A DNA stretch of 31,937 nucleotides, from IMG/VR virus record IMGVR_UViG_3300048837_000847, positions 1-31,937 of that record, one strand, 5' to 3'. Below the pieces are notes generated by a model. That model saw only the letters and a list, made by a program, of their open reading frames with translations. It ran no database searches and was not told where the DNA came from. Both the position numbers and the translations under genes were made by a program. The stretch is from a virus. The stretch's first letter is position 1; the number at the start of each line of letters is the position of its first letter. Below are positions 1 through 31,937 of the stretch, piece by piece.

Positions 1-22
1 GTCACATATTCGCGGAAGAACT
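1..22. repeat. Terminal direct repeat, left copy (circular join)
   Basis: Bases 1-22 are identical to bases 31916-31937. The helicase reading frame is continuous across this overlap: 1226 bases here plus 22 unique bases at the right end make 416 codons ending in TGA. This fits a circular or terminally redundant molecule linearised at an arbitrary point. The repeat is too short to be a typical phage terminal repeat and is probably assembly overlap. Confidence 0.9.
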
Positions 23-1226
23 CGACCGGAATCGCGCCCTTTTCGCCGTCGCGGTTTTTCTTGATGAGGAGCATCGACGGCTTCGGCTCCTCCTCGCCCT
101 TGGCTTTCGGGTGATAGATGAAAATCAGCGTATCCGCATCCTGCTCTAACTGCTTCGAATAGTCCAGGTCGGCCATCTCCGGCTCGCGGCCTTCGCTGTC
201 GCGCTTAAGCTGGGACAGGCCGATGACGGGCACCTTGAGCTCCCGGGCCAGCTGCTTAAGGCCGCGCGAGACGTTGGCTACTTGCTCATGCATGGCTAGG
301 CGACGATCTTCCCATTGCACGATCTGGACGTAATCGACGAAAAGCGCGCGCACCTTATGGACGCCGACCATCTGCCGGGCCACGCTCTTAAGCTCGCCGA
401 AGCGGACGTTGGGCGCGTCGTACAGGTATAGAGGCGAGTCCTTGAGCCTGCCGGCGGCGTCGGCTAGGGCGGCTATGTCCTTGGACCCGAGGAGCCCGTG
501 CATGATCGACGAGCCCCGGATGCGGCCCTCGGAGACAAGCGCGCGGGTGATCATCTCATTGTTGCTCGACTCGGCCGAGATGATGCCGACCGGGATGCGC
601 TGCCGTAGGGCGATATCGCACGCCATGTTCAGCGCAAGGGCGCTCTTGCCGTCGCTGGGCCGGGCGCCGATGACGATATATCGGTCGTCCTGGAATCCCC
701 CAGTCATAACGTCCAGGCTCGGGATGCCGGTTGCGATGCCGGGAATCTTGCCCCTAGCCTTGGCGCGCTCCTCGATCTTTGCCAGGGTCGCCGGTAGCAC
801 GTCGGCGACGCGCTCGACCTTGCGGCTCTGGCCATTGGTGCCAAGGAGCAAGAGCTCGTTCTCGGCCTCCTCGATCACGTCGGCCGGCTTGTCCCCCGCG
901 GTAATCCCCGCGAGCCGTCGGCCTAGTCTGGCAAGCCTTGCGCGCTGGAACTCATCGGCGATGGCGCCTTGGTAGTGCGCCCAGTTAGACGCCGATGCGA
1001 TCCTGTCGCCCAGGGTAACAATGTACGCCTTCGTGATCTCCGCGTCGCGGTCGCATATGGCGATATAGTCGGCCTTGACGCCATCGTCGGCGCAGCGCTG
1101 CATGGCGCGGTAAATCCGGCGGTGCTCGCCGTGGAGAAAGTGCTCCTCGGTCAGGCTGGTCTTAAAAAGTATGTCGTTATTCCAAAGCACGCAGGCGAGG
1201 AAGGCGGACTCGTGTTCGGCGCTCAT
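1..1226 (-). CDS. DnaB-like replicative DNA helicase (continues at the right end)
   Basis: Replicative helicase of the RecA-fold DnaB family, expected to unwind duplex DNA at the phage fork as a hexameric ATPase. The start at 1226 overlaps the YopX stop as ATGA. The N-terminal domain (residues about 5-45) has the DnaB-N pattern with HGEHRRIYRAM. Walker A is GARPSDGKS at residues 187-195, and a Walker B-type LFVDYVQIV comes later, followed by SQLKRDSEGREP and LEQDADTLIFIYHP, typical of DnaB. The frame leaves the window at base 1 and resumes at 31937, ending at 31894, for about 415 residues, slightly shorter than bacterial DnaB. The replisome organizer upstream in the same operon is a plausible loader. 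Family assignment is firm; the order of action is inferred. Confidence 0.95.
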   Translation of the reverse strand, partial: MSAEHESAFLACVLWNNDILFKTSLTEEHFLHGEHRRIYRAMQRCADDGVKADYIAICDRDAEITKAYIVTLGDRIASASNWAHYQGAIADEFQRARLARLGRRLAGITAGDKPADVIEEAENELLLLGTNGQSRKVERVADVLPATLAKIEERAKARGKIPGIATGIPSLDVMTGGFQDDRYIVIGARPSDGKSALALNMACDIALRQRIPVGIISAESSNNEMITRALVSEGRIRGSSIMHGLLGSKDIAALADAAGRLKDSPLYLYDAPNVRFGELKSVARQMVGVHKVRALFVDYVQIVQWEDRRLAMHEQVANVSRGLKQLARELKVPVIGLSQLKRDSEGREPEMADLDYSKQLEQDADTLIFIYHPKAKGEEEPKPSMLLIKKNRDGEKGAIPVEFFREYV

Positions 1227-1570
1227 ACTAAAAGCTCCGGGTTTTCGTGAATATTGCCGATGACTTCGCATATAACTTCACCGCACTCCAATAACTTATA
1301 GCCAAAATCAAAAGCGTCAACCGCATAAAATCCCGCATAGTCATATTTTATGACTGCATATTCAGAACCGGTGTCGTCATGCCTTACTATATCCCCCTCG
1401 TAAATCTCGCGCCCGTTCTTGTCTTTTAGGCCGGTGTATTGTTCAAAATGCGCCCCATTAAGGCATAGCCTGTCGTATGTTTCCTGAAAGCATCCCGAGC
1501 CCTGGCCTATAAAAAAATAGCAAAACCTGCCGTTGTCTTTATCCCAAGCCCTCACCTTAATTTCACGCAT
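1223..1570 (-). CDS. YopX family protein
   Basis: A 115-residue protein of the YopX family, common in phages and prophages and of unknown molecular function. The N-terminal MREIKVRAWDKDNGRF, the central QYTGLKDKNGREIYEGDIV and the C-terminal EVIGNIHENPELL are the hallmark segments. The gene overlaps the Cys-rich gene upstream by 8 bases and the helicase start downstream by 4 (ATGA), so it belongs to the leftward replication operon. Its stretch looks less GC-rich than its neighbours, which may mean a more recent arrival. Family assignment is confident; I infer no function. Confidence 0.92.
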   Translation of the reverse strand: MREIKVRAWDKDNGRFCYFFIGQGSGCFQETYDRLCLNGAHFEQYTGLKDKNGREIYEGDIVRHDDTGSEYAVIKYDYAGFYAVDAFDFGYKLLECGEVICEVIGNIHENPELLV

Positions 1571-1793
1571 TGCCTTCCTCCTGCATCCGCTTCCAAAACT
1601 CGGCTTCGTGCATGTAGTCGTTCATCTCCGCTTCGCAAGTGCAAGCATGACAAGCGGCGTGCGGATAATCGTCCGGGTTGTAGTTGTCGTATCCGCCTTC
1701 CGGCTCCACGTCCTGGTAATGGGCGTTAAGCGGAGCGCCACAACAGCCGCAACTCCATACGACTTTGTTATAGTCTGGATGATACGGGCTCAT
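1563..1793 (-). CDS. Small Cys-rich putative zinc-binding protein
   Basis: A 76-residue protein that I do not recognise. It has a CGCC cluster near residue 18 and a CHACTC cluster near residue 50, separated by an acidic Asp/Tyr/Asn-rich stretch, a spacing that suggests one zinc site built from two cysteine pairs. The ATG at 1793 overlaps the upstream TGA as ATGA; a TTG at 1802 in the same frame is less likely. It sits between another zinc-ribbon gene and YopX in the early operon. It may be a host-modulating or nucleic-acid-binding factor, but that is conjecture. Confidence 0.7.
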   Translation of the reverse strand: MSPYHPDYNKVVWSCGCCGAPLNAHYQDVEPEGGYDNYNPDDYPHAACHACTCEAEMNDYMHEAEFWKRMQEEGNA

Positions 1794-2083
1794 TGCTTGC
1801 ACCTTGCGCAGACGACGCGGCCGGTAAAACCGTACACGTTACCGTGCAAGCGCTCGGCCTCTAACGTGTAAGGCATGGCCCCGCAGTGGGGGCAGCTTTT
1901 AAAAAGCGGCTGCTCGAAAGCTGGGCCAATGGGGCGCCCCGTGATGCCTGCAACTGTAGTTGTAGGCCCTGCCGCTCTCGTCGCCACCGCCTTCAAGCTG
2001 TGCCGATGCCCCTGGCCTTCGTAGCCTATGGCCTCGTCAAGCTTCCGCATCATGCGGGCATAGGCTTCGTCGATCTCGTCCAT
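1790..2083 (-). CDS. Putative zinc-ribbon protein
   Basis: A 97-residue protein with an acidic helical N-terminus (MDEIDEAYARMMRKLDEAIG), a low-complexity Thr/Gly middle and a C-terminal zinc ribbon built from CPHCG and CARC separated by about 28 residues. I chose the ATG at 2083 because AGGAG lies seven bases upstream; a GTG at 2092 would put the Shine-Dalgarno inside the start region. It lies just downstream of the replisome organizer gene and may assist replication or transcription. No specific homologue is recognised. Confidence 0.72.
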   Translation of the reverse strand: MDEIDEAYARMMRKLDEAIGYEGQGHRHSLKAVATRAAGPTTTVAGITGRPIGPAFEQPLFKSCPHCGAMPYTLEAERLHGNVYGFTGRVVCARCKQ

Positions 2084-2088
2084 TCCGT

Positions 2089-2889
2089 TCACTCCTTATT
2101 GTAATACTTTGACATGATAATAGCCCGCGCGTCAAGCGATTCTTTGCTCATCTCGGGAAGTTTTTCAGGCTCGGGGCGAGGGGACGGGGCGGCGCGGCCG
2201 TATCGTCGGTCGTTCTTTTCCCAGTTGTTGACCGCTGATCGCCAGTTGTGCATAGGGGTTCGAGCCTTGCCTACTAGCCAGCCGACGGTTTCGTAATAGT
2301 CGATAAAGGCTTCCGCGTCGATAGAGATGCCCCGCTCTTTGCAGTAGGCGTTGATCTCTTCGGCCGTAGGTCTTTTTTTTGTGTTTGGAGACTGCGTAGC
2401 AGGCGACCGCTTTCTCTTACTCTTATTCTCTATCTCTAACTCTAACTCTAACTCTATACTCTTATCGGACAATGCGAGGACATTGTCCTCCGGTAGCTCT
2501 TTTCGCTTCTCGCGGTAAAGACGCTTTTTTGCGGCCCATTGCGTTTCGTGCCCAAGCATTGCGGTAACTTGCGACATGAAAAGCGTCCCGTCGTCCATCA
2601 TTTCGAGCATCCCAAGCTCGGCAAAGAGCTTTATGGCGCCCCGGACTATGTCTATGTTCGTGTTCGTGATCGAGGCAAGCATCCGGTCATTGTAGGGTAT
2701 GGTCTCGCTGAATCGGAGGGCGCCCTCGTGGTCGATTGACTCGACCAAGAGCTTCATGTAGAAAAGCAGATAGTCCTTGCCGTTCTCCATCTCCTCGACT
2801 ATGCGAATGTCATGTCGCTTGAAGAAGTCGCGGCGGAGCTTGAGCCAGTAGTATTTCCGTGCCTGGGCGGGCGTGGCTTCGTCGCTCAT
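2089..2889 (-). CDS. Phage replisome organizer protein
   Basis: Origin-binding or helicase-loading protein of the phage replisome organizer family, 266 residues. The N-terminal part (residues about 12-110) has the family pattern YYWLKLRRDFFKRHDIRI, GKDYLLFYMKLL and GALRFSETIPYNDRMLA, a winged-helix-like DNA-binding domain. The Glu/Leu and Lys/Arg-rich linker at residues about 140-165 is encoded by a hexanucleotide repeat. The C-terminal part (AEEINAYCKERG, FIDYYETVGW, MHNWRSAVNNW) resembles DnaD/helicase-loader tails. It overlaps the BRO-N stop by 4 bases and precedes DnaB in the operon. The replication role follows from family knowledge; whether the origin lies in this gene, as in some phages, is untested. 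Confidence 0.9.
   Translation of the reverse strand: MSDEATPAQARKYYWLKLRRDFFKRHDIRIVEEMENGKDYLLFYMKLLVESIDHEGALRFSETIPYNDRMLASITNTNIDIVRGAIKLFAELGMLEMMDDGTLFMSQVTAMLGHETQWAAKKRLYREKRKELPEDNVLALSDKSIELELELEIENKSKRKRSPATQSPNTKKRPTAEEINAYCKERGISIDAEAFIDYYETVGWLVGKARTPMHNWRSAVNNWEKNDRRYGRAAPSPRPEPEKLPEMSKESLDARAIIMSKYYNKE
2430..2460. repeat. Hexanucleotide tandem repeat in the replisome organizer linker
   Basis: About four copies of a 6-bp unit, TCTAAC on the plus strand, encode the alternating Glu-Leu stretch of the linker between the N- and C-terminal domains. Copy-number changes would keep the frame and alter linker length by two residues. Iterated short repeats inside a replication initiator gene can also be origin iterons, but I see no further support for that here. 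Confidence 0.6.
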
Positions 2890-3530
2890 TCTCTGGCCTC
2901 TATGCAGGTCGTGGTAAAAAGCGGGAGCTGCCGAGCCGTCACCTTTAAGCTATCGTCCAAGCCGCGGTAGCCTTGTATCTGGTCGTTTTGTATCAGCTTG
3001 AGATACTCAACCGACTCGAATACCATGAGGACGGCCAACTCCTCGCGCGTCATGTCGGCCTTCTTTTTGGCCCGGTCGCCAAATAGCGCCTCGTACTCTG
3101 CTTTGGTCAAGTTGACGTAGTGGTAAAACTTGTCCGCGCCGTGTTCTTGCCACTGCCGGCACAAAGCGGAACGGGCGGCCGACGACTCGCGGCGGGCCTC
3201 CGCGCTCATACTGTACTGGCCCGTCTTGCGGATTGACGGCAGCACCTCGGAGGTGATCCACTTCCGGAAGCGCTTGGCCTCGGGCTTGTCGCTGCGAAGG
3301 ATAACGGAATAAAGGCCCGACTCGTTGATAATGGTTGTATCCTGGCCGCGGCCGACTGAATCGATGACCGGAATCTGATTCCGCTCATCCTCATCTAGCC
3401 TCTCCGCGACTTTATGCGGAGACCCCAGGCCGAGGGCCTCGCATACGTCCTTAAGCACCCACCAGGGTTCGCCGCGGCGCATGACCATGCGAATCGGCTT
3501 GTCGTCAAAGGCTTTGGTTAGTTCCTTCAT
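2886..3530 (-). CDS. BRO-N domain protein, antirepressor-like
   Basis: A 214-residue phage BRO/antirepressor-type protein. Residues about 12-110 form the BRO-N DNA-binding domain: PWWVLKDVCEALGLGSPHKVAERLDEDE, then INESGLYSVILRSDKPEAKRFRKWITSEVLPSIRKTGQY, the classical segments (each quoted from adjacent positions, not one run). The C-terminal half has no ORF6N, KilA or ANT signature that I recognise. It starts with ATG behind AGGAG. A long structured leader with a U-tract hairpin lies immediately upstream, suggesting regulated expression. No repressor gene is visible in this genome, so it may act on host or prophage regulators or as a DNA-binding replication factor. Confidence 0.88.
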   Translation of the reverse strand: MKELTKAFDDKPIRMVMRRGEPWWVLKDVCEALGLGSPHKVAERLDEDERNQIPVIDSVGRGQDTTIINESGLYSVILRSDKPEAKRFRKWITSEVLPSIRKTGQYSMSAEARRESSAARSALCRQWQEHGADKFYHYVNLTKAEYEALFGDRAKKKADMTREELAVLMVFESVEYLKLIQNDQIQGYRGLDDSLKVTARQLPLFTTTCIEARE

Positions 3531-3682
3531 GCTCTGCTCCTAAAAACAAAAAGCGCCTTACGAGTCCCCCCGGCAAGGGTTCGCGGTAAAGCAGTACCGC
3601 TAGACTCGTAAGACGCTCTATAGTGTTATGCCCCTGCTTAGGCAGCGCATTGTCAAGCAGTTGCCGCTGCCTGACAGGTACA
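3531..3682 (-). ncRNA. Structured 5' leader of the BRO-N gene (putative attenuator)
   Basis: About 145 nt lie between a putative promoter and the BRO-N ribosome site. Two inverted repeats interleave: a 7-bp pair (3665-3671 with 3641-3647) and a 6-bp pair (3655-3660 with 3634-3639). They could form a pseudoknot or two competing hairpins. A 15-bp stem with one G-U pair (3603-3617 with 3552-3566) encloses a perfect 6-bp hairpin (3583-3588 with 3595-3600) and is followed by TTTTTGTTTTT directly before AGGAG. This resembles an intrinsic terminator placed to control the gene. No open frame explains it. Confidence 0.6.
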
Positions 3683-3711
3683 AATATACCACAAGCGCGC
3701 CAGAAAAGCAA
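3683..3711 (-). promoter_or_regulatory. Putative promoter for the BRO-N/replication operon
   Basis: Minus strand TTGCTT (3711-3706), a 17-bp spacer, then TATATT (3688-3683). The predicted start is near 3676, downstream of the strong terminator at 3716-3761 and upstream of the structured leader. An alternative -35 (TTGACA at 3656-3651) has no well-spaced -10. Confidence 0.5.
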
Positions 3712-3715
3712 GGAC

Positions 3716-3761
3716 AAAAAAAGAGGAGCCGCGGGTGAAAGGATGAAAGCCCCGCGGCCCC
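3716..3761 (-). terminator. Intrinsic terminator after the SSB-like operon
   Basis: On the minus strand an 11-bp GC-rich stem with one G-U pair (3751-3761 with 3725-3735) is followed by CTCTTTTTTTG. It lies about 50 bases past the stop of the SSB-like gene and separates the 4416-3810 mini-operon from the BRO-N transcription unit. Confidence 0.85.
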
Positions 3762-3809
3762 GAAAGGAGTGTACGCTTAAGATACCCTAAGCGCGCACGT
3801 TTGGCAAGG

Positions 3810-4130
3810 CTAAAACGGAATATCGTCCGCGAACTCGGCCGGTTTTGCGTCCTGCGCCGGGTTCCTGCCGAAAGGCCCCGACGCGGGCGGCTTCGTGCCG
3901 TAGCCAAGATCGCCGGCGGGCTTCTCGGTTGGGGCCTGGCCCCCGCGCGGCTTGTCTGGCTCGATGTAGAGGTCAGGCGTCCGCTCGCCTTCTTTTTTCC
4001 AGCGGTTGCGCCAGACGACGACTTTGATGCGCTCGCCGTTGATTTCGATGGAGCCCTTAGCAACGGGGCCGTTTTCGCTCTGCTTGTCAGGGCGCCACAG
4101 CGCGCCGACTCGATTCTCGTTTGTAGGCAA
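3810..4130 (-). CDS. SSB-like protein with acidic C-terminal tip
   Basis: A 106-residue protein. Residues 1-60 (RVGALWRPDKQSENGPVAKG, GSIEINGERIKVVVWRNRWK) resemble small phage proteins with an OB-like fold. The rest is Pro/Gly-rich and disordered, ending in ADDIPF. That tail closely matches the DDDIPF tip of bacterial SSB, which docks partner proteins of replication and repair. Likely role: single-strand DNA binding, or an SSB-tip mimic at the fork. The start codon is TTG at 4130, eight bases after AGGAAGGA and three after the stop of the gene upstream. It is much shorter than canonical SSB and the OB-fold is inferred, not proven. Confidence 0.7.
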   Translation of the reverse strand: MPTNENRVGALWRPDKQSENGPVAKGSIEINGERIKVVVWRNRWKKEGERTPDLYIEPDKPRGGQAPTEKPAGDLGYGTKPPASGPFGRNPAQDAKPAEFADDIPF

Positions 4131-4133
4131 TTC

Positions 4134-4319
4134 TTAGTCCTTCCTGTATGAGCAGCCGCGCAAGCTTCCAAGCGGGGCCACCGCGTGCTTTGCCGTCAGC
4201 GCGCCAGGCGCATATCGACGACAGCCGGCGCATAGTTTAGACGATTCGACGCCGCGGCACAAGGTGCTAGCATCGGCCGCCGGCCCGTCTAGGCCCTCGG
4301 GCTTATACCGACCGGGCAC
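4134..4319 (-). CDS. Small Cys-containing hypothetical protein
   Basis: A 61-residue protein starting with GTG behind AAGGGG. It has four cysteines (LCRG, LCAGC, GCSY) with a central CAGCRRY that could form a zinc knuckle. It overlaps the 37-residue gene upstream by 17 bases, and its TAA sits three bases before the TTG of the SSB-like gene, whose Shine-Dalgarno lies within this gene's last codons. The tight coupling on both sides is the main reason to accept it; the protein itself is not recognised. Confidence 0.5.
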   Translation of the reverse strand: MPGRYKPEGLDGPAADASTLCRGVESSKLCAGCRRYAPGALTAKHAVAPLGSLRGCSYRKD

Positions 4320-4416
4320 GCTTGGCCCCTTCGATCGCGGCCCGAAGGCTCCCGGCGAGCTCCCAGTAGCCGCCGCGCTTGTACCACCAGACGCCCGTAA
4401 ACTTCATTATTGCCAT
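4303..4416 (-). CDS. 37-residue basic Trp/Tyr-rich small protein
   Basis: A 37-residue first gene of the leftward early unit, with GAGGAG seven bases before its ATG and the divergent-region promoter about 20-50 bases upstream. It begins MAIMKFTGVWWYKRGGYWEL and continues with a short basic helix (LRAAIEGAKRAR). Small aromatic and basic early phage proteins are often host-takeover factors, but no family is recognised. Support is promoter, ribosome site and position rather than homology. Confidence 0.6.
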   Translation of the reverse strand: MAIMKFTGVWWYKRGGYWELAGSLRAAIEGAKRARSV

Positions 4417-4433
4417 GTTTGGCTCCTCTCTTG

Positions 4434-4515
4434 TGTCAATACTATAATAGTATCGGCGGGGCTATGTCAATAATGAAAGAAAAGTATTGACATGATGCGG
4501 CCGGCGTAGTACCAT
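4434..4515. promoter_or_regulatory. Divergent promoter/operator region
   Basis: The rightward promoter is TTGACA (4487-4492), 17 bp, TACCAT (4510-4515), serving the gene at 4549. The leftward promoter is TTGACA on the minus strand (4470-4465) with TATAGT 18 bp away, or TTATAG at 17, serving the gene at 4416. A perfect 10-bp inverted repeat, TGTCAATACT (4434-4443) and AGTATTGACA (4483-4492), brackets both, and a third TGTCAATA box lies between. The -35 boxes lie inside these repeats, so a dimeric regulator bound there would control both directions. No candidate repressor gene is adjacent. Confidence 0.75.
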
Positions 4516-4548
4516 ATTATCAGGCTGACAAGCCGGAAGGGGTGCAAT

Positions 4549-5298
4549 ATGGTAGTAAAAGGGTGGTACTTTTCGGATGAGTCTCGCAAGCTGCGCTACG
4601 ACGCCGGCCGCGAGATTGCTATAGGCGTCGAGCATACGGTAAAGGGCTACCCCGAGCCGTGCAAACGTGGCCTACACGCCAGCGAGCGTATTCTTGACGC
4701 GCTACAATATGCGCCGGGGCCGATTATCTGGCGCGTCGAGCTGTCCGGGCGAATTAAACGTGGCGACGACAAGGTTGCGGCTACGAGGCGCAAGTACATA
4801 GCTGGCGGCTTAGACATAAGCGACATCTTGCGCAAGTTTGCCAGAAAGCAGGCTTTATCCGTGGCGCATTTGTGGGACATACCGGAGATTGTGCGGCGGT
4901 ATCTTGAGATTGGAGACGAGTTTATAAGGGCCGCCGCCTGGGCCGCCGCCTGGGCCGCCGCTAAGGACGCCGCCAGTGACGCCGCCTGGGCCGCCGCCAG
5001 GGCCGCCGCCTGGGCCGCCGCCAGTGACGCCGCCAGTGACGCCGCCAGGGCCGCCGCCTGGGCCGCCGCCAGTGACGCCGCCTGGGCCGCCGCCTGGGCC
5101 GCCGCCAGGGCCGCCGCCTGGGCCGCCGCCAGTGACGCCGCCTGGGCCGCCGCCAGGGACGCCGCCAGTGACGCCGCCTGGGCCGCCGCCAGGGCCGCCG
5201 CCAGGGCCGCCGCCGGGGCCGCCGCCGGGGACGCCGCATGGGCGGTTGCGCATAAGATGCTTGAGGATATGGTTTTGGCCGCGATCGGAGGCGACTAA
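4549..5298 (+). CDS. DUF7666-like protein with long Ala/Trp tetrapeptide repeat
   Basis: A 249-residue protein. Residues 1-90 match the DUF7666-type phage domain of unknown function: KGWYFSDESRKLRYDAGREI, PEPCKRGLHASERILDALQY, then a short beta segment. Residues about 126-230 are about 26 four-residue units of the form (A/D)-A-A-(W/S/R/G), for example DAAWAAARAAAW, predicted as a long continuous helix with one face of Trp/Arg/Ser, with 11 Trp in the tract. At DNA level this is a 12-bp repeat. It is first in the rightward operon, with GGAAGGGG upstream and a good promoter. Related proteins often carry such Ala-rich tails. The function is unknown; an oligomeric or membrane-associated helix is conjecture. 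Confidence 0.85.
   Translation: MVVKGWYFSDESRKLRYDAGREIAIGVEHTVKGYPEPCKRGLHASERILDALQYAPGPIIWRVELSGRIKRGDDKVAATRRKYIAGGLDISDILRKFARKQALSVAHLWDIPEIVRRYLEIGDEFIRAAAWAAAWAAAKDAASDAAWAAARAAAWAAASDAASDAARAAAWAAASDAAWAAAWAAARAAAWAAASDAAWAAARDAASDAAWAAARAAARAAAGAAAGDAAWAVAHKMLEDMVLAAIGGD
4930..5240. repeat. 12-bp tandem repeat tract
   Basis: About 26 imperfect units of the pattern GCCGCC-NNN-GNC in phase with the Ala-rich tail of the gene at 4549. The tract is open in other frames: the shifted plus frame reads Pro-Pro-Gly collagen-like units and the complement reads Gly-Gly-Pro-Gly units. The tract should be prone to slippage, so its length may vary between genomes or be misassembled. Confidence 0.9.
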
Positions 5299-5429
5299 TG
5301 GCATGGTTAATCGGCTACGACGAGCCGCAGGACGACGGGTTTATGGACGACGACGAGCGCGAGGAGTACAAGCGCCGCCGAGACGACGAGGCGATGGACG
5401 CCTGGGACGAGGAAAGGATAAGGGCATGA
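5298..5429 (+). CDS. Small acidic hypothetical protein
   Basis: A 43-residue highly charged protein (MAWLIGYDEPQDDGFMDDDE, then alternating Arg/Asp/Glu, ending RIRA). Its ATG overlaps the preceding TAA as TAATG, and its TGA overlaps the next ATG, so it sits as a translationally coupled link in the operon. A tryptophan-containing N-terminus followed by an acidic tail suggests a small adaptor or DNA mimic, but there is no homologue I recognise. Confidence 0.6.
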   Translation: MAWLIGYDEPQDDGFMDDDEREEYKRRRDDEAMDAWDEERIRA

Positions 5430-5629
5430 GCGACAAAATCAAAGATGGCGGACAGGCTTTCCCCAGCAGTGAGTATCACGGCATGACCTTGCGCGATTGG
5501 TTCGCAGGGCAGGCGCTGGCGGGGCTTTTTGCCGACGCTCCGTTGAATCCTGACGTGTTATGGTCTGACGTTTCGAGGGCGGCTTATGAGGTAGCCGACG
5601 CCATGATAGCCGAAAGGGGCAAGGCATGA
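5426..5629 (+). CDS. Conserved small phage protein (GGxAFP / LRDWFAGQAL type)
   Basis: A 67-residue protein with KIKDGGQAFPSSEYHGMTLR followed by DWFAGQALAGLF and a C-terminal AYEVADAMIAERGKA. This arrangement recurs in many phages and prophages in accessory or early operons, with no assigned function. The start at 5426 is set by the ATGA overlap with the preceding gene; a longer upstream reading would run into the repeat in the wrong frame. The protein is probably soluble and helical. Confidence 0.85.
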   Translation: MSDKIKDGGQAFPSSEYHGMTLRDWFAGQALAGLFADAPLNPDVLWSDVSRAAYEVADAMIAERGKA

Positions 5630-6051
5630 GCGAGCATACGCCGGAGCCGTGGCGCGTGGGGAAGTGCAGTCCTTGGATGGGCGCCGTTGTATCTGACACG
5701 CCGGTTCCCGAAATTAGCGGAAGCGACGCCGTTGACTACTACGGCGGCCACCTAATCGCCGAAAGCGTGACGCCGAGTAACGCCCGCCGCATCGTCGCTT
5801 GCGTCAACGCTTGCGCGGGCATGGAAGACCCGGCGGCCGAGATCGCCAGGCTCCAGGCCGAAAACGACGAGCTTGACGAGCAGTGTACTAAGCGCATACT
5901 GGAGATTTACAAGCTCCGGGCCGAGCGGGATGAGCTGGAATCTGCCTTATCGACTTGCATTGGATGGATAGCAACCTTTTCGACCGGGCCTAATATAAAC
6001 TCAGTTTTACAAGAAGCCCGCGCCGCCCTGGCGAAGGTAAAGGGGGAGTAG
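5626..6051 (+). CDS. Conserved phage protein with N-terminal HTPEPW motif and coiled coil
   Basis: A 141-residue protein. The N-terminal EHTPEPWRVG, followed by GGHLIAESVTPSNARRIVACVNAC, is a very common phage motif of unknown role. Residues about 75-115 (AAEIARLQAENDELDEQC and onward) form a coiled coil with heptad Leu. It overlaps the previous gene by 4 bases (ATGA). It is likely an oligomeric early protein; related Ea22-like proteins also have coiled-coil tails. The function is unknown. Confidence 0.82.
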   Translation: MSEHTPEPWRVGKCSPWMGAVVSDTPVPEISGSDAVDYYGGHLIAESVTPSNARRIVACVNACAGMEDPAAEIARLQAENDELDEQCTKRILEIYKLRAERDELESALSTCIGWIATFSTGPNINSVLQEARAALAKVKGE

Positions 6052-6053
6052 TG

Positions 6054-6326
6054 ATGCAGGAGGAATTCTTAGACGAGGCTCACGTTCTTGTAAATAAGAT
6101 TTGGCGGGGAGCTTTCCCAAGAGGCTACCTTGAACCTCTTGGTCAGCAAGCAATTATCGCTCGCGCCGAGCTGGCCCGCATCCGCGCCGAAGCGAGGGCC
6201 GAGGCGCTAAAGGAGGCGGCGGAGAGGGCGTGGGACTGGCTATGTTCCTTGGCGCCGCAAGCGGTCTTTGGGAAGGAAGAGCTAGTTGCCGCCATCCTCG
6301 CCGACGAGCCGAAGGAGGAGCGATGA
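6054..6326 (+). CDS. Small helical hypothetical protein
   Basis: A 90-residue protein (about 91 if the GTG at 6051 is used). I prefer the ATG at 6054 because GGGGGAG lies five bases upstream. The second half is an Ala/Arg/Glu-rich helix (AELARIRAEARAEALKEAAE) followed by RAWDWLCSLAPQAVFGKEEL, a layout frequent in small phage proteins of accessory operons. It overlaps the next gene by ATGA. No family function is known to me. Confidence 0.72.
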   Translation: MQEEFLDEAHVLVNKIWRGAFPRGYLEPLGQQAIIARAELARIRAEARAEALKEAAERAWDWLCSLAPQAVFGKEELVAAILADEPKEER

Positions 6327-6709
6327 CCGTCGCCGAATGGGCCAAGCGCCCCGCGCAGCCGATGCCGGTGATCGCGCCGACCGCTTCGCCGTCTGCGATG
6401 CGCGCCGCCTGGCTGCCGGAGCCGGACGCGCCTAGCTGGATGCTTCTTATGTCACCGGAGCGGCCAAAGACGCTGCACCGGGATTCCGACTGCTATAGCA
6501 AGACAACCGACGAAGAGCACGACGCGATGCTAGCCAAGCGCGCCGCCCAGGTCGAGGCCACGCAAAGGCGACGCGAGGCCGAAGCTGACGCGCGGGCCGT
6601 GGCACGGAAAGAACGCGAGGCGCTTGAGCGGAGGCTAAGGGAAGAGCGGGCGAAGGCAAACAAGCTCAAGGGCAGGCCAACGCATAAGCATGAGTTTTTG
6701 ATCGACTAG
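6323..6709 (+). CDS. Charged coiled-coil hypothetical protein
   Basis: A 128-residue last gene of the rightward accessory operon. I chose the ATG at 6323 over an upstream start at 6230, because it overlaps the preceding TGA as ATGA and follows GGAGGAG. Residues 1-60 are Pro-rich (KRPAQPMPVIAPTASPSAM), residues 60-115 form a long Glu/Arg/Ala coiled coil, and the basic tail ends KGRPTHKHEFLID. The gene is followed within 15 bases by a terminator hairpin. No homologue is recognised. Confidence 0.7.
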   Translation: MTVAEWAKRPAQPMPVIAPTASPSAMRAAWLPEPDAPSWMLLMSPERPKTLHRDSDCYSKTTDEEHDAMLAKRAAQVEATQRRREAEADARAVARKEREALERRLREERAKANKLKGRPTHKHEFLID

Positions 6710-6710
6710 G

Positions 6711-6780
6711 GCGCCCCCGCGCGGATTTGAACCGCCAGCCCCGGCCCTTGTTACAGGTGGCATAGCCTGGCAGGGGGCGG
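6711..6780 (-). pseudogene. Degenerate tRNA-like element
   Basis: On the minus strand a perfect 4-bp hairpin carries the loop TTCAAAT (GCGG-TTCAAAT-CCGC), the universal T-arm pattern, next to GGGGGC-G-CC, which pairs with GCCCCC about 60 bases upstream as an acceptor-like stem. A 4-bp D-arm-like hairpin (CAGG/CCTG) follows the 5' strand. Too few bases remain for an anticodon arm. The middle has some likeness to valine tRNAs. I regard it as a decayed tRNA or tRNA-like terminator loop. Confidence 0.35.
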
Positions 6781-6794
6781 GGTTTTATTTTGCC
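6711..6794 (+). terminator. Terminator between convergent genes
   Basis: After the stop at 6709 the plus strand has GCGCCCCC near 6712-6719 pairing with GGGGGC near 6774-6779, then GGGG and TTTTATTTT. It would end the rightward accessory operon facing the convergent gene that ends at 6785. The enclosed loop is long and itself contains a tRNA T-arm-like hairpin on the complement. Confidence 0.6.
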
Positions 6795-7024
6795 GTCAGC
6801 TCGCGCCAGCGCTTGCGGGCGGTATCCTGAGCGCATCCAATGACCTTGGCGATGTCAAGCCATCGGGCGCCTCGGTCTCGGGCGGCTATCAAAAAAGCGT
6901 CCTCTTCGTCCGTCCATACGCGCGAGGGCGCGCCGATTTGCGGGCGGCCGGGTAGCTTGTCAAGGAACTCGGCCCACTCGGGGCGGATGGTTACGGCCTC
7001 ATGCTTCGGCATTGATGGGGGCAT
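6785..7024 (-). CDS. Myb/SANT-like DNA-binding protein
   Basis: A 79-residue protein. Residues about 36-77 form a Myb/SANT-like helix-turn-helix: VWTDEEDAFLIAARDRGARW, LDIAKVIGCAQDTARKRWREL, with three spaced Trp residues as in Myb repeats. I chose the ATG at 7024 because AAGGAG lies ten bases upstream; the ATG at 7012 is possible, and longer readings are out-of-frame overlap with the phosphoesterase gene. It overlaps that gene by 26 bases and is last in the lysis-side operon. It may be a small regulator; its target is unknown. Confidence 0.75.
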   Translation of the reverse strand: MPPSMPKHEAVTIRPEWAEFLDKLPGRPQIGAPSRVWTDEEDAFLIAARDRGARWLDIAKVIGCAQDTARKRWRELTAK

Positions 7025-7793
7025 AGCGCTTGTACTCCTTGGGAAACTCGATGTTGAGCGGCATGATGCGCTTGCGGATGAATAGCTCGCCTGAGCGGTC
7101 GATCTGCAGCAGGGTATACCCGACGTGGTAGTATTGCGTCCGAAGCCGGCGCGGATAGGTGCTCCCGGGTATATCCAGCGGGAGCTCGTAGCATGGGCAA
7201 GTGTACGCGATCCGGTCGTCAAGGTCGGCCCGGCTCCAGTAGTGGACGTGCGAGCGGCCGAAAACGTCGGCGGCCTCGCCTCCGGTGGTCATCTCCTGGA
7301 TCAGCGCGCGCGTAATTTCGCGGCCGGCTTGGTTTAGCTGGCCTCGCTCGGTGTCGCTGCGCCCGACGAAGTGACGGAAGTTAAACCGGATGCCGGCGGC
7401 CTTGATTAGTAGGGTATCCTGGATGCTAGCGCCTAGGGCCTTGGCGACGCGCCGCTCGGTATTGCCGAACGCCACGACGTGGTAGTCGGAGCCATAGGTG
7501 CAATGACGCTCGCCGCCTTTTTTGAGCTTAACCCGGGCCGCGCAGGTTTCGGCCATGGCTGCCTGCTCGTCAAGGTCTGCCGTCAGGAGCCCGAGCGCGC
7601 CTTTGAAGCCGGGGCCGTCTACAAGGTCGCCGTTAAGGATATGCAAGTCCACCGGTCCGACCGCCTTAAGCTCGGCCTCGCGCCAGGCCCACATATGCCG
7701 CACGGCGTCGGCCATCGGTGACGGCACATCCGGGGGAGTCAGGCCCAGAAGGTGCCCGCAGTGATAGTCGCCTTCGTGTATAATCGTAATCAT
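6999..7793 (-). CDS. Calcineurin-like metallophosphoesterase
   Basis: A 264-residue enzyme of the metallophosphoesterase superfamily, with a predicted dinuclear metal site. Motif I is GDYHCGH (Asp9, His11) and motif II is LNGDLVDG around residues 52-59. The usual GNH[DE] motif is replaced by GSDYHVV, and GRSHVHYW corresponds to the C-terminal GHxH pair. Substrates in this superfamily range from DNA to nucleotides and phosphoproteins. Phage members are often annotated as DNA repair exonucleases, but the specificity here cannot be told. It overlaps DUF3310 by 4 bases and follows the lysis genes, so expression may be late. Confidence 0.82.
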   Translation of the reverse strand: MITIIHEGDYHCGHLLGLTPPDVPSPMADAVRHMWAWREAELKAVGPVDLHILNGDLVDGPGFKGALGLLTADLDEQAAMAETCAARVKLKKGGERHCTYGSDYHVVAFGNTERRVAKALGASIQDTLLIKAAGIRFNFRHFVGRSDTERGQLNQAGREITRALIQEMTTGGEAADVFGRSHVHYWSRADLDDRIAYTCPCYELPLDIPGSTYPRRLRTQYYHVGYTLLQIDRSGELFIRKRIMPLNIEFPKEYKRYAPINAEA

Positions 7794-8002
7794 AAGGCGG
7801 CCTCAAGGCGCGATATTTCGCGCTTTATCATCCATTCGGCTTTCCGCAAATCCTCAAGCTCTCGGCCCTTGTCCTTGACGCCGGCCCGGAAGATGTACTT
7901 GATCGCGGCGCCGCGGCAGTAGGGCAGATGCTCGATGACGGTGATAAGCTCGGCCCCGGACGGGGCGAAATAATGAGGCGGTCGGTTTACGGGGTCGATC
8001 AC
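7790..8002 (-). CDS. DUF3310 family protein
   Basis: A 70-residue protein with the complete DUF3310 signature: NRPPHYFAPSGAELITVIEH, then CRGAAIKYIFRAGVKDKGRE and LEDLRKAEWMIKREISRLE. Members are widespread in phages and sometimes annotated as nucleotide kinases, but no activity is established from sequence. It overlaps the Rz1-like gene and the phosphoesterase gene by four bases each, so all are translated from one mRNA. Confidence 0.92.
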   Translation of the reverse strand: MIDPVNRPPHYFAPSGAELITVIEHLPYCRGAAIKYIFRAGVKDKGRELEDLRKAEWMIKREISRLEAAL

Positions 8003-8289
8003 TGGACGATCCGCCCCTCTGCGTCAAGCTGGCGCCGGATGGCGTCAACCTGTCGAATATACCCGACAATATCCAGCCAGTAGCCGACGGGGACGAGTAC
8101 GGTCGTCTCCGCTTCGTCAAGGCCGAGATTTTCCGGCGGCGGCGGTAAGATCGGCCACGCCAGGGGCAGGCTTGCGGGCGGCTCCGGTGCGCTCGGACAC
8201 GTCGCGCAGGATGTCAACGCTAGCGCCAAAACGATCGGCAACACTGCCAGTCTTAAGCCGGGCGAGTTCCAAGTTAAGTTCATGCTCAA
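7999..8289 (-). CDS. Rz1-like outer-membrane spanin lipoprotein
   Basis: A 96-residue predicted lipoprotein. A hydrophobic signal segment (LRLAVLPIVLALALTSC) ends in a lipobox with Cys28, followed by the Pro-rich stretch PSAPEPPASLPLAWPILPPP typical of Rz1. Its start lies inside the Rz-like gene in another frame and it runs past the Rz stop, the overlapped Rz/Rz1 architecture. With Rz it would bridge inner and outer membranes and fuse them in the last lysis step, which implies an envelope with an outer membrane. The C-terminal region is longer than in lambda Rz1. Confidence 0.78.
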   Translation of the reverse strand: MSMNLTWNSPGLRLAVLPIVLALALTSCATCPSAPEPPASLPLAWPILPPPPENLGLDEAETTVLVPVGYWLDIVGYIRQVDAIRRQLDAEGRIVQ

Positions 8290-8455
8290 GCTCCTTTGCC
8301 TTTACTATGGCTACTTGCTGGTTTTCTATACGGCGCTGAAGGACGGCGGCGTCGATCTCTAGGCTCTTAGCCTTTTCCTTCCATCGCCGCGCGTCCTGCA
8401 CGGCCAGGTAAGCGACGAGCCCCGCAAGGCCCGCCGCGCCGATGGCGTAGATCAC
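8117..8455 (-). CDS. Rz-like inner-membrane spanin
   Basis: A 112-residue protein starting with GTG at 8455, overlapping the holin stop as GTGA; the longer frame upstream is a shadow of the holin gene. One N-terminal membrane segment (YAIGAAGLAGLVAYLAV) is followed by a periplasmic coiled coil (RRWKEKAKSLEIDAAVLQRR, then ELEHELNLELARLK). This is the i-spanin layout. The partner Rz1-like gene begins within this frame. Assignment rests on topology and the lysis context rather than sequence identity. Confidence 0.78.
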   Translation of the reverse strand: MIYAIGAAGLAGLVAYLAVQDARRWKEKAKSLEIDAAVLQRRIENQQVAIVKAKELEHELNLELARLKTGSVADRFGASVDILRDVSERTGAARKPAPGVADLTAAAGKSRP

Positions 8456-8703
8456 TTGGCGACCTTCTTCTTGACGGTCTCGATGATGACCTCGTAGCCG
8501 ACCTGGGAGAGCGACAGGGCTAGTACGCCGGTCATGATCCAAGGCGGCGCGATAAGCGCGAGGCCCGAAAAGGCCAGGCAGAGCGCGGGCTGGAGCAGGC
8601 GCCAAGCTTTGCTCGGGGCTTCCTTAAAAAAGCCCTTTAGGTATTCAAGGACGCCGATGGCGGCGAAGGCCGCGGCTAGTACGATTTCCCATTCGATTTT
8701 CAT
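8452..8703 (-). CDS. Putative holin
   Basis: An 83-residue membrane protein. A first hydrophobic segment covers residues about 6-22 (EIVLAAAFAAIGVLEYL). A long hydrophobic stretch at about 37-75 can hold one or two more segments (LLQPALCLAFSGLALIAPPW, IMTGVLALSLSQVGYEVII). It has a basic tail, KKKVAK. Size, topology and position between the endolysin candidate and the spanins are those of a holin that permeabilises the inner membrane at lysis time. No named holin family is recognised. Confidence 0.72.
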   Translation of the reverse strand: MKIEWEIVLAAAFAAIGVLEYLKGFFKEAPSKAWRLLQPALCLAFSGLALIAPPWIMTGVLALSLSQVGYEVIIETVKKKVAK

Positions 8704-9134
8704 GGTTTCACCTCCGAAAATATGCGTAGGGACGCTAGGCGCCCATGCTGTACGGTCTGGCTCTCGCCGTAGGGGTCATAAACGATCTCGCCGGCCTGGG
8801 AGCCGACCACAAAATGGGCGTTGTTTTGCATAGTGGTGGCCCGCTCATAGCGGAATATGACAAGCTCGTCGTCGGCAGGCTTGTACCCGCGCGGCTCGTG
8901 GCGGACGCGCCACTGCTTGCCGGTCAAGTAGTTCATGATGCTGTCGGGCCGGATGACGAAGCAGTCGGTGCCTAGCCAGCCCTCGCCTACGCATTGCTCA
9001 TAGGCTACGACGGCATCTATGCGCGTCCCGGTAATCCGCTCGGCTAGGTAGACGATAGACAGGAAGTAGCAGCCCCATTTGCCGATCCGCTCCATGATGA
9101 GCTGGCGGGGCCGGTCGGTCAACGCGGGCCTCAT
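8700..9134 (-). CDS. Papain-like cysteine peptidase, candidate endolysin
   Basis: A 144-residue protein with features of the C39/papain-like fold: KWGCYFLSIVYLAE puts a nucleophile candidate Cys22 at the start of a helix, NNAHFVVG provides His107 and EIVYDPYGES provides Asp120. It resembles DUF261-type proteins known from spirochaete elements. Its position directly upstream of holin and spanin genes suggests a peptidoglycan endopeptidase or amidase endolysin. There is no signal peptide, so it would need the holin. It lacks any lysozyme or transglycosylase motif. Enzyme class is moderately sure; lysis role comes from context. Confidence 0.68.
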   Translation of the reverse strand: MRPALTDRPRQLIMERIGKWGCYFLSIVYLAERITGTRIDAVVAYEQCVGEGWLGTDCFVIRPDSIMNYLTGKQWRVRHEPRGYKPADDELVIFRYERATTMQNNAHFVVGSQAGEIVYDPYGESQTVQHGRLASLRIFSEVKP

Positions 9135-9427
9135 GACGTCTCGCCTTGCATCTTTTTAACGGCTAGGCGCGTCCATGTTTTCTCAGCTTCGTCTATGCAA
9201 GCGTCGCTTCGTTCGGTGGCCCCGTTGGCCCCGATCTCGCGCAGAGCTGCGTTTTGGTGCCGGGTCGCTTTGAATAAAGACGGCTGAATCTCGGCTATGG
9301 CCTGGATCGTATGTGAAAAGCTCCGAACGTCGCGCCGCATGGCAAAGAGCGTCCGTATCATGATAAAAAACCCGGTAGCCGTTAAACCCGCAAAAGCGGC
9401 GATAAGGCCGTCCGCGAATACCTCCAT
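9131..9427 (-). CDS. Single-pass membrane protein of the lysis operon
   Basis: A 98-residue protein, first gene after the lysis promoter. I prefer the ATG at 9427 (GGAGG six bases upstream) to the longer reading from 9493, which would begin inside the promoter. One membrane segment at residues about 6-28 (GLIAAFAGLTATGFFIMI) is followed by a basic, then amphipathic cytoplasmic or periplasmic helix. It could be a second holin, antiholin or other lysis regulator. No family is recognised. Confidence 0.7.
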   Translation of the reverse strand: MEVFADGLIAAFAGLTATGFFIMIRTLFAMRRDVRSFSHTIQAIAEIQPSLFKATRHQNAALREIGANGATERSDACIDEAEKTWTRLAVKKMQGETS

Positions 9428-9464
9428 ATAGTGTACCTCCGCATGATGATGGCCCCCTATGTTG

Positions 9465-9493
9465 TGTATATAACAATTCTCTTTTTTAGTCAA
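9465..9493 (-). promoter_or_regulatory. Promoter of the lysis operon
   Basis: Minus strand TTGACT (9493-9488), a 17-bp spacer, then TATACA (9470-9465). The expected start near 9458 leaves a leader of about 30 nt with GGAGG before the ATG at 9427. It lies back to back with a weaker rightward promoter. Confidence 0.75.
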
Positions 9494-9502
9494 GAAAACC
9501 GC

Positions 9503-9529
9503 TTGACGGGTATTACAGTATTGTAGTAT
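9503..9529 (+). promoter_or_regulatory. Putative rightward promoter for the tRNA region
   Basis: TTGACG (9503-9508) with TAGTAT (9524-9529) 15 bp away; spacing is short, so the call is tentative. The spacer contains AGTATTGTA, also present at the 10683 promoter and at the late promoter near 28113. Transcription from here would cover the structured region, the tRNAs and the genes from 10151. Confidence 0.4.
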
Positions 9530-9728
9530 GGTACGAGTAGGGCCGGGCCGTATGGCTAAGGCTTAAACGCCGGCGGGCTAACGCAACTTCTTTATCAGTT
9601 GACGCCGGGAAAGACCGGAACGCGCGTTGCGCGTCATGTTATCACGGTAGCCGCTCCACCAATAACGGGCGGGCATTGTAAAGAACTCGGAATATCCGCC
9701 CTGGCTCCGTTGGAGATGGGCGGCACAT
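9530..9728 (+). other. Structured non-coding segment
   Basis: No convincing protein gene. Paired elements include CCGGCG/CGCCGG (9570-9575 with 9603-9608) enclosing CAACT/AGTTG with an 8-base loop, ACGCG/CGCGT near 9620-9634, and three mutually exclusive copies GGGCGG, CCGCCC, GGGCGG near 9667, 9697 and 9718. The middle copy can pair with either neighbour, giving two alternative folds. The function is unknown; it could be a 5' leader of the tRNA transcript. Confidence 0.45.
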
Positions 9729-9807
9729 GGAAGCGATGCCGAGATGACGTCCATCGGCTAGACGGCGCGCCCATACGCGCTAGCGGGTTCGGAGCCCGCC
9801 GCTTCCA
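9729..9807 (+). ncRNA. tRNA-like fold without an anticodon arm
   Basis: A 7-bp perfect acceptor-like stem (GGAAGCG with CGCTTCC) ends in A then ACC. It is preceded by a T-arm-like hairpin (GCGGG-TTCGGAG-CCCGC). A D-arm-like hairpin (GCCG/CGGC) follows the 5' strand after AT, and a 5-bp hairpin with loop CCCATA sits where a variable arm would be. The acceptor resembles serine tRNAs. There is no normal anticodon arm and the T-loop lacks A58. Its 3' strand overlaps the anticodon loop of the permuted tRNA-Trp, so both cannot mature from one transcript. Confidence 0.4.
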
Positions 9808-9877
9808 ACCCTGGAAGTGCAGGTTCAAATCCTGTCGTTCCCGATTGGGGGCGTAGTGTAACGGTTAGCACGCTAGG
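9803..9877 (+). tRNA. Circularly permuted tRNA-Trp (CCA)
   Basis: The 3' part comes first: anticodon loop TTCCAAC (9803-9809; U33, anticodon CCA, A37), stem CCTGG (9810-9814), variable AAGT, T-arm GCAGG-TTCAAAT-CCTGT (9819-9835), acceptor CGTTCCC (9836-9842) and G73. After a 3-nt linker ATT comes the 5' part: acceptor GGGGGCG (9847-9853), TA, D-arm GTGT-AACGGTTA-GCAC (9856-9871), G26 and stem CTAGG (9873-9877). The acceptor closes 7/7 (two G-U) and the anticodon stem 5/5 (one G-U). The 5' half resembles bacterial tRNA-Trp, and G73 plus CCA are Trp identity elements. Flanks CCCG (9795-9798) and CGGG (9878-9881) can pair and stack on the anticodon stem. Maturation would require joining 31 to 32. 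Confidence 0.8.
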
Positions 9878-9977
9878 CGGGGGTCAACCGTAGCCCTGCA
9901 AGTTCAAACGGTACTAGCCAAAGCGTAGTGCACTGCGCGGCGGCTAGCGCGTGGCCCCTGCGAAACGGGGCGTGTTT
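9878..9977 (+). other. Non-coding spacer between the two tRNAs
   Basis: No gene is seen. It contains an ACCGT/ACGGT hairpin near 9887-9912 with GTTCAAAC in its loop region, a GCGC-GGCGGCTA-GCGC hairpin that looks like an isolated D-arm, and GCCCC/GGGGC with an 8-base loop. These may be debris of further tRNAs or processing signals. I cannot assemble a complete tRNA from them in either order. Confidence 0.4.
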
Positions 9978-10084
9978 CGGGGTGTAGACAAGCGGTTAGT
10001 CAACCATGAACGGATGGCACTAGAAGCGAAAGCCGAAGCCATGGCGGGAATGGTCAATGGCGGGTTCGACTCCCGCTGCCCCGG
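9978..10084 (+). tRNA. tRNA with 35-nt insert in the anticodon arm (Pro-like)
   Basis: In normal order: acceptor CGGGGTG/TGCCCCG (7/7 with two G-U), TA, D-arm GAC-AAGCGGTTA-GTC, A26, stem ACCAT (10003-10007), a 35-nt insert (10008-10042), loop GGCGGGA (10043-10049), stem ATGGT, variable CAATG, T-arm GCGGG-TTCGACT-CCCGC, G73. Without the insert it is a textbook 72-nt cloverleaf. C1-G72 and the loop bases CGG-G37 suggest proline (CGG), but position 33 is G instead of the near-universal U. The insert is bracketed by direct CCATG repeats and carries its own ATGGC/GCCAT helix. Either an intron or a decayed gene. Confidence 0.6.
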
Positions 10085-10150
10085 CGATTTGTGCAGCTAT
10101 GCGGGCACCATGCACGCAGGCCAGCACGTTTTTAAAGCAAGGAGGCTAAA

Positions 10151-10318
10151 TTGAAAGACCCCGAAGACAGGTTGACCGCGCGCATCGTCGTGCTGGTGAC
10201 GCCCGAGGAAAAGCGCTCGTATTTTCGCCGCTGCCGCGAGCTTGACAGCACGCCGTCCGATCGCGTGCGGGCGCTGGTCAAGGCAGACCTGGAAGCGATG
10301 ACGCGAGACGATGCCTAG
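10151..10318 (+). CDS. Small ribbon-helix-helix-like protein
   Basis: A 55-residue protein starting with TTG behind AAGGAGG. The pattern LTARIVVLVTPEEKRSYFRR followed by CRELDSTPSDRVRALVKADL fits the MetJ/Arc ribbon-helix-helix fold: one beta strand, then two helices with Ser-x-x-x-Val at the second. It is likely a dimeric DNA-binding regulator and a candidate ligand for the inverted-repeat operators in this genome. It overlaps the nuclease gene by 8 bases and is first after the tRNA region. Confidence 0.68.
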   Translation: MKDPEDRLTARIVVLVTPEEKRSYFRRCRELDSTPSDRVRALVKADLEAMTRDDA

Positions 10319-10682
10319 CGAGCGCGGGCCGCTTGAAGCTGACATCCAGGCCCAGCTCGTCGAGTATTGTCAGCTCGTAGCCCCCGCGCGGGGCTTTCTC
10401 TTTTTTAGCGCGCCTAACGAAGCGCTAGGCAAGGCCCGTAACGGCGCCGGCCTCGCGCGCATGGCGAAGCTCCGCAAGATGGGCCTCCGCTCGGGCGTGG
10501 CCGATCTTGTTTTCGTCAAGGCTGGCCGCGTGTACTTTCTCGAAATGAAGCGACCCGGCGGCAAGCAAAGCGAGAGCCAAAAGCAATTCCAGGCCGACGC
10601 CGAGGCCGTGGGCGCGCCGTATGCGGTGGCGTTTAGCTTTGACGAAGCGGTAAAAATCTTGCAATCTTGGGGCGTTTTATAG
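10311..10682 (+). CDS. VRR-NUC domain nuclease
   Basis: A 123-residue protein that is essentially a single VRR-NUC (PD-(D/E)xK superfamily) domain. The first helix EADIQAQLVEYCQLV carries the conserved Glu. Catalytic residues appear as Asp65 in SGVADLVFV and Glu78-x-Lys80 in YFLEMKRPGG, followed by QSESQKQF with the conserved Gln. Such stand-alone phage VRR-NUC proteins are thought to act as structure-specific, possibly Holliday-junction, nucleases. Its place just upstream of the recombination genes supports a role in DNA processing, although a strong promoter separates it from them. Confidence 0.9.
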   Translation: MPSERGPLEADIQAQLVEYCQLVAPARGFLFFSAPNEALGKARNGAGLARMAKLRKMGLRSGVADLVFVKAGRVYFLEMKRPGGKQSESQKQFQADAEAVGAPYAVAFSFDEAVKILQSWGVL

Positions 10683-10711
10683 TTGACACCTTGAAAGTAT
10701 TGTAATAATAT
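10683..10711 (+). promoter_or_regulatory. Strong sigma70-type promoter
   Basis: TTGACA (10683-10688), 17 bp, TAATAT (10706-10711), one base from consensus overall. The start near 10718 is about 40 bases upstream of the gene at 10757. The spacer holds AGTATTGTAA (10696-10705), shared with two other promoters, so it may be co-regulated with them. It drives the RecT/exonuclease operon. Confidence 0.88.
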
Positions 10712-10756
10712 AGGGTCAAGGCAGGCACGGTAAGCGCCTAGCCAAAGGAGTGTACC

Positions 10757-10972
10757 ATGGACAATATCGAGATTCGCATCAGCGTCGAAGTCGTGCAGGC
10801 CGCCGGCTACCCTGGAAAAACGCTCGCTAAGCGTAGCGTTTTTCAAGCGGGATCGTACACGTTCGCCGAAATACGCGACGTCATCCGCAACGACTCGGAG
10901 GAAATCGTTAGCCAGGCGCTGGCCGATCTCCGCCGGGCCGATCTGGCGTCGAACGCCGAGGCCGCCGAATGA
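10757..10972 (+). CDS. Small hypothetical protein of the recombination operon
   Basis: A 71-residue protein with AAGGAG eight bases before its ATG. The beginning (NIEIRISVEVVQAAG) looks like a beta strand then helix, and the second half (FAEIRDVIRNDSEEIVSQAL, ADLRRADLAS) is helical. The spacing recalls small DNA-binding or RecT-partner proteins, but I do not recognise the family. It is the first gene behind the strong promoter and overlaps the next gene by ATGA. Confidence 0.7.
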   Translation: MDNIEIRISVEVVQAAGYPGKTLAKRSVFQAGSYTFAEIRDVIRNDSEEIVSQALADLRRADLASNAEAAE

Positions 10973-11109
10973 TGGCCGGATTTTTTGCCGGCTTCCTGTC
11001 GGCGCTGGCCCTGCTTGTGCTTGCCGTTATGATGGCTTGTTTCAAGCTATCCGGGGACATTTCACGGCAAGAAGAAGTCGAAGAGGAGCGCCGCAATGCC
11101 GGCCGTTGA
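10969..11109 (+). CDS. Small single-pass membrane protein
   Basis: A 46-residue protein with one strongly hydrophobic segment (GFFAGFLSALALLVLAVMMA) followed by a charged cytoplasmic tail (RQEEVEEERRNAGR). The start at 10969 is fixed by the ATGA overlap with the preceding gene. Its function is unknown; small membrane proteins in phage recombination operons are sometimes superinfection-exclusion factors, which is only a suggestion. Confidence 0.62.
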   Translation: MMAGFFAGFLSALALLVLAVMMACFKLSGDISRQEEVEEERRNAGR

Positions 11110-11212
11110 TGCCGTGTTCCTGGTCGGCGTCTTGACGGGCGCCGCCCTGGTCGTTACTGTGCAATACCTGGCGCGCGTATGGCGCCGTAACATTGGAAGG
11201 AGTGGACGATGA
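11096..11212 (+). CDS. Second small membrane protein
   Basis: A 38-residue protein with a hydrophobic segment (DAVFLVGVLTGAALVVTVQY) and an arginine-rich C-terminus (ARVWRRNIGRSGR), so probably N-out/C-in. It overlaps the upstream membrane gene by 14 bases in a different frame, and its TGA overlaps the RecT ATG. The RecT Shine-Dalgarno (AAGGAG) lies in its last codons. It may pair with the preceding membrane protein. Not recognised. Confidence 0.55.
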   Translation: MPAVDAVFLVGVLTGAALVVTVQYLARVWRRNIGRSGR

Positions 11213-11940
11213 ACGACGTAATGATCCCGTACAGTGACCTAGAGCGCATGGCTACGGCTATGGCTAAGTCGAACCTGTTCGGCAAGAGCCCCGATCAGAT
11301 GATCGCGCTTATGCTGATTGCCCAAGCCGAGGGCATCCATCCGGCTATGGCCGCCCAAGAGTATGACATCATCCAGGGTCGGCCGGCGCTCAAGAGCCAG
11401 TCGGCGCTCGCCCGGTTCCAGGCGGCCGGCGGCCGGATAATCTGGACGCGCCGCGACAATCAGGCTTGTGAGGCCGAGTTTAGCCATCCCCAGGGCGGCA
11501 CCGTCGCCGTCTCGTGGACGATCGAGCGCGCCAAGCAGATGGGCCTCGCCGACAAGGATAACTGGCGCAAGCAGCCGGGCATCATGCTACAATGGCGCTG
11601 CGTCGCCGAGGGCGTCCGCGCGTGCTATCCGGCCTGCCTCAATCGGCTTTACCTCGTCGAAGAGGTCATGGATTTCGAGCCCGCCCCGGCTGCGCCAGCG
11701 ATGCGAAACGTGACGGAGCTCGCGCCAGAGGTTGACATGGCCCGGGTCGAGGCCATCTATCAGCAGTACAAAGATTACATAGCCTCGGGGCTTCTGCCTG
11801 AGAAATGGGTCGGCGCGGCGCAGTACGCCATCGATTCGGGCGAGACGGATATAGTCAAACTAGAAGCCCGGCTAAACCGGCTTAAGGCTATCCACGACAA
11901 GGCCCAGGCCTACCTAAACGAAGAGCTGGCGCGGGCATGA
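11209..11940 (+). CDS. RecT-family single-strand annealing recombinase
   Basis: A 243-residue annealing protein of the RecT/Red-beta superfamily. It has the N-terminal MIALMLIAQAEGIHPAMAAQ, the core ALKSQSALARFQAAGGRI and the typical QPGIMLQWRCVAEGVRACYP with LYLVEEVMD. Family members anneal complementary single strands during phage recombination and replication restart. The C-terminal 70 residues are less conserved, with a helical tail. Its four-base overlap with a YqaJ-type exonuclease gene is the classical two-gene recombination module. Together they could also form the concatemers needed for packaging. Confidence 0.9.
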   Translation: MNDVMIPYSDLERMATAMAKSNLFGKSPDQMIALMLIAQAEGIHPAMAAQEYDIIQGRPALKSQSALARFQAAGGRIIWTRRDNQACEAEFSHPQGGTVAVSWTIERAKQMGLADKDNWRKQPGIMLQWRCVAEGVRACYPACLNRLYLVEEVMDFEPAPAAPAMRNVTELAPEVDMARVEAIYQQYKDYIASGLLPEKWVGAAQYAIDSGETDIVKLEARLNRLKAIHDKAQAYLNEELARA

Positions 11941-12557
11941 TAATCCACCGCGACATCATCCAGCGCACGCCGGAATGGGACGCGGTTAGGCTGGGGCGGA
12001 TCACCGCCTCGGCCCTTGCCGATCTCATGCCAGCCAAGTCCAAGCCTGCCGACAGTTGGACGGAGACGCAGAGCCGCATCCTTTACACGATCGCCGCCGA
12101 GCGCATGACGGGCCAGCGCAAAGACTCGTTCGAGACGCGCGCCATCCAGTGGGGCCGCGAGACGGAACAGCTCGCCCGGGCCGTGTACGAGATCGACTCG
12201 GGGAGCATGGTCGAAGAGGTCGGATTCATCGAGCTTGACGAGTGGGTCGGCTGCTCGCCGGATGGGCTCGTCGATGACGACGGCTTGGTCGAGCTTAAGT
12301 GCCCGAACAGCGACACGCATCTACAATACCGGACGATAGCCGGGCGCCTATCCGACGAGTATTTTTGGCAAGTCCAAGGCCAGCTCTGGATCTCTGGCCG
12401 GTCCTGGTGCGACTTGTGCAGTTTCGACCCGCGGTTTCTTGACGCTTCCAAGCGACTGCACGTCGTCCGGCTGCTGCCGGATGCCGATGCTTTCGAGCGC
12501 ATCGCGGCGCGGGTGGCTAGCGCCGTCGAGGCTATCAAGACGATCATGGCGGCGTAA
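11937..12557 (+). CDS. YqaJ-type (lambda exonuclease family) recombinase exonuclease
   Basis: A 206-residue PD-(D/E)xK exonuclease. The N-terminal QRTPEWDAVRLGRITAS is the family signature. The active site is Asp109 in VGCSPDGLV and Glu119-x-Lys121 in GLVELKCPN, then YFWQVQGQLWISG with the conserved Gln. It should resect double-strand ends 5' to 3' to make single strands for the RecT partner encoded just upstream. The length is normal for the family and no motif is missing. It is the last gene of the operon and is followed by a bidirectional terminator. Confidence 0.93.
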   Translation: MIIHRDIIQRTPEWDAVRLGRITASALADLMPAKSKPADSWTETQSRILYTIAAERMTGQRKDSFETRAIQWGRETEQLARAVYEIDSGSMVEEVGFIELDEWVGCSPDGLVDDDGLVELKCPNSDTHLQYRTIAGRLSDEYFWQVQGQLWISGRSWCDLCSFDPRFLDASKRLHVVRLLPDADAFERIAARVASAVEAIKTIMAA

Positions 12558-12674
12558 ATTGCCCGCCAAGGCCCTAAATCGGGCCGCTATCGCATCCGAA
12601 CAGCCATAGTCGTACTTGGAGCCAAATAGAAAAGCCCGGCAACGCGCCGGGCTTGTTTTTTAGTTTATGGGTTT
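12558..12674. terminator. Bidirectional terminator between convergent operons
   Basis: A perfect 9-bp stem AAGCCCGGC/GCCGGGCTT (12632-12640 with 12646-12654), loop AACGC, followed by GTTTTTT rightward and by TTCTATTT leftward. It ends both the recombination operon and the long late operon. A smaller GGCCC/GGGCC hairpin lies near 12571-12586. Nothing else is seen in the gap. Confidence 0.92.
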
Positions 12675-13238
12675 TTAGGAAGGTCCCCATACAAGATGCG
12701 CGTCCGGGTCATGGTCGCGGTTGTAGAGTTCAAGCCGTAAAGCCATGACGCCGCCCTTCCACTGGTTCCATTCCCAATCGAACTCGGCTTGATAGAATTC
12801 GACCACGGTGCCGTCATCGAGAACGAGAGCGACTTGCCAGCGGCCGAGGATCGGATCGTTTGAAATGACAGGCGGCGTGGTAGGTATGCCGACGTTGATA
12901 AAAGCCCATTCGCGGCCGGGGTTGTCGCGGTTGTGCAGCTCGACGGTAAGCGATACGGCGCGGTGCATGAGATCCACCGCATCGGGGAAAGGCTCGTAGC
13001 CAATCACGGCCAGGTCGTCATAAAAAATGTAGCTCCAGCCGGGCGCGGTGCAGTGGGCGACGATGGGATCGCCTTCGAGCATTGAGCGCGAGGCGGAGGG
13101 CTTGCGAAGCCATTTGTAGCTTGCGGCGTCTACGATGGCGGTGCGTGGGTCGGTGTCGTCGGGGCGCTCGATGACCTGGACGATAGGCTGGCAGGAGATG
13201 AAAAGCAGCGCGAGCGCGGCGAAGATTAAACGCTTCAT
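12675..13238 (-). CDS. Predicted lipoprotein, last gene of the late operon
   Basis: A 187-residue protein with signal peptide MKRLIFAALALLFISC, whose Cys16 is a lipobox cysteine, so it is probably anchored in an envelope membrane. The mature part is beta-rich and aromatic and contains LTVELHNRDNPGREW (residues about 97-111) and LRLELYNRDHDPDAHLVWG (about 167-185). The first recurs almost exactly in the adjacent small protein. Lipoproteins at the end of virion operons can block superinfection at the envelope, which is plausible here but unproven. Not recognised by family. Confidence 0.75.
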   Translation of the reverse strand: MKRLIFAALALLFISCQPIVQVIERPDDTDPRTAIVDAASYKWLRKPSASRSMLEGDPIVAHCTAPGWSYIFYDDLAVIGYEPFPDAVDLMHRAVSLTVELHNRDNPGREWAFINVGIPTTPPVISNDPILGRWQVALVLDDGTVVEFYQAEFDWEWNQWKGGVMALRLELYNRDHDPDAHLVWGPS

Positions 13239-13405
13239 TCGGCGGGCTCCTCATCGTCCTCGTAGCTAATCGTTAACGGCTCGTCCGGGTTGTCCCGGTT
13301 GTGGAGCTCTTGCGTGAGCTTGCAGGCGCGCTCGATGACCTCGTTGTCTAAGGCGTGGCGCTGGTACTCGGCGCCGGTGTGGTCGGTCAGGATGATGTAG
13401 CGCAT
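13235..13405 (-). CDS. Small protein sharing the ELHNRDNP motif
   Basis: A 56-residue acidic protein. It starts MRYIILTDHTGAEYQRHALD, has LTQELHNRDNPDEPLT at residues 30-45 and an acidic tail DDEEPAE. The motif matches the downstream lipoprotein, so the two probably arose by duplication of a common module. The start at 13405 overlaps the previous TAA as TAATG, and its TGA overlaps the lipoprotein ATG. The protein has no signal peptide, so it would be cytoplasmic or virion-associated. Confidence 0.68.
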   Translation of the reverse strand: MRYIILTDHTGAEYQRHALDNEVIERACKLTQELHNRDNPDEPLTISYEDDEEPAE

Positions 13406-14706
13406 TAGATGAGCCTCCCGAGGTGCATATAGAGATGAACGGTCATGGCGGGGCCGTGAGTTTCTTTGGCGGTGCGGGGCGTGCCATTGGTCCCGTCGGT
13501 TTTTGGTGACCGCACAATGGCACCAAAGTCAAAAACAGTCTGACTGTCATTCATCGCTAGTTGATTTGGGCCACCTCCGCCCGTATCTCGGTCGGCGCGT
13601 CCTCCAGCATCGTGCCAGTGGCCCTGGAAGAAGCCACGCCTGCGGAGGCAACCCGCTACAAAATATCTGTTGTCGTCATTCGCCCCGTGCATGGTCAGGC
13701 CCCTGGCGCTGAATACTCTGGCGGTCGTGGTGCTGCCCGGTATGCGGAACGGATAGAACTCGGCCGAAGCGGAAACGGCGCCGGAATCGTTGCCAGAGTT
13801 GAAAGCGAATGCCATCGTCCGCGCCGACGGGTTGACGTTGGTCAAAGCGTAATCGCCTGCCGTGATCGGGCCGATAGCGTTGGCAAGCGTGATCGTGCGC
13901 CAGTTGGTATAGCTACCGTGTAGTATCTGATCTTCGCCGAGTGCGGCGATGGCGGCTATGGTGTCGGTCGTGTTGGCGAACGTCAGCGTTGCGACGTTGG
14001 CGTTTATGGCCCAGTTGGTGACGGATAGGGCGGCGAGCTCGCCGGAAAGGCCGTCTTTGAAAATCATTTTTCGAGCGCGGAGGTACGGCACGGCGTCGGG
14101 GGCGTTCGTGACGTTGAGTGTGATCTGGCTGTCGAAGTCGGTCAAACAAACGGCCGGAAAGTACGCCCGCGGGTTCGCCGGGTTCCAGGCCGATCCGCCG
14201 CGCCGATCGAGAAGGGCGAAAATCTCGCCAAGCTCGCGGCCCTGCTCTTTGATCGCCCTGATAATCTGCGCATCGGACGGGATCGGCAATTGCCAGGCCG
14301 TGCCCGACCAGGTGAAGAGCTGGGACGAGCCCGCGGCTACGGCTACAGCCTGGCCCGAGGCGTAGGTCACGACGACTTGACGCCCGGCGGGGCCGGCGGC
14401 TATCACCTCGGTTTGGTATCCCTGGACCTGGGCGCCGGCCTGGATGTCAAGCGCCACGTCGCCGCCCGCGGTGGCCAGGTCAACGTAGACCACGGCTCGG
14501 GAGCGGCGGGACACGGCCAGCGGAGCCGGGGCGGTCGTGGTGATGAGCGTCAAGCCCTCGGTCGCTAGGAACTTCGGCCCGCCGACGGTAGTGCCGATGA
14601 CGGGCCGCTCGGTGTCGCTCGTGATGCCGAGCTCGCGGGATGCGATACTACCGACCGCGGAGTTTAGGCCGGTAGACTGTAATATGCGGGCGGTAATGGT
14701 GGGCAT
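13405..14706 (-). CDS. Putative tail fibre or receptor-binding protein
   Basis: A 433-residue beta-rich protein. The N-terminal 160 residues contain repeated short strands (GPKFLATEGLTLITTTAPAP, VVYVDLATAGGDVALDIQAG). A predicted helix (DAQIIRAIKEQGRELGEIFA) separates them from a second beta domain. The C-terminus has GHWHDAGGRADRD and THGPAMTVHLYMHLGR, a His/Gly-rich tip like those of phage fibre heads. It follows the core virion genes in the late operon, the usual place for adhesion genes. The assignment rests on composition, order and tip pattern; enzyme activity is not evident. Confidence 0.62.
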   Translation of the reverse strand: MPTITARILQSTGLNSAVGSIASRELGITSDTERPVIGTTVGGPKFLATEGLTLITTTAPAPLAVSRRSRAVVYVDLATAGGDVALDIQAGAQVQGYQTEVIAAGPAGRQVVVTYASGQAVAVAAGSSQLFTWSGTAWQLPIPSDAQIIRAIKEQGRELGEIFALLDRRGGSAWNPANPRAYFPAVCLTDFDSQITLNVTNAPDAVPYLRARKMIFKDGLSGELAALSVTNWAINANVATLTFANTTDTIAAIAALGEDQILHGSYTNWRTITLANAIGPITAGDYALTNVNPSARTMAFAFNSGNDSGAVSASAEFYPFRIPGSTTTARVFSARGLTMHGANDDNRYFVAGCLRRRGFFQGHWHDAGGRADRDTGGGGPNQLAMNDSQTVFDFGAIVRSPKTDGTNGTPRTAKETHGPAMTVHLYMHLGRLI

Positions 14707-14709
14707 GGT

Positions 14710-15474
14710 TTACACCTGTACTTCGGCCGGGCCGCTGGTCTGAACCAGGTTGACCGTGCAATTGATGATGCCGCCCGCGCCTGCGGCCACGGCCTGGATA
14801 TACATATCCTCTTTCGGTAGGAGCGATATGCCATCAAGTTCATTCACCGCGGTGTCATTCGACACTTCAATCTTGAGCGATTCGAACGGGCCGGGGAACT
14901 CGGCGTCGCCGGCGTTGCCTCGGACGAGGATGACGGTGCCAGCCTGGGCGCGCGCGGTGGCTATAATGCCCTGGACGCTATACTGGCAGCCCGCCGGGGC
15001 GGTGAACAGGCCGGAGAAGGCCAGGTTATTGCCGACCAGGGCTTTGAGCACGGCGCTCGTCAGCGTGCCGGGGACGCCGCCGGTATAGGTGCCGCCGGTG
15101 CCGACCTTGACAACGTAGATGTCGCCAGCATTGACAAGGCCCGTGCCGGCGGTCTTAACGTACAGGCCGAACACGCGCCGGAACTTGGTCGCGGTCGTGA
15201 CTTTGGTCTGGCCGTTTAAGGTTACGTCTTCATAGTGCCGGTTGTAGTCGTTGTCGAGGCCGACCACGCGGACGACGCGCGCGCCCGTGCCAGCGGTTGG
15301 CGTGCCCTTGTCGGCGGTGCTAGAGCTGGACAGGTCAAGCTGGTAGGCCACGTCAAAGACAGAGGCCCAGCGAAGATTGACGGCCAACGGGTTCAGGTTG
15401 ACCTGGCTAGTGCCGACGGTGCCCCGGCAGCGGAGCAAGGGGCGGACGCCGTAAAGATTCGATTCGATACCCAT
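14710..15474 (-). CDS. Virion structural protein, beta-rich
   Basis: A 254-residue protein rich in Gly, Thr and Val with many short beta strands (DVAYQLDLSSSSTADKG, VVKVGTGGTYTGGVPG, IINCTVNLVQTSGPAEVQV). There are no catalytic motifs or membrane segments. The sequence looks like a capsid decoration, fibre base or tail appendage subunit. It is translated between two other putative appendage genes, four bases upstream of the fibre-like gene's start. No specific family is recognised. Confidence 0.65.
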   Translation of the reverse strand: MGIESNLYGVRPLLRCRGTVGTSQVNLNPLAVNLRWASVFDVAYQLDLSSSSTADKGTPTAGTGARVVRVVGLDNDYNRHYEDVTLNGQTKVTTATKFRRVFGLYVKTAGTGLVNAGDIYVVKVGTGGTYTGGVPGTLTSAVLKALVGNNLAFSGLFTAPAGCQYSVQGIIATARAQAGTVILVRGNAGDAEFPGPFESLKIEVSNDTAVNELDGISLLPKEDMYIQAVAAGAGGIINCTVNLVQTSGPAEVQV

Positions 15475-15483
15475 GGGGGCCTC

Positions 15484-16197
15484 CTAGTCTTTGGTAAAGA
15501 TGCCGCGCGATCCGAGCGTGTCGGCCGCGTAATGAACGCCAACAGTATGCAAAAAAGCGTTGCCAGTATAGGTGTCGGCCGCGTCGCCGCCGAGCCGGTA
15601 CAGGCGGAAAGCGCATTGCGCGCCGATTTGGAGCCCGAAGCCGGGGATCGTGGCGACGTTGTGCGCGACGTGCTGGTTGAGCACGCCAGGCGCGGGCCAG
15701 GTCACGGTCGCCACGGTCGGGGCCGGAAACACTTGCCCGAGGGCCGCGAAGGTGTACTCGACGCCCCAAACGACGTTACCTGTGCCGGCGGTGTCTGGGC
15801 TCCAGTGGATATGCAAATACATATCCGAGCCCTCGTAGTAATCATGTTGCAGCTCAAAAGTGCCGTAGACTTCATCGGTCACGGCATCGTCGAAGCGGGC
15901 GCCGTAGATATTGCCAAGGAACACCACATAGCTAGGCGAGCTAGGCCCGGGCCGAAGGTTGCCGGCGGGCAGTATTATGTCCTTATACTGCCGCGCCTTG
16001 CCAAAGCTCTTGAGAAAGCCGTCGTCCTGAAACTCGGTCACGTTCGGCTCAACTCCAAAGCGCGTCGTATCGGCCAAGAGGAGCCGCTTGCGCTTCATGT
16101 CCGCTTCGTTGATCTGGCGGGCCATGTCGAGGAGCGACTTGCTGACCTCCTCTCGCGGTCCGGCGTCGGGCAGCTGCGGCCGGGTCGGGATTATCAT
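15484..16197 (-). CDS. Virion structural protein (possible head or tail fibre)
   Basis: A 237-residue protein. The N-terminal 40 residues are a polar helical segment (REEVSKSLLDMARQINEADM) that may anchor it. The rest is a beta sandwich-like region with DVYGTFELQHD-type strands, MYLHIHWSPDTAGTGNVVW, GVEYTFAALGQVF and a C-terminal FLHTVGVHYAADTLG. A similar H-x-HW...V-x-W-x-x-EY pattern occurs in phage structural proteins of unknown position. It overlaps the Pro-rich gene by 4 bases. Role in the virion is inferred. Confidence 0.65.
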   Translation of the reverse strand: MIIPTRPQLPDAGPREEVSKSLLDMARQINEADMKRKRLLLADTTRFGVEPNVTEFQDDGFLKSFGKARQYKDIILPAGNLRPGPSSPSYVVFLGNIYGARFDDAVTDEVYGTFELQHDYYEGSDMYLHIHWSPDTAGTGNVVWGVEYTFAALGQVFPAPTVATVTWPAPGVLNQHVAHNVATIPGFGLQIGAQCAFRLYRLGGDAADTYTGNAFLHTVGVHYAADTLGSRGIFTKD

Positions 16198-16529
16198 TCA
16201 GGCGCTCCCCACGCTCCGGTCGGGGCCGGCGGGGCCTTGGCATTGTTAATCATAGTCTGCTTTTCGGCCTGCTCCTGGGGATAAATCCCCTGGGCCTTGC
16301 GCACGGCTTCGGCGCTGATCTGCAGGCCCTTGGGCTTCGGCGGCGCTTTGGGCGGTATGATCGGCACGGGGATGAAAACCGGCTGAGGCGGAGGAGGCGG
16401 GGGCGCGGTCATGGGGGGTACCATAGGGGACGGCATGGGGGGCGCTAGCCCGTCCATAGGCGCCACGGGGGCCACTGGAGGAGGAGCAAGCGCGCCCTGG
16501 AACAACTGCGGCGTGAAAATGTCGCTCAT
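16194..16529 (-). CDS. Proline-rich small structural protein
   Basis: A 111-residue protein whose residues about 14-65 are dominated by Pro with Ala, Met and Val (PPPVAPVAPMDGLAPPMP, then a run of Pro before QPVFIPVPIIPP), likely an extended linker. The C-terminal third (GLQISAEAVRKAQGIYPQEQ) is helical. The gene overlaps both neighbours by 4 bases. Proline-rich linkers of this kind in virion operons connect an appendage to the particle or belong to ejected proteins; no family is recognised. Confidence 0.65.
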   Translation of the reverse strand: MSDIFTPQLFQGALAPPPVAPVAPMDGLAPPMPSPMVPPMTAPPPPPPQPVFIPVPIIPPKAPPKPKGLQISAEAVRKAQGIYPQEQAEKQTMINNAKAPPAPTGAWGAPE

Positions 16530-18655
16530 ACGACCCCCATGCTATACAGCTCGTCAACGTCTACGCCGTAGGCGGCCAGGAGCGTGCGGATAAGCTGCTC
16601 CTTCTGCTCGGCCGGGACGTTGCGCTTGAGTATCTTCGAAAGCTCGGCCTTAGCCGCTTTCTCGGTGCCGGTCGCCTTCGCCACGTCGCCGACGAGGGCC
16701 GAAAGCTGATCGACGGCTGCTTGGCGCTGGATACCCGTCTCTGCCTCTTCCTTTTGCAAAAACCCCGGGCCTTTTGAAATAGCGGTCGGGGCTATTTCTT
16801 TTAACTGCTTAGCGACACCAAGGGCCTTGGTATACGCGGCCCGCTCCTCGGGGTCTTGGTACAGGATACCGCCGATCGCCTCGGGTTTGAAGCCTCCGGT
16901 GGCCTGGTAGACCATTTGGACAAACTGCGAATACTCGGGCGATTCGGTGCTGACGCCCTTGCTTGCGGCGTAGCGGGCCAGGCCGTCAAGGACGCGGCCA
17001 TAGTATGCGGGCGTCCCAGGCTGTTCGGTGCCAGCCTCGGCGCCGGCCTGCGCGGCTTCGGCCTGCGCGGGGGTCGAGGGCTCCGCGGCTTCGGCTGCCT
17101 GGCGGCTGATAGCGGCTCCGGCGCGGCCGCCGACCTGGGCGCCAAGCTCTGCGGGCAATTTTTCGGCGATCTGGCCTATGCGCGGGGCGGCTTTCTCAAA
17201 CAGCTCCGCTAGCGGCTTGCTTCGAGCGATAGCCGAGCCGGCCGCCTTGCTGGTCGCGCCTTTAAGCATCGAGCCGCCAAGGCCCGCGGCGCCGTAAAGG
17301 GCCGCTTGCCCGGCCGCCTTCTTTAGCCTGTCCTCTAACGGCTCATCGCCGCCGAGGCCGGTAACGCCGCCGACCGTGGCGCCAGCCAGGCCCATGCCGA
17401 GCTTTTCCATGGTCGGCGACCCGGTATTGACCCGGAGCGGGGCTACGTCCTCGCGGGCGATGGCATCGGCAAGCACGCGATCGAAAACGTAGTTTTTCTT
17501 GCGCTTGGTGAAATCGATATCGAGGCCAAGCTTCTGCGCGGCGTCCATGCTCATCTCGTCTATGTTGCGCTTGAGCGACTGGGCAAGCGCCCGCTGGGCT
17601 TTCGCCGCGTTCGAGTCAAGAGCGCCAGGCTTGAAGGTATCCTCGACAATGCCCTGAAGATAGCTTTTCAGGTTGTTTAGGCCCTGGAGATTCGAGCCTT
17701 CAGCCATGATCTTCTGGAGGCTTTCCATAGCGACCTGACCGCCGGGCATCTTGGCTATGCCTTCAAGGTCTTTCGTGGCCCGCTGAAGCGCTTCTCCGAG
17801 TATTTGCGAGCCGCGCGCGTCCGGGTATGCCTGCTCAAAAGCCTTGCCGATGTTGTCCCAGTTCTGGGCCACTTTGCTGAAATAGCGGTCGTCCGCGCCG
17901 ATCTTGTAGAGCTTTTCTTCGCGGATGATGTCGGCCAGGGCCTCGCGCGTGAAATCTCGCTTGGCAAACTTGCCCAGGCCCTTAGCGCCGGGGCCGGATA
18001 CTTCTTTGAGAAGCCGGTTCGTGTCGCGGCCTTTAAGCGGCGTCATGCCTATGATAGCCTTGTCGGATAGCTTGGAAGCCTCGCCGGCTATGTCGCCTGC
18101 GCGCTTGCCGGCCCGCTTGAGGCCTTTGCCGATAAGGCCGCCAGCCACGCCACCGCCAGCGCCGAACAGGGCGCCGGTCTTGATGTCTTGCAAGATGTCC
18201 GGGGCTTCCTTTTCGCTGGTAAACCCGCGAACGCCGGCCTCTAGCGCGCCTTCCGCGGCTCCGCGCTTGGCGAATCGGCCTATGTCGCCAAGGAAGTCCG
18301 CGCCCTTTGCGGCCTTTGCCGCCCCGGACACGCCGCGCGCAATGTCGGTCGAAACGTCGGCAGCCTTAGCAAGCCTTAGCACGTCGGTGCCAACGTCGGC
18401 AGCCTTTGCCGCCTTGGTCGCGCCTGCCGCGACTTTGCCAGCCTTGCCGATAGCTCCGAGCCCAGGAATAGGGACGAACATAGAGCCGACCGTGCCGACC
18501 GTCTCGCCCGTGCGATAGGCCGGCTCGTTCTTTTTGATCCAGCCCTCGACGGCCTGACGGTCGATCTTTTTGGCGACGAACTCGGGGATGCCGAAGAGCA
18601 GCTCGTCAACGGCTCCGGCGCCGCCGGCTAGCAAGTCCTCCCATTTGACGGCCAT
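16526..18655 (-). CDS. Large internal virion / DNA ejection-type protein
   Basis: A 709-residue protein. I start it at 18655, where ATG overlaps the preceding TAA (TAATG), not at the longer frame that shadows the upstream gene. The sequence is Ala/Gly/Lys-rich with amphipathic helices and several Gly-Ala hydrophobic stretches (ETVGTVGSMFVPIPGLGAIG, GALFGAGGGVAGGLIGKGL, AALYGAAGLGGSMLKG). These could insert into a membrane. The C-terminus is charged and helical. Size, composition and its place between tail and fibre genes match podovirus ejection proteins that extend the tail channel. No transglycosylase motif is visible. The role is inferred. Confidence 0.68.
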   Translation of the reverse strand: MAVKWEDLLAGGAGAVDELLFGIPEFVAKKIDRQAVEGWIKKNEPAYRTGETVGTVGSMFVPIPGLGAIGKAGKVAAGATKAAKAADVGTDVLRLAKAADVSTDIARGVSGAAKAAKGADFLGDIGRFAKRGAAEGALEAGVRGFTSEKEAPDILQDIKTGALFGAGGGVAGGLIGKGLKRAGKRAGDIAGEASKLSDKAIIGMTPLKGRDTNRLLKEVSGPGAKGLGKFAKRDFTREALADIIREEKLYKIGADDRYFSKVAQNWDNIGKAFEQAYPDARGSQILGEALQRATKDLEGIAKMPGGQVAMESLQKIMAEGSNLQGLNNLKSYLQGIVEDTFKPGALDSNAAKAQRALAQSLKRNIDEMSMDAAQKLGLDIDFTKRKKNYVFDRVLADAIAREDVAPLRVNTGSPTMEKLGMGLAGATVGGVTGLGGDEPLEDRLKKAAGQAALYGAAGLGGSMLKGATSKAAGSAIARSKPLAELFEKAAPRIGQIAEKLPAELGAQVGGRAGAAISRQAAEAAEPSTPAQAEAAQAGAEAGTEQPGTPAYYGRVLDGLARYAASKGVSTESPEYSQFVQMVYQATGGFKPEAIGGILYQDPEERAAYTKALGVAKQLKEIAPTAISKGPGFLQKEEAETGIQRQAAVDQLSALVGDVAKATGTEKAAKAELSKILKRNVPAEQKEQLIRTLLAAYGVDVDELYSMGVV

Positions 18656-19524
18656 TATTTGCCTCCTGCGCCTGGTATCATCAGGTCGCCAAGGTTGAGC
18701 CCGCCCATGCCTTGAACGGTGCCGATGCCGGCGAGCTTGAGGCGGTTTTCCATTTCTTCGCGGGCAAGGGCTCGCTGGAAGGATTGGGACGCGCTCATTT
18801 CTTCGGCGCGCTGGGCTTTCTCTAGGCCCATGATTTCTTTCGCCCTGGCGAGCGTCGCCTCCTCTTCCTTGCGCGCGAGCTCCTTCTGAACGTAAAGCGG
18901 GACCTGGCCCTGCCATCCGGCGGCGGCTGCTTGCAGCACGTCCCAGAATCCGGGGCCGCCGCGGGCCTCTTCGGCCTTGAGCTTGTCGATCACGTCGCCG
19001 ACCTTGGCGGGGCTCGCGCCGGCCAGCTCCTTGGCGCTGGTCGCCACGGCTTCGGGCGAGGCTTCGGGCTGCTTGTACGGCTCGACAACGCCGCCGTAAA
19101 GCTCGGAAGGGTCAGGCGCCGCTTCGATTTCCTTGATGCCGCCGTACTCCTCGGACGGGTCGGGCGCGGCCTCGGGCATTTTGAAGCCCATCGAAGGCGG
19201 TGCGGCTACCATGCCGCGCGCGGTCGCGGCGGCGGCCGGTACGTCAGTCTTAGCCTGCTCCATAAGCCGGGCGGCCTGCGGGCTGTAATAGCCAACGTCA
19301 CCGGCTTTGGGCGCGGGCTTCGGCTCGGCGGGCTTAGCGGCGGCCTGGGCCTTGCCTAGCGTGGCGGCCTTGTACGACTCGGCAGCGGCCGCGCTGTAGC
19401 GCTTAAGCTCGTCGTACTTCGCTTGACTAAAGCCGCCAGCCTGGATGACGGGGGCGGTATAGCCAGGGGCGGGAATGGTAGCAGTCTCGGGTACCATGCC
19501 GGCGGGGTTCGTGCGGGGTGCCAT
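18655..19524 (-). CDS. Ala/Pro-rich putative ejection or virion protein
   Basis: A 289-residue protein starting at 19524 behind AGAAAGG and adjacent to the preceding TAG; a longer reading from 19569 is an overlap shadow. Low-complexity Ala/Pro/Lys segments alternate with two near repeats, PSEEYGGIKEIEAAPD and PSELYGGVVEPYKQPE, around residues 120-155. The C-terminal 80 residues form a charged coiled coil (QKELARKEEEATLARAKEIM) ending in a Gly-rich tail. Likely an internal virion protein ejected with DNA, or a partner of the 709-residue protein. Not recognised by family. Confidence 0.62.
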   Translation of the reverse strand: MAPRTNPAGMVPETATIPAPGYTAPVIQAGGFSQAKYDELKRYSAAAAESYKAATLGKAQAAAKPAEPKPAPKAGDVGYYSPQAARLMEQAKTDVPAAAATARGMVAAPPSMGFKMPEAAPDPSEEYGGIKEIEAAPDPSELYGGVVEPYKQPEASPEAVATSAKELAGASPAKVGDVIDKLKAEEARGGPGFWDVLQAAAAGWQGQVPLYVQKELARKEEEATLARAKEIMGLEKAQRAEEMSASQSFQRALAREEMENRLKLAGIGTVQGMGGLNLGDLMIPGAGGK

Positions 19525-19525
19525 A

Positions 19526-20533
19526 CTATGCCTTTCTCGGGGCCGGGATATTGCCAAGCGACTGTACAAGCCGCTCTATGTCTTTCAGCCGCTTTTCGTG
19601 TTCGGATAGCGCGGCCGTGTTCATGGTAGTCAAGCGCCGGGTATCGACCATCTTCCCCTCGGGCGTGTCCACCACGGCAGGGGCCATGTTCGTTCGCTCC
19701 AGGTCCTGCGCCATGACGCCGGCCTCTTCGCGCGGCTGCCCCTTGTACTTGTAGCGGTAGCCTTTAAGCGATTCGAGCCCGGCGGTCAGGTCGTCCTCTT
19801 CGATATCCTCTTTCAGCTCTTCGTCCGAGAAAAGCGAAGCGATGCCGCCGACCGCGCCGATGACATTGCCAAGCATAGACTGCTGCTGCTGGCGCCGGGC
19901 CGCATCGCGCGCGGCATCGGCCTGCATCTTTGCCATGTCAAGGCCAGCCTGCACCTGCTCGCCACGGGCTAGGCGATTAGACATTTCTGAACCAAGAGTC
20001 GCGCCGAACTTGGTCAGGTCGAAATACTGCTGCTGGGCTTGGGCTTGTCCCTGCCCGTAAGCGTCGGCGGCTATGCCTCCGGTTGCAAGCGCGGCCTGGC
20101 CTGGCATAGCCCCAGCGGTGCGGGCGCCTTTGACGGCTTGCCGGATGGCGGCGTCGCTCTGCGCGGCGGCCTGTTGCGCGGCGGCGGCTTGGGCCTGCTG
20201 CATGGCCTCCTGGGGAGACGCGCCGAGGGCCTGCTGCGTGTACTGGTCGTAGGCTTGCATCTGCGGCGCGGCGCCGGTCGTTGAGGTCACGGGCGCAGGC
20301 TTAGGAGCGACAGGCGCGGCGGCGGGGGCCGGAGCGGGCCGGGGAGCCTGGGTGGGCGCAGGCTGGGCCGCTTTAGCCGCCGCCTTCTTGTCCGCCTGGC
20401 GCTGGGCCTTTTCCTCGGCTTCTCTAGCCGCACGGTTAGCCGCGGCCCGCTCTTTTTTGAACTGCTCTTGAGCGAACGGGTCGCCGGGATGGGCCTCTTC
20501 GGCGGCTTTTTGGGTCTGCTTACTATAAATCAC
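19526..20533 (-). CDS. Virion protein with C-terminal S74 intramolecular chaperone domain
   Basis: A 335-residue protein. Residues 1-235 are Ala/Gln/Pro-rich and helical (AQQAAAQSDAAIRQAVKGAR). The last 100 residues are a Peptidase_S74 domain: LFSDEELKEDI supplies the conserved Ser-Asp and Lys, then LKGYRYKYKG, GVMAQDLERT, AVVDTPEGKMVDTRRL and the terminal coiled coil EHEKRLKDIERLVQSL. Such domains drive trimerisation and may cleave themselves off. They usually cap fibre or spike proteins, so a low-complexity helical passenger is less usual. It may be a tail tip, ejection or fibre-attachment protein. Confidence 0.82.
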   Translation of the reverse strand: MIYSKQTQKAAEEAHPGDPFAQEQFKKERAAANRAAREAEEKAQRQADKKAAAKAAQPAPTQAPRPAPAPAAAPVAPKPAPVTSTTGAAPQMQAYDQYTQQALGASPQEAMQQAQAAAAQQAAAQSDAAIRQAVKGARTAGAMPGQAALATGGIAADAYGQGQAQAQQQYFDLTKFGATLGSEMSNRLARGEQVQAGLDMAKMQADAARDAARRQQQQSMLGNVIGAVGGIASLFSDEELKEDIEEDDLTAGLESLKGYRYKYKGQPREEAGVMAQDLERTNMAPAVVDTPEGKMVDTRRLTTMNTAALSEHEKRLKDIERLVQSLGNIPAPRKA

Positions 20534-20544
20534 AGCGAGCCCTC

Positions 20545-23280
20545 CTATCCTCTGGTCTTGGTTATGGTGTCGCCCGCGGTGCCAACGGTTACGAATCCGT
20601 CAAGCAGTATGATTTTCTGCGCGCACTCAAGGCGAATCGAAGCGGCGACGCCGTTCTTGTTGGCTGGGATAAACTCGAAGTAAGCGTAGCCGTTGGCGTC
20701 GTAGCTGGTAATGTTGACGGTTTTGGATTCGGTAATCAGGCCCGTCTCATAGTATGCCGCATAACGTACTTCGATGGCAAGCGGCTCAAGCGCCGGCTGG
20801 TTGACGCGGAACAGGAACCGCTCGACGCTTTGGCGCATCCGGTCGCTGAAGCCGTTAAACTTGCTTTGCCACACGAGCGGGTCAATCGTGCCGGCCCCGT
20901 CGCCCCACAAGGCCCCTTCGTAGGTGTCGGCGTAGACCGTGCCCCATGTGCCGCCGTCATAAGTGTCGCCGTAAGCCGTGCCCCATACGCCGCCGTCAAG
21001 GTCGAGGTCGATCACGACAACGCCGCCGCCGGTCACGGGAGAGTAAACGTACTTGATTGCGTAGTCGTCTTTGCTAATCCAGATGCCATCCGAAGTCGAG
21101 AAAGCCCGGTACGGGTAGACGAATGGAAGCGGAGACTCGCTCATGATGCCATCTCGGAGCCAGAGCACGAAATCGGGGCCGAACAGGGCTAGCGTGTTCT
21201 CGCGCGTGTTGTAGGTGCCGAAGATAATCTCGGCGACGCGGTTCATGCGTATGATTTTGTTGACAGTCTGGCCGCCATCGAACGAATATAGCGAATTGTC
21301 GAAAGTGGACAGGAAGTAAACCGCGGTCGGGCTTTCGGCGATGAAGCGGAGCCCTAGGGCCTGTGCGACCTGGGTCGTCTGCTGGAGCCGGTTGGCAAGG
21401 AGCGAGGCCGAGTATATCCAATCGTTATCGAACAGGTAAAGCTGGCTATACAGGCGGAACGAGTTGAACCGGCCGCGGGCTTCGTTCAAGAGCGCGTAGC
21501 CGTCATAGTTAAGCTCGCGGATCGCCGTCGTGCCGATCAGCTTGATAGTCTGTTCGGCGTACTCGACGCCCTGCGGCGGCGGTATGATGCTATCGTCAAC
21601 GTAGATCGTGCCGAGGAGCGAAGCTTTGACCGACTGCGCGAGGCCGTCGCGAATCGATCGGTAGTAGTCGATACTCGCGGGCGGGACGCCGACGTATACG
21701 TCGATTGTCTCATTGCTCGGGCTGAACTGCACGGCCTCGGGGATTTCAACGAGGTTGACCTGGCCTACGGTGACGGCGCCGGTCGTTTTGAAGCCGGTAT
21801 CGACCGAGCCGCCATAGTCGCCGCGGTATCGAGCAACGTGCGCGCGCTGGGCCAGGGGCGCCACGGCATCATAGCCGACCACGACGAACCCGTTATAAGC
21901 GTTGCCGCCATACTGTAAGTCGTTGTCATTCGCGTCGGCCACGCAAAGCGCGGATATAGTGTTGATCTTGGCAACGCCGGGCGCGATCTCTTGTAATCGG
22001 ATGGGGATGTCTTTAGAGACAAGCACGGTCGCATAGGTGCCGTCGCCACGGCGATACATGACGCGGAGGTCGGAGCCGTTACAGGTCACGATTTGCGGGT
22101 AATACTTGCTATTCAGCTCGCCGACCTCGGTAATCGGTACGCCGATTCCATCAGGGTTGAAGGAAGCCGAAATATAGGCCGCCTCGCCAAGTACGGTATG
22201 CACCTTAAAAGCGACAGGCGCGCCGTTGTCTAAGTAGCCGTAAATCTCGGGCGGGGTGGCGTGCCCGATCGTCCAGGTGCGGGGCGTCGGCGTGTTATTG
22301 GCGAAGATAAGCGAGCGCGTGGGGCTTCCGTAGGCTAGGCAGTAGCCGCCAAAGGTATAGTTGAGCGCAGCAGGGTTGGCTACGGTCGCAGTTATCGGCG
22401 TAATCGTCCATGCGCCGAGCAGCGCGGCCGGCGGCGTGAACGTGTTTCCAATCGTGCCGGGGGTGCCGAGCGTCACGACGTTACGCCAGCCGGTGAAGCT
22501 GACGGTATCGGCTATGCGGTTATAGTTAGCGACAAGGTAGGTCGCCTCGGTGAAGGTGCCTTGCTGGACGCCATCGGAGCGGAGAAGGAACGTCCTCGGG
22601 TCGGCGTCATCGGTGGCCGAGACGATCCAGCCGCGCTCGTAGTATGCGAAAACCTGGGATGAGTTAAGAAATCCGATCTGGTTGGCTATCGTGTAAACCA
22701 CGCCCGCGTCGGTGATGATGTTATGATTTAGCACCGTGCCGGCAGCGAAAACTCCGGCGATGCTGGTAACATTGGCCCAGGTGGGGGCCTTATTGCGCAC
22801 AAAGAACCCATCGGACACGTTTGCGGGAATGATAAAAGAGCGCTCGCGGATCAGCTCGAACGTGCCGCACTCGACTTCTTGAATGGTCGCCAGGCCTGAG
22901 GCTAGCCGGAGCACTAAAACCGTGCCGTCAACGGTGGCGAGCACATCGTTGGCGTCAACGCTTAGTATGCGCCGATCCTTGACGCCCCATTGAGGAACCT
23001 GTCCGATGTCGCGCGAGCCGGTCTGCACGCGGAACAAGTCGTTCACGTCATCGCGGATGAGCCGGACGCGCTTGCCGTTGCGGGTGAATAGCGTCTCCTC
23101 GAATTGCGTATTGCTTTCAATCGCCGTATAGAGATTGGTCACGCCGCCGTCGCGCTCGATGCCGGTATTGTGCAGAATCTTTTCCTGCGCGTCCCACGGC
23201 TGCAAGTCGGCGGGCGTCGTCTCGATGTCGATCGAGGCTTTGATGATTAGCGGCTTTACGTCCTGCTTGGGGTCAGGCAT
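20545..23280 (-). CDS. Large tail protein (nozzle/tail-tube-like)
   Basis: A 911-residue protein and the longest gene. It is beta-rich throughout, with a blade-like pattern of repeated hydrophobic strands and polar turns (VNDLFRVQTGSRDIGQVPQW, DNSLYSFDGGQTVNKIIRMN, NTRENTLALFGPDFVLWLRD), compatible with a propeller-containing nozzle of the T7 gp12 type. Near residues 755-795 two short repeats (GVWGTAYGDTYDGG and GTWGTVYADTYEGA) recur. It lies downstream of the adaptor gene with a 3-base gap, the usual order in podoviruses. The call is from size, order and composition. Confidence 0.65.
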   Translation of the reverse strand: MPDPKQDVKPLIIKASIDIETTPADLQPWDAQEKILHNTGIERDGGVTNLYTAIESNTQFEETLFTRNGKRVRLIRDDVNDLFRVQTGSRDIGQVPQWGVKDRRILSVDANDVLATVDGTVLVLRLASGLATIQEVECGTFELIRERSFIIPANVSDGFFVRNKAPTWANVTSIAGVFAAGTVLNHNIITDAGVVYTIANQIGFLNSSQVFAYYERGWIVSATDDADPRTFLLRSDGVQQGTFTEATYLVANYNRIADTVSFTGWRNVVTLGTPGTIGNTFTPPAALLGAWTITPITATVANPAALNYTFGGYCLAYGSPTRSLIFANNTPTPRTWTIGHATPPEIYGYLDNGAPVAFKVHTVLGEAAYISASFNPDGIGVPITEVGELNSKYYPQIVTCNGSDLRVMYRRGDGTYATVLVSKDIPIRLQEIAPGVAKINTISALCVADANDNDLQYGGNAYNGFVVVGYDAVAPLAQRAHVARYRGDYGGSVDTGFKTTGAVTVGQVNLVEIPEAVQFSPSNETIDVYVGVPPASIDYYRSIRDGLAQSVKASLLGTIYVDDSIIPPPQGVEYAEQTIKLIGTTAIRELNYDGYALLNEARGRFNSFRLYSQLYLFDNDWIYSASLLANRLQQTTQVAQALGLRFIAESPTAVYFLSTFDNSLYSFDGGQTVNKIIRMNRVAEIIFGTYNTRENTLALFGPDFVLWLRDGIMSESPLPFVYPYRAFSTSDGIWISKDDYAIKYVYSPVTGGGVVVIDLDLDGGVWGTAYGDTYDGGTWGTVYADTYEGALWGDGAGTIDPLVWQSKFNGFSDRMRQSVERFLFRVNQPALEPLAIEVRYAAYYETGLITESKTVNITSYDANGYAYFEFIPANKNGVAASIRLECAQKIILLDGFVTVGTAGDTITKTRG

Positions 23281-23283
23281 CTT

Positions 23284-23919
23284 TTACCATCCCGGGTAGG
23301 TCGAGCGGTAGACGTTGGTTACGCGCGGGTATCTCATGTTATCGCGCCGGGTCGTTGCGTGCTCGAAGCGCTGCCAGAGCCGGGCATACTCTTCGGCGTG
23401 CCGGGTGGCGTCGCCATTCTGCGCCTTGGCTATATCCATAGCGATCTGGTACGCAAGTATCAGGGGCTCAAGCTGGGGCGGGTAGTTTATCACGTCACCG
23501 AGGCCGGTATACTCGGTCGGCTTCGGGTAGTATTCGATGCGGAAAGTATCCTCAGGGCCGCGGTAGGCAATGCGGAGCCGGTCGGCAAAATAGCGGTAGC
23601 CTTCTGTCCGGTTCAGGTCTTGCGGCTCGGTTCGGCGTAGCACATGGTCGCCCACGGGGAGCACGGCGGCAAGCCGGCGCAGGCGGTACCAATCTGCGGG
23701 GAGCGAGTAATCATAGACGAACTCGCGGACGACGGCCAGAGCGGACAAAGGCTCTTCGACCTCTTTAATAAAGTATTCGTCGTCGGCGTCTAAGATTTTT
23801 TCGTACAGGTCGCGGTACGAGCGATTGACGGATCGTAGGGCGTCGGCATCCGTGAACCAGGAGGAGCCCTCGATTTGCGTGTACTGCTTGGCCGCGGTGA
23901 TAATGTCGGAAACGGTCAT
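23284..23919 (-). CDS. Head-tail adaptor / tail tubular A-like protein
   Basis: A 211-residue protein. An N-terminal helical part (TVSDIITAAKQYTQ, DALRSVNRSYRDLYEKILDA) is followed by a beta domain with YDYSLPADWYRLRRLAAVLP and FADRLRIAYRGPEDTFRIEY, then a helix ending near YPRVTNVYRSTYPGW. This helix-beta-helix order is that of gp11-like adaptors, which sit under the portal and connect it to the nozzle. The position between capsid and nozzle-like genes agrees. A terminator-like hairpin separates it from the capsid gene. Confidence 0.7.
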   Translation of the reverse strand: MTVSDIITAAKQYTQIEGSSWFTDADALRSVNRSYRDLYEKILDADDEYFIKEVEEPLSALAVVREFVYDYSLPADWYRLRRLAAVLPVGDHVLRRTEPQDLNRTEGYRYFADRLRIAYRGPEDTFRIEYYPKPTEYTGLGDVINYPPQLEPLILAYQIAMDIAKAQNGDATRHAEEYARLWQRFEHATTRRDNMRYPRVTNVYRSTYPGW

Positions 23920-23941
23920 GGGCGGGGCTCCTTGAAAAGAA

Positions 23942-23984
23942 GGCGGGGCGGGCAGGAAAAGGAGTGAACCTTACCCACCCCGCC
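23942..23984 (-). terminator. Terminator/attenuator after the capsid gene
   Basis: On the minus strand an 11-bp stem with one mismatch (23974-23984 with 23942-23952) is followed by TTCTTTTC. It lies in the 82-base gap after the capsid stop. Partial termination here would keep capsid mRNA more abundant than the downstream tail genes. Confidence 0.65.
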
Positions 23985-24001
23985 AGGGAAACGACTAGAG
24001 A

Positions 24002-25408
24002 CTAGGCCGCGAGCGTCGGGTCAAACTTGACCACGCAGCAGTGGGCCGGGTTGCGGACGAAGAACGCGCCGAAGAACTGAGTCGTAACGCGCGCGCCCTG
24101 GCCGTCCACGGTGTCGGACGGGGCGGTGGCGAGCAGGTCGTCGATGTTCCAGCGGTACTCCATGGGCGGGGTCGAAGCCGAGGCCACCTTGGGCGAGCCG
24201 CCCTCGTTGGTCATGGGGAGCTCGGTATCGATAGGCTGCTTATTGGACAGCATAGCCATGGCGACGCTTTCGGTCTCCAGAACGTAGCCGATGCCAACGG
24301 GGCAGTAGGGGTCGTCCACGACGTAGCCGATCCAGGTATTGGAGAAGGCGAACATGAGGGACGAGATGCCCGTGGTAGCCTTGAGCTCACCGCCGGCGTT
24401 GGGGCCGTTGATCGCCTGCCACTGGGTCTGCGCGGCTTTGATCTCGTTGATGACGGTACCGAAGTCAACGTCATTGAGGACGATCATGTCGGGCACGGAG
24501 CCAGCGCGCCGGGCAAGCCGGACGCCACGGACAAGAGCCTCGCTGTACTTCTCGGACGCGCCGGAATTGCGAAGCACGAACTGGCCGGCCAGGCGGGAAG
24601 GGTACACGGAGCGGTCAACGCCGAAGAACGACGTCCCGATATAGCTCGCCCAGGTCGCGCCGGTGCGGTTGCCGATGGTGGGGAGCCAGCCGCGGAGGCC
24701 GACGAAAAGGAGCGGGTTGCCGGAACCGTCGCGGGTGCCGTCGATCTCGACCCAGTCGCCCACGGCTACGGCAGCGCCATACGCGGACGAGAAGGTGACC
24801 TTGACGGTATCGTTGCCGAGGTCTTCTATCTTGGACACGGTGACCGCGCCGCCAGCGCGATACGCGCCGTCAGGAAGCGGACCGGTGGCGAACTGGACCT
24901 TGGAGCCGATGTCGAGCATCATAGCGCCGTGAGCGCTCATGGTGACGAACAGCTGCGCGCCGGCATCGATAGCCAGGACGGGAGCAACCTCGCCGTAGCC
25001 CATGCCGAAGATGGCGCCGCCGATGGTCTTGCGCAGGGCCTCGGTGCTGGCGAAGTAATACTCGCGGATCAGCTGGATGAAGGCGCCGGGCTCGGAATCC
25101 GAGGCCAGGTGCTCCTTGGGGCTGATGGCAAAGCCGGAGAAAACCTGCCCGTAGGTGACCTGCATAGCCTTGTTGCGGGCGGTGCTGGACACGAGGGCCG
25201 TCATCTTGGTGAAGTCGCTCGACACGGCGCCGCCGCGGGAGTACATCATGGGGATGACGTAATACTTACCATAGCCCGGAACCTTCTTGATACGGGCCAG
25301 GGTCGGGGAGTTGCGCTCGATCAGGTTCTGAACGTCCTTCTCGGCGTAGCTCTCCTTGAGAATAGCCAGGGCGTCCGCAGACGAGAACCCGGCGGTGGTA
25401 GCAGCCAT
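24002..25408 (-). CDS. Major capsid protein
   Basis: A 468-residue predicted HK97-fold capsid subunit. The N-terminus ADALAILKESYAEKDVQNLI is followed by RNSPTLARIKKVPGYGKYYV and YSRGGAVSSDFTKMTAL, an N-arm to E-loop pattern. The middle has a beta-rich insert (VTVSKIEDLGNDTVKVTFSS), and the C-terminal part contains PDMIVLNDVDFGTVINEIKA and FSNTWIGYVVDDPYCPVGIG. It lies directly after scaffold-like and portal genes and has a strong AGGAGG ribosome site; these and a following attenuator point to high expression. The fold is inferred from gene order and pattern. Confidence 0.85.
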   Translation of the reverse strand: MAATTAGFSSADALAILKESYAEKDVQNLIERNSPTLARIKKVPGYGKYYVIPMMYSRGGAVSSDFTKMTALVSSTARNKAMQVTYGQVFSGFAISPKEHLASDSEPGAFIQLIREYYFASTEALRKTIGGAIFGMGYGEVAPVLAIDAGAQLFVTMSAHGAMMLDIGSKVQFATGPLPDGAYRAGGAVTVSKIEDLGNDTVKVTFSSAYGAAVAVGDWVEIDGTRDGSGNPLLFVGLRGWLPTIGNRTGATWASYIGTSFFGVDRSVYPSRLAGQFVLRNSGASEKYSEALVRGVRLARRAGSVPDMIVLNDVDFGTVINEIKAAQTQWQAINGPNAGGELKATTGISSLMFAFSNTWIGYVVDDPYCPVGIGYVLETESVAMAMLSNKQPIDTELPMTNEGGSPKVASASTPPMEYRWNIDDLLATAPSDTVDGQGARVTTQFFGAFFVRNPAHCCVVKFDPTLAA

Positions 25409-25427
25409 ATTCTACACCTCCTAGTGT

Positions 25428-25985
25428 TTAGCCGGCGCGAGTGCCGCGGAACCGGCGGGCTTCCTCAACTATCGAGGACGGCTTTTCGAACGCCACCTCG
25501 ACCTCTAGCTCTTTGCCTTCGCCCTCGGGCTTCTCGCCCTCCATGGCTTCGGCGCCGTGCTCGGCGGCCTCGTGGCCTTCGAGCTTTTCCATCGCGGCTA
25601 TCAGGTCGCCAAACTTGTTGTTCAGCTCCTCAAGCATCCGCGCTATAGTCTGCTGCGCGCTTTCGTCGTCCAGGCCGAACGTGCTATCGGCAGCGATGCC
25701 GTACACGTCCAGGCCCAGGCGCTTGCCTACAGGCTCGAACTTGCCGAACTCGGGATGCTTCTCGCGGAAGCCCTCCGAGTACTCGCGCTTGCGCCGGCCG
25801 TCGATTATGTCATTGAGCCCGCCCACCATGGAGCCGAACTCTTTCTCGACGGTATCAAGGCGCTCGCATATGCTCGCCTGCTTTAGCTGATCGACCTCTT
25901 CGTGAAGATAATCGACCTTTTCCTGAATGTCGCGCACGACGTTTACGAGCTCGCGGATCGCGTACTCAAGTCGCGCCTCGTCCAT
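25428..25985 (-). CDS. Putative scaffolding protein
   Basis: A 185-residue acidic, almost wholly helical protein. Coiled-coil segments occur at residues about 5-45 (NVVRDIQEKVDYLHEEVDQL) and 100-135 (QQTIARMLEELNNKFGDLIA). An acidic linker (EGEKPEGEGKELEVEVAFEK) and a basic C-terminus (EEARRFRGTRAG) follow, as in scaffolds that bind capsid through a basic helix-turn-helix tail. Position between portal and major capsid genes is canonical. No protease motif is seen. Confidence 0.78.
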   Translation of the reverse strand: MDEARLEYAIRELVNVVRDIQEKVDYLHEEVDQLKQASICERLDTVEKEFGSMVGGLNDIIDGRRKREYSEGFREKHPEFGKFEPVGKRLGLDVYGIAADSTFGLDDESAQQTIARMLEELNNKFGDLIAAMEKLEGHEAAEHGAEAMEGEKPEGEGKELEVEVAFEKPSSIVEEARRFRGTRAG

Positions 25986-26002
25986 TGATTCGGCCTCCTC
26001 GT

Positions 26003-27814
26003 TTACGCCGGGACAGCCGGCGGGATTGCTTCGGCTGCTGGGGCCATCCCCGGCGCCATCATATCAGCAGGCGGTGCAGGTGGCGGCATCATCGGCCCCG
26101 GGGGCGGGGGCGGCTCAGCCGCGCGCGTCTGCTCCTCCATGACTGCGTTCAAAAGCTTGTTCAGATTCTCAAGGTGTTTTTTATTCTCGCCATTGGCCGA
26201 AAGCCTAAGCATCCAGCGGATTACCTCGCCGAAAAGCATTTCAAGATTGACGATCCCGATGAAATCGACCTCGCCAGTCTCGGCGGCTTTCTGGATCACG
26301 GATTGCACATAGTCATAGCTCGCGGTCGTGACGCTGTACGCCGTCTCCAGGTCGGGTATCTCAAGAAGCTGGGGCATGATCGGCCCGAGGTCGATGCCGA
26401 GCGCCTGGAGTTGCTGGATTTGCTGGATCTTCGTCGCCGGGTCTTTCGCCAAGGCCGAGCCGGCGGAGAACTGAATGCGCAGCGCGTCCTTTTGCTTCTT
26501 CAGCGCGCCCCACGACACGTTGGCGCGGGTCATCGTCGCCGGTAGGATTTCGGCGTCAGCGGGCAGCACCTCAATGGCAAGCTCGGCCAGCTCGACGAAT
26601 TGGTGGATGTACGCCTGAACGGTCACATTGTGCCGCTCACTCTCGACGTCCTCAAGGGTCTGGAGGGCCACGCCGGAATTGAGCCCGGCCGGCTTCTTAG
26701 CCTGGGCCGAAAGCTGGGAGATGCCTGCAATCTCGTATGCCTTTTGAGTATAGGCGTCAAGGAGCCGGCTATACTCGGGGCTGATCGGCGCGGGCGTGGC
26801 GACGACGGGCATACCGCCGCCGGGGCCTTCGACGTACTCGACGGCAAGCCCGGCCTCGTTGGTCAGCATAGTGGCCTTGACATCGGAGCCGGACGGGATG
26901 AAAACAGTATTGTATGGCGACTGCTTGACGGCCTGGTCTATGCGGAGCTGGATTTCATCGACCGCCACCTGAATCGTGTAGAGGTCGTCGGCTAGGCACG
27001 TCGTAGACCATCCGACGACGGGCGCGCTCCACCATATCGACGTGATCGGCAGGCGCTTATAGTCAATCTTCTTGCACCATACGATTTGATCGTTGACCGC
27101 ATACCACTTGCGGCCCTTTTCCAGGTCGTAGAAGACGACGTACTCGGCCACGGCGTCGCGGTGCGCGTTGCCGTAGCGCTTCATCTCGGGGGCCGCGCGG
27201 AACTTGGTTTTCAGCACGCTCATGGGGTAGTTGCGCTTGAGAATCATGCCCATCGTGACGTTGCGGAAGCCGACCGCGTTGGCCTCGTAAGGGTTGATAA
27301 AGAGTTCCCAATGCGGGAGCGGGTGAATCTGTACGTCGTCCTCATCGATCCAGAAGTGACCGGCGTCGAAGAGCAGGGCGCCGCGGGCCACCTCGGGCGC
27401 GCGCTCGTATATCTTCTGCTGGTCATAGAACTGATCGAAAAACTCCTGCGCGGCGCGGGCAGCCTTGACCGTCTCGTAATCGCCCCGGATGGCGTCAAAA
27501 AACGGGCGGACGCGGGCCTGGGATAGCTTGGAGACCACGGTATCGGCCGCGCTCTTGATGAGGTTTAGCCTGGTCTGGACGCTAGAGTCGTCGTAGAACA
27601 CGCGATTGAACCCTACGGTCTGGTATCCAGGATTCCAAATCGTAGCCGAAGCGTCGCCGATATTCCTTCCGCTGTTGTAGTACCGATTGAGGTTGCGATT
27701 GAACTTGGCTTCGCGCGCAGAGCTATAGCCATGCAGGCGCTTGATGAGCTGGACGATCTCGCGGGCTTCGTCGTCGGTATAGACGTTCGAGCGCCCGTCC
27801 ATGGGTTTTACCAT
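26003..27814 (-). CDS. Portal protein
   Basis: A 603-residue portal of the podovirus size class; it forms the dodecameric DNA channel at the capsid vertex and docks the terminase. Typical segments are KRLHGYSSAREAKFNRNLNR, NLIKSAADTVVSKLSQARVR, FWIDEDDVQIHPLPHWELFI and the helical region LLDAYTQKAYEIAGISQLSA with LNSGVALQTLEDVE. The C-terminal 45 residues are Pro/Ala/Met-rich. The start is uncertain: I use ATG 27814, which overlaps the upstream TAA; GTG 27838 and ATG 27802 are alternatives. Confidence 0.85.
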   Translation of the reverse strand: MVKPMDGRSNVYTDDEAREIVQLIKRLHGYSSAREAKFNRNLNRYYNSGRNIGDASATIWNPGYQTVGFNRVFYDDSSVQTRLNLIKSAADTVVSKLSQARVRPFFDAIRGDYETVKAARAAQEFFDQFYDQQKIYERAPEVARGALLFDAGHFWIDEDDVQIHPLPHWELFINPYEANAVGFRNVTMGMILKRNYPMSVLKTKFRAAPEMKRYGNAHRDAVAEYVVFYDLEKGRKWYAVNDQIVWCKKIDYKRLPITSIWWSAPVVGWSTTCLADDLYTIQVAVDEIQLRIDQAVKQSPYNTVFIPSGSDVKATMLTNEAGLAVEYVEGPGGGMPVVATPAPISPEYSRLLDAYTQKAYEIAGISQLSAQAKKPAGLNSGVALQTLEDVESERHNVTVQAYIHQFVELAELAIEVLPADAEILPATMTRANVSWGALKKQKDALRIQFSAGSALAKDPATKIQQIQQLQALGIDLGPIMPQLLEIPDLETAYSVTTASYDYVQSVIQKAAETGEVDFIGIVNLEMLFGEVIRWMLRLSANGENKKHLENLNKLLNAVMEEQTRAAEPPPPPGPMMPPPAPPADMMAPGMAPAAEAIPPAVPA

Positions 27815-28077
27815 CCCGGCCCCGCTTTCTGGCTCCACGGCCGGTTGCTGATGATCGCTATGTCGCCGTTGCCGAAGTGAATCTCAATCGTCCGGTCGCC
27901 CTTGACGGTCTCGACCATGCGTCGCACGTTGGCCTCGGTGAGCCCCTGGGCGCCCATGATACGGGCCATAAGCCCGGCCGCCTTCTCGTCGGGAAGCGCC
28001 GCCAAGTACTCGGCCAGCGCTTCCTGCACCATCGCGCGCGAGATTTCAGACTTCCACAAGCGGCGGAGTATGCTCAT
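27808..28077 (-). CDS. Small helical late protein, first gene after the late promoter
   Basis: An 89-residue protein beginning MSILRRLWKSEISRAMVQEA, followed by ALAEYLAALPDEKAAGLMAR and a C-terminal RTIEIHFGNGDIAIISNRPW. An upstream TTG at 28134 keeps the frame open but lies inside the promoter. With the ATG at 28077, the -10 box ends seven bases upstream, so the mRNA would begin at or next to the start codon, and there is no Shine-Dalgarno. Its position between the terminase and portal genes suggests a packaging or head accessory role. Not recognised. Confidence 0.7.
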   Translation of the reverse strand: MSILRRLWKSEISRAMVQEALAEYLAALPDEKAAGLMARIMGAQGLTEANVRRMVETVKGDRTIEIHFGNGDIAIISNRPWSQKAGPGW

Positions 28078-28083
28078 GGCGAT

Positions 28084-28134
28084 AGTATAGTTTTGTAGAC
28101 AGCAAGCTGTCAAGTATTGTAGACGGCTTGTCAA
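28084..28134 (-). promoter_or_regulatory. Late promoter with operator palindrome
   Basis: Minus strand TTGACA (28113-28108), 18 bp, TATACT (28089-28084). A perfect palindrome GACAGC-TT-GCTGTC (28098-28111) spans the -35/spacer. A second TTGACA (28134-28129) and two copies of GTCTACAA (28124-28117 and 28100-28093) give a tandem arrangement about two helical turns apart. It would drive portal and downstream virion genes separately from terminase. Confidence 0.8.
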
Positions 28135-28152
28135 GGGGTTTTGTGCACTTTT

Positions 28153-29577
28153 TTATATCTTTGCGTGCGTCCAAACGGCCCGCATCGCGTACAGCACGGC
28201 GTCCATGATGTCCGGGTGGTACTGCCGATCATCGATCACGCGCACGACTTCGCCGGTGTCGGCGTCCTTAGTCCATACGATGGCCTCGCACTCTTGGGCG
28301 AAAGCTCCATCAGCCGGAACCATCAGCCGGCCGGCCTTGACCTCATCCTGTAGCATCTCGATGGCCGCGGCCTTGTCGCGCTTGTACGCCGCCGTTACCG
28401 GGAGCTTGTGCGTCGCCCGGAGGTCGTAGACCATTTTAGCCCCGCCGCCGCCCGTGTCCGAGTAGATCAAAACTTTGTGGTCGGTCATGCCTAGCGCCTG
28501 CGCCCTGCTCTCTGCCCATGCCAGCCCAGCGCCGATAGCTTTCGCCAGGTCGGTCAAACCCGTGCGCCTGGCCTTGTACTCGTAAACGATCCAGCGCCGG
28601 CTTGCGCCCTCGGGGATAGCTAGGTCGGGCCGGTGCGCCATGCGGGCCGCCTCGATGGGGTCGCGCGGCATCGGCCGCGGGTCTTTGATGCTCGGGACAT
28701 AAGCTATGATCACAAAGCCATCGGCGTCCTCGAAGCCAAGATCGAGGCCAGCCACGAAACGCACGTTTTCGGGCCCGACCTCGCGCACCCATGCGTCAAA
28801 CTCGGAGCCGACGAAAAGCGAGCCAGGCGGCAGCGGGAACACGAGGAGCCCGTCGTCGTCGGCGTACTCGCCCAGGTAGAAGCGCCGCCGCATCGAGTCC
28901 GGGGCGTGGGCCAGGGCCTGCAGGTAGTGCTGGTCGATGTTGTCCAGGTTTCCGCCCGGGTTCAGCTGGGTATAAGCGTACTCGTCCGGGGCCGGAAGTG
29001 GCCGGCGGTCGCCGGGCTTGCTATGCACGGGGTCGATCTTTTCCACGAACTCGCGGAACGTCCAATGGGCTTTCGTGGTCGGGTTCAGGTCGATGAACTC
29101 GCGGGCGGTGCATCCGGGGACGCGCTGCGCTAGACGGGTGCGCACCTTCCAGTGTGTCAGGTAGGGTATCTGCGACGCCTCGTTGGCGTAGATCGTCGCG
29201 TACTCCTTGCCGAGCACGCTATCCTCGCTTCGCGCGTCGTCGACGCCAGCAACCCATATCTCGCTACCGTTGGGGAACTCTAAGACGTGGCGCGTTTCGT
29301 TTGATCGCAGCACCTTACGAAGCCCGGGGAATAGGTCGAGCACGCGCGGGAGCGTTTCTAGCCAGATTGATTGAATCGCGTCCTTAAGCCGGAGCCGGTA
29401 GATCAAATGCCGGGAGCCAGGGAAGCGCAGCGCGCGGAGCACGATGACGAGCACGATCAGGAAGGTTTTACCCGACCGGCTGCCCCCGTACAAAAGCGTA
29501 TGGCGCCTGCCTTGCTTGACAAGCGCCATTGCCCGCTCTTGGTCAGCGGTGAGCTTAACCCGGCTTTCTATGACCAT
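28153..29577 (-). CDS. Terminase large subunit
   Basis: A 474-residue packaging ATPase/nuclease. The start at 29577 (MVIESRVKLTADQ) overlaps the preceding TGA as TGATG; the longer frame is a shadow of the zinc-ribbon gene. Walker A is GGSRSGKT at residues 31-38, with the motif LGKEYATIYANEAS as Walker B and its catalytic Glu. The C-terminal RNase H-like nuclease has VAGLDLGFEDADG, VLIYSDTGGGGAK and YHPDIMDAVLYAMR, giving acidic metal ligands. It acts with the small subunit encoded upstream and with the portal to fill capsids. The length is normal for the family. Confidence 0.95.
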   Translation of the reverse strand: MVIESRVKLTADQERAMALVKQGRRHTLLYGGSRSGKTFLIVLVIVLRALRFPGSRHLIYRLRLKDAIQSIWLETLPRVLDLFPGLRKVLRSNETRHVLEFPNGSEIWVAGVDDARSEDSVLGKEYATIYANEASQIPYLTHWKVRTRLAQRVPGCTAREFIDLNPTTKAHWTFREFVEKIDPVHSKPGDRRPLPAPDEYAYTQLNPGGNLDNIDQHYLQALAHAPDSMRRRFYLGEYADDDGLLVFPLPPGSLFVGSEFDAWVREVGPENVRFVAGLDLGFEDADGFVIIAYVPSIKDPRPMPRDPIEAARMAHRPDLAIPEGASRRWIVYEYKARRTGLTDLAKAIGAGLAWAESRAQALGMTDHKVLIYSDTGGGGAKMVYDLRATHKLPVTAAYKRDKAAAIEMLQDEVKAGRLMVPADGAFAQECEAIVWTKDADTGEVVRVIDDRQYHPDIMDAVLYAMRAVWTHAKI

Positions 29578-29843
29578 CAGTCGCCGTTGTAGCCTTCGCC
29601 ACTCGGGCCGCCGGCAAGCTGCCAGCTCTTGCGCGCGTCGTCCTCGGTGTAGAAGACCTGGGAGTCCCAGAAGCCGCACGCCGGGCAAGCGCAACGCCAA
29701 AGGCCGTGACTATCCGCGAACGCGCGGGCCTTGTCCTCGCCGCACTTGGGGCACGCCTTCAGCTTCTCGGCCTTGCTGATCGGCATCTCGTCTACCACGG
29801 CCACCTCATCGGCGGCGAGCTCTTCCTTGCGGGGTCGTCCCAT
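29577..29843 (-). CDS. Zinc-ribbon protein, Lar-like
   Basis: An 88-residue protein. After an N-terminal basic then acidic stretch (GRPRKEELAADEVAVVDEMP), residues 30-80 have CPKCGEDKARAF, WRCACPACGFW and EDDARKSWQLA. That is the layout of Lar-type zinc ribbons, with paired CxxC motifs, an aromatic after the second pair and an alanine-tryptophan helix. Lar relieves type I restriction in Rac prophage, but the family is broad, so this function is only possible. It sits next to the large terminase, with which it overlaps by TGATG. Confidence 0.7.
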   Translation of the reverse strand: MGRPRKEELAADEVAVVDEMPISKAEKLKACPKCGEDKARAFADSHGLWRCACPACGFWDSQVFYTEDDARKSWQLAGGPSGEGYNGD

Positions 29844-29845
29844 GT

Positions 29846-30247
29846 CTAGCCTCTTTTCTCGGGCACGGCCGCCGTGGCGGCTATCGGTGCCAGCTTCTGC
29901 ACCATACGGTGCGATCTTTGGTAGTAGTCGTAAACCTTGCCATCCGCGTCCTTGCGAACAACGATAGCGCCTAGCTTGACCATCGCGGCCCGGAGGTACT
30001 CTAAGCCGTCGATCTCATAATCGACCGTATCGGCGAACTCGAAGCTGCCGCCGGCGCCGGGTACTTTGAAGTACGCCCAGGTCTTGCGGCCGTAGGTCTT
30101 GTCCATCGCGCGGCCGATCTCGTCCGGGGCGGAGCCGCCGAGGAAAAGGCCCTCAACGTACTCGGCTTGGGCCTGGTCTAGCTCTAGGCGCTTGGGCTGG
30201 CGGATGGCGCCCCACCAAAAGCGAAGCGCGGCGAGGAACTTAGCCAC
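29846..30247 (-). CDS. Hypothetical protein of the packaging region
   Basis: A 133-residue soluble protein with no membrane segment or known motif. The N-terminus FLAALRFWWGAIRQPKRLEL is aromatic and basic. The centre (AQAEYVEGLFLGGSAPDEIG, RAMDKTYGRKTWAYFKVPGA) and the beta-like KVYDYYQRSHRMVQKLAPIA follow. It overlaps its upstream membrane neighbour by 8 bases. Place in the cluster suggests a packaging or head accessory function. I do not recognise a family. Confidence 0.65.
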   Translation of the reverse strand: MAKFLAALRFWWGAIRQPKRLELDQAQAEYVEGLFLGGSAPDEIGRAMDKTYGRKTWAYFKVPGAGGSFEFADTVDYEIDGLEYLRAAMVKLGAIVVRKDADGKVYDYYQRSHRMVQKLAPIAATAAVPEKRG

Positions 30248-30599
30248 GCACCGCCTCCTTGGCGACCTCGTGCATAGATTCCACGGCTTTTCTATGCATC
30301 TCGTCCTTCTCGGCCATATGTTTCTTGTACGCCTCGGCCAGCACGGCCTCGAAGCGCTGCATATCAGGCGACGCCGGAGTCAAGTCCATAGGGTAGTCAG
30401 CGATCTTCCGCCGCTGGCCGCTGGGCATGACGTAGTAGGTCTTACCGCCCTGGATGATGAGGTCGCCGCCCGCGTGGGTCTTGATGCCGTCCGGGGCCTT
30501 GGCCTCGGCTTTGCGAGCCGCCGCGAAGCGGGCGAAGCTGACGACAAGGTAAAGTAGGGCGATGCCGCATATCGCGGCTAGGGTGATACCGTATGCCAT
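30240..30599 (-). CDS. Small membrane-anchored hypothetical protein
   Basis: A 119-residue protein. I chose the ATG at 30599 because AAGGAG lies six bases upstream; the longer reading overlaps the terminase small subunit. One N-terminal membrane segment (YGITLAAICGIALLYLVVSF) is followed by a basic stretch and a soluble domain with DLIIQGGKTYYVMPSGQRRK and a charged helical C-terminus. The topology would place the domain in the cytoplasm. It sits between the terminase subunits, which is unusual for a membrane protein; role unknown. Confidence 0.66.
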   Translation of the reverse strand: MAYGITLAAICGIALLYLVVSFARFAAARKAEAKAPDGIKTHAGGDLIIQGGKTYYVMPSGQRRKIADYPMDLTPASPDMQRFEAVLAEAYKKHMAEKDEMHRKAVESMHEVAKEAVRG

Positions 30600-30600
30600 C

Positions 30601-31044
30601 TCAAACTCCTTCAGGGTCAAAACTGTGCTTGATTTCAACGGTCGAGTCTACCTCGACCTCTTGTTTGTCGCGCCACCGGTCGGGCCGCCGGTTCTTCAGC
30701 CAGAATATCATACTAGTCGGATTAGGCGGCAGGCGCTCCTCGTACTCGACCAGTTCGATATGGGATACGCCGTCGCCGTCCTTGACTTCCATGGGCTTCA
30801 CGACGCGGTGCTTGAGGCCGGTCGCCATCTTGAACAAGGCGGCCTCGACGTGGTCGTTTGCTTCGTCCCGGGCGGCTTTTCTTGCGTAGGAGAACTGCTC
30901 CGAATCGCGCGCCCATTGGTAAATCGTATCCCTGCAAACGCCGAGTTTGTCGGCTATCTCCTGCTCGGTAGCGCCTTGGCGAGCAAGCTCGACGTACTGC
31001 TCGATCATCGCGGGGGATAGTTTTGTCGGCCGTCCTTGCGCCAT
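30601..31044 (-). CDS. Terminase small subunit
   Basis: A 147-residue DNA-recognition subunit of the packaging terminase. The N-terminal domain GRPTKLSPAMIEQYVELARQ, GATEQEIADKLGVCRDTIYQ, WARD is a helix-turn-helix of the type found in small terminases, expected to bind the pac or cos site. The middle is an oligomerisation helix (ARDEANDHVEAALFKMATGL). The C-terminus with PTSMIFWLKNRRPDRWRDKQ is the hallmark tail of this family. GAGGAGG precedes the ATG. Confidence 0.92.
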   Translation of the reverse strand: MAQGRPTKLSPAMIEQYVELARQGATEQEIADKLGVCRDTIYQWARDSEQFSYARKAARDEANDHVEAALFKMATGLKHRVVKPMEVKDGDGVSHIELVEYEERLPPNPTSMIFWLKNRRPDRWRDKQEVEVDSTVEIKHSFDPEGV

Positions 31045-31061
31045 TGTCGCCTCCTCTGGAT

Positions 31062-31090
31062 ATATTACAACAAACGGCGGGCTATAGCAA
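31062..31090 (-). promoter_or_regulatory. Putative packaging-operon promoter
   Basis: Minus strand TTGCTA (31090-31085), 17 bp, TAATAT (31067-31062), straddling the end of the methyltransferase gene. The expected start is about 10 bases before the small terminase gene's GAGGAGG. The -35 matches consensus at four of six bases, so activity is likely but modest. Confidence 0.5.
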
Positions 31091-31897
31091 GCCCTCTAGC
31101 GCTGCTTGCTTGTGTTGTCGCTTTGCCGGCTTTTCGTAATCGCAAAACAGGCTAGGCTGAACGCCAGAGCCTAGCACCTTCTCGACGGCCTCGCGGTAAA
31201 ATGGCTTTTCGACTTCAAAGCCGTAAGCCCTGCGACCCAGGTTGCGAGCCGCCACAAGCGCCGAGCCGCTGCCGGCTACCGGGTCAATAACCACGTCGCC
31301 CTCGTCGGTAAATATCTCGATCAACCGCTCAAGCAAAGGGACGGGCTTTTGTGTCGGATGAACCTTCGGGACGGTGTCTCCATTGGGCCAGTCAAAGCAG
31401 TTATAAACCATGTTGCCGTTGTTCCTGAACTTGGGCAGCTTGTCGCGGTAGAAAACCAGGCCATACTCACAATTGCCGACAATACGCATATTGGCCTTAA
31501 GCACCTGGGCGCTAAAGTTTTTACGAAATACCAGGTTGATGTAGTTGTTTAGCCCGTGGCGCTTCGCTTCTTCGATCAGCTCGTATTGCTGCTCGAAAGC
31601 GCAGAATACTACCATGGCGGGGGCGTCGCCGCGCTCTTTGGGCTCTGGCTTCATCATCCGCGAGCAGAAATGCAGGAATTCGGGTATCTTGAAACGTTCA
31701 TCGGTTTTGAAGAATGTGGAATTGGCAAGGTCGCTTTCGCCATTGGCATTGTCGCCGCCGACGTACCATGATGGGTTAGAGCCGTAGGCGTCTTTGCCGA
31801 TGTTGTACGGTATATCCGCAATGACTAGCTGCGCCTTGGGTATACCATATACCTTGTAGTTCTGGAAATGGTCGTTAAATAGCTTGGCTTCGCTCAT
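31082..31897 (-). CDS. DNA methyltransferase (beta-class amino-methyltransferase)
   Basis: A 271-residue S-adenosylmethionine-dependent N6-adenine or N4-cytosine DNA methyltransferase. The catalytic motif IV is VIADIPYN (residues 25-32), a DIPY variant of DPPY, at the N-terminus. HPTQKP (180-185) precedes the AdoMet-binding motif I, DPVAGSGS (205-212). This order (IV, target region, I) defines the beta class. The likely purpose is to protect phage DNA from host restriction or to regulate transcription. No restriction enzyme gene is adjacent. Its ATG overlaps the helicase TGA across the assembly join. The target sequence cannot be told. Confidence 0.93.
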   Translation of the reverse strand: MSEAKLFNDHFQNYKVYGIPKAQLVIADIPYNIGKDAYGSNPSWYVGGDNANGESDLANSTFFKTDERFKIPEFLHFCSRMMKPEPKERGDAPAMVVFCAFEQQYELIEEAKRHGLNNYINLVFRKNFSAQVLKANMRIVGNCEYGLVFYRDKLPKFRNNGNMVYNCFDWPNGDTVPKVHPTQKPVPLLERLIEIFTDEGDVVIDPVAGSGSALVAARNLGRRAYGFEVEKPFYREAVEKVLGSGVQPSLFCDYEKPAKRQHKQAALEGLL

Positions 31898-31937
31898 CTT
31901 TTCAACTCCTCAAACGTCACATATTCGCGGAAGAACT
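31894..31937 (-). CDS. C-terminal end of the DnaB-like helicase gene
   Basis: The last codons of the helicase that begins at 1226. Bases 31937-31916 repeat the left end, and bases 31915-31894 encode the final residues (FEELKR) and TGA. The TGA overlaps the methyltransferase ATG. Listed separately because the gene is split by the linear presentation. Confidence 0.92.
   Translation of the reverse strand, partial: FFREYVTFEELKR
31916..31937. repeat. Terminal direct repeat, right copy
   Basis: Exact copy of bases 1-22. Removing one copy gives a 31,915-bp circle with an uninterrupted helicase gene. Confidence 0.9.

Follow-up and report, generated by a model that had tools for sequence, protein, structure and literature searches.

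The window analyzed here is the whole of a 31,937-base IMG/VR virus record. Its locus at 9530-10150 comprises ~600 nt of noncoding DNA with three tRNA-like pieces, 3' of a sigma-70-like promoter match, in the following setting:

Minus strand of the window: terminase, portal, tail and internal virion genes
7-9.5 kb of the window: lysis-type genes
9503..9532, plus strand: sigma-70-like promoter match TTGACG-18-TATGGT (consensus scan), a candidate promoter
Right of 9530-10150: RHH, VRR-NUC, RecT and exonuclease genes
10151..10318, plus strand: small ribbon-helix-helix-like gene (Pfam RHH_9, E=0.002, below the curated cut-off), a synteny marker shared with phage contig L011

The sigma-70 consensus scan gave 2 matches against 0.5 expected from shuffles, and the RHH-like protein shares 47% identity over 43 aa with the L011 protein. 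Neither ARAGORN with default settings nor Rfam called a contiguous tRNA at 9530-10150. A blastn search with the locus returned no match from phages and only short T-arm matches to ordinary tRNAs from plasmids, and the thermodynamic fold of the whole locus is unremarkable against shuffles (z about -1.2). The RecT of the window has no relatives among the genome_contigs, and the scan with its VRR-NUC returned none. No RNA ligase, tRNA endonuclease or integrase was found among the window proteins scanned. The original prediction for this DNA described three abnormal tRNA-like units in a row; the pieces are present, but the first of them was misdescribed. Its parts are:

9728..9807, plus strand: unit 1, tRNA-like element (fold z=-2.6; closing strands and first hairpin found again in other contigs)
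9728-9735/9800-9807, plus strand: closing helix GGAAGCG/CGCTTCC
9738-9758, plus strand: first hairpin GCCGA..TCGGC, in the D position
9764-9780, plus strand: hairpin in the anticodon position
9783-9799, plus strand: T-like arm

Unit 1 had been thought to lack an anticodon arm, but the hairpin at 9764-9780 fills that position. The closing helix and a hairpin GCCG..CGGC are common to unit 1 and six other phage contigs (L006, L011, L105, L106, L111 and L122), with CGCTTTC in place of the CGCTTCC 3' strand in L105 and L122. Local alignment also found GGAAGCGAnGCCG of unit 1 in L011 and in L009, the latter with the 5' part only; these two phages were reached through the neighboring exonuclease gene, and L006 was added by motif search. 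The insert between the first hairpin and the T-like arm differs in each phage in both sequence and length, measuring 23 nt in the window, 78 nt in L011 and more in L105. A unit-1-type element lies ~6 nt before an intact tRNA in L006 and L122, and intact tRNAs stand near it in L011 and L105, so that four of the six contigs have intact-tRNA neighbors. Sequence conservation within the family leaves only weak covariation: two pairs are changed on both sides, and 51 of 500 shuffles were as good. The family had no Rfam match where tested. Judged by its sequence, unit 1 is not a decayed tRNA but a member of a recurring non-tRNA family.

A pattern scan of IMG/VR placed the unit 1 pattern in 24 viral contigs. 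Seventeen of these belong to one P2-like lineage and were set aside because the CGCTTCC partner strand is absent in the sequence shown, as were three matches among the genome_contigs for the same reason. Searching IMG/VR for units 1 and 2 with exact or near patterns returned nothing. In P2-like phages (L099-L104, L107, L108, L110, L113-L117 and L119-L121) the unit 1 pattern stands just upstream of an open reading frame starting MNLNELYRLI, and this match, with no CGCTTCC partner, is perhaps a different leader RNA. A group I permuted intron-exon arrangement was considered since CTAGACGGC resembled P7/P3, but there was no Rfam intron match up to E=10, and the idea was also dropped since unit 1 proved to be a recurring tRNA-like element.

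Unit 2 consists of two fragments, followed by a further partial copy:

9810..9843, plus strand: fragment A, tRNA 3' half CCTGG-AAGT-GCAGG TTCAAAT CCTGT-CGTTCCC-G (from the sequence; pairs with B)
9847..9877, plus strand: fragment B, tRNA 5' half GGGGGCG-TA-GTGT AACGGTTA GCAC-G-CTAGG (from the sequence; pairs with A)
9885..9908, plus strand: degenerate 3' half behind B (18/24 ungapped identity to A)

The order of unit 2 is that of a circularly permuted tRNA, with the 3' half before the 5' half and complementary acceptor and anticodon strands: GGGGGCG pairs with CGTTCCC (7/7) and CTAGG with CCTGG (5/5) across a 3-nt linker. ARAGORN accepts the joined form as tRNA-Trp(CCA), to which G73 and CCA are suited, and the permuted pattern is unique in 1.03 Mb of phage DNA in an explicit-rule scan. 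In red and green algae and in archaea, the halves of permuted tRNA genes are joined by the splicing endonuclease at a bulge-helix-bulge motif. Unit 2 resembles these genes in its 3'-half-first order, its short linker and its breakpoint at the anticodon loop. Unlike them, it has no bulge-helix-bulge or like processing motif by inspection and no such enzyme was seen, and its junction is of probable tandem origin.

The permuted arrangement had been proposed in the original prediction, and the pairing, linker and uniqueness of unit 2 agree with it; other features do not. The loop TTCCAAC overlaps, in its TTCCA part, the conserved 3' strand CGCTTCCA of unit 1, and this strand pairs 7/7 with fragment B too. 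The degenerate 3' half behind B aligns locally with A at p=0.003-0.006 against shuffles and looks like a decayed tandem copy. Intact neighboring tRNAs in other arrays cross-pair similarly (6/7 and 4/5 in L194, 6/7 and 5/5 in L098), and no second junction with 7/7 and 5/5 pairs and a 3-nt linker occurs in 1.84 Mb of phage DNA. A partial literature search turned up no description of permuted tRNAs in phages, an absence of limited weight. Because the loop is shared, a decayed copy follows B and intact arrays cross-pair, the permuted-gene reading is weakened. We consider it rather unlikely that unit 2 functions as a circularly permuted tRNA-Trp(CCA), or that it is a permuted tRNA mimic whose arms are ordered as in YrlA. 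Most likely, two tRNA fragments belonging to one array simply abut here.

Rfam gave weak matches that lean towards permutation, one to permuted tmRNA at 21.1 bits (cut-off 47, with only the T arm and acceptor matching) and one to YrlA (RF02553) at 16.7 bits against a gathering cut-off of 69. Both scores are far under their cut-offs, and the Y RNA and permuted tmRNA identities were rejected; aragorn -m found no tmRNA at the locus. YrlA and unit 2 share the order T arm, acceptor hairpin, D arm. In YrlA the stem closing the tRNA-like module carries a Ro-binding motif, which the locus does not have there: GNCGAAN0-1G occurs once, at 10032 inside unit 3, as often as expected by chance, and not at unit 2. 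No Rsr gene was found among the window proteins scanned.

Between units 2 and 3 lies a hairpin that recurs in other phages:

9949..9971, plus strand: M1 hairpin GCGTGGCCCC-TGCGAAA-CGGGGC, directly before unit 3

The M1 motif (GCGTGNCCCCNGCGANACGGGG) occurs in 70 IMG/VR stretches (L126-L193, L106 and L111 among them). A tRNA or tRNA-like unit follows 5-9 nt behind the search pattern in 10 of the 70, and in the window unit 3 follows at 7 nt. Five of the ten units behind M1 are not called by ARAGORN. Elsewhere, by inspection, M1 often precedes open reading frames, at about 40-50 nt from the start codon. Rfam gave no match where tested (L106, L111 and the window), and M1 looks like an undescribed phage RNA motif. 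Behind M1 in L131, L135, L146, L171 and L176 are tRNA-like units with an acceptor helix and T arm and no ARAGORN call.

Unit 3 is a complete tRNA body:

9978..10084, plus strand: unit 3, tRNA body with extended anticodon arm (strict core scans, ARAGORN -i, constrained fold)
9978-9984/10077-10083, plus strand: acceptor CGGGGTG/TGCCCCG, 7/7 (G-U counted)
9987-10001, plus strand: D arm, stem GAC/GTC
10003-10007/10050-10054, plus strand: anticodon-position stem ACCAT/ATGGT, 5/5
10008-10049, plus strand: 42-nt insert where a tRNA has a 7-nt loop
10060-10076, plus strand: T arm GCGGG-TTCGACT-CCCGC
10084, plus strand: discriminator G

Unit 3 has no mismatch in its acceptor, D or T stem. It has a 7-bp acceptor, a D arm with GG and a T arm with TTCRA, a set from which unit 1 departs in its D-position hairpin, where the GG of a D loop is missing. 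A canonical tRNA has a five-pair anticodon stem, a 7-nt loop and U33; unit 3 has a 42-nt loop instead. ARAGORN accepts unit 3 at 9978-10085 when introns are allowed (-i), and its pattern is unique in 1.03 Mb of phage DNA under strict rules. Since the patterns of units 2 and 3 are found nowhere else in that DNA and ARAGORN accepts their joined or intron forms, this anatomy goes beyond chance. When 1.84 Mb was scanned with strict tRNA-core rules, clearly oversized anticodon regions appeared only in unit 3 and at L111 6014, with D-to-T-arm distances of 58 and 50 nt respectively, and none in shuffles. The insert can extend the arm by pairing ATGGC/GCCAT inside ACCAT/ATGGT and bears a marginal likeness to L106 (p about 0.02-0.03). 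The constrained tRNA-like fold has -34.9 kcal/mol against an MFE of -39.0, the free optimum being ~4 kcal/mol better.

The original prediction placed the interruptions of units 2 and 3 at a common site, 31/32, and offered as one option that the anticodon loop would stay hidden from anticodon nucleases until maturation. In both units complementary stem strands do flank the interruption correctly, as split tRNA genes joined by splicing would require. However, the insert flanks of unit 3 cannot be joined into a loop with U33, which makes an intron unattractive there, and the insert can fold into the arm. The loop of unit 2 is shared with unit 1, the common site is thus not established, and the proteins scanned include no splicing or ligase gene that would support maturation. 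With joining at 31/32 and splicing unsupported, evasion by a hidden loop lacks its key step, and we judge it highly improbable that these are split genes whose precursor escapes anticodon nucleases.

Relatives differ at the syntenic place. L011 has intact tRNA-Gly and tRNA-Thr genes and a unit-1-type element before the homologous RHH gene, G005 (L092 3480-4780) has a tyrosine integrase and a tRNA 3' half that is probably an attP, and G001 has nothing. Since G005 has this pair, fragment A might in principle be an attP as well; this was rejected, with no integrase found in the window proteins and no host identified. Normal tRNAs in relatives had been named in advance as evidence against the original prediction, and the comparison came out divided, for L011 does have intact tRNAs but with a unit-1-type element adjoining them, and G001 is empty. 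The frequent change of content fits both a cargo site and decay.

Decay of a tRNA array, in which captured or duplicated tRNA genes were broken by recombination and insertion and no unit works, is the main rival explanation. It would account for the degenerate 3' half of fragment B and for the differences among relatives, and we regard it as possible, though on balance doubtful. It does not readily explain why the stems of unit 3 (acceptor, D and T) are free of mismatches, why unit 1 recurs with its closing helix conserved in six further phage contigs, or why the spacing of M1 is kept. The expectation of a common cause rather than three accidents is supported in that other phage contigs also carry unit-1-type elements and anticodon regions that are oversized or missing. 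Such elements in other uncultivated phages look like a recurring phage feature, not a one-off accident.

By their predicted folds, at least two kinds of tRNA-shaped RNA at the locus have the anticodon part exchanged for other hairpins. We give an even chance to a reading in which the locus is a modular phage array whose RNAs have a tRNA body but do not decode, and serve either as scaffolded small RNAs or as tRNA mimics. The array would be transcribed rightwards from about 9540, yielding RNAs built on a tRNA body (acceptor helix, T arm, and either a D arm or a D-position hairpin) in which other hairpins replace the anticodon arm. The body may let host RNase P, RNase Z and CCA enzyme trim and stabilize the RNA, while the missing anticodon would keep it out of decoding. 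The RNA could then be a scaffold for the inserted hairpin, or a mimic occupying tRNA-binding enzymes, defense nucleases among them; the decoy idea of the original prediction survives in this form by analogy. The recurrence of unit 1, the spacing of M1, the absence of oversized cores from shuffles and the intact stems of unit 3 count in favor of the array. Counting against it are the weak covariation, the better free optimum of unit 3, a locus fold no better than shuffles, the missing GG in unit 1 and the single close analogue of unit 3. A bolder version, a widespread but unannotated phage class of hairpin-headed, anticodon-less tRNA mimics trimmed by host enzymes and blocking tRNA-targeting defense, with unit 2 as a circularly permuted copy, seems improbable to us.

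The tRNA arrays of phages are commonly regarded as an aid to decoding or as a source of substitutes for tRNAs that the host cuts. Non-decoding tRNA-body units, if they recur in several phages, would reveal a third use and would give a defined set of RNAs for trial against tRNA-targeting defenses. They may also be common and overlooked, since tRNA finders miss them and the unit 1 family and M1 have no Rfam match where tested. The tRNA cluster of phage T4 includes the stable RNAs C and D, which are not tRNAs and have no known function; by description only, they are like the units here as non-tRNA RNAs in a phage tRNA array. Engineered tRNA scaffolds for recombinant RNA, in which a foreign hairpin replaces the anticodon arm on a tRNA body, have the same build, whereas the units of the locus are natural and carry a putative cargo. 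The nearest published idea to a tRNA-mimic role appears to be that for Salmonella YrlA, whose tRNA-like domain is not cut by an anticodon nuclease and was proposed as its possible competitive inhibitor (PMC7790460). Phage tRNAs that escape tRNA-targeting defenses either carry changes in the anticodon region or make up for depleted tRNAs (PMC10264068, PMC11555353). The published evasion by anticodon-loop mutations concerns tRNAs that still decode (PMC10264068), whereas the tRNA-body units of the locus cannot.

Two minor observations concern contigs of the unit 1 family. A 60-nt module, GGGCAACGGTGCCCC..GCGGTGGRATACCA..GGCGG.TACTGCC..GACCGACAAAGT, is present near letter-for-letter in L011 (3593-3653) and L106 (810-751, minus strand). 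The gene at 4549-5298 of the window has a long run of near-identical repeats encoding an AAWAAASDAA-type peptide, and a similar repeat is found in L006 (1-245).

Follow-up and report, generated by a model that had tools for sequence, protein, structure and literature searches.

Circularly permuted tRNA genes, in which the 3′ half of the tRNA comes first and a complete cloverleaf forms only on rejoining, are found in red and green algae and in Thermofilum pendens. Their linkers measure 1 to 74 nt, and the junction often falls in the anticodon loop (PMC3978253). Permuted two-piece tmRNA (RF04321) similarly places the T-arm and acceptor 3′ strand ahead of the acceptor 5′ strand. The YrlA family of Y RNAs (RF02553) has a T-arm, an acceptor hairpin capped by a short loop, the dinucleotide TA, and a D-arm, in that order; the tRNA elbow nucleotides are kept, and both ends exit at the would-be anticodon stem. 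YrlA has been described as a mimic of the D, T, and acceptor arms of tRNA (PMC8394870), has been proposed to act as a competitive inhibitor of an anticodon nuclease (PMC7790460), and has already been noted in mycobacteriophages (PMC12282133). Since this mimicry has been described, its occurrence in phages noted, and an inhibitory role suggested, a permuted, capped tRNA topology is already known and works without rejoining.

We analyzed IMG/VR virus record IMGVR_UViG_3300048837_000847 over a single stretch of 31,937 nt (the window). The record represents a 31.9-kb phage with genes for a terminase, a portal protein, RecT-like and YqaJ proteins, a BRO-N/Ant antirepressor, a replisome organizer, and a DNA methylase. 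A preliminary description had proposed a circularly permuted tRNA-Trp gene here, with the 3′ part of the tRNA lying 3 nt before its 5′ part, and the two halves and their linker were recovered in exactly that arrangement (element C). Both halves were located by ARAGORN, a reciprocal partner search, and a permuted covariance model.

9803 to 9843, plus strand: 3′ half of element C, with loop TTCCAAC (containing CCA) at 9803 to 9809, anticodon strand CCTGG at 9810 to 9814, variable region AAGT, T-arm at 9819 to 9835, acceptor 3′ strand at 9836 to 9842, and G73 at 9843
9844 to 9846, plus strand: linker ATT (3 nt), which in the predicted fold forms with G73 a 4-nt loop, GATT, closing the acceptor stem
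9847 to 9877, plus strand: 5′ half of element C, with acceptor strand GGGGGCG at 9847 to 9853, TA, D-arm with GG at 9856 to 9871, G26, and CTAGG at 9873 to 9877

The topology of element C is that of a circularly permuted tRNA. When the halves are rejoined (9847 to 9877 followed by 9803 to 9843), ARAGORN calls a tRNA-Trp(cca) with a complete cloverleaf and stems of 7/7, 4/4, 5/5, and 5/5 pairs; on the native-order strand, neither ARAGORN nor Rfam finds a tRNA. The full closure of the acceptor (7/7) and anticodon (5/5) stems that had been proposed is thus borne out, with the qualification that G-U pairs make up 5 of the 21 (the acceptor stem holds two and the D, anticodon, and T stems one apiece), compared with a mean of 1.7 and no instance of five among 54 parsed phage tRNAs. 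U33, CCA, A37, and G73 are all present, as expected of tRNA-Trp, as are the D-loop GG and the T-loop reported earlier. A covariance model built on 49 phage tRNAs and permuted in silico (R1) gave the native sequence from 9803 to 9877 a score of 54.0 bits across all 77 positions, the runner-up in the window reaching 14.8, although E-values from such home-made models are rough.

Every adjacent pair of tRNA genes likewise places a 3′ half ahead of a 5′ half, an order that element C shares with any ordinary phage tRNA cluster. Ordinary adjacent phage tRNA genes also score 49 to 54 bits with R1, but they contain mispairs. Because such neighbors reach similar values, the R1 score is not decisive by itself; we dropped it as sole proof and took full pairing of both cross-half stems as the decisive feature. 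Among 506 adjacent canonical tRNA pairs from phage loci, a 7/7 acceptor occurred in 4 and a 5/5 anticodon stem in 11, but none had both. No fully paired permuted unit appeared in 300 first-order shuffled genomes with linkers of 2 to 74 nt permitted, and in a reciprocal search over 7 to 12.5 kb each half of element C was the best partner of the other. A chance origin of the arrangement is excluded. What distinguishes element C from an ordinary cluster is that its halves have no intact canonical partner and pair fully with each other; a canonical gene, with the 5′ half before the 3′ half and intact pairing, was sought and rejected, only a degenerate downstream copy being present. DNA searches of phages and of E. 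coli returned no relative of the native arrangement, and one pattern match (L004) proved to be merely two ordinary adjacent tRNAs.

Element C sits among further tRNA-like sequences, none of which, in this genome, is a canonical tRNA according to ARAGORN and Rfam.

9728 to 9807, plus strand: element B, tRNA-like (T-arm search, minimum-energy fold, sequence reading)
9885 to 9908, plus strand: degenerate second copy of the 3′ half, CAACCGTAGCCCTGCAAGTTCAAA (alignment, shuffles)
9978 to 10085, plus strand: element D, in canonical order (ARAGORN intron mode, sequence reading)
6705 to 6785, minus strand: degenerate tRNA-like sequence with T-arm GGCGGTTCAAATCCGCG (T-arm search)
9503 to 9532, plus strand: sigma-70-like promoter TTGACG-18-TATGGT, reading into the cluster (consensus scan)

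The acceptor of element B (TGGAAGCG/CGCTTCCA) pairs 8/8 and its T-stem 5/5, with an odd loop (TTCGGAG), no GG in the D-loop, and no 7-nt anticodon loop. Its minimum-energy fold is cloverleaf-like (P = 0.037), and its 3′ end, at 9807, overlaps the putative anticodon loop of element C. In element D the acceptor pairs 7/7, the T-stem 5/5, and the anticodon stem as ACCAT (10003 to 10007)/ATGGT (10050 to 10054), and 42 nt stand in place of the 7-nt anticodon loop. ARAGORN rendered element D as a tRNA-Phe with a 24-nt intron, which we rejected, as a standard 5-bp anticodon stem with the 42-nt loop fits better. Elements B and D therefore keep tRNA helices with disrupted anticodon arms. The preliminary description had found no canonical-order partner for either half of element C nearby. 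This holds for an intact partner; however, the copy at 9885 to 9908 follows the 5′ half in canonical order and is identical to the 3′ half of element C at 18 of 24 positions (0 of 1,500 shuffles; gapped local alignment P = 0.023), with no T-stem or acceptor strand. Additional repeats are shared between C and D and between B and D. The promoter scan found one site against 0.4 expected in shuffles, a weak signal.

The tRNA-like cluster is missing from three comparable relatives, the syntenic genomes G001 and G006 and the fragment G007. In G001 the stretch ahead of the VRR-NUC gene is comparable and short there. G006 has an ordinary tRNA-Gln, and a structured-looking noncoding stretch (L030, 600 to 845) lies right before this intact tRNA-Gln(TTG). 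Elsewhere in the window, a noncoding stretch at 3552 to 3617 holds a long imperfect hairpin (AGCGCCTTACGAGTC ... GACTCGTAAGACGCT) with a structured interior, and an alanine-rich tandem repeat of GCC-rich units at 4930 to 5240 lies within the C-terminal portion of a DUF7666 protein, with a similar repeat in G006.

Folding of the native strand points away from an anticodon arm. Two features compete with it.

9801 to 9818, plus strand: hairpin GCTTCCA-ACCC-TGGAAGT, pair probability 0.85 to 0.90 in four contexts
9795 to 9881, plus strand: outer stem CCCGCC (9795 to 9800)/GGCGGG (9876 to 9881), closing the alternative fold

For 9795 to 9881, the fold with the anticodon stem and a CCCG/CGGG extension was predicted at −27.0 kcal/mol and that with the outer stem and hairpin at −39.7 kcal/mol, an advantage of ~13 kcal/mol for the latter in free energies that ignore tertiary contacts and modification. 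Of the flanking CCCG and CGGG suggested to extend the anticodon helix, CCCG (9795 to 9798) is also part of the T-arm-like hairpin of element B. The pair probability of the native anticodon stem was 0.0 in all four sequence contexts, and in the predicted fold the putative CCA anticodon is buried inside the 9801 to 9818 hairpin. The T-arm and the GATT-capped acceptor hairpin were predicted in 4 of 4 contexts and the D-arm in only some.

A search of IMG/VR with T-arm and D-arm patterns and a pairing filter yielded ~50 permuted modules outside ARAGORN tRNA calls. Their acceptor stems are capped by GAAA, TTCG, GCAA, or similar loops, and many share an upstream GGTTACTTC motif and a downstream GTTCCC-like end. 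In four loci examined, Rfam YrlA matches reached 27 to 42 bits, several covering the full model. A TROVE/Ro60 protein was encoded in 13 of 14 tested phage contigs with such modules (L262, L258, L307, L283, L200, L271, L189, L193, L222, L198, L273, L203, and L180), a co-occurrence that strongly links RNA and protein in phages. YrlA-type Y RNAs with capped acceptors form arrays in L307 (277, 418, 585, and 737), L283 (8315, 8465, and 8619), and L258 (4178 and 4330), and many arrayed phage Y RNAs have a hairpin before the T-arm with a 7-nt anticodon-like loop (U33, A37, and various triplets). In cyanophage S-CRM01, a YrlA-like RNA with a UUCG-capped acceptor lies where no feature is annotated (HQ615693.1, 132222 to 132336; L013, 3583 to 3697), and the S-CRM01 genome gave no TROVE match. 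L106 carries a fully paired permuted module within a scrambled tRNA cluster (9819 to 9894, minus strand; 60.2 bits; GGAA cap), and no Ro60 was found in that contig. Capped permuted modules with a GCAA loop, an ACTTT/AAAGT stem, and a long outer stem also lie in phage tRNA clusters at L056 940 to 1085 and L096 7141 to 7262.

Element C has the tRNA-like effector module with a capped acceptor hairpin that characterizes YrlA, and its ends likewise exit at the would-be anticodon stem. YrlA differs in its long stem for Ro binding, which in phages has the consensus GGYGGCG..GGTTACTTC.., and in usually lying near a Ro60 gene. The window shows neither of these and offers a potential 5-bp anticodon stem and a plausible CCA loop. 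The YrlA model matched the window at 16.7 bits over positions 30 to 81 only (cut-off, 69), and canonical tRNA pairs match it in the same way; a phage Y-RNA model gave element C 39.4 bits compared with 37.5 for ordinary adjacent tRNAs. The flank of element C lacks the GGTTAY motif, at which the alignment to the latter model is gapped, and the record contains no PF05731 (Ro60/TROVE) match. Lacking a full-length match, the GGTTAY flank, and a Ro60 gene in the record, element C was rejected as a member of the YrlA family. It was also rejected as a permuted tmRNA, the RF04321 match at 9783 to 9858 being weak (21.1 bits, far below the cut-off of 47); unlike permuted tmRNA, the window has no recognized tag frame or pseudoknots, and the D-arm in the 5′ half is that of an ordinary tRNA.

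The reading that we rank first, with a probability of about 0.42, makes element C a mimic derived from tRNA, formed when tandemly duplicated copies lost their outer halves; we rank it above decay of a tRNA cluster, and decay above a permuted tRNA that is matured. Element C would most likely act as transcribed, without cutting and rejoining. The T-arm, the acceptor capped by its 4-nt loop, and the D-arm would together form a tRNA elbow, with the 5′ and 3′ flanks closing the structure in place of an anticodon arm. Because a degenerate outer copy exists, tandem duplication followed by outer-half loss is suggested as the origin: a tRNA gene was probably duplicated and its outer halves decayed, the fragment at 9885 to 9908 being the putative survivor of the outer copy. 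A tRNA-like shape appears to have been kept without decoding, since 0 of 12 cross-half pairs are broken and elements B and D keep their helices while the anticodon loop is lost; the evidence for such retention, as opposed to pure decay, is moderate. The order of parts shared with YrlA is consistent by analogy with a mimic, as is the predicted preference for a fold without an anticodon stem. Together with B and D, element C would bind host tRNA-handling proteins as a scaffold or decoy, candidates being an exonuclease, a modification enzyme, or an anticodon nuclease. Against this reading stand the intact tRNA-Trp loop signature, the absence of the locus from the three relatives, the missing Ro60 gene and GGTTAY motif, the low YrlA score, and a phage Y-RNA score like that of ordinary tRNAs.

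Second, though on balance unlikely, element C may be a functionless relic of adjacent, tandemly duplicated tRNA genes in a decaying cluster, in which the 5′ half disappeared from the first gene and the T-arm and acceptor 3′ strand from the second, leaving inner halves that look permuted. The degenerate copy, the repeats tying C and B to D, the noncanonical state of all tRNA-like sequences in the genome, the excess of G-U pairs, the relatives without the locus, and the similarly scrambled cluster in L106 all speak for this reading. It fits less well with the complete lack of cross-half mismatches, although the T-stem and acceptor of the outer copy have decayed past recognition, or with the helices likewise retained in B and D.

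We regard it as distinctly improbable that element C is a true permuted tRNA-Trp gene whose transcript, in infected bacteria, is matured by enzymes that have so far not been tied to a role of this kind. Circularization at the anticodon loop would fall to a nuclease and a ligase from host or phage, RNase P and a 3′ enzyme would remove the linker, and CCA would be added. The perfect rejoined cloverleaf agrees with this course, as do a linker and a junction within the range of known permuted genes, and the joint presence of U33, A37, G73, and CCA is the main argument remaining for it. Unlike the algal and T. pendens genes, however, element C lies in a bacterial phage, has a competing hairpin, and lacks a bulge-helix-bulge motif at the junction, where there is just CCCG/CGGG with an 11-nt one-sided bulge; its loop is partly shared with the acceptor strand of element B. 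No RNA ligase, RtcB, or tRNA-splicing endonuclease was recognized among the phage proteins scanned. Of the permuted tRNA-Trp gene first proposed, the permuted, nonrandom topology stands, while a cut-and-rejoined transcript is unsupported because of the missing motif, no recognized machinery among the proteins scanned, native anticodon-stem pairing near zero, G-U-rich stems, and absence from three relatives.

Less probable again is that element C is a divergent YrlA-family Y RNA that serves a Ro60 protein of the host, which we consider very unlikely: the topology equals that of the YrlA effector module, and such RNAs occur in S-CRM01 and other phage records that have no Ro60 gene, but the match is confined to the module and resembles that of canonical tRNA pairs, and the GGTTAY flank is absent. 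Least credible is the chance adjacency of two unrelated tRNA halves, since, although GGGGGCG also pairs 7/7 with CGCTTCC of element B and acceptor matches thus come easily in a GC-rich region, the 506 adjacent pairs and 300 shuffled genomes largely refute it.

We know of no earlier permuted tRNA gene in a bacterial system. If element C is matured, it would to our knowledge be the first, and it would point to an unknown pathway of RNA cutting and joining. If it is a relic, it would offer a snapshot of the tandem-duplication route thought to yield permuted genes. If it is a mimic, phages would be putting the permuted tRNA fold known from Y RNAs to use beyond the Ro60 system, perhaps to counter defenses that cut tRNAs. 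The IMG/VR survey also shows that phage tRNA-like RNAs of the permuted, capped type escape annotation tools in large numbers.

Follow-up and report, generated by a model that had tools for sequence, protein, structure and literature searches.

The virus stretch analyzed here (31,937 nucleotides, called the window below) encodes, at positions 9978–10084 on the plus strand, a tRNA-shaped RNA whose anticodon loop is replaced by a 42-nt domain, and we tentatively favor the reading that this gene specifies a tRNA-like RNA that does not decode and whose anticodon arm is extended, carried in the leader of an early operon. A 22-bp direct repeat bounds the 31.9-kb stretch, which is phage DNA with genes for terminase, portal, RecT, and exonuclease. 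The gene lies in an array of tRNA-like elements that also includes a permuted tRNA-shaped domain.

The gene reads, in order, CGGGGTG, TA, GAC-AAGCGGTTA-GTC, A, ACCAT, 42 nt, ATGGT, CAATG, GCGGG-TTCGACT-CCCGC, TGCCCCG, and G. Its 5' part (9978–10007) holds the acceptor strand, U8, the D arm, and the anticodon stem strand ACCAT; the apical domain occupies 10008–10049, of which 10008–10042 are the 35 nt in excess of a normal 7-nt loop; and the 3' part (10050–10084) supplies the anticodon stem strand ATGGT, the variable loop CAATG, the T arm, the acceptor strand, and G73. All 20 stem pairs form (acceptor 7/7 with two G-U, D 3/3, anticodon 5/5, T 5/5) and the T loop has the consensus TTCGACT, as befits a tRNA-shaped body. 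The initial annotation of a tRNA with 35 extra nucleotides is thereby confirmed, as deletion of 10008–10042 leaves normal arm lengths and the 7-nt loop GGCGGGA, which ARAGORN reads as tRNA-Pro(CGG) with a score of 112.0. C1-G72 and the CGGGA half of the restored loop presumably suit proline, by comparison with known Pro tRNAs.

The direct repeats described at the borders of the insert are also present, CCATG forming a run of exactly five matches at a distance of 35. This repeat allows the insertion point to lie anywhere from 26/27 to 31/32; the earlier placement between positions 31 and 32 is valid and shared with the permuted neighbor, but is one of several equivalents. The internal ATGGC/GCCAT helix exists, yet the region 10003–10052 folds no better than its shuffles (z −0.14). 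The restored loop lacks U33, and the earlier suggestion of a defective tRNA is upheld. Position 48 carries a G, which abolishes the G15-C48 pair, and T instead of A stands at position 21.

Default finders call no tRNA at 9978–10084 because the anticodon loop is missing, and ARAGORN and Rfam at these settings report none in the whole phage stretch. With the insert kept and introns disallowed, ARAGORN finds nothing at 9978–10084, the covariance score, suggested earlier as a check, stays below the gathering threshold of the Rfam tRNA model (RF00005), and the RNA folded without constraints is not a cloverleaf. When anticodon-loop introns are allowed, ARAGORN calls one tRNA in the whole 32 kb, at 9978–10085 with a score of 107.6, which none of 200 dinucleotide-shuffled windows reaches (26 matches, top 107.4); the setting -i0,60 left intron length unlimited, making this control conservative, if anything. 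A deletion scan of the array gave scores of 117.4, 115.3, and 114.6, whereas a single shuffle of 30 scored at all (101.8) and 24 other phage stretches reached at most 105.2. Given these shuffle and deletion-scan controls, a chance origin of the fold is unlikely, and the broader idea of a chance resemblance or assembly artefact, to which the failure of Rfam to recognize the gene lends some color, is scarcely credible.

The interpretation of the extra 35 nt as an intron did not hold up. A functional tRNA from which infected cells remove a genuine 35-nt intron by means of some endonuclease and ligase would fit the exact arm lengths and Pro(CGG) reading obtained on removal, as well as the U33-restoring anticodon-arm inserts of other phage tRNAs described below, but we regard it as highly improbable. 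No contiguous excision from 9978–10084, in any placement, leaves a 5-bp stem and a 7-nt loop with U33. The best bulge-helix-bulge has 5 of 8 pairs over 40 placements, a score equaled or exceeded by 299 of 300 shuffles. No Rfam intron family matches the gene at E ≤ 10, and the 35-nt insert has no group I catalytic core. The splicing endonuclease domain tRNA_int_endo (PF01974) was found neither in the phage nor in bin G008, whose association with a relative of the phage may be due to chance. This bin is bacterial (small subunit rRNA 808.8 bits with the bacterial model vs. 574.5 with the archaeal) and includes a contig with the capsid gene of that relative. The insert also differs from the ACAGCAA inserts of other phages, and a tRNA-Pro(CGG) would meet no evident demand, since CCG is not a rare codon among 16 phage genes (22.5 per 1000). 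Bacterial group I introns in tRNAs sit in the anticodon loop, as does the insert in the window, but its 35 nt are far too short for one and match none in Rfam. Archaeal and eukaryotic tRNA introns and permuted tRNA genes resemble the array in having an anticodon-arm insert and a permuted gene order (tRNA genes with reversed fragments and circularized transcripts are mentioned in PMC10085705). The window, however, is of a bacterial-type phage and has no bulge-helix-bulge, no splicing endonuclease that we could find, and no U33 after removal of the insert.

Upstream in the array lies the permuted tRNA-Trp of the initial annotation, which was borne out as a domain split at 31/32 that ARAGORN, once the halves are rejoined, scores at 116.5 as Trp(CCA). 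Its 3' half (9803–9843, plus strand; loop TTCCAAC, CCTGG, AAGT, T arm, CGTTCCC, and G) precedes an ATT linker (9844–9846), which together with G73 forms a GATT loop capping the acceptor stem in the fold of 9803–9877, and the 5' half follows at 9847–9877 (GGGGGCG, TA, D arm, G, and CTAGG). Counting G-U, 21 of 21 stem pairs form, with the acceptor (7/7) and anticodon stem (5/5) pairing across the halves, and A15 matches U48 as read from the sequence. The minimum-energy fold is a full cloverleaf with a GATT-capped acceptor and an anticodon stem open to the flanking RNA, and the domain is thus opened at the same anticodon-stem position as 9978–10084. In a scan of all 70–80-nt circles this place tops the window with 121.1, read as Gly at a neighboring junction, and four shuffles reach at most 104.5. 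The Trp reading has competitors in a GCTTCC...GGAAGT hairpin and in a second reading of 9783–9844 as a piece of a class II tRNA. A further reading of the array, as an overlapping tRNA of class II with its long variable arm (9729–9844; up to 117.4 after one deletion and 125.6 when permuted), was set aside as improbable, as it would combine class II structure with a Pro CGG anticodon. A permuted tmRNA (RF04321, 21.1 of 47 bits) was likewise discarded, the D arm being a normal tRNA arm.

Another upstream piece is a tRNA-like cloverleaf at 9729–9807 (plus strand; acceptor GGAAGCG/CGCTTCC, T-like arm GCGGG-TTCGGAG-CCCGC), which is also the minimum-energy fold (z −2.9). Its T loop lacks A58 and its D loop lacks GG, and the D and anticodon loops are unlike those of tRNAs. 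The folding excess of the whole array is only z −1.4. Two similar CCATG...ATGG hairpins can be read from its sequence, and a T-loop-like GTTCAAAC lies near 9899 without a T stem. A mobile palindromic insert was dismissed since a second copy is absent from the window and its relatives. As to the array serving as an attachment site, the Trp 3' half matches host tRNAs in 0 of 286 genomes of the phylum of G008, and no integrase is among the families found on scanning 25 distinct phage ORFs.

Bacterial Y RNAs such as YrlA have a permuted tRNA-like domain composed of T arm, capped acceptor hairpin, D arm, and anticodon-like closing stem, and the fold of 9803–9877 has the arrangement of this module. 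According to PMC11472068, tRNAs and a bacterial Y RNA can be superposed, with a circular permutation, and PMC7790460 describes the YrlA domain as tRNA-like and suggests that it might act as a competitive inhibitor of an anticodon nuclease. The resemblance has limits: the Rfam YrlA model (RF02553) gives 9803–9877 only 16.7 bits (E 0.015 in this genome) against a family threshold of 69, and the phage lacks a Y-type hairpin with ACAGCAA. It also lacks a Ro-like gene, with neither PF05731 (TROVE) nor PF11443 (DUF2828) found in the window record, although a host protein may serve as Ro/Rsr partner. Moreover, YrlA is permuted whereas 9978–10084 is unpermuted.

A promoter-like site (TTGACG-18-TATGGT, 9503–9532, plus strand, 9 of 12 matches in a consensus scan) precedes the array and the early genes, and its position suggests that the array forms the start, or leader, of an early operon. 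Two such sites occur in the stretch against 0.7 ± 0.8 expected, which by itself is no sign of function. The array sits between divergent genes that are 723 bp apart in the window and 140 bp apart in G004 (start codons placed by eye), a relative with a terminase 69% identical; in another relative, G007, a different gene occupies its place. In G006 and the G008 contig, neither a counterpart of the flanking nuclease gene nor an interrupted tRNA was found in the DNA compared. An ordinary uninterrupted tRNA-Gln is present in G006 (L015:846-917). The initial annotation had proposed to look in related phages for an uninterrupted version; the array is absent from all relatives compared, which were found by RecT, terminase, and capsid protein. 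Nor was a close homologue of 9978–10084 found: the array DNA has no similarity to GenBank phages beyond short tRNA pieces at E values of about 2–8, an exact search of IMG/VR with the 5' half returned 0 matches, and a search for the D-arm type of the window followed by a long gap recovered seven stretches, none with its architecture.

The initial annotation did not expect short anticodon-arm introns in typical phage tRNAs. Many virus contigs in fact have inserts there, those that can be typed belonging to a different family. Through a 24-nt segment of the Trp half we reached a 74-kb virus contig, L022, with two tRNA genes whose anticodon loops measure 23 and about 50 nt and which, at 45.6 and 42.5 bits, both exceed the Rfam threshold for tRNA. 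We then scanned virus sequences for D and T arms spaced 45–75 nt apart, using one D-arm/T-arm consensus, and obtained at least 124 matches in at least 120 stretches. Among the 124 matches listed, 92 were kept (acceptor at least 6/7, T stem at least 4/5) and the other 32, with a weak acceptor or T stem, were left out. Of these 92 listed matches, 28 have a contiguous 5/5 anticodon stem, a 4–6-nt variable loop, and a 26–55-nt loop, against 2.1 expected from shuffles, and 18 of the 28 allow no U33-restoring excision. The gene at 9978–10084 has the architecture of the 28, with its 5/5 stem and enlarged loop. In 31 of the 92 listed (shuffles 36 of 4600), some excision brings back a 5-bp stem together with U33 and a purine at position 37, about a third of these 31, with breaks at 42/43, being long variable-arm tRNAs without an anticodon-arm insert; another count of the same 92 gave 18 with an ordinary 7-nt anticodon arm directly after the D arm. 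A stricter general finder recovered 28 stretched genes among 166 bodies, of which 2 have an enlarged loop on a 5-bp stem vs. 60 of 560 shuffles, the frame of the anticodon arm being uncertain. As this finder fails to reproduce the excess of 5-bp stems, the size of the decoder-less class is uncertain. In the titles and opening abstracts searched, which cover journals outside subscription, no paper reports phage genes of tRNA-like form in which the anticodon loop has been exchanged.

Other unusual forms were seen among the stretched genes. By eye, L022:11288-11404, the L022 gene with the longer loop, and L130 near 10530–10630 (minus strand) appear two-headed, with a second, permuted tRNA elbow made of T arm, short hairpin, and D arm where the anticodon loop would be, and two tRNA genes of 140–143 nt (L051:8073-8215 and L140:2156-2295) have an apparent second tRNA-like fold at 37/38 with His- and Gln-like loops. 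The inserts are alike within small groups (L028, L087, and L123; L121 and L126; L057 and L117), for example CTCATGGTGAAGG and GAAACC...TACCTAA.

The analysis also uncovered a family of phage tRNAs with an added hairpin domain. Among the matches listed, many stretched tRNAs have a hairpin, two bases, and then ACAGCAA as an insert that interrupts the 5' anticodon-stem strand after position 27–29, the domain being about 40–52 nt long. Members include L105:2120-2236, L048:10274-10386 and 10535-10648, L061:9329-9444, L118:7370-7484, L140:2435-2556, and others. When the domain is left out, a 5-bp stem with U33 and R37 reappears in 15 of 33 motif-bearing bodies (shuffles 29 of 3300), a proportion that retains at least five bodies that look like spurious pairings. 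In an alignment of 21 members chosen by hand from the 33, the hairpin covaries, with 7 of 7 pairs changing on both sides and 46 double-changed cells vs. 15.8 in shuffles (0 of 500). In their 3' parts these genes match tRNA-Asn and tRNA-Thr genes from other phages. Mycobacteriophages Zakai and Loadrie contain DNA matching the L061 gene, located directly after a gene annotated “Ro-like RNA binding protein,” and both phages (L146:1430-1700, KX580961, Zakai; L148, KU997639, Loadrie) have three ACAGCAA stretches and what reads as a permuted tRNA-Thr downstream of that gene. The permuted tRNA-Thr has the same junction and scores 21.4 bits (E 0.53) with the YrlA model; the annotated 71-nt tRNA-Thr of Zakai spans just part of it. 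The Ro-like protein matches DUF2828 and DUF7788, and DUF2828 occurs in 10 of 12 records with ACAGCAA tRNAs, in 1 of 9 with other stretched tRNAs, and in none of 4 comprising the window and its relatives, whereas TROVE is found in 0 of 17 records. The ACAGCAA genes are putative tRNA/Y-RNA chimeras that may bind a Ro-like protein.

The window gene resembles the ACAGCAA tRNAs in having a tRNA body to which an anticodon-arm domain of comparable size has been added. The family, however, is broken at 27–29, has a proper anticodon loop, and is accompanied by DUF2828, whereas the window gene is broken within 26/27 to 31/32 and has no U33 loop, motif, or DUF2828. A Y-domain insert of the ACAGCAA type in the window was rejected, the top match in the array to the covarying 7-bp hairpin, 2 nt, and ACAGCAA being 5 bits. 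Since the window has no motif match, the ACAGCAA family is context for the window and gives no explanation of 9978–10084.

A maintained tRNA-like RNA is favored because the stems are intact, the permuted neighbor is opened at the same place, and the architecture recurs elsewhere. The tRNA-derived product of 9978–10084 would have kept the tRNA body and lost decoding, with the 42-nt apical extension of the anticodon arm standing in for the anticodon loop, and it would be transcribed in the leader of the early operon and remain unspliced. A second tRNA-shaped domain, permuted like the tRNA module of Y RNAs, would adjoin it, opened at the same anticodon-stem position. The role might be that of a tRNA look-alike that lures or competes for enzymes acting on tRNA, or that serves as a signal for processing. 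Several observations count against a mimic, namely the score below the Rfam tRNA threshold, the lack of a close homologue, the missing array in relatives, the lack of excess structure, the non-cloverleaf unconstrained fold, the atypical bases at positions 48 and 21, and the absence of a Ro-like gene.

Decay of an acquired, recently broken tRNA cluster is possible and a serious second candidate, because the array is absent in relatives, its folding is unremarkable, the G15-C48 pair is lost, and parts of it look broken. A Pro-like loop would then have been lost by a CCATG-flanked replacement or duplication, and the “permuted Trp” would be a 3' half and a neighboring 5' half left by two different dead tRNAs. 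Among the phages compared only this one has the array; the stemless T-loop-like GTTCAAAC looks broken, the two similar hairpins suggest duplication, the insert shows no excess structure, U33 is gone as well as the G15-C48 pair, and an ordinary tandem of tRNAs also yields a 3' end closely before a 5' end. Decay is harder to reconcile with perfect stems in both RNAs (20/20, and 21/21 with G-U) and damage confined to the anticodon loop, with permuted halves that pair with each other over the whole acceptor and anticodon stem, and with the recurrence of loop-only replacement in other virus contigs. The preferred reading, a non-decoding RNA, can be extended to a leader RNA with two tRNA-shaped domains in both possible circular permutations, each opened at the anticodon stem, one continuing into the transcript and the other closed by an apical hairpin. 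Both would be decoder-less mimics, for example baits for tRNA-cutting defenses, of a broad phage class with exchanged anticodon loops; this fuller version is unlikely.

If decoder-less tRNA-shaped RNAs are common in phages, many missed or “undetermined” tRNA genes may do non-decoding work, with counter-defense against tRNA-cutting immunity or binding of a Ro-like protein as candidate roles. Tractable cases are Zakai and Loadrie, phages of M. smegmatis mc2 155 in which related RNAs lie next to a Ro-like gene. Elsewhere in the window, a T-arm-like GGCGG-TTCAAAT-CCGCG occurs at 6736 on the minus strand near a GCCCCC/GGGGGC pair and is possibly a tRNA piece or attachment site, and an ORF at 4549–5298 (plus strand) contains a long Ala/Trp-rich repeat with AAWAAARDAAS-like units.
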